The position numbers were made by a program, and so were the translations under genes. Positions 1 to 35,673 of a DNA stretch of 35,673 nt are shown one piece after another. The notes below the pieces were generated by a model that was not told where the DNA came from, did not search any database, and saw only the letters and a program-made list of their open reading frames with translations. Each line of letters starts with the position of its first letter. Position 1 is the stretch's first letter. This stretch comes from an uncultured Methylococcaceae bacterium (GTDB taxonomy: Bacteria > Pseudomonadota > Gammaproteobacteria > Methylococcales > Methylomonadaceae), in NCBI GenBank assembly GCA_903945375.1, contig CAJAVP010000004.1:1-35673 (forward strand), given 5' to 3'.

Positions 1-36
1 AAAAAAACCGCCCCAGTTTCCCAAGGGCGGTTTTTG
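1..36. terminator. Bidirectional rho-independent terminator (repeat copy 1)
   Basis: CCGCCC (8-13) pairs with GGGCGG (25-30). The stem is flanked by an A tract on the left and a T tract on the right, so it can act on both strands. It lies downstream of the minus-strand gene at 129-401. Confidence 0.7.
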
Positions 37-110
37 TTTTCGTTACATCTATTAACCTTGTAGCACGAAGGGTGGATTGCCTAGCGGCGAATCCACCTTA
101 CAGCTTTGCC
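1..110. repeat. Composite terminator + REP-like repeat, copy 1
   Basis: First of three copies of a ~110 bp element (others near 448 and 923). It starts with seven A, a CCGCCC/GGGCGG hairpin and a T tract, then a conserved linker (TTCGTTACATCTATTAAC), then the palindrome GGTGGATT/AATCCACC around GCCTAGCGGCG. It ends about 18 nt beyond the stop codon of the minus-strand gene at 129-401. The copy may extend left of the window. The copies match at almost every position, so they probably spread as one unit. Confidence 0.85.
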
Positions 111-128
111 CACCCTAGCTACCCAGCT

Positions 129-401
129 TCACATATTAAACAATTTACCCAGCAAAGGAGCAACCTCAGCCACAACAATAATACCCAACATCCAACGGTT
201 CAACTTCATTTCTCCCTCTAAACGTTCAAAGCGTGCCTCTATTTTTGCTTCTAATCTCTCAATATCTCGCCTAGTTGCAAGCTCTGCTTCACCGGAAGCG
301 TCGCGAAAAGCATCAGCGACCGCCTCAGCCTGATTAACAGAAAAACCTGCTGACTCCAATTTTCGTACAAATTTTAAGGTATCAAAAGTAATGGTTGGCA
401 T
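129..401 (-). CDS. CCDC90/DUF1640-like coiled-coil small membrane protein
   Basis: A 90-residue protein. The start is placed at 401 (MPTITFDTLKF) because a GGAG motif lies about 10 nt upstream; an in-frame ATG at 422 would add seven residues but has no clear ribosome site. The N-terminal part (F.....KLESAGFSVNQAEAVADA) matches the usual opening of DUF1640/CCDC90-like bacterial proteins. It is followed by a charged amphipathic helix rich in E, R and K (roughly residues 38-65, likely coiled coil) and a C-terminal hydrophobic helix (WMLGIIVVAEVAPLLGKLF). The function of this family in bacteria is not established. A related but shorter protein lies at 34958-35158. The gene stands alone between two copies of the terminator-REP repeat. 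Confidence 0.75.
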   Translation of the reverse strand: MPTITFDTLKFVRKLESAGFSVNQAEAVADAFRDASGEAELATRRDIERLEAKIEARFERLEGEMKLNRWMLGIIVVAEVAPLLGKLFNM

Positions 402-447
402 AATGGTCTCCAACAAATTCAAGATTTGTAGTGTAGCACAAGCACAT

Positions 448-484
448 AAAAAAACCGCCCCAGTTTCCCAAGGGCGGTTTTTGT
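448..484. terminator. Bidirectional rho-independent terminator (repeat copy 2)
   Basis: A stem of CCGCCC and GGGCGG spans 455-477, with seven A before and a T-rich tract after. On the minus strand it follows the small membrane genes at 552-874. Confidence 0.7.
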
Positions 485-556
485 TTTCGTTACATCTATT
501 AACCTTGTAGCACGAATGGTGGATTGTCTAGCGGCGAATCCGCCTACCGCTTTACT
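448..556. repeat. Composite terminator + REP-like repeat, copy 2
   Basis: Second copy of the ~110 bp element with the same order: A tract, CCGCCCC/GGGCGG hairpin, T tract, conserved linker, then a GGTGGATTG...GCGAATCC palindrome with a few substitutions. Its right end, shared with the other copies (GCTTTAC), overlaps the stop codon of the 29-residue minus-strand gene at 552-641, so the element supplies that gene's termination codon. Confidence 0.85.
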
Positions 557-641
557 CTTCCGATAGCTTATAAACACCAAACAACAAAACAAAAGCCGTC
601 AACACAGCAATACCAATAATTGCTAACAAACCCAGTTCCAT
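552..641 (-). CDS. 29-residue single-helix membrane peptide
   Basis: A short ORF of 29 codons: MELGLLAIIGIAVLTAFVLL is followed by a short tail FGVYKLSEE. It has a strong ribosome site: AAGGAG lies about 9 nt before the ATG (650-655 on the plus strand). The peptide is one hydrophobic helix (about residues 3-23) with a charged C-terminal tail, like the small accessory subunits or regulators of membrane complexes, but I do not recognise the family. It starts two bases after the stop of the broken gene at 644-874, so the two are probably one transcript. Its stop codon lies in repeat copy 2. Confidence 0.6.
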   Translation of the reverse strand: MELGLLAIIGIAVLTAFVLLFGVYKLSEE

Positions 642-643
642 GC

Positions 644-874
644 CTATAACTCCTTAATCTCTTTTGTTCTCTGAGAAATTTTGATTATCAATAAAAAAAT
701 AACAACCAATAAGAATACTGTAAGCGATATGCCCAGCTAAAATATAGCATCTACATTATTATCATCGAACCGTTTAATTATTCCACTCACTACAACGATC
801 AATAAACCGAATGACAAACTCATTGCCACCCTTAATGTATTTAAAATTTCTTTAACTTCATCTAATTTACTCAT
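644..874 (-). pseudogene. Two-helix small membrane protein interrupted by an amber codon
   Basis: The minus-strand frame from the ATG at 874 encodes MSKLDEVKEILNTLRVAMSL and a first hydrophobic helix (SFGLLIVVVSGII), then FDDNNVDAIF and a TAG at 737-739. The same frame continues with a second helix (LGISLTVFLLVVIFLLIIKI) and a charged tail ending at a TAG at 644-646, two bases before the next gene's ATG. Without the amber the product would be a ~76-residue protein of the pattern 'amphipathic N terminus, two membrane helices, charged tail', common among small hypothetical proteins. As it stands only a 45-residue fragment is made, unless TAG is read through. A sequencing error is also possible. 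Confidence 0.55.
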
Positions 875-922
875 AAATTTGAGAGTACCTTTTATTTCAA
901 TACCTGTCAATTTAACACAAAC

Positions 923-959
923 AAAAAAACCGCCCCCAGTTTCCTGAGGGCGGTTTTTG
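923..959. terminator. Bidirectional rho-independent terminator (repeat copy 3)
   Basis: CCGCCC(C) from 930 pairs with GGGCGG ending at 953. It has A7 on the left and T5 on the right, and lies about 90 nt past the stop of the 1044-7121 gene. Confidence 0.7.
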
Positions 960-1033
960 TTTTCGTTACATCTATTAACGTTGTACCACGAAGGGTGGAT
1001 TGCCTAGCGGCGAATCCACCTTACAGCTTTACC
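923..1033. repeat. Composite terminator + REP-like repeat, copy 3
   Basis: Third copy of the ~110 bp element. The hairpin has one extra C (CCGCCCCC...GAGGGCGG). The rest, including the linker and the GGTGGATTGCCTAGCGGCGAATCCACC palindrome, is almost identical to copy 1. It ends 10 nt beyond the stop codon of the large minus-strand surface-protein gene and so forms its terminator. Confidence 0.85.
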
Positions 1034-1043
1034 GCGTTACAAG

Positions 1044-4000
1044 TTACACCAACGTCAGAACATTTGTGCCTGTGCCTGTAGCTGTACTCAAGTCAACCAA
1101 CCCAGTCAGACTTACGACCAAATCAGTACCGTTTACAAAGCTAGAACCAGCACTCATGTCTTCAACAGCATAGGTGTTACCACCGAACTGGAACCACGAG
1201 ATGTTGGCATTTGTAATTCCGTTACCCGCAGCCGCAAAATTGAGGTAATCTTGATAGACCGCAGTTGCACCCAGTGACAATTTAGCCGCTGTAAAGGTTT
1301 CAGTACCCAGATCAACAAACGATATCTTGTCTCCAGCAACAGCATCGGTGATTGTCGAGAAAATATTACCGTTGGCATTGGTCACGACACCAAAAGTATC
1401 AGTACCAGCGCCACCCGTTAATAAATCCAGACCTGCTGAACCATTGATGTTGTCATTACCCAAACCACCAAGAATCGTGTCATTGCCTGTTCCACCAGTG
1501 ATAGTGTCATTGCCATCACCGCCATCGACTGAGTTAGCGCCACTACCTGTACTGATCGTATCATTACCTGCTGAACTCAGAATCGTGTCATTGCCTGAAC
1601 CGGCTGTAATGGCATCGTCACCCGCACCACCTATCACACTCAAAGCACCAGCACCCGCACTAGTCAACGTCAAGTTTTCAGCCGTAGCATCAACCGCACC
1701 TGCAACCGCTGCATCTAATGCCGAAGCATTAACAGTCAATGGCGTCGCATAAGCACCCAACGCTAAGGTAATATCTTTACCTGCACCGCCGGCCACTGTC
1801 GCATCACCCGCATCAACAACAGTAATCACTTCAACTTTAGTCACGTTAGTAAACGTTGAAGCATCATTATCCGCTGTCAACACCAGTGTATCAACACCAG
1901 TACCGCCAGTAATAGTGGTAGCGGTATCAATATCACCCGCGTTTGCGGTCACAGTCAACGTGACATTTGCGCTATTAATGACAGAATCAGCATTTGCAGT
2001 TGAATCACCTGTCAACACAACACTGGTTGCGTTAGTGTAACCCGCACTCAACGTGAGAGTTTGATCGCCACTGCCTGAGAAATTAAACGTGGTTGGTGTC
2101 ACGTTAGCGGCCAAAGTGACTCCAAAGTCACCAACAACTTCCACGATACCAATATTAGATAAGCTGCTTAATGCGGCTGCCGTGGTGATGTTACCTGCAA
2201 TTTGCACGGTATTCGAGCCAGCACCACCGTCAATCACATCGCCGTTGAGATTTGCGCCCATGATGAACTTGTCATCACCCGCACCACCATTGAGCGTATC
2301 AAGACCGGTTCCCGCTGTAATGGTGTCATTGCCATCACCACCATCGACTGAGTTAGCTCCATTACCTGTACTGATCGTATCATTACCTGCCGAACTCAGA
2401 ATTGTATCATTGCCAGAACCGGCTGTAATGGTATCGTCACCCGCACCACCTATCACACTCAATGCACCAGCACCCGTGCTAGTCAACGTCAAGTTTTCAG
2501 CAGTAGGATCAACCGCACCTACAACCGCTGCATCTAATGCTGAGGCATTAACAGTCAATGCTGTCGCATAAGCACCCAATGCCAAGGTAATATCTTTACC
2601 TGCACCGCCAGCCACTGTCGTATCGCCACCGTCCACAACAGTCACAACATCCACTTTAGTAACTAGAGTGAAATCGGACGTGCCGTTATTCGCTGTCAAC
2701 TGCATTGTGTCGGTTGCCGTCGTACCGCCCGTGATCGTCGTAGTTGCGTCAATATCATCCGCATTAGCAATAACGGTCAACGCGACATTAGCCGCGTTAT
2801 TCACCGAGTCATCATTACCAGCATTGTCACCAGTCAATACGACGCTGGTTGCATTCGTATAACCCGTGTTCAAAGTCAGTGCTTGAGTACCACTATCACT
2901 GAAATCAAACGTGGTTGCAGCGACATTTGCCGCTAATGTTACTGCTATACTGCCGTCGACTTCTAATGTACTGATATTGCTTACACCACCCATTACCGTT
3001 GCACTAGCAATGGCTGAGGATACTTGTAAAACGTTTGTACCCGTTCCACCATCAATCGTATCAGTACTGGCTAAGTTACCAGCCATCACAAAACGATCAT
3101 CACCATTGCCGCCTTTCAAGGTATCGATTGCAATGCCGCTAGTAATCGTATCATTACCGTCACCACCATCTATTGAGTTGTTTCCGTTACCACCATCAAT
3201 TAAATCATTACCCGCTGCACCCAAGATGGTGTCACTGCCTGATCCAGAAGTAATAGCATCGTTACCCGCACCACCTATCACACTCAACGGACCAGCACCC
3301 GTGCTAGTCAACGTCAAGTTTTCAGCCGTAGTATCCGTTGCTGTTGCAAGCGCTGCATCTAATGCCGAGGCATTAACAGTCAATGCTGTCGCATAAGCAC
3401 CCAATGTCAAGGTAATATCTTTACCTGCTGTTGCGGTCGCATCGCCACCGTCCACAACAGTCACAACATCCACTTTAGTAACAGCAGTGAAATCGGACGT
3501 GCCGTTATTCGCTGTCAACTGCATTGTGTCGGTTGCCGTACCGCCCGTGATCGTCGTGCTTGCGTCAATATCATCCGCATTGGCAATAACGGTCAATGCG
3601 ACATTAGCCGCGTTATTCACCGAATCATCATTACCAGCATTGTCACCGGTCAATACGACGCTGGTTGCATTCGTATAACCTGTGTTCAAAGTCAAAGCTT
3701 GAGTACCGGTATCACTGAAATCAAACGTGGTTGGGGTCACATTAGAAGCCAAAACAACGGTATTACTTCCATCGATTTTTAAGGTACCAAAATTGGTCAA
3801 CGTACCCAATGCCGCTGCATTAGGCACTGAAGTATCTAATTCCAAGGTATTGATTCCCGTGCCACCATCAGCAACAACACCAACCAAACTACCTGACATC
3901 ACAATCCGATCGTCACCCGCACCACCGGAGAGGGTATCAGTTCCTGTGCTGCTGATGATCGTGTCATTACCATCGCCACCATCAATTGAATCGTTACCAG

Positions 4001-7000
4001 TGCCACTGTTGATGCTATCGTCACCGGCACCACCGAAGATGGTGTTTGCACCATTGCCAGCACTAATCGTGTCATTGCCATCACCACCCACCAACGAATC
4101 CGCAGCCGAACCTGAGGTGATAGAGTCTTTACCAGCACCACCATCTACTGTTATCGCCGCATTTCCACCGACAATAATGTCGTCTCCGGCTTCTGCATTA
4201 ACCGTTGTCGCCACAGGACCAGAAGACAAAATATGGTCGTTGCCCGCACCGGCAGCAACTGTTAGTGCCGCTGTGTGCTTGCCTACATCAATTTTGTCAT
4301 TACCAGAACCGGTTTGAATGCTGGTGGTATTCACGTTATCGCCATAAGAATCAGTTCCTGTTGTAGGAGTCGATGCAACCCAAGTGCCGCTTTTGTCAAT
4401 AACCAAATCAAGACTAGAATTCGACGCATCTAGGTTTTCAAAACTGGCGACGCTAGTTGCTGTGTTGCCAGTAGCAGATTTAAATGCTTGCAAGCTTGAT
4501 ACGCTCAGATCAATACCTGATAAGGTTGCTGAGTTAGTGTTAGGAATCACCAATGTATCGTTATCTGCACCACCGGTTATGGCATTTTCACTACCGTTGA
4601 AGGTAATTGTGTCATTGCCTGCATCACCACTGATGACATCTGCACCGCCACCACCGTTGATGGTATCGTTACCATTACCACCAGACAGTGTTTCAGCTCC
4701 GTTAGAGCCGATCAAGTAGTCAGGACCTGTCGTACCACCTAACTGAGTACTAACACTCAAAGTCACTGTATTAGACGAGGTTGCGCCTTGACTGTCCGTA
4801 ATGGTGTAGTTAAATGTTACAGGTGCACCCGTTGCCGATCCAAATCCAGGCGTAGAGGTAAAATAGATACTTTTACCATCGCTAGCGATTTCAACTAAAC
4901 CACCAGCACCAGGCTGAGAAACTGCCGTAACAGTTGTTGGATCATCACCATAGGCATCATTTTTCAAAACCAGTATCTGCGTACTTTGACCCGATAACAC
5001 AACATGCTTGGCCGGATCAACCAAATGTGTGGCTGGATCGACGTAAACAGCGGCGTTATTGTCATCAGCATTCGCGACCGGCACACCGTTTTTCGTAACA
5101 ATATCAAAGGTTGTAGATGCAGATAAGTTAGGCGTACCGTTGTCGGTTGCTGTTACGGTTACTGATTTAGTACCAATTGCCGCAACACCTACACCTATGT
5201 TTGGATCAATAACAGAGATAACACCTGTTGAAGAATTCAATGTTAAACCAGATGGCAACGCGGTGCTGGTGTATGTCAACGTATTGTTTTCAACATCCTT
5301 AAAAGCAACTGACGTGTCTAAGGTAAAGCTAGCACCCTGTTCTGCATTTTGAGCTGCAATAGGTGTTACAACTGGCCCATCATTGACAGCAGCCAAGTTT
5401 AAGCTAGCTGTCGTTGCAACAGTCACCGTACCATCGGATATAGTTACATTGAAATCAACTTGACCATTGTAATTTGTGGATGGTTTAAAGGTGAACGTAC
5501 CATCGTTATTGTTGGTGATTATCCCATTAGACGCATCAAGTAAAGTAAGACCACTTACCGTAAGCGTGTCTGTACCGTCAATATCCGTAGCATTTGCCAA
5601 AATATCAGATGATTTAATAATGTAATCATTGTCTTCAGTTCCCGCTGCTAAGGTCGTTGCCGTTGCTGTCGGTGCATCATTGACTGGAGCAATGGTCAAA
5701 TTGACTGTTTGTGTCGTTTTGCCACCTAAACCGTCGTCCGCAGTCACAACAAAGCTATCTGCGCCATTGTAATTTGCATTTGGAGTGTAATTGAATGTGC
5801 CGCTCGTTGCGCCAGCAGTTACTGTACCGTGTGCCGCTGAACCAGCCGTGTATGTTAAAGTGTCACTATTTACGTCGGTCGCTGCTACTGTAACGACTGC
5901 TACCGTGTCTTCCGTTGCACTCACTGCTTGAGTTGTCGCTGCAAAAGCCGGTGCGACGTTATCTAAGCTAGTGTCGTTAATTTTTACATCACTCACTAAA
6001 TTAAGATCTAACACTCTAACACTCATTGTTTGAGTGCCTTCAGTTTTGTGGTCAGCTGCTACATCTAATGTAATTGTTGCTGCACCACCTTCATCTGTAG
6101 TGAAAATATTCAGTAATGAGTTGCCAACACCGTTGCTATTGTCTTTTAAATCGCTGCTATCAATGCCCGTTCCAGAAACATAATAAGCATATTGGGTATT
6201 AGCACGTGCATGCGTAACATCTAAAGTAACTGATTGACCTTCGTCAACAGACACCTCCGCACTTACTAAAGTTGGGGTATTAACGACTTGATCTATTTTG
6301 CCAGAGCTCAGTAAGCTAGTAATTTGACCCGTTCTGTAACCGTTTGCATCAGCTAACGTTACAATCACAGTATCATCAACTGATAACTTTGCGACATAAG
6401 CAGGATTCATAGCCTGTGTAGCTGTCAATCTAATTGGGGTTATATTATCTTTTGAGTTGATCGAATCAATTTTAGAATCAGCTAACAGTGCAGCTAATTT
6501 ATTGTTCAAGTTAATACTGCTGTTATCAACAACGCTTATTTTGTCTGTAGCTGATAATTTGGCCATATTCTTAGGCGTAGTTTGAGCGACAGTTAACTCA
6601 AGCGGACTAACCAAACTGCTATTAGCGGCGATAATGCCGTCAATTTTTACATCAGCCAACAAATTAGCAAGGTTTGCTTGAATTTTGGCGGTGGCATCAC
6701 TAACAACAATCATGTCCCCTAAATTCAACTTCGCCATGTTTGCTAATTCTTTGTATTGATCAGCCGTAAGTGCCAGTTGTACAGAGTTTTGTGAAGAGTC
6801 AATGTTATCTACTTTGGGACTAGCCAATAAAGTCGCCAAGTTTTTTTGAAGGTCTGAGCTAGTACCGGTGACAGTAATTAAGTCATTCGCAGCTAATTTA
6901 TCCAATTTGGTCGTACCAAGCGAAATACTTAATTGAGCAACGCTAACTTTGATTTCGCCACCGTCTGTTGAGTCTATCGAATCAACTTTTAAGTCACTTA

Positions 7001-7121
7001 ATAGTGAACCAATGACGGCTTGAATATTTGCACTTGTGTCACTGACGGTTACTACATCCGCTGCAGTCAGTGTTGCTTTCGCAGCTTTATAATCAGCTAC
7101 TGATTTACTTATAGTGGCCAT
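1044..7121 (-). CDS. Giant RTX/S-layer-like surface protein with cadherin-like domains
   Basis: A 2025-residue protein with no Sec signal peptide, which fits export by a type I system using a C-terminal signal (inference; no T1SS genes are in the window). Approximate order: residues 1-282, four to five degenerate ~60-residue repeats of the type 'VSDTSANIQ...LL...KVDSID......LT..Q'; 283-390, a beta domain; 390-790, four cadherin-like or Ig-like domains (VNDAPTATATT, DGPVVTPIAAQ, YNGADSFVVTADD); 794-850 and about 945-1085, RTX nonapeptides (GGNGNDTI, GGAGDD) that bind calcium; about 1087-1890, three tandem ~273-residue modules, each a beta-rich segment (TTFDFSDTGTQALTLNTGYT) closed by RTX repeats; 1895-2025, a C-terminal region of the kind found in secreted RTX/S-layer proteins. 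The ATG at 7121 has an AGGAT site upstream. The likely role is an S-layer or giant adhesin. The composition (A, T, D, N, G; almost no C) fits an extracellular protein. Confidence 0.85.
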   Translation of the reverse strand: MATISKSVADYKAAKATLTAADVVTVSDTSANIQAVIGSLLSDLKVDSIDSTDGGEIKVSVAQLSISLGTTKLDKLAANDLITVTGTSSDLQKNLATLLASPKVDNIDSSQNSVQLALTADQYKELANMAKLNLGDMIVVSDATAKIQANLANLLADVKIDGIIAANSSLVSPLELTVAQTTPKNMAKLSATDKISVVDNSSINLNNKLAALLADSKIDSINSKDNITPIRLTATQAMNPAYVAKLSVDDTVIVTLADANGYRTGQITSLLSSGKIDQVVNTPTLVSAEVSVDEGQSVTLDVTHARANTQYAYYVSGTGIDSSDLKDNSNGVGNSLLNIFTTDEGGAATITLDVAADHKTEGTQTMSVRVLDLNLVSDVKINDTSLDNVAPAFAATTQAVSATEDTVAVVTVAATDVNSDTLTYTAGSAAHGTVTAGATSGTFNYTPNANYNGADSFVVTADDGLGGKTTQTVNLTIAPVNDAPTATATTLAAGTEDNDYIIKSSDILANATDIDGTDTLTVSGLTLLDASNGIITNNNDGTFTFKPSTNYNGQVDFNVTISDGTVTVATTASLNLAAVNDGPVVTPIAAQNAEQGASFTLDTSVAFKDVENNTLTYTSTALPSGLTLNSSTGVISVIDPNIGVGVAAIGTKSVTVTATDNGTPNLSASTTFDIVTKNGVPVANADDNNAAVYVDPATHLVDPAKHVVLSGQSTQILVLKNDAYGDDPTTVTAVSQPGAGGLVEIASDGKSIYFTSTPGFGSATGAPVTFNYTITDSQGATSSNTVTLSVSTQLGGTTGPDYLIGSNGAETLSGGNGNDTINGGGGADVISGDAGNDTITFNGSENAITGGADNDTLVIPNTNSATLSGIDLSVSSLQAFKSATGNTATSVASFENLDASNSSLDLVIDKSGTWVASTPTTGTDSYGDNVNTTSIQTGSGNDKIDVGKHTAALTVAAGAGNDHILSSGPVATTVNAEAGDDIIVGGNAAITVDGGAGKDSITSGSAADSLVGGDGNDTISAGNGANTIFGGAGDDSINSGTGNDSIDGGDGNDTIISSTGTDTLSGGAGDDRIVMSGSLVGVVADGGTGINTLELDTSVPNAAALGTLTNFGTLKIDGSNTVVLASNVTPTTFDFSDTGTQALTLNTGYTNATSVVLTGDNAGNDDSVNNAANVALTVIANADDIDASTTITGGTATDTMQLTANNGTSDFTAVTKVDVVTVVDGGDATATAGKDITLTLGAYATALTVNASALDAALATATDTTAENLTLTSTGAGPLSVIGGAGNDAITSGSGSDTILGAAGNDLIDGGNGNNSIDGGDGNDTITSGIAIDTLKGGNGDDRFVMAGNLASTDTIDGGTGTNVLQVSSAIASATVMGGVSNISTLEVDGSIAVTLAANVAATTFDFSDSGTQALTLNTGYTNATSVVLTGDNAGNDDSVNNAANVALTVIANADDIDATTTITGGTTATDTMQLTANNGTSDFTLVTKVDVVTVVDGGDTTVAGGAGKDITLALGAYATALTVNASALDAAVVGAVDPTAENLTLTSTGAGALSVIGGAGDDTITAGSGNDTILSSAGNDTISTGNGANSVDGGDGNDTITAGTGLDTLNGGAGDDKFIMGANLNGDVIDGGAGSNTVQIAGNITTAAALSSLSNIGIVEVVGDFGVTLAANVTPTTFNFSGSGDQTLTLSAGYTNATSVVLTGDSTANADSVINSANVTLTVTANAGDIDTATTITGGTGVDTLVLTADNDASTFTNVTKVEVITVVDAGDATVAGGAGKDITLALGAYATPLTVNASALDAAVAGAVDATAENLTLTSAGAGALSVIGGAGDDAITAGSGNDTILSSAGNDTISTGSGANSVDGGDGNDTITGGTGNDTILGGLGNDNINGSAGLDLLTGGAGTDTFGVVTNANGNIFSTITDAVAGDKISFVDLGTETFTAAKLSLGATAVYQDYLNFAAAGNGITNANISWFQFGGNTYAVEDMSAGSSFVNGTDLVVSLTGLVDLSTATGTGTNVLTLV
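1430..3880 (-). repeat. Three tandem ~820-bp coding repeats in the surface-protein gene
   Basis: The same landmark (the codons for NVTPTTFDFSD/NVAATTFDFSD) occurs near 3727, 2911 and 2089, giving periods of 816 and 822 bp (272 and 274 codons). The first two units are nearly identical at DNA level over long stretches (around 3590-3740 and 2775-2925), pointing to recent duplication. The third, C-terminal unit has diverged more. Confidence 0.85.
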
Positions 7122-7161
7122 AACTTGTTATCCTAAAAATTAAAAAAATTGAAAAAAACAC

Positions 7162-7189
7162 AATATAACTTACAACAAAAACACAACAA
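7162..7189 (-). promoter_or_regulatory. Candidate sigma70 promoter of the surface-protein gene
   Basis: On the minus strand TTGTTG (7184-7189) and TATATT (7162-7167) are separated by 16 bp, about 40 nt before the ATG. The match is moderate and the region is A+T rich, so chance is possible. Confidence 0.3.
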
Positions 7190-7822
7190 GCCATTCATTT
7201 TCTGCCTGTTGTAAAACTTACAATCACTACTCAATATTTAAATACTGGCTTAGGATAGCGTAAAACTGAATTTTTGAACAGTTTTTTGCTGTTGCCAGTA
7301 TTAAACAACTTTGGTTTGACTGTTGGCAATTCACAACAACTGCCACAATACCTTTAAATTTAACGATTCGCTCGGTTAGGCTGACAACTTCGAGTAACTT
7401 CTGAAGTTTGTGTTGAGTTATTTGTCGCCTCCATTGTCAACTACAGCGAGTTTTGTGCCAGACACTAAAATCATGTCCGGCTTTCATTATTTTAGAGCGG
7501 TTTGCACCGGAGATGCCGTAGTCTATATACACTTAATTGAACCGTACTACAGCTGACTAAGTGTTTATATTCAGAGTTAAAAGTGTATTTATTAACTAGG
7601 AAATTATTTGATGTTTTATTACGGAGTTGCCGGGTTGTTTTTAGCCGTTGCGGCAGTTTTGCATTCTTTGTTGCCTTGACGTTAGACCATTTTTTGACGC
7701 GCTGCGTGTGTTCTCTGCAAAAAACGTCTTATTTTACGCAAAAAAGGTTGCGTTACGTTGCGCTCAAGCATTTGCTGTGCTCTTTAAACTGCGCCGATAG
7801 CGCCAGCGACAAAATCTTTACA

Positions 7823-7854
7823 CAAAAAAAACGGCAGCTTAACGCTGCCGTTTT
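7823..7854 (-). terminator. Rho-independent terminator of the HbpS-like gene
   Basis: AACGGCAGC pairs with GCTGCCGTT around a short loop. Read on the minus strand, the stem is followed by a run of eight T. It lies about 20 nt beyond the stop codon of the gene at 7874-8650. Confidence 0.8.
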
Positions 7855-7873
7855 AGGTCATTAATGGCAGGCT

Positions 7874-8650
7874 TTATTTGCCGGCTTTGATTTCTACGGC
7901 AATAGTTTGTGCGTCTGCTGAACAAACAGGGTGCGCCCAGCCATTGCCAACGGTGTAAACAATTCCGTCCGTGTTATTTGGACCAACGCCGCCTGGAGTT
8001 TTATCTAGGGCTAGGTTAACGCGAGTACGCCAGGCGATATTGTGATCGGCGCAAGAAGAATCGCCACTGACACCTAAACCACCTAGTAATTTACCTGCGG
8101 CATCGTATAACGCTAAGCCACCACCAAATACGTTAATACCACCAATTTTTTTACCCACGAGGGCATCTTTGTTTGTGCCGTATTGTGCAAAATCACCGGC
8201 ATAAGCGGCTGCGGTGTCTACGGGATTGCTGGCTTGTAAGCCAAATAAACTACCACCGGGCTGAGTTGCGGTAAAAAGATTAGCTGTTGATAATGCTAAT
8301 TTGGGTAAGCTGAATGCGTTGGCTGTATTGGCTTTTTGTGCAGAAATCACACGGCTACCTGGCCATTGGTCACCTACATCAGTACCAGTATGCGCTACTG
8401 CACAAACGATACCGGCACGGTTAACAACCGTACCCCACATATCTAAATCAAAACCACCATTTTTTTCGGCACGCGCCGCTTTTAATGCGGTTTCTAATAC
8501 GGTACGCGTTGGAAGACCAGCACATGCGGCTGCCAAACCTTTATTTCCTGAGCTTCCTGGATTGCCAGATGTTCCTGGCACTGCGTAAGCGGCACTGACT
8601 GAGAAAAGTAAACCTAAAGCAATGACTGAAGAACGGATTTTTGTATTCAT
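7874..8650 (-). CDS. Secreted HbpS/GlcG-family protein
   Basis: 258 residues with a clear Sec signal peptide: the first 23 residues (MNTKIRSSVIALGLLFSVSA plus AYA) end at an AYA/VPG cleavage site. The mature part has the GlcG/HbpS fold pattern: an N-terminal helix with 'LETALKAARAEKNGGFDLDMWGTVVN', a central 'GDQWPGSRVISAQKANTANAF' and a glycine-rich 'IGGINVFGGGLALYD..GKLLGGLGVSGDSSCADHNIAWR'. Members of this family (PF03928) include the haem-binding HbpS; many secreted versions have no known function. Four cysteines (in AACAG, IVCAV, SSCAD, HPVCS) could form disulfides in the periplasm. It is transcribed alone with its own terminator. Confidence 0.8.
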   Translation of the reverse strand: MNTKIRSSVIALGLLFSVSAAYAVPGTSGNPGSSGNKGLAAACAGLPTRTVLETALKAARAEKNGGFDLDMWGTVVNRAGIVCAVAHTGTDVGDQWPGSRVISAQKANTANAFSLPKLALSTANLFTATQPGGSLFGLQASNPVDTAAAYAGDFAQYGTNKDALVGKKIGGINVFGGGLALYDAAGKLLGGLGVSGDSSCADHNIAWRTRVNLALDKTPGGVGPNNTDGIVYTVGNGWAHPVCSADAQTIAVEIKAGK

Positions 8651-8943
8651 TTAGTTATCTCGTGAATGAGTAAAGATAAGGGATGATGCACTCAAAATAA
8701 CGGCAGTGAGCTTTATTGTGAAACCTTTTTTGTGTTAGCACTACTGTGAATGCGGCTGCATCATAGCATAGCCAATCGGAGTTTCAAGAGGCTTGTAGCT
8801 GATTCAATACACAAAATGTCAGTTGTGTAATTATTTACATTCGTCCTAATGACGGTCGATGAATCTAAATCAACTGTTGGCACTGTATTGGAAAGCAATT
8901 TTTCCGCTTCGCCTGCACTCGGCGAATGGGACGGTGTAATGAC
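8651..8943. other. Intergenic region between HbpS-like and PilZ genes
   Basis: About 290 bp without a gene. It must hold the promoter of the HbpS-like gene. A short hairpin (TTCGCC 8908-8913 with GGCGAA 8921-8926) lies just beyond the stop of the PilZ gene; it lacks a T tract on the minus strand, so a terminator role is uncertain. Confidence 0.4.
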
Positions 8944-9666
8944 TTAATCGCTAGTGTGCTGCCTGTTGGCTAGCTCTAAATCTTGGATGTATTTTTGTAT
9001 GCAATCTTCAAATGCATGTGTGATGTGAATAAATTTACAGCCTATTTTCTCGACTTCAAATACGTCATTTTTTTTCACGATTGCGCTGTGCCGTATTTCA
9101 AAAGACACGATGCCCTCGTGGGTATTGCCTAACTGTATCCGGCAATTTTTAAAAATACCATTGGGCTGAAAGAGTTGGAATATCACTGGACTGTCACAGA
9201 TAAGGGAGCAGCCAACTAGACTGATATCAGCTATTTTTAACTGAACTCGCGTCGATTCATTTATTCTAATCGAGCAAAAACAAAGGCTTGATGATGGTAT
9301 TTCAATGCGATGATAGTCTCTCGCCTCTGTCCATAGGAGAGATTCAGGTATCGGGATATGGTAAGCCGGAACGCTGTTATGGACTGCGTTCTCTATTTTG
9401 CTGGCATGAAAAGAGATTTTTGCGCCTAAAAACTCGCTTTTAAATTCTGGATTGAGCTCACTGAGGTTTTCGCTGCCGTTATTGGACTCATTGACGCTGA
9501 GATAAAGCTGTTTCTCGTTTTGGTCGATATGCAGAATATGAACAAGCAGTACCTGTTCGCCCTCGTTGAGCAAAACCTGAATAAGACATTTATGTTTTAA
9601 TAATATCAAAAGCTTGGCGATTATATCGCTGGTTTTTTTGATTATCAAAGAGGATTCTGAGGACAT
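8944..9666 (-). CDS. ycgR: YcgR/FlgZ-like flagellar brake (PilZ, c-di-GMP binding)
   Basis: 240 residues. Residues ~1-110 fit a YcgR N-terminal domain, and ~115-235 form a PilZ domain with both signature motifs intact: RDYHR (116-120, RxxxR) and DISLVG (147-152, DxSxxG). These residues bind cyclic di-GMP. In E. coli YcgR, and in its Pseudomonas counterpart FlgZ, the ligand-bound protein acts on the stator or rotor to slow the flagellum. Placement directly after flgM and flgN on the same strand matches the Pseudomonas flgM-flgN-flgZ order, which strengthens the assignment. The 162-nt gap to flgN leaves open a promoter of its own. The family call is firm; the brake role is inferred from homologues. 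Confidence 0.85.
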   Translation of the reverse strand: MSSESSLIIKKTSDIIAKLLILLKHKCLIQVLLNEGEQVLLVHILHIDQNEKQLYLSVNESNNGSENLSELNPEFKSEFLGAKISFHASKIENAVHNSVPAYHIPIPESLLWTEARDYHRIEIPSSSLCFCSIRINESTRVQLKIADISLVGCSLICDSPVIFQLFQPNGIFKNCRIQLGNTHEGIVSFEIRHSAIVKKNDVFEVEKIGCKFIHITHAFEDCIQKYIQDLELANRQHTSD

Positions 9667-9828
9667 AAACTATTCCATTAAAAATTGTGTTTATAATAAA
9701 AATAACAGAATTTTTAGAAAAACAAAATGAATTTTTTGACTGATGTCTATTTAGTCATCGTAGAGGGCAAAGATGCATCCGATAAAGCACCTACTATTTT
9801 GTTGCCTACCCGACTCAGCGACGCCAAT

Positions 9829-10326
9829 TTAAACAGAGATTAAACTCCGTTTAAAAAGGTCTGCTTTAGATGAGCCATCAGGACCGTAGGTATTGGAGCT
9901 TTGTGATTTACCCTTCAAAATGTGTAACGATTGGGTATTATGGCGAGAAAGTAGCGCAATCATTGCACCATTTTGTTCATTAAGAGCTTGGCATTCTACA
10001 CATAAGACTCGAATCTGTGCCCATTTTTCCACTAAGATCTCCGTATTAAAACCGGCAATCTTAGCTATTTGAAAATAGGCCGTTATCCCATCGTGGCTAC
10101 AAGCTAAGTTTTCTGTGTTCAATATCTCAGCACATTGGCTGTTGAATAACTCTAACGGGGCGACTAATTGTTTTTTTTGATTGGCAATCTCATCAATTCG
10201 CTCTATGCCCTGAGAGAGTCTCAAAACCTCAGTCTCTTCTAGCAAACACTCACGCAACTGGATTACCCAAGTCAGCGCGTTGACCATCAGTTGCTCAATA
10301 ATGGGATAAGTCGTTGCTATCATCAT
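9829..10326 (-). CDS. flgN: FlgN, export chaperone for hook-associated proteins
   Basis: A 165-residue, mostly helical cytoplasmic protein with the FlgN pattern: an N-terminal helix ending LRECLLEETEVLRLSQGIER, a lysine-containing 'IANQKKQLVAPLELF' segment, and a C-terminal variable region. FlgN binds FlgK and FlgL and delivers them to the flagellar export gate; both clients are encoded at the far end of this cluster. It lies 22 bp after flgM on the same strand and is probably cotranscribed from the sigma28 promoter upstream of flgM. Two consecutive ATG codons at the start leave a one-residue uncertainty. Confidence 0.85.
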   Translation of the reverse strand: MMIATTYPIIEQLMVNALTWVIQLRECLLEETEVLRLSQGIERIDEIANQKKQLVAPLELFNSQCAEILNTENLACSHDGITAYFQIAKIAGFNTEILVEKWAQIRVLCVECQALNEQNGAMIALLSRHNTQSLHILKGKSQSSNTYGPDGSSKADLFKRSLISV

Positions 10327-10348
10327 GTCAAATTTAATGATTTATTGT

Positions 10349-10645
10349 TTAGGGCAAGGTTTTTTCAAACTGAATTAATTTTTTTGCTACGCGCTCAGGG
10401 TCAATCGTATAACTTCCCTCAGACAATGCTTTTTTTACCGAAGCGATACGCTCCATATCCAGCGAAGCAGCAGTCGTAGTAGATTGGAATCCCTTTTTAA
10501 TTTCTTGAGCCATGTTTGTTATAGCGAGCTCATCATGCGAATCTGTTGTTTTTACAGATGATGTCTCACTCCCACTGCTCGGTTTTACGGGTGTCTTGAT
10601 GGGTATAGGCGAGGACACTCTGCCTGTAATTGAATCAATAGCCAT
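10349..10645 (-). CDS. flgM: FlgM, anti-sigma28 factor
   Basis: 98 residues, the usual FlgM size. A disordered, S/T/P-rich N-terminal half (MAIDSITGR...PSSGSETSSVK) is followed by the conserved C-terminal sigma-binding helices: 'DMERIASVKKALSEGSYTID', then 'PERVAKKLIQFE'. FlgM holds FliA (sigma28) inactive until it is exported through the completed hook. An AAGGAA site precedes the ATG, and a textbook sigma28 promoter lies 36 bp upstream, so FlgM would be under the control of the sigma factor that it inhibits. Confidence 0.92.
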   Translation of the reverse strand: MAIDSITGRVSSPIPIKTPVKPSSGSETSSVKTTDSHDELAITNMAQEIKKGFQSTTTAASLDMERIASVKKALSEGSYTIDPERVAKKLIQFEKTLP

Positions 10646-10680
10646 TTCAAATTCCTTATACTATCATTTAATTGTCATAA

Positions 10681-10707
10681 TTATCGGCAGTACCCTAGGG
10701 AACTTTA
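10681..10707 (-). promoter_or_regulatory. Sigma28 (FliA) promoter of flgM-flgN
   Basis: Read on the minus strand: TAAAGTTC, 11 bp spacer, GCCGATAA. The E. coli FliA consensus is TAAAGTTT-N11-GCCGATAA, so 15 of 16 positions match with exact spacing. It lies 36 bp upstream of the flgM ATG. Confidence 0.92.
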
Positions 10708-10895
10708 ATCATTTACCCTATATTGACCCCATCGTCTTTGTCGATTAAAGACCTCATCGAAGAATTCTATGTAAACTCGCTGACAAACTGAATGTATTTA
10801 CCTTCACTCTGAATTGAAGCAACAAATTACAAGACAGAAACCTAGTCATTTGGTATTGTTTGCATTTAAATCCCTAATTACGCCATAGGAAACTT

Positions 10896-11741
10896 ATGCT
10901 AGTTATAATTGGATACATCCTTGTGATTGGTGCTCTTTTAGGAGGGTTTATCGGTGCAGGTGGGCATCCGGCCGTTCTTTTTCAGCCTTTTGAGGGCATT
11001 ATTATCGGCGGAGCGGCCTTGGGCGCGTTTATTTGTGGTAATTCCATGGATATCGTTAAGGCTGCGTTTAAAGGCGGTACCTCAACGCTGGGTAATTCAC
11101 CTTATAGTAAAGATTTTTATATTGAGCTATTACTTTCCTTCAACACACTCACCAGCAAAATCCGCAAAGAGGGCTTGTTATCATTAGAAGACATCATAGA
11201 CGAGCCGCAAATTGACACTATTTTTTTACCCAAAGTGCTTAAAGATCATCATTTGATGGAGTTTATTCGTGACAACCTGCGCTTAATGTTGACTGGCGTG
11301 GAAGTGATGGCGCTGGAAGAGCTAACTGATCAAGTATTGGAAACGCACCATGAGGATGGTCACGCGCCGATTAAAGCGGTACAAAATGTTGCCGACGGTT
11401 TGCCAGCTTTTGGCATTATCGCGGCTGTACTAGGGGTGGTTCATACGATGGAATCGGTGGGTATTCCGCCTGCCGAATTAGGCAAATTAATTGCCGCCGC
11501 TTTAGTCGGTACGTTCTTGGGTATCTTACTGGCTTATGGCTTTGTGGGCCCGGTCGCAGCGGTTATGCAGCAACGTTTAGAGGCTTCCGCTAACGCCTTT
11601 AAATGCGCTCAAAAAGGTTTGATTTGTACGGCAAAAGGTTTATCACCCACAATGACGGTGGAGTATATGCGAGCGATGATCTCAACGAGTATGCGCCCTG
11701 ATTTCTTTGAGCTAGAAGCTCAAATTAAAGCCAGAAAATAA
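10896..11741 (+). CDS. motA: MotA, flagellar stator proton channel subunit
   Basis: 281 residues, close to the E. coli-type MotA length. The protein starts MLVIIGYILVIGALLGGFIG (TM1) and has a second helix (GIIIGGAALGAFICG), a large cytoplasmic loop with conserved charges (DNLRLMLTGVEVMALEELTD) and two C-terminal helices: GLPAFGIIAAVLGVVHTMES, and LVGTFLGILLAYGFVGPVAA with its conserved proline. MotA and MotB form the peptidoglycan-anchored stator that drives rotation. motB starts 12 bp downstream, so they are an operon. AGGAAA precedes the ATG. No sigma28 or sigma54 site with correct spacing was found upstream. Confidence 0.95.
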   Translation: MLVIIGYILVIGALLGGFIGAGGHPAVLFQPFEGIIIGGAALGAFICGNSMDIVKAAFKGGTSTLGNSPYSKDFYIELLLSFNTLTSKIRKEGLLSLEDIIDEPQIDTIFLPKVLKDHHLMEFIRDNLRLMLTGVEVMALEELTDQVLETHHEDGHAPIKAVQNVADGLPAFGIIAAVLGVVHTMESVGIPPAELGKLIAAALVGTFLGILLAYGFVGPVAAVMQQRLEASANAFKCAQKGLICTAKGLSPTMTVEYMRAMISTSMRPDFFELEAQIKARK

Positions 11742-11753
11742 AGAGACCATATC

Positions 11754-12611
11754 ATGGCAGAACAACCTATTATCATCAAAAAAATAAAGAAGGGCGGTCA
11801 TGAGCATCATGGCGGTGCGTGGAAATTGGCTTATGCCGATTTTGTTACCGCTATGATGGCTTTTTTCCTTTTGATGTGGTTATTAGGCTCGACGACCGAC
11901 GCAGAACGCAAAGGCATTGCAGAGTATTTTCAAGATCCACTTAAGATTTCCTTAATGGGCGGTATAGATGTCGGTGATCGGACTCGTATTGAACCAGGCG
12001 GGGGTAAAGATATTACGTCAAAAGACGATGCTCAAGTGAATGAAAGCGCCGATTTAGAACAACTTGAAAAATTAAAGGATGTGATTCAATCGCTGATCAA
12101 TTCCAATGAAAACCTCAATGAATACGAGGATCAAATCAAACTGGAAACCACACACGAAGGCTTACGGATTTTGATTACGGACAAAGAAAACAAGCCCATG
12201 TTCCAATTGGCTAGCTCTGAAACCGAACCACAAATTCAAACAATTTTGCGAGCATTAGCCCCTGTGATTAACGAATTACCCAATAAGATCTCTATCAATG
12301 GTCATACGGATGCCCTCCCCTTCCCCAAAAATCGTTCCGGCTATACCAATTGGGAATTATCCGCAGACCGCGCTAACGCCGCTAGAAATGAATTGGAAAT
12401 TGGTGGAGTCCCGGAAGATAAAATCCTCCGAGTCGCAGGTTTAGCCTCCAGCATTCCTTTAAATTTAGAAGATCCTTATGATCCTATGAATCGCCGTATT
12501 TCTATTGTTGTGATGAATAAAAAGACGGAGAACGAAGTTTTAAATGGTATGGGTAACGAATCCACCGATACCATCTCGCCGCCTGAATCTCAAGAAGGTA
12601 GCTTGCAATAA
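11754..12611 (+). CDS. motB: MotB, flagellar stator subunit with OmpA-like domain
   Basis: 285 residues. The N-terminal cytoplasmic segment (PIIIKKIKKGGHEHHGGAWK) leads into a single TM helix, AYADFVTAMMAFFLLMWLLG, in which Asp29 is the expected proton-carrying aspartate. A linker then leads to the periplasmic OmpA-like peptidoglycan-binding domain (about residues 130-260), with 'ISINGHTDALPF', 'NWELSADRANAARNEL' and 'NRRISIVVM' as landmarks. It is the partner of MotA and lies 12 bp after it. Confidence 0.95.
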   Translation: MAEQPIIIKKIKKGGHEHHGGAWKLAYADFVTAMMAFFLLMWLLGSTTDAERKGIAEYFQDPLKISLMGGIDVGDRTRIEPGGGKDITSKDDAQVNESADLEQLEKLKDVIQSLINSNENLNEYEDQIKLETTHEGLRILITDKENKPMFQLASSETEPQIQTILRALAPVINELPNKISINGHTDALPFPKNRSGYTNWELSADRANAARNELEIGGVPEDKILRVAGLASSIPLNLEDPYDPMNRRISIVVMNKKTENEVLNGMGNESTDTISPPESQEGSLQ

Positions 12612-12625
12612 CTTACGCTTTTGTA

Positions 12626-12668
12626 TTGTCCACGAAAAACACAAAACTTTTGTGTGTTTCGTGGACAA
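12626..12668. terminator. Long inverted repeat between convergent motB and flgA
   Basis: TTGTCCACGAAAAACACAA (12626-12644) pairs with TTGTGTGTTTCGTGGACAA (12650-12668): a 19-bp stem with one mismatch and a 5-nt loop. It sits between the two converging genes and could stop transcription on both strands. It lacks a T tract, so the mechanism is uncertain. Confidence 0.6.
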
Positions 12669-12694
12669 ATCTCATAAAGACAGCATCGATGCGG

Positions 12695-13378
12695 CTAATT
12701 GACCGAAACCACGCCCACATCAATCACCGTTGCGTTAATAATTCGCCCTGAGCTTTGGTTTTTAACATTAATGCGCTGCCCTTTAATGCCATCGCTCACC
12801 GCTATACCACTCATAGTAATCGCCAGCCCGCTGCTCGTGCTGCGAATATCTACTCTATCCCCTCGTTTAATCAGCAGAGGCTCGCTGACATTTCTTAAGC
12901 TTAATAGCGTACCCGCCGCCAGCGCACGACTGGCTTGTTTATTTTCAACCTGCTCTATCAGCGTAAAGTAGTCTTCTCGCAGTCCCGACACATCACGCCT
13001 TTCACTCGTAAAAACCGAGGGGGTTATTCGTTCGCCCCGTTGTAAAGGCTGCGTGAGTATTAGAACATTTTTATAAAAACTCAACACCACAGACGCGTAA
13101 ATCGTCCAATGTCTTTCGCCCTGACAGCGGACTGTCAGGGTATTTCTGCCCGCTTTCATGGTTTCATTGGTGATATCAATCGCTAAAGCTTGCGTGCATT
13201 TGGGTAATTCTAAGCGGGGATCTATTGGCACAATATGAATGGCATAATCCGCTTGAGACATTGTATTCTTAACCACTTTTGTAATGGCCTGATAAATTTC
13301 CTCGTGCGTTTGAAAGTTTTCCGCGTGGCTTGCTACGCAAAACAGGCCAGCTAGGAGTGTTATTAAGTATTTGTTCAT
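12695..13378 (-). CDS. flgA: FlgA, P-ring assembly chaperone
   Basis: A periplasmic protein of about 227 residues. I place the start at 13378, which gives a clean 19-residue signal peptide (MNKYLITLLAGLFCVASHA, then ENFQ). An in-frame ATG at 13402 would add eight residues in front of it. The C-terminal half carries the SAF-like FlgA region: 'PLQRGERITPSVFTSERRDV', then 'NKQASRALAAGTLLSLRNV', 'VKRGDRVDIRS'-like and 'GIAVSDGIKGQRINVKNQSS'. FlgA assists assembly of the P ring (FlgI, 18668-19768). It is transcribed divergently from flgB. Confidence 0.92.
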   Translation of the reverse strand: MNKYLITLLAGLFCVASHAENFQTHEEIYQAITKVVKNTMSQADYAIHIVPIDPRLELPKCTQALAIDITNETMKAGRNTLTVRCQGERHWTIYASVVLSFYKNVLILTQPLQRGERITPSVFTSERRDVSGLREDYFTLIEQVENKQASRALAAGTLLSLRNVSEPLLIKRGDRVDIRSTSSGLAITMSGIAVSDGIKGQRINVKNQSSGRIINATVIDVGVVSVN

Positions 13379-13536
13379 CGTCTCGGCTATCCTTAGGTTC
13401 ATTTAAAAAATAATTTCAAAAACAGACTCATACGCGCCAAGGATAAAAGCTTCAGTCATGACACATTAGCCAAATTATTGACACCAACAGCGTCACTTAA
13501 GAGCTATCTATTTGATTAAAATAAAGTTATTAAAAA

Positions 13537-13552
13537 TGGCACAAACCCTGCA
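13537..13552 (+). promoter_or_regulatory. Sigma54 (RpoN) promoter of the flgB operon
   Basis: TGGCACAAACCCTGCA has the invariant GG and GC with exactly 10 bp between them, and the full TGGCAC -24 element; the -12 element is CTGCA rather than TTGCA. It ends 38 bp before the flgB ATG. FleQ-type activators drive such promoters in related bacteria; that regulator is not in the window. Confidence 0.85.
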
Positions 13553-13590
13553 TTTAAGATTGAAAACAATCATTCATTGAGGTGAGCCTT

Positions 13591-13983
13591 ATGACAATCA
13601 ATTTTAAGAATGCACTCAGCATTCATCCCCAAGCCCTGTCCTTAAGAGAAAAACGCAGTGAGGTCATTGCGTCAAATTTGGCAAATGAAGATACTCCCAA
13701 TTATAAGGCTCGCGACATGGATTTTAATTCTATTTTAAAGCAATCCCAGTCGCGTAGTGTCGATTTGAATCGTACACAAGAAGGACATATTCATTCGGAG
13801 CGGCAATTACTGGGCGCTAATTTGATGTTTCGTAACCCTTACCAGGCCTCACTGGATGGCAATACCGTTGAATCTAATATTGAACAAGCAAAATATTCAG
13901 AAAATGCCGTTCAATATGAAGCCAGTTTAGGCTTTGTGTCCAGCGATTTTTCCGGTTTAATAACCGCGATAAAAGGACAATAA
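13591..13983 (+). CDS. flgB: FlgB, proximal rod protein
   Basis: 130 residues. The ATG at 13591 is preferred over the in-frame GTG at 13582 because GAGGTGAG is the ribosome site of the ATG and overlaps the GTG. The protein has the rod-family N-terminal helix with 'EKRSEVIASNLANEDTPNYKARDMDF' and the C-terminal 'VESNIEQAKYSENAVQYEAS' helix, which pack together in the rod core. FlgB connects the rod with the MS ring and export gate. First gene of the flgB-L cluster, 2 bp before flgC. Confidence 0.95.
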   Translation: MTINFKNALSIHPQALSLREKRSEVIASNLANEDTPNYKARDMDFNSILKQSQSRSVDLNRTQEGHIHSERQLLGANLMFRNPYQASLDGNTVESNIEQAKYSENAVQYEASLGFVSSDFSGLITAIKGQ

Positions 13984-13985
13984 TC

Positions 13986-14402
13986 ATGTCTTCTTTCAAT
14001 ATTTTCAATATTGCCGGCAGCGGCATGAATGCAGAATCTCTTCGACTCAATTTAGTCGCCAGTAATATTTCCAACGCAAACGCAGTCAGCAGCAGCGAGG
14101 GAGATGTTTATAAATCCAGACAACCGGTCTTTGCTGCCGAGCTAAAAAACGTGTTTGATAAACAAAAGGTGGGTAGCAAAGTCAATGTGCTGGGTGTCGT
14201 AGAAAGCGATGCGCCACCGATTATGGAATATGCGCCTAACCATCCTATGGCGGATAACAATGGCTATATTTTTAAACCCAATGTCAATACCGTAGAAGAA
14301 ATGGCCAATATGATGTCGGCATCACGCTCTTATCAAAATAATGTGGAAGTGTTGAATACCGCTAAACAGTTGATTTTACAAACCTTAAAAATGGGACAAT
14401 AA
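13986..14402 (+). CDS. flgC: FlgC, proximal rod protein
   Basis: 138 residues, the usual size. It has the N-terminal rod motif 'IAGSGMNAESLRLNLVASNI' followed by SNAN, the middle 'EYAPNHPMADNNGYIFKPNV' segment typical of FlgC, and the C-terminal 'MMSASRSYQNNVEVLNTAKQ' helix. It builds the rod with FlgB, FlgF and FlgG. It is spaced 2 bp after flgB and 12 bp before flgD. Confidence 0.97.
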   Translation: MSSFNIFNIAGSGMNAESLRLNLVASNISNANAVSSSEGDVYKSRQPVFAAELKNVFDKQKVGSKVNVLGVVESDAPPIMEYAPNHPMADNNGYIFKPNVNTVEEMANMMSASRSYQNNVEVLNTAKQLILQTLKMGQ

Positions 14403-14414
14403 CGGAGAATTTAC

Positions 14415-15086
14415 ATGAGCACAATAAATCCCTACAGTGGCTTAGGTATTTCCACACTAGATACCGCTAAGACGAGCAAGCCTACCTCACTGGCTCAAGA
14501 TGAGTTTTTAAAACTCATGACCACGCAAATGACCCATCAAGACCCGACCAAGCCAATGGAAAATAATCAGTTTCTTTCCCAAATGGCGCAATTTGGTACG
14601 GTATCAGGTATTCAAGACTTGCAAAAATCGTTTAAAGACTTCTCGGCATCTATTAGCTCAGATCAAGCCTTACAAGCCGCCAGCTTGGTCGGTCGCAATG
14701 TCTCCGTGCCTTCAGATGTCGGTTTATTGTCAGCAGGCGGCGAAATCAATGGTAATTTCGATCTAAGCACTAGCTCGCCCGATGTGGATGTCGTCATTAC
14801 TGATCCACAAACCGGTGATATCATCCGAAAAATTCCCTTAGGTCAACAATCAGCGGGGGCTGTTCCGTTTAGTTGGGATGGGTTAGATAGCAACGGGACT
14901 CCCGTCAGTCCCGGGCTGTACAACGTTCAAGCCGAAGCTAACATTGATGGTGAACATACCGTCTTTCAGCCTACTATCGATGCCAAAGTTGAAAGTGTGA
15001 CGATGAGTAGCGGGGGTAATGGCGTACAAGTCAATCTAGCGGGTTTAGGTGCGGTAGGCTTTAATAAAATCAAACAAATTCTTTAG
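14415..15086 (+). CDS. flgD: FlgD, hook-capping protein
   Basis: 223 residues. The N-terminal export and cap segment contains 'LAQDEFLKLMTTQMTHQDPT' and 'PMENNQFLSQMAQFGTVSGI', both diagnostic of FlgD. The C-terminal part carries the FlgD Ig-like and tudor-like fold (PFSWDGLDSNGTPVSPGLYN, then 'VQVNLAGLGAVGFNKIKQIL'). FlgD caps the growing hook and guides FlgE polymerisation; flgE follows 10 bp later. Confidence 0.96.
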   Translation: MSTINPYSGLGISTLDTAKTSKPTSLAQDEFLKLMTTQMTHQDPTKPMENNQFLSQMAQFGTVSGIQDLQKSFKDFSASISSDQALQAASLVGRNVSVPSDVGLLSAGGEINGNFDLSTSSPDVDVVITDPQTGDIIRKIPLGQQSAGAVPFSWDGLDSNGTPVSPGLYNVQAEANIDGEHTVFQPTIDAKVESVTMSSGGNGVQVNLAGLGAVGFNKIKQIL

Positions 15087-15096
15087 GAGATCAATC

Positions 15097-16371
15097 ATGA
15101 GTTTTTCAACTGCATTAAGCGGATTAAATGCCGCTGCTAACAATTTAGCCGTAACTGGCAACAATATTGCCAATGCCAACACCACCGGATTTAAAAAATC
15201 GCGATCTGAATTTGTCGATATGTATGCGACCAGCATGGCGGGTATTAGTAGTTTACAAGCGGGTACCGGTGTTCGCATTGCCGAAGTTGCACAGCAGTTC
15301 AATCAAGGCAATCGAGAGTCCACAGAAAATAACTTAGATATGGCGATTAGTGGTGAGGGTTTTTTTACGCTAGCCAAAGACCCCACCAATCCAAAGCCTG
15401 ATCTGTACACGCGTGCTGGTGCGTTTATGGTTGACAAAGAGGGGTATATTGTCAATAGTCAAGGTCAATTCTTACTGGCCTATGGATCTAAAGGCACACC
15501 AGATCGCATTTCACTCAACACCGGCACCAGTAAGCCGGTGGCAACCTCTAAAATTGAATTAAGCCTTAACTTAAAAGCCGATAGTCCAATTCCAAGTGAG
15601 CCCACCTTCAGCCCTACAGACCCCAATTCATACACCTATCAAACCCCCACAACCATCTATGATTCTTTAGGTGCTTCTCATAAATTAACCACTTACTTTG
15701 TCAAATCAAGTACGGGAGATGGTAGCTGGTCAGCCCACCATTATATTACTGATGATCCAAGCAATCCCGTTTCAATTGACACCGGAGCAGACAATACAAC
15801 CTCGCCGCCAACGATTGGTACACCCGCAACATTAAGCTTTGATAGCACAGGCAAACTGAGCTCTACCAGCACGGGCAAAGAAATCATTAATTTGGCAAAA
15901 TATAAAATACCCGGGGGAGCGGCAGCAGAAATCGAAATCGAGATGAATTACTCAAACGCGACCTCCTTGGCATCTGATTTTAACGTGGATAGCTTAAAAC
16001 AAAACGGACTTGCAGCGGGTGAACTGACTGGCATTAATATTGACCCAGCCGGTGTTATTTCAGCAAAATTTAGTAATGGACAACTCACCCCACTCGGACA
16101 AGTGGTCTTAACTCGCTTCATTAATCCGCAAGGCTTAACAAAAGTGGGCGACACCAATTGGGCACAAAGTATTAGCTCAGGAACCGCTTTGACAGGCACA
16201 GCGGGTGTCGGTCGTTTTGGCGCAGTGCTGTCGAGCGCCTTAGAACAATCCAATGTGGATTTATCCACGCAATTGACCAATCTCATTATTGCTCAGCAAG
16301 CGTATCAGGCGAATGCACAAACCATTTCAACTGAAAACCAGATTATGCAAACCTTGTTAAATAAACTCTAA
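15097..16371 (+). CDS. flgE: FlgE, flagellar hook protein
   Basis: 424 residues. The N terminus ([39 protein letters not shown]) and the C terminus (LSTQLTNLIIAQQAYQANAQ, TISTENQIMQTLLNKL) form the D0 coiled coil. D1 follows with 'NNLDMAISGEGFFTL', and a D2 (FlaE-type) domain lies at about residues 149-306, with 'PTDPNSYTYQTPTTIYDSLG', 'TTYFVKSSTGDGSWSAHHYI', 'LSFDSTGKLSS' and 'EMNYSNATSLASDF'. It polymerises into the hook, the universal joint of the flagellum. The D2 domain has a clear relative inside FlgL of this same cluster (see findings). Confidence 0.97.
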   Translation: MSFSTALSGLNAAANNLAVTGNNIANANTTGFKKSRSEFVDMYATSMAGISSLQAGTGVRIAEVAQQFNQGNRESTENNLDMAISGEGFFTLAKDPTNPKPDLYTRAGAFMVDKEGYIVNSQGQFLLAYGSKGTPDRISLNTGTSKPVATSKIELSLNLKADSPIPSEPTFSPTDPNSYTYQTPTTIYDSLGASHKLTTYFVKSSTGDGSWSAHHYITDDPSNPVSIDTGADNTTSPPTIGTPATLSFDSTGKLSSTSTGKEIINLAKYKIPGGAAAEIEIEMNYSNATSLASDFNVDSLKQNGLAAGELTGINIDPAGVISAKFSNGQLTPLGQVVLTRFINPQGLTKVGDTNWAQSISSGTALTGTAGVGRFGAVLSSALEQSNVDLSTQLTNLIIAQQAYQANAQTISTENQIMQTLLNKL

Positions 16372-16388
16372 ACCTTAGGTAAGCGGTC

Positions 16389-17132
16389 ATGGACAGAAGT
16401 CTCTATATTGCAATGAGCGGTGCCAAACAAACCCTGTACGCCCAAACCACCAATGCCAATAATTTGGCAAACTCGCAAACAACCGGGTTTAAATCGGATT
16501 TGGAACAAATGCGTAGTATGCCGGTTTTCGGTGAGGGCTATCCCACTCGTGTGTATGCGATGACAGAACGGCCTGGAGTCGATTTTACCCCCGGCGCAAT
16601 TCAAACCACCGGCGGTGACTTGGATGTGGCAATCAAGGGCGATGGCTTTTTTGCAGTACAAGCGGCGGATGGCAAGGAAGCCTATACCCGCGCAGGCGAC
16701 TTAAAATTAACTCCCGAAGGTTTATTACAAACCGGAACTGGCTTGCCCGTTATGGGTCAAGGCGGCCCTATTTCAATTCCGCCAGCGCAAAAAATGTCAA
16801 TTGGCTCGGATGGCACAATCAGTATTGTCCCTTTGGGTGGCAATGCCAACGCGACGGTCGTCGTCGATCAAATCAAAATGGTCAAAGCGGATCGCCAAAA
16901 CGTCGAAAAATTGACGGATGGCCTGTTTCATGTCAAAGATCAAGGTCAACCTTTGGCGGCTGACCCCAATGTGAACTTAATCCAAGGGGCATTAGAGGGA
17001 AGCAACGTAAACGCCCTTCAAGCAATGGTCGATATGATTGAACTCGCCAAAAACTTTGAATTACAAACCAAAGTTATGAAGAACGCGAACGATAATTCCG
17101 GTGCCAGTGCCAAATTAATGCAGATGGCATAA
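16389..17132 (+). CDS. flgF: FlgF, proximal rod protein
   Basis: 247 residues, normal for FlgF. It starts 'MDRSLYIAMSGAKQTLYAQT', followed by 'NANNLANSQTTGFKSDLEQM', has the D1 motif 'GGDLDVAIKGDGFFAVQ' and ends with 'LEGSNVNALQAMVDMIELAK' and 'NFELQTKVMKNANDNSGASA'. It forms part of the rod between FlgBC and FlgG. The gap to flgG is 46 bp, with no promoter signature found. Confidence 0.97.
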   Translation: MDRSLYIAMSGAKQTLYAQTTNANNLANSQTTGFKSDLEQMRSMPVFGEGYPTRVYAMTERPGVDFTPGAIQTTGGDLDVAIKGDGFFAVQAADGKEAYTRAGDLKLTPEGLLQTGTGLPVMGQGGPISIPPAQKMSIGSDGTISIVPLGGNANATVVVDQIKMVKADRQNVEKLTDGLFHVKDQGQPLAADPNVNLIQGALEGSNVNALQAMVDMIELAKNFELQTKVMKNANDNSGASAKLMQMA

Positions 17133-17178
17133 ACCATGCTTGGCTTAAATCACATGCCCACCCCACTAGGAGATTAAC

Positions 17179-17967
17179 ATGACTGAACGCGCATTATGGG
17201 TTGCAAAAACTGGCTTAGATGCCCAACAAACCCGCATGGCGGTTATTTCCAACAATTTGGCCAACGTCAACACGACGGGTTTTAAAAAATCGCGAGCCAT
17301 TTTTGAAGATTTGGTTTATCAAAACATCCGTCAAGTTGGCGCACAATCCTCACAGAACAACACTTTACCAACCGGCTTACAACTCGGCACGGGGGTTAAG
17401 ACGGTCGCCACCGAAAAAATTCATACCCAAGGCAATATTCAGCAAACCGAAAATCCCTTAGATGTAGCCATCAATGGACGCGGCTTTTTACAAGTGCAAA
17501 TGCCTAATGGGGATACCAATTATACCCGTGATGGCTCATTAAAAATTGATTCAGCCGGTCAGTTAGTCACCTCTAGCGGTCTGGTGATAAACCCGGGCAT
17601 TACCGTAACCCCGGGCGCATTGAGTATCACTATTGCTCGAGATGGCACGGTCTCGGAGTTACAACCCGGCAATCCGACACCTGTCGGATTAGGACAAATA
17701 CAAACAGCAAACTTTATCAATCCAGCCGGGCTAGAACCGGTCGGCGAAAACTTATACCGAGAGTCAGTTGCCAGCGGTGCGCCGATTGTCGGCAACCCCG
17801 GAGAAAATGAATTTGGTCCTTTATTACAAGGCTCGTTAGAAACGTCTAATGTCAATGTGGTGGAAGAACTGGTCAATATGATTGAAACCCAACGAGCGTA
17901 TGAAATGAACTCTAAAGCCATTTCTACCACCGATCAAATGCTGTCCTTTGTCACTCAGCAGCTCTAG
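17179..17967 (+). CDS. flgG: FlgG, distal rod protein
   Basis: 262 residues, the usual length. It has N-terminal '[20 protein letters not shown]' and '[20 protein letters not shown]', central '[20 protein letters not shown]', and C-terminal '[20 protein letters not shown]' with '[18 protein letters not shown]'. FlgG forms the distal rod that passes through the L and P rings. A strong AGGAGA site precedes the ATG. flgH follows 14 bp later. Confidence 0.97.
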
Positions 17968-17981
17968 CCGGAGATAATTAA

Positions 17982-18656
17982 ATGAAACTTACCCCATTAA
18001 AAATCATATCGCTGTTACTGTTGCCCATCGCCTGTGCGCCTTTGCCGCCTCAACGTGATCCAGCCTTTGCTCCAGTTGCCCCCGCCGATTTAAGAGCCCC
18101 CGCGCAAAATACCGGTGCGATTTATCAAGCCGGTTACGATATGCGTTTGTTTGAAAATCATGCCGCTATTCGCGTTGGCGATATTTTGACGGTTAAATTG
18201 CAAGAAAGAACGCAAGCACAGAAAAAAGCGGATTTGAATGCCAAAAAAGATACCAGTATGACCGCCCAAGCACCGGTATTTTTGGGCATGAATGCCGCCT
18301 CGCTACTGACCGGTGGCGGTGAAACTACGGTACAAGCGGCTCACTCATTTAAAGGCTCAGGGGATTCTGCACAAAGTAACAGCTTAACAGGCAATATCGC
18401 CGTTACAGTAGTGGAAGTATTACCGAATGGTAATTTGCGGGTTCGTGGTGAAAAAGTCGTCAACTTAAACGAAGGCGATGAGTTTATCCGTGTGTCTGGT
18501 ATCGTCAGACCCGTCGATATTGATGTCACCAATACCATTACCACCGATAATTTAGCGGATGCCACAATTACTTACACCGGCAGCGGCGCAATGGCTGATG
18601 CCAGCAAAATGGGCTGGCTTTCTCGCGTTCTGACCAGTCCATTTTTCCCCTTTTAA
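17982..18656 (+). CDS. flgH: FlgH, L-ring lipoprotein
   Basis: 224 residues. The N-terminal signal ([18 protein letters not shown]) ends at Cys18, a probable lipidation site, although Pro at -3 makes the lipobox slightly unusual. FlgH landmarks follow: '[20 protein letters not shown]', '[20 protein letters not shown]', '[20 protein letters not shown]' and '[17 protein letters not shown]'. FlgH forms the outer-membrane L ring of the basal body, together with FlgI of the P ring encoded 11 bp downstream. Confidence 0.96.
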
Positions 18657-18667
18657 GAGTTAAACAC

Positions 18668-19768
18668 ATGATTACGCTAAAACGCCTCCGCTTACTTACC
18701 GTCCTGCTGGCTTGCTTGGCAACTCATGCTCATGCGGAGCGAATCAAAGACATTGCCACTGTACAAGGTGTGCGCTCTAACCAATTGGTAGGTTATGGTT
18801 TGGTGGTGGGACTGCCTTCTTCCGGTGATAAAACTAAATTTACCGGACAAAGTTTACGGAGTATGTTGGCGCGTTTAGGTGTCAGACTGCCGGCCGATGT
18901 TGACCCAAAATCAAAAAATATCGCCGCAGTGTCAATCGTTGCCGATTTACCGCCTTTTGCCAAACAAGGTCAAAAAATTGACGTGACGGTCTCCTCGATT
19001 GGTGATGCAAAAAGTTTACGTGGCGGTATGTTGTTAATGAGCCCCTTAAAAGGCGCAGATGGTCAAGTATATGCGATAGCTCAAGGTAATCTAGTGGTAA
19101 GCGGCGTCAGTGCCACCGCACAAAGTGGCTCGAGTATTACCGTGAATAATCCCAGTGTCGGCCGTATTAATGGCGGTGCAACGGTTGAGCGTAGTGTCAA
19201 TAATGCGTTTGCTAATGGCAGAGAATTGATTTTTGATTTGTATACCCCAGACTTCACCACAGCTAACTTAATGGCAGCCGCCATTAACAAAGAATTAGGC
19301 GAAAACACCGCCAAAGCCATTGATGCCACCTCGGTCAGTGTTAGAGCGCCACTGAATCCTTCGCAAAAAGTGACCTTCACATCGATGGTTGAAAACATCA
19401 ATGTCGCACCGGATGACGCACCGGCGCGTGTGATTATCAACTCCAGATCAGGCACGGTTGTCATTAATGGCAAAGTCATTGTCAAACCTGCCGCCGTGTC
19501 GCACGGTAATTTGTCTGTCACCATCAGCGAACGCCCTCAAGTGAGTCAGCCCAATGCCTTGGCGAATGGTCAAACAGCCGTGACGCCACAATCGCAAGTT
19601 GCCGTTAAAGAAGAAAAAAATCAGATGTTTTTATTTAATCCTGGGGTTTCTTTGAACGAAATTGTCCAGTCAGTCAACAACGTTGGCGCAAGCCCTGGCG
19701 ACTTAATGGCGATACTTGAGGCCTTAAAAGCGGCAGGCTCTATTCACGCTGAGCTGATTATTATTTAA
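18668..19768 (+). CDS. flgI: FlgI, P-ring protein
   Basis: 366 residues with a Sec signal peptide ending AHA/ERI at residue 23. The mature N terminus ([26 protein letters not shown]) is the highly conserved FlgI signature, followed by '[20 protein letters not shown]' and the C-terminal '[20 protein letters not shown]' with '[20 protein letters not shown]'. It forms the periplasmic P ring around the rod, with FlgA as its assembly chaperone. Confidence 0.97.
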
Positions 19769-19787
19769 TCGGTCATGAGGTAGCGCA

Positions 19788-20801
19788 ATGTTAAGCACTC
19801 ACAATGCGGATGTTTATACGGATTTTAGCGGCTTGGCTCAATTAAAGAACCAAGCCAAAAAAGAATCACCCGACGCATTGAAAGAAGCGGCTAAACAGTT
19901 TGAAGCTATTTTTCTGAATAACATTTTGAAAGGTATGCGCCAATCCAAATTGGCAGATGGCGCTATGGATAATGAACAAAGCAAGTTTTATAACGAAATG
20001 TATGACCAACAGCTTGCGCTGCATTTATCCGGCTCAAACGGCGGGATTGGGTTTGCTGATTTAATTGTTAAGCAACTGAGTCCACGCCACGCCGAGACTG
20101 AAAAAAAACCCTTAGCTGATTTTCAAATTCAATCCATTACCCCCCCGCCTCCGCCCGCTGCCGTCCGCGCCTTCTCTGCTGATGTCTCTGAGCCTGACCC
20201 TAAGCACATTATGATCAATGCCTATCCTTATCGAGATACGCCACTGAAAACAATGGTCGCGATACCTTTTCAAGCCCAAAACCTCAAGTCAGATGAAACC
20301 CTGCCGATAAACTCGCCTGAGGATTTTATTAAGCAGTTACATCCTTACGCCCAAGAGGCGGCTGCCGAATTAGGCGTAGAACCTAAATTACTTCTCGCCC
20401 AAGCCGCCTTAGAAACGGGCTGGGGGCGTTCAGTCATCCAAAACAGCAATGGCAGTAGTAGTTTCAATTTATATAACATAAAAGCGGATAAATCTTGGCA
20501 AGGCAATCAGACGCGCATAGCGACTATTGAGTTTGATCAAGGCATTGCTAAAAAAGTCAATTCAGGTTTTAGGTCTTATGGCTCATTTAAAGAAAGCTTT
20601 CAAGACTATGTGCAATTTATAAAAAGCAATCCCCGCTATGCGGATGCGTTGAAAAAAGCTGGAAATGCTCAGCAATATATACGCGAATTACAGCAAGCGG
20701 GTTATGCTACCGATCCTAAATATACCGACAAGGTTATGGGCATTTATCAAGGCAACACAATGAATGCGTTCGCACCAGCAATGACCCTTGCCATGAATTA
20801 G
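19788..20801 (+). CDS. flgJ: FlgJ, rod-cap muramidase (rod-binding + glucosaminidase)
   Basis: 337 residues with the two-domain gammaproteobacterial layout. Residues ~25-95 are the rod-binding domain (LKEAAKQFEAIFLNNILKGM, 'MYDQQLALHLSGSNGGIGFA'). Residues ~100-175 are a proline-rich linker. Residues ~180-320 are a glucosaminidase/GH73 domain with 'EPKLLLAQAALETGWG', where Glu209 is the likely catalytic acid, and 'SSFNLYNIKADKSWQGNQ'. FlgJ caps the growing rod and opens the peptidoglycan for it. Confidence 0.96.
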   Translation: MLSTHNADVYTDFSGLAQLKNQAKKESPDALKEAAKQFEAIFLNNILKGMRQSKLADGAMDNEQSKFYNEMYDQQLALHLSGSNGGIGFADLIVKQLSPRHAETEKKPLADFQIQSITPPPPPAAVRAFSADVSEPDPKHIMINAYPYRDTPLKTMVAIPFQAQNLKSDETLPINSPEDFIKQLHPYAQEAAAELGVEPKLLLAQAALETGWGRSVIQNSNGSSSFNLYNIKADKSWQGNQTRIATIEFDQGIAKKVNSGFRSYGSFKESFQDYVQFIKSNPRYADALKKAGNAQQYIRELQQAGYATDPKYTDKVMGIYQGNTMNAFAPAMTLAMN

Positions 20802-20846
20802 TCGGCGCGTAGCAAAACCGTTCCATCAATATCAAGGGGCAATGAC

Positions 20847-22520
20847 ATGGCAGGCATGTTAGGAATTTCGTCATCGGGTCTTATGGCTGTTCAACAGGCA
20901 TTAGATGTTACCAGTCATAATATAGCCAACGTCAATACCGATGGTTATAGCAGGCAACGTGTTGATTTTACACCAAAGTCTGCTCAATCTAACGGAGGAG
21001 GATTTATTGGTCAAGGGGTTGATGCAACCGTCAGTCGTGTTTATGATCAGTTTATTGCTAAACAGATGACCTCAACCACATCGGCTTTTTCTGAAGCGGA
21101 CACACTATCAACCTACGCTGCCCAGGTTGATAATATGGTTTCTAGCGATGCCACCAGCGTATCAGGCCCCTTAAATTCATTTTTCAATGCCGTTAATGAC
21201 GTGGCCAACGACCCCAGTTCATTAGCTGCCAGGCAAGTCATGCTTGAAGATGCCCGCTCGGTATCGCATCAATTTAATACCTTATCGACTCAGTTTGATG
21301 ACGTGCGCCAACAAACCAATAGTCAGATGGGTGCGATGCTAGATGACATCAACTCGTACACCAAAAATATTGCCGATTTAAACGATAAAATCGTATTAGC
21401 CAGCAGCCGCGCAACCGATGGGCAATTGCCTAATGATCTGCTTGACCAGCGCGATACCTTAATCAACAAAATTGCCGAAAAATTTAGCGTCACAACTCAA
21501 CCACAGCAAGACGGTAGCGTTAATTTATTTATCAGCAGTGGGCAATATTTGGTAATGGGTAATTCGGCAACTAACTTGTCGTTAGGCGACTCTACAACAG
21601 CGGGTACTGACAAAGCTATCCTAGCGGATGGTGTTGATATCACTAAACAAATTTCAGGCGGACAAGTATCCGGGCTGTTAAAATTTCAGCATACGGTACT
21701 CGATCCCGCTCAACAACAATTAGATTTGATGGCGGTTGGTTTCGCCGCTAAATTTAACGACATTCATAATGGAAACAATACAATAGATCCACTGCAAACT
21801 AAAAGCTTCGATTTAAATGGCAAGCCCGGCAAAGATTTTTTTGATGTTGGCAGTCCTACGGTAAAGGCAAGTACCGACTCGTTTGGCACGGTTAGTGCGA
21901 CTTATGATGCCACACGCATTGGGCTGCTAACGGCTGACAATTATCAACTTAACTATGATGGCAACGCGTATTCCTTAACTCGGTTGAGTGATAATACAGT
22001 CACCAACGTTACCGTCAGAGATAATCCTAATGATAGTAAGCCGATTATTGAAGGCCCTGGATTTAACATTGAAATTACCCAAGACTTAGCAGCAGGCGAT
22101 TCCTTTTTAATCAAACCCGTCAACAATGCTGCCAATAATTTAAAAAGCCTTATCGATGATCCCGCACAAATTGCCGCTTCCAGTACCGCCGCCGGAGTTC
22201 CTGGTGACAATGCCAATGCGCTAAAACTAGCCGAGCTTGCCAACACCAAGCTTATGCTGGGCGGCAACGCGAGTATTAATGATATTAATAGCCAAATGGT
22301 CGCAAAAATTGGCACCTTAGCCAACTCTGCAAAGGTCAATAGTGCAGCTCAAGAATCCCTATTTAACATGGCGAAGCAATCCAGAGAAAGTCTATCGGGT
22401 GTTAATCTCGATGAAGAAGCGGCGAATTTAATCAAATATAAGCAAGCTTACCAAGCGGCAGCTCAGGCTATATCGACCGCGAGTACATTATTTGATACCT
22501 TAATTAATGCAATGAGGTAA
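20847..22520 (+). CDS. flgK: FlgK, hook-filament junction protein 1
   Basis: 557 residues. The N terminus has 'LMAVQQALDVTSHNIANVNT' and 'DGYSRQRVDF', the conserved HAP1 start. The middle holds 'SGPLNSFFNAVNDVANDPSS', 'LLDQRDTLINKIAEKFSVTT' and 'GGQVSGLLKFQHTVLDPAQQ'. The C terminus is 'GVNLDEEAANLIKYKQAYQA' followed by the D0 helix. FlgK joins the hook to FlgL and the filament and is a client of FlgN. It lies 45 bp after flgJ and 5 bp before flgL. Confidence 0.97.
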   Translation: MAGMLGISSSGLMAVQQALDVTSHNIANVNTDGYSRQRVDFTPKSAQSNGGGFIGQGVDATVSRVYDQFIAKQMTSTTSAFSEADTLSTYAAQVDNMVSSDATSVSGPLNSFFNAVNDVANDPSSLAARQVMLEDARSVSHQFNTLSTQFDDVRQQTNSQMGAMLDDINSYTKNIADLNDKIVLASSRATDGQLPNDLLDQRDTLINKIAEKFSVTTQPQQDGSVNLFISSGQYLVMGNSATNLSLGDSTTAGTDKAILADGVDITKQISGGQVSGLLKFQHTVLDPAQQQLDLMAVGFAAKFNDIHNGNNTIDPLQTKSFDLNGKPGKDFFDVGSPTVKASTDSFGTVSATYDATRIGLLTADNYQLNYDGNAYSLTRLSDNTVTNVTVRDNPNDSKPIIEGPGFNIEITQDLAAGDSFLIKPVNNAANNLKSLIDDPAQIAASSTAAGVPGDNANALKLAELANTKLMLGGNASINDINSQMVAKIGTLANSAKVNSAAQESLFNMAKQSRESLSGVNLDEEAANLIKYKQAYQAAAQAISTASTLFDTLINAMR

Positions 22521-22525
22521 ATGAC

Positions 22526-23938
22526 ATGCGTATTTCAACATCATGGTCTAATCAAATTGAATTGAGCGCCATGCAAACCAAGCAGGCTTCATTGACCCGC
22601 ACCCAAATTGAGCTAACGGCACAAAAAAAGATATTGACAGGTGCCGACAATCCAACTGGCGCTGCTCAAATAGTCGATCTCAACCAAAATATCAGTCAAA
22701 CCAAACAATTTCAGAGCAATATTTCTACTGCTCAACAGCGCTTAGAGCTAGAAGACAGCGTGCTTAGCAATTCCGCCGATATCATGTACCGAATTAAGGA
22801 ATTGGCGGTTCAGGGACTCAATGCCACGCTATCACCAAACGATCGCAACACCATAGCGCAGGAAATGGAAGGCTTGAATAAAGACTTGCTGGGGCTTGCC
22901 AACACCAAAAATGCCAATGGCGAATATTTATTTTCAGGTTATAAAAGCTCTACGCCCGCTTTCTCGAAAGCTCAAAGTAGTACCCCAGGTGCTACAGGGG
23001 CTTATGTTTATAACGGTGACAGCCATTCTCGACTTATTCAAATTGGTTTAGATAGGCATGTTACCGATGGCGATCCAGGTATTAACGCGTTTGGTGTCCC
23101 ATCAGGCGGAAATTCCGGTACACAATCACCCGATGTACCCGCAGCGGGCAGTATCAACAACGTTTTTGAGGCGATAGACAAATTTGTCGCTGATTTAAGA
23201 GCGCCTGACAGCACACAAGGCTCAGCGGTTGCAACCAGTGCAGTCAATTTAACGGTGAATTTAAGCGCTAACACAACACCACCAAGCAGCGCCACAATTG
23301 ACCCAACAAATCCTGAGTCATACAACCATGCCAGCACGACTAAGATTTATGATGCCAATGGCAAGCAGCATGATTTAACCAGCTATTTTAGAAAAGAATC
23401 GACGGGGGACTGGACGGCATTTCATTTCATCACGGAAACACCAGGCAGCAAAAGCATACCTATTGACATAGGCGGCATCGGAACACCGCTGTCATTCGAT
23501 GCGGATGGAAAAATAACATCGCCCAGTGAGCCGGTTCAGCTGGATAGCTGGTCTCCGACTGGCGGCACTGCCGTCTCTTTGAAAATGAATTATGCGAACT
23601 CGACACAGCAAGACTCTGCTTTTGCGGTGAATAATCAAACTCAAAACGGTTCGGCCAATCCACAAAAACCTTCCACTTATTCACTGGATGATTTTGACCG
23701 ATCGTTAGAAAATATCATTACAACTCAATCGTCAGTTGGTGTACGTTTAAAGGTTCTCGATAGCCAAAAAAACATGAATGACGACTACAATCTTAATATG
23801 AAATCGGTGTTATCTAATGTACAAGACTTGGATTATGCTGAAGCCATCTCCCGATTTAATTTAGAAAATGTTTCATTACAAGCCGCGCAACAGGCTTATG
23901 CTCAGGTTAAAAAATTGTCATTATTCGACTACATTTAA
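22526..23938 (+). CDS. flgL: FlgL, hook-filament junction protein 3, with FlgE-like D2 insert
   Basis: 470 residues, longer than a typical FlgL of about 300-420. The N terminus (MRISTSWSNQ...LTAQKKILTGADNPTGAA) and C terminus (LENIITTQSSVGVRLKVLDS, 'VQDLDYAEAISRFNLENVSL', 'QAYAQVKKLSLFDYI') are ordinary FlgL. Between the helices 'VFEAIDKFVADLRAP' and 'LDDFDRSLENIITT' lies an extra segment, residues ~236-380. It reads like the FlgE D2 domain, with 'DPTNPESYNHASTTKIYDAN', 'LTSYFRKESTGDWTAFHFIT', 'LSFDADGKITS' and 'LKMNYANSTQQDSAF'. It joins FlgK to the first flagellin layer. Last gene of the cluster, convergent with the SPOR gene. Confidence 0.95.
   Translation: MRISTSWSNQIELSAMQTKQASLTRTQIELTAQKKILTGADNPTGAAQIVDLNQNISQTKQFQSNISTAQQRLELEDSVLSNSADIMYRIKELAVQGLNATLSPNDRNTIAQEMEGLNKDLLGLANTKNANGEYLFSGYKSSTPAFSKAQSSTPGATGAYVYNGDSHSRLIQIGLDRHVTDGDPGINAFGVPSGGNSGTQSPDVPAAGSINNVFEAIDKFVADLRAPDSTQGSAVATSAVNLTVNLSANTTPPSSATIDPTNPESYNHASTTKIYDANGKQHDLTSYFRKESTGDWTAFHFITETPGSKSIPIDIGGIGTPLSFDADGKITSPSEPVQLDSWSPTGGTAVSLKMNYANSTQQDSAFAVNNQTQNGSANPQKPSTYSLDDFDRSLENIITTQSSVGVRLKVLDSQKNMNDDYNLNMKSVLSNVQDLDYAEAISRFNLENVSLQAAQQAYAQVKKLSLFDYI
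23231..23665 (+). other. FlgE D2-like domain inside flgL
   Basis: This segment of flgL codes for about 145 residues that align in order with FlgE residues ~149-306 encoded at ~15541-16014. Paired landmarks (FlgE / FlgL): PTDPNSY / PTNPESY, TTIYDSLGASHKLTTYF / TKIYDANGKQHDLTSYF, STGDGSWSAHHYIT / STGD-WTAFHFIT, LSFDSTGKL / LSFDADGKI, MNYSNATS / MNYANSTQ. The flanking FlgL sequence is uninterrupted FlgL, so this is a domain insertion rather than an annotation artefact. Confidence 0.85.
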
Positions 23939-23957
23939 TTGCTGAAAGCGTACCACT

Positions 23958-24587
23958 TTACTGTTGGGGTATCGCCTGCATGGTGGGTGTTGGTTTTGGA
24001 CCGACTTCTGTCACAATGACATCAACCCCATTTTTTCTCAGTCGTGTTCTGATCGTATTGACACTGGCCATCTGTTCAAAAGGTCCCATTTTGACACGAT
24101 GCCAGGTCACTGCGCCCACTTTGGCCTTTTCTACCTTAGACTCAATTCCCATTAGTGCCAATTTGGCTCTTAATTGATCGGCCTCAACAAAGGTTTTAAA
24201 TGAGCCTGCCTGCATAATATATTGATTTTCTTTGGCTTTACCCACTCTCTCTTCACGAGTACGCGTCTTAATCTCATATTCTGGAACAACCACTTCCTTT
24301 TCAGGCAAAATCGTATAGAACTCAAAATGAGGGGGCTTAGGTTTGTTTTCCACTTTGGATTGTGGAGCATGAGCGGATTCGTTTTTTTGTGGTTCATTTT
24401 TTGCCGATTTATTATCAGTTACGGCTACTGATGGCGCGTCACTTGCAGAACCCATCATGCGTAAATAAGCTAAGAAGACTACAAAAAAGATAATCAAAGC
24501 GGTAATCAGTATCCACTTCCATACGCCGATATTTTGCCGCGAATGTTGTTTGGCTCGTGGCACTCTGTTTTTATAGTCTTTTGCCAT
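23958..24587 (-). CDS. SPOR-domain membrane protein (FtsN-like)
   Basis: 209 residues. A basic cytoplasmic N terminus (KNRVPRAKQHSRQN) is followed by one TM helix (about 22-43, VWKWILITALIIFFVVFLAY), a charged, proline-rich periplasmic linker (about 48-115), and a C-terminal SPOR domain (about 117-195; 'NQYIMQAGSFKTFVEADQLR', 'WHRVKMGPFEQMASVNTIRT', 'RLRKNGVDVIVTEVG'). SPOR domains bind denuded glycan strands at the division septum. The gene follows argS with a 3-bp gap, an order also seen in Pseudomonas. FtsN itself is plausible, but the cell-division motifs of its periplasmic helices cannot be confirmed here. Confidence 0.85.
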   Translation of the reverse strand: MAKDYKNRVPRAKQHSRQNIGVWKWILITALIIFFVVFLAYLRMMGSASDAPSVAVTDNKSAKNEPQKNESAHAPQSKVENKPKPPHFEFYTILPEKEVVVPEYEIKTRTREERVGKAKENQYIMQAGSFKTFVEADQLRAKLALMGIESKVEKAKVGAVTWHRVKMGPFEQMASVNTIRTRLRKNGVDVIVTEVGPKPTPTMQAIPQQ

Positions 24588-24590
24588 GAT

Positions 24591-26351
24591 TCACATCGAT
24601 TCAGGAGTAGTAATATTAAGTAAGCCCAAGCCATTTGCCAAAACTTGCTTAGCGGAACAAATCAAATTGAGTCGGGCATTACGTAATGCCGCATCGTCTA
24701 CTAGAAATTGATGAGCGTTGTAATAGGTGTGGAACTCATGCGCCAATTCACGCAGATACGAGGTCAATTGATGAGGCTCGTACTGTAAAGCCGCACGTTC
24801 CAGAATTTCAGGATAACGCGCCATATGGGTTATCAAAGACAACTCATGATCTTCTGTCAGTAGAGCGAGATTCTCCATACCCAGTGATACATTACGCTCC
24901 CAACCTTTCTCATCCAACTGACGCAGTACGCTACAAACGCGAGCATAGGCGTATTGTACATAGAACACGGGATTTTCATTTGTTTTTGACGTGGCGAGTT
25001 TTAGATCAAAATCCATGTGTTGCTCAGAGCGACGCATGACATAAAAAAATCGTGCAGCATCTTTGCCCACTTCGTTGCGTAATTGACGTAACGTCACAAA
25101 CTCGCCAGAACGCGTAGACATGGATACCTTTTCATCGCCACGCCACAAGCTTGCAAATTGCACCAACAAGACACTGAGTCGTGCGTCATCTGCACCTAAG
25201 GCCTTGATTGCCGCTTTGACACGAGGAATATAACCATGATGATCCGCACCCCAAATATCAATAATTTGCTCAAAGCCACGATCTAGTTTATTCATATGGT
25301 AAGCAATATCAGAAGCAAAATAGGTGTATTGCCCATTTTCACGCACCACTACTCGATCTTTTTCATCCCCTAATTGACTTGATGCAAACCAGATCGCGCC
25401 ATTTTGATCGTAAAGATGCCCACCCGCACGTAATCGAGCCAAGGCTTTTTCAACTGCGCCCGTATCAATCAATTGCCGTTCAGAAAACCATTGTTGATAG
25501 TCTACGCCAAACTCATGCAAATCTTCTTCAATATCCTTGAGAATATTGTTTAGCCCAATTTGGAAAAAATCACGGTAGAGCGACTCACCTAACAACGTTT
25601 TAGCCCGTGCGATTAGCGCATCAATATGTACTTCTTTATCACCGCCGTCGGGTTCATCAGCGGGAATATCTTCTAGCACTAAAGACGCATGGCGACGGTA
25701 TTCGTTATGCGTAGATTGATGAATATCCAGAGCAATTTCACGGACATAATCGCCTCGATAGCCATTGCTTGGAAAGACCACCACTTCACCGCATTCTTCT
25801 AAATATCTGAGCCAAATGCTAGTTGCCAAAATATCCATTTGTCGACCAGCATCATTGACATAATATTCACGGTGTACAGAAAATCCAGCAGCGGCTAATA
25901 AATTGGCCAGAGCCGAACCATAAGCCGCACCGCGACCGTGCCCCACGTGCAAAGGCCCCGTAGGATTGGCAGACACAAATTCGACCTGAATTTTTTTACC
26001 TGCTCCCACATGACTTAAGCCAAACTCAGCACGTTCCGAGTGGATATGCTGAATAATTTGATGCTGAGCAAAGGGATCGATAAAAAAATTGATAAACCCA
26101 GGCCCAGCTGGCTCAATCTTAACAATCATGGCATCGTGAGGTATTGCACTGATGAGTTGTTCTGCTAATTTTCGGGGTGGCAACTGGGCAGGCTTCGCCA
26201 ATATCAGTGCAAGATTAGACGCATAGTCGCCATGACTTGAATCGCGACAACGATCTAGGGCAATACTGGGTTGGATAGATTGATCTAAAACACCGTTAGC
26301 CTTAAGTGTTTCAACGGCTTGCGAGATAAGTTCCGTTAGCTTTTGTTTCAT
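24591..26351 (-). CDS. argS: Arginyl-tRNA synthetase
   Basis: 586 residues, normal for bacterial ArgRS. It attaches arginine to tRNA-Arg using ATP. Visible elements are the N-terminal Add-1 domain ([20 protein letters not shown]), the class I HIGH motif in '[20 protein letters not shown]' (HVGH at residues 135-138), '[20 protein letters not shown]', the KMSKS-equivalent loop '[20 protein letters not shown]', and the C-terminal anticodon-binding helical domain ([11 protein letters not shown]...[24 protein letters not shown]). It shares a transcript with the downstream SPOR gene and is divergent from the ATP-grasp gene. Confidence 0.97.
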
Positions 26352-26503
26352 TGCTGCTCTTTTTATACTGGTCTTAAAAACGGCACATTATCCATGAAAG
26401 TGATGCTATTATCCATTCAAACAATATGAAGCGTTAAGCGCTTACTTCGACAGTCAAGCTGCACCCCAAGGTCACTCCGGAATTAAAAGGAAACCAACCG
26501 TCT

Positions 26504-27637
26504 ATGTGTTATTTGTTAGTCGTTGCCAGCTCCGGCCGAATGTTGGCACAAGCCGCTAAAAACCACGGCTATCCGGTATTGGTAATTGATTTATTTGCGG
26601 ATCAGGACACCCAAGTTTATGCGAGCGATGTCATTAAAGTACCGTCTTTGGCAGAAGAGCAGATAGCAAGGGCATGGGCATTCTTAAGCAAGAAATATCC
26701 CATTCGCCAAGCCATTTATGGCAGTGGCTTAGAATATTATCCAGATAGTCTAATTTTTTTATCACAGCGATTACTGTTATTAGGCAATACACCTGAGGTA
26801 TTTGCTAGATTACAGAATAAAGTGGATTTTTTTGCGGTTTTGTCCGCACTGCACATTCCCTATCCGGCGGTGTCATTCAAGCCGCCGACTTCGCCAGGAA
26901 ATTGGCTGCTTAAACCCAGGCAAGGTCAAGGTGGTTTGGGCATTAAACCCTATCGAGCGCAAGACGTACCCGCGATGGGCGATTACTGGCAACGCTATCA
27001 GCCCGGGACGCCACAATCCGTCTTATTTCTTGCCAATACTCAGCACGCTTACGTGATTGGCTTTAATACGCAGTGGACTGTGCCATTGGATAATGAGCAA
27101 CCCTTTATTTTTTCAGGCATCATCAACAGCAGCACACTAACGCCTGCCTTAAAATCTCTATTACATGAGACGCTACAAAAACTCGTTCCGGCATTTGGGC
27201 TGAAGGGCTTAAATTCAATGGATTTTATCCAACATGGCGAAGTCATTTATGTTTTAGAAATCAATCCACGTTTACCCGCAAGTATGCAGCTTTATGAAGC
27301 GCCATTATTGCAACAGCACATTGAAGCTTGCCAAGGCAATTTACCCAATAAACCCTATCAACAAACCGATGTTTGCGGCTACCAAATCATTTACGCGCCA
27401 CAAGATGGCAAAATACCCCATACAATGTATTGGCCTAAAGGCTGTGTTGATTTACCTCCGACTGGAGTTTGCTATCGCAAAACACAGCCTATTTGCAGTA
27501 TGATTGCTCGCCATAACAGCCCGGAGCGTGTGCTTTGGGAATTGCAGCGCATACAACAACAACTTTTCAATCAACTTAATCTAGGTTCAGCTTTATGCAA
27601 TACACAGCAAGCGTCAACACACTTTCTCAACCCTTAG
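26504..27637 (+). CDS. ATP-grasp protein linked to tetrahydromethanopterin genes
   Basis: 377 residues with an ATP-grasp fold: an N-terminal Rossmann-like pre-ATP domain ([27 protein letters not shown]), an ATP-binding segment with '[19 protein letters not shown]', and the C-terminal metal-binding motif '[20 protein letters not shown]' (about residues 250-256). Such enzymes join an acid to an amine or thiol via an acyl phosphate. Bacteria with H4MPT-linked C1 transfer often carry an ATP-grasp gene near mch (called orf17 in Methylobacterium), thought to act in making the cofactor; that role for this gene is inferred from position. Its 3' end overlaps mch by 43 bp, so translation is probably coupled. 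An AAAAGGAAA site lies before the ATG. Confidence 0.8.
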
Positions 27638-28578
27638 TCAAGCAACTGATAAATAACGCGGATCAATATCGACTTGATATTCAAACCTTGGCTAATGGCA
27701 GCACGATTATCGATGCTGGCATTAACGCACCCGGTGGCCTAGAAGCCGGACGAATTATCACTGAAATTTGTCTAGGCGGCATGGGCACGGTCTCTATTTC
27801 GCAAAGCACCTACACCGAGCACTGGCCGTTGACCGTTAATGTCCACACCAGTAATCCAGTTTTGGCGTGCTTAGGTAGTCAATATGCCGGCTGGAGCTTA
27901 TCGCACGATAAATATTATGCCTTAGGTTCAGGCCCTGCACGTGCGCTGGCAACAAAAAGCAAAGAAGGCATCGTCTCGCCTGTTGAGGAACTGTATAAAG
28001 AATTGGCGTATCAAGATCAGTCTGACCAAACCGTGTTGGTGATTGAAAACGATAAATTACCGCCGTTAGAAATTATTGAGAAAGTCGCTGCCGCCTGTTC
28101 GGTCTCACCTGAGCATTTGACCATTATTGTTACGCCAACCAGCAGCCTAGCGGGCTGCGTTCAAGTCGTCGGTCGCGTGTTAGAAGTCGCCATGCACAAA
28201 GCCCATGCGTTGCATTTTCCCTTAGAGCATATCATTGATGGCTCCGGCAGTGCGCCCATTTGCCCGCCTCACCCTAAATTTGTGCAAGCTATGGGACGGA
28301 CAAATGATGCGATTTTGTTTGCAGGCTTAGTGCATCTTTTTGTGAAAGGCTCTGATGAGGCCGCTGAAAAATTAGCCCACGAATTACCCAGCTCGACCTC
28401 GAAAGATTATGGCAAACCTTTTGCCCAAATCTTCAAAGAATATGAATACGATTTCTTTAAAATTGATGCCATGTTATTTAGCCCCGCCCGTGTGATTGTC
28501 ACCGCCGTAGAGTCCGGCAATAGCTTCCGTGCAGGACACTTAGACAATGCCTTGTTAAATTTATCGTTTGGCAGCTAA
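27595..28578 (+). CDS. mch: Methenyltetrahydromethanopterin cyclohydrolase
   Basis: 327 residues, the normal Mch length. It catalyses reversible hydrolysis of N5,N10-methenyl-H4MPT to N5-formyl-H4MPT, a cytoplasmic step in formaldehyde oxidation by methylotrophs. Recognised segments: '[20 protein letters not shown]' with '[17 protein letters not shown]' near the N terminus, '[18 protein letters not shown]', '[18 protein letters not shown]', and the C-terminal '[20 protein letters not shown]' with '[15 protein letters not shown]'. The ATG lies inside the upstream ATP-grasp gene, with AGGTT about 9 nt before it. A terminator hairpin follows the stop codon. Confidence 0.96.
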
Positions 28579-28588
28579 AAGACTTTCC

Positions 28589-28626
28589 CACCCAACTCGA
28601 TACTCGTTGGGTGTTGCAGTTTTTTG
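28589..28626 (+). terminator. Rho-independent terminator after mch
   Basis: CACCCAAC (28589-28596) pairs with GTTGGGTG (28606-28613), a perfect 8-bp stem with a 9-nt loop. It is followed within 6 nt by a run of T ending at 28626. It ends the ATP-grasp-mch unit. Confidence 0.8.
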
Positions 28627-28741
28627 CCGGTATCACGGTAATAGGGTGATTTTAAGCCCATCATCCTTTACACTGGCAGTCTATCTGAATCAGATACCAA
28701 TCTGGTTTACACCCTCTGTTACTTTATATGTGGATATTTCA

Positions 28742-29572
28742 ATGAGACAGCTTACCCATGAAGGCCAGCAAATAATCAATAATCTTGCCCAACGCTATCA
28801 GTTTAGCGCGGATGCAGTGCTTACCCTTTTAAACGCTGTACTCAATGGCAACGGCTCAATGGCACAGTTTAACCACCCAGAATTGGGTGGTTCTGGTCAG
28901 TGGATGCGAGGCGGTATGATTATGTTGGGGGATATGTTCAATAATGGACTAAAAAACAGTATCAGTCAGTTATGCCAAGAGCTTGCTAACCTAATCGCAC
29001 AGCAGGGCAATTTAATTCAAACCGGCAGTTTTCAATCGCAATCTCAAAACAATCAGCCGTCCATCAACATCAGTGCCCCGCAAATACCTCCATATGATAA
29101 CTGCGCGATGCCAACGCCCCCGCTATTCAACCCATCAGCACTCAATAATGCCCAAAATTGGTGGCCAACGGGGCTGCAATTTCCCAATAGTACCGGCTCA
29201 CAAAATAATATGCGTTACGCATATTTTGCGACAATTCGGCGGCTGGCCATTCAGCTCAATGGGCGCGTCACACTTTACGATACCTTGGATCACCAAATAA
29301 CAGGGTTTTCTCAGCAACAATCAGCAAGCGGCACGGTTACTTTTAGCAGTCAGTATGGGCTTGTTGATGTCAACAACTTGCCCGTTATTTCTATCGACAA
29401 CATCCCAGTGCAAGCACCTGTCTATCAAGAAGACCCCATTAATACGCTGCAAACTGTTCAGGAGATTGATATTTTTGGTTCTATCGAAAAATTGGCGACT
29501 TTAAACAGTAAAGGGATTTTGTCTAATGATGAATTTAATGCAAAAAAAGCGGAATTGCTGGCACGCTTATAA
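28742..29572 (+). CDS. SHOCT-domain protein of unknown function
   Basis: 276 residues from the ATG at 28742 (MRQLTHEGQQIINNLAQRYQ). The open frame extends up to 28568, but that stretch runs through the end of mch and its terminator and encodes nothing recognisable, so the downstream start is used. The N-terminal ~110 residues (AQFNHPELGGSGQWMRGGMI, MLGDMFN) belong to a conserved family of SHOCT proteins known to me only as hypothetical. The middle is N/Q/P-rich low complexity. The C terminus (DIFGSIEKLATLNSKGILSN, DEFNAKKAELLARL) is a clear SHOCT domain, a short helical module often found at the ends of bacterial proteins. The ribosome site is weak. No function can be assigned. Confidence 0.8.
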   Translation: MRQLTHEGQQIINNLAQRYQFSADAVLTLLNAVLNGNGSMAQFNHPELGGSGQWMRGGMIMLGDMFNNGLKNSISQLCQELANLIAQQGNLIQTGSFQSQSQNNQPSINISAPQIPPYDNCAMPTPPLFNPSALNNAQNWWPTGLQFPNSTGSQNNMRYAYFATIRRLAIQLNGRVTLYDTLDHQITGFSQQQSASGTVTFSSQYGLVDVNNLPVISIDNIPVQAPVYQEDPINTLQTVQEIDIFGSIEKLATLNSKGILSNDEFNAKKAELLARL

Positions 29573-30059
29573 ACATTCATAGCCAGCTTTGAAAAAACAC
29601 CTAAAAGCATAAGGACGCGAGGAAAAAACAAAGCGAGGGAGCATACAGCGATTTCAGATGGTGTTCGTTAGCAAAGAATACCCAAGGGCATAAAGATGTA
29701 GGACTCAAGTAGGATAAAAATTAATTCAAAATGCGTTCCAAATTTTAAATTCCGAGCTATGTAGTAGTTCATTTTCAACTTACTATCGAATACAATAGCC
29801 TATACGAGATGATTTAAGGCTATAAGCAAAAGAGTTTACTTAATCTGCCGATACATAGCCTCAGCTTGGCAAATCTCAAATTAACATTAAAACCAAGCAA
29901 ACTTTTGTACCAGATTATCTATAATCTGATCTCATTAACTAACTCGCAAGCATTCATTCCCATCGAAAGGGATTAAGGGACGTGACAACGTACCTAAACC
30001 TTATCAATTTAATGAGGAATGAATAACCGCCGCATCGTCATCGAATTACCAGGTTTATC
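29573..30059. other. 487-bp gene-free region before the thioredoxin gene
   Basis: No ORF with a ribosome site or recognisable protein was found on either strand. It holds a perfect 8-bp palindrome (CAGATTAT-CT-ATAATCTG at 29911-29928) that could be an operator or a small hairpin, and a short near-repeat (CCCATCGAAAGGGATTAAGGG around 29960). The promoter of the thioredoxin gene should lie here. No repeat array was found. Confidence 0.4.
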
Positions 30060-30491
30060 ATGAGCTTATTAAATATTGTTTGTCCTTACTGTCTTGCTAC
30101 CAACCGCATAGATTCCAGTCGCCTAGCGATACGTCCCGGTTGCGACTCATGTAAACAACCCCTTTTTTCCGGTCGCCCCTCTAAATTAACAGCGAGAAAT
30201 GTCAACACTTACTTGACTGGGAATGATATTCCCGTAGTCATTAATTTTTGGTCTCCGTCTTGTGAAGTCAATAAAGCAATGGAACCCGCTTTTGCTAAAG
30301 CCACTCTCCAACTCGAACCTTGGGTACGCTTAACCCGAGTCAATGTTGAGCTGGAAAGAGGTCTACCTCGTACCTACCACATCCGCTCTACCCCTACTCT
30401 GCTGTTAATGAAAAACGAAAAAGAAATTGACCGTAAATCGGGATTGATGAGCGCCAGTGATATTATGAGTTGGGTTAGCAATAAAATTTGA
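30060..30491 (+). CDS. Thioredoxin 2-like protein with altered active site (CEVN)
   Basis: 143 residues, with the thioredoxin 2 (TrxC) layout: an N-terminal zinc-finger part with two CxxC pairs (CPYC at 8-11, CDSC at 28-31), then a thioredoxin fold from about residue 44. The normal FWAPWCGPCKMMAP stretch reads FWSPSCEVNKAMEP here: the first, nucleophilic cysteine (Cys68) is kept, but the second (resolving) cysteine is Asn71, and the tryptophan before the motif is Ser. The cis-proline loop (RSTPTLLLM) is intact. Such a protein could not reduce disulfides by the usual dithiol route. It may act as a monothiol oxidoreductase, a chaperone or a zinc/redox sensor. It precedes hps-phi by 178 bp. Confidence 0.85.
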   Translation: MSLLNIVCPYCLATNRIDSSRLAIRPGCDSCKQPLFSGRPSKLTARNVNTYLTGNDIPVVINFWSPSCEVNKAMEPAFAKATLQLEPWVRLTRVNVELERGLPRTYHIRSTPTLLLMKNEKEIDRKSGLMSASDIMSWVSNKI

Positions 30492-30588
30492 TCCGCCAAG
30501 GCTTTTTTGAAATTCCGAATTTTTCCCTAAAAACAAACCGAGCAACACAGCAACTAGACGAAATCATGAGCATAAAAAAAGCCATAAA

Positions 30589-30617
30589 TTGACAACCAAT
30601 GCATCCTGTTTTAGAGT
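30589..30617 (+). promoter_or_regulatory. Candidate sigma70 promoter of hps-phi
   Basis: A perfect TTGACA (30589-30594) and, 17 bp later, TAGAGT (30612-30617, four of six matches to TATAAT) lie about 50 nt upstream of the hps-phi ATG. The spacing is ideal. This fits the high expression expected of the formaldehyde-fixing enzyme. Confidence 0.55.
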
Positions 30618-30669
30618 TCGCCACCGTGGGTAAACAATAGATTATTATAACTATCAGGAGCGTATCACT

Positions 30670-31845
30670 ATGGCAAGACCATTAATTCAATTAGCATTAG
30701 ACTCTTTAGATTTTGACCAAACCTTAAACTTAGCCGAACAAACTGCGCCATACATCGACATTTTTGAAATCGGCACCCCTTGTATCAAACATAATGGCGT
30801 AGAGCTGGTTAAAGCGCTCCGCTCAAAATTTCCCGACAAACTGATTTTAGTCGATTTAAAAACAATGGATGCTGGCGAATATGAAGCCACCCCGTTCTAT
30901 GCCGCAGGTGCTGATATTTGCACAGTCTTAGGTGTATCGGGTATGGCGACCATCGCCGGTGTTATTAAAGCCGCCAAAGCCCACCACGCTGAAGCGCAAA
31001 TTGACTTAATCAACGTCTCTGACAAATTAGCCTGCGCCAAAGCGGCGGCGGAATTGGGCGCAAACATCATCGGTGTCCATACGGGTCTTGATGCCCAAGC
31101 CGCAGGACAAACACCGTTTGCCGATTTGTCTGACATTGCCAGTCTTGGTCTAAACGTCCGCATTTCCGTCGCGGGCGGCATCAAGCAATCCACCGTCAAA
31201 CAAGTGGTCGATTCAGGTGCCGACATTATCGTCGTTGGCGCGGCAATTTATGGCGCAGCCTCACCCGCCGACGCTGCACGCATGATTCGCGATGCAGCTG
31301 ATGGCAAAGTGACACACCAGCAAATGGTGATTAATAAAATTTGGTCTATCCTCAGTGCCACAGATGACGCCAATGAAGTCAAATTAACGCGAATGCTAGA
31401 TAATGCCTCACGTATTTTTGTCTCAGGCGCAGGTCGTTCTGGTTTGATTTGCAAATTCCTTGGGATGCGCCTGATGCACAGCGGCTATGATGTCAGTGTC
31501 GTGGGTGAAATTGTCACGCCCAGTATTAAACGCGGAGATTTACTTCTCATCATCTCAGGCTCTGGGGAAACCGAGCAATTGATTGCCTTTACTAAACGCG
31601 CCAAAGATATGGGTGCTGATATTGTGCTGATTACCGCCAAAGCTCAATCCACCATCGGCGATATGGCTAACGCAACATTCCCCATCGGATTGCCAGAACA
31701 ATATGGCAAAGTACACGGTATGCCAATGGGCACCGTGTTTGAACTATCTACCCTGTTCTTCTTAGAAGCCTTGATTTCTCATGTTATTCATGAAAAAGGC
31801 ATTGCCGAAGAAGAAATGCGCTCTCGACATGCTAATTTGGAATAA
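30670..31845 (+). CDS. hps-phi: Fused hexulose-6-phosphate synthase / 6-phospho-3-hexuloisomerase
   Basis: 391 residues holding both enzymes of formaldehyde fixation in the ribulose monophosphate cycle. Residues 1-~210 are HPS, a TIM barrel of the OMP decarboxylase superfamily. It has the catalytic DxKxxD motif as DLKTMD (62-67) plus 'IGVHTGLDAQAAG' and 'ISVAGGIKQSTVKQVVDSGA', and joins formaldehyde to ribulose 5-phosphate. Residues ~211-391 are PHI, a SIS-domain isomerase ('RIFVSGAGRSGLICKFLGMR', 'DLLLIISGSGETEQLIAFTK') that makes fructose 6-phosphate. Fusion can channel the unstable hexulose 6-phosphate. CAGGAG precedes the ATG. Fused forms are known in several methanotrophs and archaea. 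Confidence 0.96.
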   Translation: MARPLIQLALDSLDFDQTLNLAEQTAPYIDIFEIGTPCIKHNGVELVKALRSKFPDKLILVDLKTMDAGEYEATPFYAAGADICTVLGVSGMATIAGVIKAAKAHHAEAQIDLINVSDKLACAKAAAELGANIIGVHTGLDAQAAGQTPFADLSDIASLGLNVRISVAGGIKQSTVKQVVDSGADIIVVGAAIYGAASPADAARMIRDAADGKVTHQQMVINKIWSILSATDDANEVKLTRMLDNASRIFVSGAGRSGLICKFLGMRLMHSGYDVSVVGEIVTPSIKRGDLLLIISGSGETEQLIAFTKRAKDMGADIVLITAKAQSTIGDMANATFPIGLPEQYGKVHGMPMGTVFELSTLFFLEALISHVIHEKGIAEEEMRSRHANLE

Positions 31846-31913
31846 TCCAAATTAACCAAAACGCACTCCCTTTTACAAACAGCGTGTTCTAGTCCTCTAA
31901 CTATACCGTACAA

Positions 31914-31938
31914 GGGAGGTGATTTTCAGTCACCTCCC
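31914..31938. terminator. Hairpin downstream of hps-phi
   Basis: GGGAGGTGA (31914-31922) and TCACCTCCC (31930-31938) form a perfect 9-bp stem with a 7-nt loop, about 70 nt after the hps-phi stop. There is no adjacent T run, so it is a stable 3' hairpin rather than a classical terminator. Confidence 0.5.
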
Positions 31939-32026
31939 TAAGCCAAAGAAATAACATCATTTCTTTTACCGTATTTTCAATCATAATTAAAACTAACCGT
32001 TCGTCCTAAGTCCTTCGATACCTCAG

Positions 32027-32087
32027 TAAGCGATAGCGTCATATACCTTTAAAGTGTGTTGGTGGATGACGCTATCGCTTATCCACA
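32027..32087. repeat. REP-like nested inverted repeat
   Basis: TAAGCGATAGCGTCAT (32027-32042) is repeated exactly in reverse complement as ATGACGCTATCGCTTA (32066-32081), with 23 nt between. The right arm is itself flanked by GTGGAT and ATCCAC, forming an inner hairpin of the same GGTGGAT...ATCCAC design as the repeats at 1-1033. It ends about 20 nt before the R-M gene. Confidence 0.8.
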
Positions 32088-32108
32088 CTACTAGGCAACC
32101 CATAATTT

Positions 32109-34934
32109 ATGCTACCCATTGAAACCCTAAGAAATAACGCCGCTAAATTTGCCAAAGAATTTGCAGATTCCACTTACGAAATGGGTGACGCACAGGATTT
32201 TATGCGGGGTTTATGTGCTATTTTCGGGCTAAATCATCGACGTTTTGTTTCGTTTGAAAAACGGGTTAAAAAACTAGGCAACAAACAAGGGCGTATTGAT
32301 GGTTTTATTCCCAGTTTGTTACTGATTGAAATGAAATCGGCGGGCAAAGATTTGGATAAAGCCTATCAGCAAGCAACAGACTATTTTCACCACCTAAAAG
32401 ATGAAGAACTACCTCGCTGTGTATTAATCAGCGACTTTCACAATCTGCATTTATACGATTTAGAGACCCGCGCCGAGCCGTTAAAAATCAAACTGGCTGA
32501 ATTACCGCAACACATTGAACAGTTTAAATTCTTAGCAGGTTATGAAAAACTTGCCATTGAAAAACAGGAGCGCATCAACAAAGAAGCCGCTGAAAAAATG
32601 GCAGATTTGCACGATGCCATAAAAATCACAGGTTATAACGGTAGAGACTTAGAAAACTATTTAGTGCGCTTACTGTTTTGTCTATTTGCCGAGGACACTG
32701 GCTTGTTTGGTGAAAATGGCAAGTTTTTAGATTATTTGCAAAACCATACCAAAGCGGACGGCACAGATTTACACGAAAAACTAGACACCCTGTTTAAAAC
32801 CCTCAATCGCGCCCCAGAAAAACGTCTAAAAAATCTACCTGAACATTTAGCCGACTTCCCGTATATCAACGGTTCGTTATTTGAAGGCGCGTTAGACGAT
32901 TGTTATTTTGATGAATCGGCGCGTAATACTCTGATTGAATGCGCTGAACTAGACTGGAGCGACATTAGCCCCGCTATTTTTGGCTCATTATTTCAAGCCA
33001 TCATGCACTTTGATGATGAAATGGGCAAAGGCAAAACCAAAAAACGTCGTGAGTTTGGCGCACATTACACCAGCGAAGAAAACATATTAAAAACCATCAA
33101 TCCCTTGTTTATGGATGATTTACGCGCTGAATTTTCCAAAATAGGCAAAAGTAAGCCTAAATTAGCCGTATTCCATAAAAAATTAGCCGAATTGAATTTT
33201 TTTGACCCTGCCTGTGGTTGCGGTAATTTTTTAATTATCGCTTATCGCGAATTGCGCTTGTTGGAATTGGATATTATCAAGGCGCAATTCGGCAAATCAG
33301 TCACGGCACAGCTTGATGTTGATACCCTGATTTTATGCAACGTGCATCAATTCCACGGCATTGATATAGATGAAAGCGCGGTGCATATTGCAACACTGGC
33401 AATGTGGCTGGTGGATCATCAAATGAACATAAAAGTGCAGGAACTGGGGCTGTATTACAACCGCATTCCCTTGGTAAAAAAAGCCAATATTGTTTGTGCC
33501 AATGCCTTACAAATAGACTGGTCGGATGTGATTGCGCCTGAGCGGTGCAGTTTTATTATGGGCAATCCGCCGTTTGTGGGTTACAGCTACCAAAACAAAA
33601 CGCAAAAAATCGATTTAGCCAAAGTGTTCAATGGCATGAGCGGCGCAGGCGTGTTGGATTATGTCGCCGCTTGGCATATTACCGCCGCTCGTTACATCCA
33701 AACGAATCCCAACATCCCCGTAGCCTTTGTGTCCACCAACAGCCTCACGCAAGGCGAACAAGTGGCGATTTTATGGACAGAATTATTAAAGCTCGGCATT
33801 AAGCTTCACTTTGCCCACCGCACCTTTCGCTGGAGCAACGAAGGCAAAGGCGTAGCAGCGGTGCATTGCGTGATTATGGGCTTTTCTGTAGGTGCGAATT
33901 CATTCGCACTTTCTGGCGATGAGGATGCGAATAAATTCGCACCTACAATTTGTCGGTTATTTGCTTATGGCGATGACATTACCGGTCAACCGACTGAATT
34001 AAAAGCCCAACAAATCAATCCTTATTTAGCCGATGCGCCGACAGTTTTGATTAATAAGCGTCGCAAACCGTTAAACTCAAACACGCTTGAAATGACGAAA
34101 GGAAGCCAACCAACAGACGGTGGAAATTTATTGTTATCGCAGGAAGAAGCCGACGAAATACGCAAAAACGACCCGATTGCGGCACAATACATTCGCACAT
34201 TTTTAGGCGCAGAAGAGTTTATCAACAATTTGCCGCGTTTTTGTTTGTGGCTCAAAAACAGCACGGGGACTGACCGCACCAAATCGCCAGAAATTAAAAA
34301 ACGTATGGAAGCTGTCAAAAAAATGCGTTTAGCCAGCCCGAAAAGTCCCACTCAAAAACTAGCCGAAACGCCTTATTTATTTGGCGAAATCCGCCAAACT
34401 GACCAACCGTATTTGCTAATTCCTCGCGTTTCGTCAGAGCAACGAAAATTTGTGCCGATTGGTTATTTTGAATCGAATGTCATTTGTGGCGATGCTAATT
34501 TCATGTTGCCAAACGCGAGCCTGTACGAGTTTGGTTTGCTTTGTTCAACATTTCATAACGCTTGGATGCGTGCAGTTTGCGGACGTTTAGAAAGTCGTTA
34601 TCGTTATTCAAACACGATTGTTTATAACAATTTTCCGTTTCCTGTTGACGTGAAACCAGCGACAAAAAAGAAAATCGAAGACGCGGCGCAAGCGGTTTTA
34701 GATGCGCGAATCATTGAAGAAAAACGTTGTGAAGTAGCGGGGCAAAAATGTTCGTTGGCGACAATGTACGCGGCAAACAATATGCCCGAAGAATTAGTAA
34801 AGGCGCATAAAAAATTAGATGCCGCTGTTGATTCCGCTTACAGCTTCACAGGTAAAAAAGACGACGCGGCACGGGTAGCGTTTTTGTTTGAGAAATATCG
34901 GGAATGGGTTGCGCCGTTGGTGGAAAATAAATGA
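32109..34934 (+). CDS. MmeI-like single-chain restriction-modification enzyme
   Basis: 941 residues with the MmeI (type IIL/IIG) order. An N-terminal PD-(D/E)XK nuclease has D64 and E74-M-K76 in 'GRIDGFIPSLLLIEMKSAGK'. A helical linker follows (about 150-330, with 'RREFGAHYTSEENILKTI' leading into the methyltransferase). The gamma-class N6-adenine methyltransferase has motif I 'DPACGCGNF' (from D366) and motif IV 'NPPF' (486-489). A target-recognition domain (about 620-860) contains 'YLLIPRVSSEQRKFVPIGYF' and 'WMRAVCGRLESRYRYSNTIV', and a C-terminal helical region follows. One polypeptide cuts DNA and methylates one strand of its site. All key residues are present, so activity is plausible. 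A palindromic element is inserted in frame at 33887-33947. The ribosome site is weak. Confidence 0.9.
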   Translation: MLPIETLRNNAAKFAKEFADSTYEMGDAQDFMRGLCAIFGLNHRRFVSFEKRVKKLGNKQGRIDGFIPSLLLIEMKSAGKDLDKAYQQATDYFHHLKDEELPRCVLISDFHNLHLYDLETRAEPLKIKLAELPQHIEQFKFLAGYEKLAIEKQERINKEAAEKMADLHDAIKITGYNGRDLENYLVRLLFCLFAEDTGLFGENGKFLDYLQNHTKADGTDLHEKLDTLFKTLNRAPEKRLKNLPEHLADFPYINGSLFEGALDDCYFDESARNTLIECAELDWSDISPAIFGSLFQAIMHFDDEMGKGKTKKRREFGAHYTSEENILKTINPLFMDDLRAEFSKIGKSKPKLAVFHKKLAELNFFDPACGCGNFLIIAYRELRLLELDIIKAQFGKSVTAQLDVDTLILCNVHQFHGIDIDESAVHIATLAMWLVDHQMNIKVQELGLYYNRIPLVKKANIVCANALQIDWSDVIAPERCSFIMGNPPFVGYSYQNKTQKIDLAKVFNGMSGAGVLDYVAAWHITAARYIQTNPNIPVAFVSTNSLTQGEQVAILWTELLKLGIKLHFAHRTFRWSNEGKGVAAVHCVIMGFSVGANSFALSGDEDANKFAPTICRLFAYGDDITGQPTELKAQQINPYLADAPTVLINKRRKPLNSNTLEMTKGSQPTDGGNLLLSQEEADEIRKNDPIAAQYIRTFLGAEEFINNLPRFCLWLKNSTGTDRTKSPEIKKRMEAVKKMRLASPKSPTQKLAETPYLFGEIRQTDQPYLLIPRVSSEQRKFVPIGYFESNVICGDANFMLPNASLYEFGLLCSTFHNAWMRAVCGRLESRYRYSNTIVYNNFPFPVDVKPATKKKIEDAAQAVLDARIIEEKRCEVAGQKCSLATMYAANNMPEELVKAHKKLDAAVDSAYSFTGKKDDAARVAFLFEKYREWVAPLVENK
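33887..33947 (+). repeat. 61-bp palindromic element inserted in frame in the R-M gene
   Basis: The left arm (23 nt from 33887) and right arm (23 nt ending 33947) are reverse complements at 21 of 23 positions, with a 15-nt loop. Each arm also contains a smaller palindrome (GTGCGAAT/ATTCGCAC). It encodes VGANSFALSGDEDANKFAPT between 'CVIMGFS' and 'CRLFAYGDD', where MmeI-family proteins normally run on with no such segment (from memory). Confidence 0.85.
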
Positions 34935-34957
34935 CCTAAAAATAAACAGGAGGATTT

Positions 34958-35158
34958 ATGGCAATCGCATTAAACATTCACGAATTTTATAATGAGCTTA
35001 AATACGCTGGATTTACTGAGGAACAAGCTGAGGCTCTCACAAACATTCAAAACAAAACAGCGATTGCAGCAATTGAACAAACTAAGCACGGTTTACATTT
35101 AGATGAAATTTCAACGAAACGTGATTTAAAAGAGCTTGAATTGCGAATCGTCACATAA
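34958..35158 (+). CDS. Short CCDC90/DUF1640-like protein lacking its membrane helix
   Basis: 66 residues with a very good ribosome site (AGGAGG 6 nt before the ATG). 'FYNELKYAGFTEEQAEALTN' and 'STKRDLKELELRI' are the family landmarks, shared with the protein at 129-401 (KLESAGFSVNQAEAVADA, ATRRDIERLEAKI). A TAA after 'RIVT' stops it just where relatives continue with a coiled coil and a hydrophobic C-terminal helix. No frame resumes that sequence downstream, so it is either a natural short form or a gene cut short. It lies 23 bp after the R-M gene and 35 bp before the next gene. Confidence 0.65.
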   Translation: MAIALNIHEFYNELKYAGFTEEQAEALTNIQNKTAIAAIEQTKHGLHLDEISTKRDLKELELRIVT

Positions 35159-35193
35159 CTTTCGCAAATTACACTAAATAGGAAAATATAACC

Positions 35194-35673
35194 ATGACTG
35201 ATGATGAATTGAAACAACTGGTTGCCAGTTTGGCAATAGCTCAAAAAAAAACCGACAAACAATTCAAAGAGACCGATAAACAAATCAAAAAGACTGACAA
35301 ACAAATCAAAGAAACCAGTAAGCAACTCAAAGAATTAGGCCAACAAATCGGCGGCTTAGGCAAAAAGTTCGGCAGCTTTACCGAAGGCTTGGCCTTACCT
35401 TCGATGACCAAAATCTTGCGTGAACGGTTTAAAATGGAAGTTATCAGCCCCAGTGTCCGCGTCAGCAAAAATGGCATCGATGCTGAAATTGATGTATTGG
35501 CGTATGCTAACAGCGCGATCAATGAAGTTTATGTGGTTGAAGTTAAAAGCCATTTGCGCGAGGAAGCTATAACCCAACTCAATAATTTAATGGCAAATTT
35601 CAAAACGCTATTTCCTGAACACAAGGACAAAAAACTTTACGGTATTATCGCAGCGGTTGATATGAGTGAAATA
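35194..35673 (+). CDS. Coiled-coil PD-(D/E)XK protein, DUF3782-like (3' end beyond window)
   Basis: 160 codons are visible and the frame is open at the window end. The start is ATG at 35194 (MTDDELKQLVASLAIAQ), with AGGAAAA about 10 nt upstream. Residues ~18-60 are a strict heptad array (TDKQFKE, TDKQIKK, TDKQIKE, TSKQLKE, LGQQIGG), a clear coiled coil. 'FTEGLALPSM' then leads into a nuclease-like fold with D100 and E116-V-K118 (in 'IDAEIDVLAY' and 'EVYVVEVKSHL'), the PD-(D/E)XK triad. Similar proteins are annotated as DUF3782 or PD-(D/E)XK family proteins without a proven role. Position after an R-M gene suggests a DNA-related or defence function, but that is inference. Confidence 0.8.
   Translation, partial: MTDDELKQLVASLAIAQKKTDKQFKETDKQIKKTDKQIKETSKQLKELGQQIGGLGKKFGSFTEGLALPSMTKILRERFKMEVISPSVRVSKNGIDAEIDVLAYANSAINEVYVVEVKSHLREEAITQLNNLMANFKTLFPEHKDKKLYGIIAAVDMSEI

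Follow-up and report, generated by a model that had tools for sequence, protein, structure and literature searches.

The proteins of the flagellar rod, hook, junction and filament have end domains in common and outer domains that are very different, and in the hook protein FlgE the D2 domain is itself inserted into D1. In FlgL of Xanthomonas, as described by Hong et al. (PMC6155364), a D2 domain lies between helices 3a and 3b, splitting helix 3, and resembles the D2 domain of FlgK; judging from its chain length, PDB 5ziz is probably this structure of X. campestris FlgL. In the account given of the Salmonella junction, a layer of 11 FlgK subunits separates the hook from the 11 FlgL subunits (PMC12221982). 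For the Shewanella junction, a preprint describes FlgL D2 as not being part of the linkages, and the same source places the D2-D2 contacts of the hook along the 6-start direction only (PMC11839096).

Here, we describe an FlgL that carries the D2 domain of a hook protein. It is encoded in the window, that is, the whole stretch of 35,673 nucleotides analysed, which comes from an uncultured Methylococcaceae bacterium, and the features referred to below are as follows.

22526..23938, plus strand: flgL, hook-associated protein 3 of 470 aa, carrying an inserted FlgE-type D2; the translation contains Flagellin_N, FlgE_D2 and Flagellin_C
22526..23203, plus strand: N-terminal D0/D1 part of FlgL, residues 1-226, 73% identical to FlgL of the same-genus genome G001
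23204..23662, plus strand: inserted segment, residues 227-379 (153 aa), missing from the seven other same-genus FlgLs found
23258..23650, plus strand: FlgE_D2 domain (PF07559), residues 245-375, Pfam E 8.8e-21, 79.4 bits in the genome search
23663..23935, plus strand: C-terminal D1/D0 part of FlgL, residues 380-470, 70% identical to G001, with Flagellin_C at 390-469
20847..22520, plus strand: flgK, hook-associated protein 1, whose D2-like domain is of the ordinary FlgK kind (Pfam FlgK_D1, flgK_1st_1)
15097..16371, plus strand: flgE, hook protein, 424 aa, in the same operon as flgL (Pfam FlgE_D2, Flg_bb_rod, Flg_bbr_C and D1 domain)
15538..16014, plus strand: D2 region of FlgE, residues 148-306, which scored highest against the FlgL insert of all FlgE rows in the comparison

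The 470-residue product belongs to the FlgL family, scoring 281 bits against the curated NCBIfam profile flagell_flgL (TIGR02550, cut-off 127.2), and both of its helical ends are present in Pfam, with Flagellin_N (PF00669) at residues 3-140 (E = 2e-21) and Flagellin_C (PF00700) at the C-terminus (E = 3.8e-6). Its gene is the last in a run of flagellar genes in which FlgD, FlgE, FlgF/G-type and FlgK products were identified with Pfam, the putative flgB, flgH, flgI and flgJ labels of further operon neighbours being assigned by position alone. It starts directly 3′ of flgK, an order that is identical in the same-genus genomes G001, G009, G010 and G011. Elsewhere in the window, the minus strand (1044-7121) encodes a protein of 2025 aa that combines RTX calcium-binding repeats with cadherin-like and bacterial Ig domains and is probably, from its domain content, a large secreted adhesin; an MmeI-type restriction-modification protein matched by five MmeI domain families lies at 32109-34934; and a methenyltetrahydromethanopterin cyclohydrolase (MCH, E = 1.4e-129), consistent with a methylotroph, is found at 27595-28578.

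As judged from profile and pairwise comparisons, a complete FlgE D2 domain sits between the Flagellin_N and Flagellin_C parts of FlgL. PF07559 matched the protein at 75.3 bits (cut-off 22.7) from model position 1 to 141 of 142, the insert alone matched at E = 3.2e-22, and genome-wide there were two matches to this family, FlgE and FlgL. The ends that mark a whole FlgE, Flg_bb_rod and Flg_bbr_C, were found by the Pfam scan in FlgE and not in the window FlgL; neither was flgK_1st_1, as would be expected of an FlgK-type D2 of the Xanthomonas kind, matched in FlgL, and the same scan gave no FlgE D2 match in the flgK product. By BLASTP, residues 235-377 of FlgL aligned with residues 148-306 of the operon FlgE at 44% identity (70 of 160 columns, E = 1e-30), with identities of 40% to 47% in other alignments, and the insert sequence directly matched solved FlgE structures (9yee, E = 5.7e-11; 1wlg, E = 6.3e-10), a result that is independent of the alignments built in this study. 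A first-pass annotation had proposed from five pairs of landmark motifs that residues ~236-380 are a FlgE D2, and all five pairs were found in order in both translations. The span it gave overlaps the insert but is slightly too narrow when compared with relatives: pairwise matches to same-genus FlgLs and an alignment of 11 FlgLs set the limits at residues 227-379, nearly all of which is covered by the FlgE homology. The two flanks of this segment adjoin base to base in G001 and G011, and no more than one codon separates them in the remaining five same-genus FlgLs; both flanks are predicted to be helical, one helix ending near residue 225 and the next starting near residue 387 in the model described below. 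This agrees with the earlier proposal that the insert separates two helices that are adjacent in an ordinary FlgL. Both the identity of the domain and its insertion point are thus well supported, as is its origin within the family, which is treated below.

A FlgE D2 fold is also predicted for the insert. An alignment-free model of the whole FlgL was poor (pLDDT 36.4), and a second model, of residues 206-411, was built with an alignment of 54 FlgE D2 rows (the window FlgE and 53 from 80 genome_contigs loci) and reached a pLDDT of 86.3. This model had 22 PDB matches at E ≤ 0.001, all of them hooks or hook-containing complexes, the best being 1wlg (E = 1.8e-11). Sixteen of the 22 carry hook or FlgE in the title; the remaining six come from the junction or tip complexes 9go6 and 9u7y, and these chains appear, from their length and identity, to be FlgE. 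The agreement with hook structures is biased, and the fold evidence from this model is not independent, because its alignment consisted of FlgE D2s.

The source of the domain was sought by comparing the insert with 122 distinct FlgE D2 rows, which were left of 135 FlgE frames after five scoring below 60 bits and eight identical ones had been dropped. Its best-scoring relative was the FlgE of the same operon (107 bits, 44%), with another FlgE of the same family close behind (103 bits). When the nearest rows, 62 with the insert counted, were placed in a tree, the insert fell inside a 15-row set otherwise made up of family FlgEs (support 97/89), and when three long rows were removed it stayed inside a family set of 13 rows (95/83). 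Its exact placement is uncertain because the branch is long (0.9, and 1.09 in the reduced tree, against 0.41 for the operon FlgE): neither a grouping of the insert with its own FlgE (AU p = 0.249) nor one of the other 14 rows of the larger set to the exclusion of the insert (p = 0.338) was rejected. A recent copy or conversion from the local flgE is not visible, the longest identical DNA word shared by the two being only 9 bases, and a donor from outside the family is not favoured, the insert falling within the family FlgE D2s. The G+C content is 48.3% for the insert, 45.3% for the N-terminal part of FlgL, 43.8% for the D2 region of flgE and 35.2% for the short C-terminal part of FlgL. These comparisons make it fairly clear that the domain derives from a FlgE of this methanotroph family, and the donor may have been the flgE of the lineage itself. 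The earlier suggestion of recombination between flgE and flgL or of an older domain transfer is supported as regards a FlgE origin; the trees neither show nor reject the operon's own flgE as the donor.

The explanation that we favour, and consider likely as a whole, is that flgL acquired, on the branch of this species, an in-frame insertion of DNA for one entire FlgE D2 together with both boundary motifs. The DNA would have entered at a loop that joins two D1 helices and that holds variable FlgL D2 domains in other bacteria, and it would have come from a FlgE gene of this methanotroph family, perhaps the lineage's own. Because the FlgE D2 is itself an insertion in D1, it could sit in the FlgL loop without disturbing the core, and the chimeric FlgL would be exported and assembled through its ordinary D0/D1 parts. 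In a ring of 11 FlgL subunits, the FlgE-type domains would then point outward and form a collar, with the FlgK layer on one side and the filament on the other. The graft would most likely serve as an outer domain that is tolerated, increasing bulk and possibly providing contacts between FlgL subunits, and not as a continuation of the hook surface. The sequences show which domain this is, where it was inserted, that the nearest relatives are without it and from which family it came; we infer the expression, assembly and outward position of this protein, as well as the lack of a hook-like contact role.

The FlgL graft is not the only FlgE D2 outside a hook protein in this family. In three genomes of one genus, PF07559 matched a second time (E = 1.7e-19 to 1.9e-17) away from flgE, in frames of 433-506 aa that encode RTX-type proteins:

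L298, 1013-2314, plus strand: RTX-type protein with a FlgE D2, genome G170
L299, 779-2296, minus strand: RTX-type protein with a FlgE D2, genome G181
L300, 1074-2567, plus strand: RTX-type protein with a FlgE D2, genome G202

Judging from their translations, the neighbours of the gene in G170 look like von Willebrand-type proteins. In G174, the FlgE frame (L265, C21:31300-35000; 1029 aa) has a very long alanine- and threonine-rich stretch inside D2. The FlgE of G168, a genome of this family (L260, C1:4139200-4142000; ~624 aa), contains two tandem FlgE D2s, a duplicated hook outer domain. From the RTX-type proteins and the tandem copies, FlgE D2 has moved on more than one occasion within the family, so that its presence in an FlgL is less surprising. 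The slot is also used by others. Different inserts occupy the corresponding region in other FlgLs of the family and class, and none of nine FlgLs with such inserts matched FlgE_D2 in Pfam. In an FlgL of another family (G440; L080, C219:5053-6492), the slot matches flgK_1st_1 (E = 1e-11) and, weakly, FlgK D3 (E = 2.5e-5), and the slot of the Xanthomonas D2 appears to be equivalent to that of the window insert. A broader interpretation is that FlgE D2 is a mobile outer-surface module, doubled in the G168 hook protein, placed on the window FlgL and joined to RTX repeats in non-flagellar proteins, with the FlgL slot acting as a general outer-domain socket and the graft either bringing its own surface property or building a collar like that of the hook where the filament begins. 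We regard this interpretation as tentative and, on the present comparisons, rather doubtful.

The first-pass annotation had also proposed that the grafted domain would continue the outer surface of the hook across the junction. This idea is not supported, given the FlgK layer described in the Salmonella junction (PMC12221982) and the reduced retention of contact positions, significant at one of three thresholds. A related possibility is that the FlgE-type D2 makes 6-start D2-D2 contacts, either between FlgLs or with the layer below, and so extends the hook sheath into the junction. Hook D2 domains are described as touching along 6-start lines (PMC6874566, PMC11839096), the description of the Salmonella junction includes a small FlgL-FlgL contact of 203.6 square angstrom in the +6 direction (PMC12221982), and the insert keeps 20 of the 28 positions that are conserved in 90% of the family FlgEs. 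Each of 26 family FlgEs, in a leave-one-out comparison, kept more than this (25-28 of 27-30 conserved positions). The D2-D2 contact residues of the Salmonella hook, as given in PMC6874566, were mapped onto the insert, and FlgE conservation thresholds of 50, 70 and 90% were applied. At 70%, the insert kept 2 of the 10 contact positions, compared with 33 of the 51 others (Fisher p = 0.014); since some contact positions lie at the ends of the graft, this is no more than suggestive. The corresponding values were 5 of 15 and 45 of 79 at 50% (p = 0.157) and 2 of 7 and 18 of 24 at 90% (p = 0.067), while the FlgE of the same operon kept 8 of 10 and 42 of 51 at 70%. From these counts, the fold of the insert seems to be constrained and its hook-specific surface relaxed. 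Co-adaptation of FlgK or flagellin, judged by length alone, was rejected, no matching change being seen in the genus. FlgK, counted from the first Met of its frame, has a length of 557 here, 542 in G001, G011 and G010 and 533 in G009, and the flagellin open frame has a length of 714 in six genomes of the genus, of which five lack the graft, and 252 in G004; G003 had no match besides FlgL in this flagellin comparison. With an intervening FlgK layer, contact positions that seem poorly retained and neighbours without a matching change in length all counting against it, a hook-like contact role is improbable, and a tolerated outer domain is the reading that we retain.

With respect to the time of the gain, an FlgL match was found in 8 of 20 genomes of the genus, the window genome included, and by sequence matches and alignment the insert is missing from the other seven FlgLs. 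Those of G001, G011, G009 and G010 are 309-313 aa long, compared to 470 here, and over residues 1-226 or 1-227 they share 65-73% identity with the window FlgL. When the cores of 18 FlgLs were compared in a tree, from which the insert was excluded, the window FlgL came out as sister to those of G001 and G011 (support 92/97), both of which are without the insert. Since all seven relatives are without it, a gain on the lineage of the window is most likely, and is the simplest reading of these sequences. The long branch of the insert would fit an older acquisition, in which the FlgL of the genus ancestor already had a FlgE-type D2 that was lost elsewhere, but this is quite unlikely: the window FlgL is nested among FlgLs without an insert, several losses would be required, and 136 of 237 genomes of the family matched P0001 with no second case among the matches listed. 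An acceleration specific to FlgL was also rejected, since the core branch is fast (ratio 3.6) but FlgJ (3.5) and FlgK (4.4) are comparably fast in this lineage; the ratio for FlgI is 2.0, and the branching order of the FlgK tree differs. In G014, the FlgL (L008, C350:15464 onwards) leaves its usual frame near the C-terminus, and more C-terminal pieces match on C325.

PF07559 was searched in 201 genomes of the order, the listed places being compared by eye with those of FlgL, and genomes that had no listed FlgL place or an extra match on another contig were scanned at the level of the stretch; the domain was present in 122 of these genomes and lay within FlgL only in that of the window (G000). 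Besides the family, P0001 matched 172 of 369 genomes in a class sample, 125 of 398 in a phylum sample and 19 of 142 in another class, in sets that overlap and have different cut-offs and with inspection covering mostly the matches listed. Where the match to P0001 covers most of the region of the insert (G034, G974, G965, G968, G972, G1032, G440, G312 and G428), the FlgLs were scanned and had no FlgE D2, and none was found in those with shorter spans (G021, G036, G061, G068, G1019 and G1030). Over 308 loci, an FlgL-type N-terminus was present in 173 frames at 149 loci (some of them flagellins), both FlgL-type ends in 120 distinct frames and FlgE D2 in 163 frames. An FlgL-type N-terminus and FlgE D2 occurred together only at L002, L003 and L277, all of which are the window gene; 156 of the 163 FlgE D2 frames have FlgE ends, and four others are the three RTX-type proteins and one short fragment. 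The viral_contigs and first genome_contigs scans gave no confirmed relative, no FlgL with the domain was among the 80 of 187 loci retained from a second genome_contigs scan, and the 47 plasmid records that matched, all at <60% identity, contained no copy. A second FlgL with a FlgE D2 was thus not found in the genomes surveyed, although a divergent case in an unsampled group may have been missed. The titles and abstract openings of the top-ranking literature, a scope that leaves out most subscription journals, likewise held no description of a FlgE-type D2 in FlgL. From these comparisons, a FlgE-type D2 in FlgL appears to be new, while the filling of this slot by FlgK-like or other modules is already known from other FlgLs. 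That an assembler or binning error joined a flgE fragment of another organism into flgL is very unlikely: the graft was seen in one assembly only, the main weak point of the case, with no independent assembly found and no copy in viral_contigs, genome_contigs or plasmids (searches that may omit the genome of the window itself), its best FlgE match is only 44% identical and its G+C is 13 points above that of the FlgL C-terminal part, but both joins are in frame and at the natural D2 slot, the insert is almost wholly FlgE D2 and nothing else, its G+C is near that of the FlgL N-terminal part and flgE, and the genome is recorded as 100% complete with 0.05% contamination.

An in-frame graft of a family FlgE D2 into FlgL, carried as an outward collar, would mean that an outer domain of the hook was transferred in nature to a junction protein, and this suggests that flagellar parts are exchangeable in evolution. 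It would also provide a ready-made test of what outer domains contribute, with one domain at two places in one machine and close relatives without the second copy. The FlgLs of these relatives (G001, G011, G009 and G010) resemble the window FlgL in their D0/D1 core and in gene order next to flgK, and differ in the absence of the insert and in their shorter length. FlgL of X. campestris likewise has an extra beta domain inserted in D1 between helices 3a and 3b, but that domain is described as resembling FlgK D2 (PMC6155364), whereas the domain in the window protein is a FlgE D2. The G440 FlgL shares with it a slot module known from another axial protein, of FlgK type rather than FlgE type. The RTX-type proteins, from the same bacterial family, likewise carry a FlgE D2 in a protein other than FlgE; unlike the window FlgL, they have RTX repeats, no flagellar ends and a D2 split by a long insertion. 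The D2 of Salmonella FlgE (PF07559; PDB 1wlg, 3a69) shares with the insert its family, by profile and sequence, its predicted fold and two boundary motifs, ATS at the start and QNG at the end, and the insert differs from it in being carried by FlgL and in the alteration of several hook contact positions, for example D-S-L-G to D-A-N-G.
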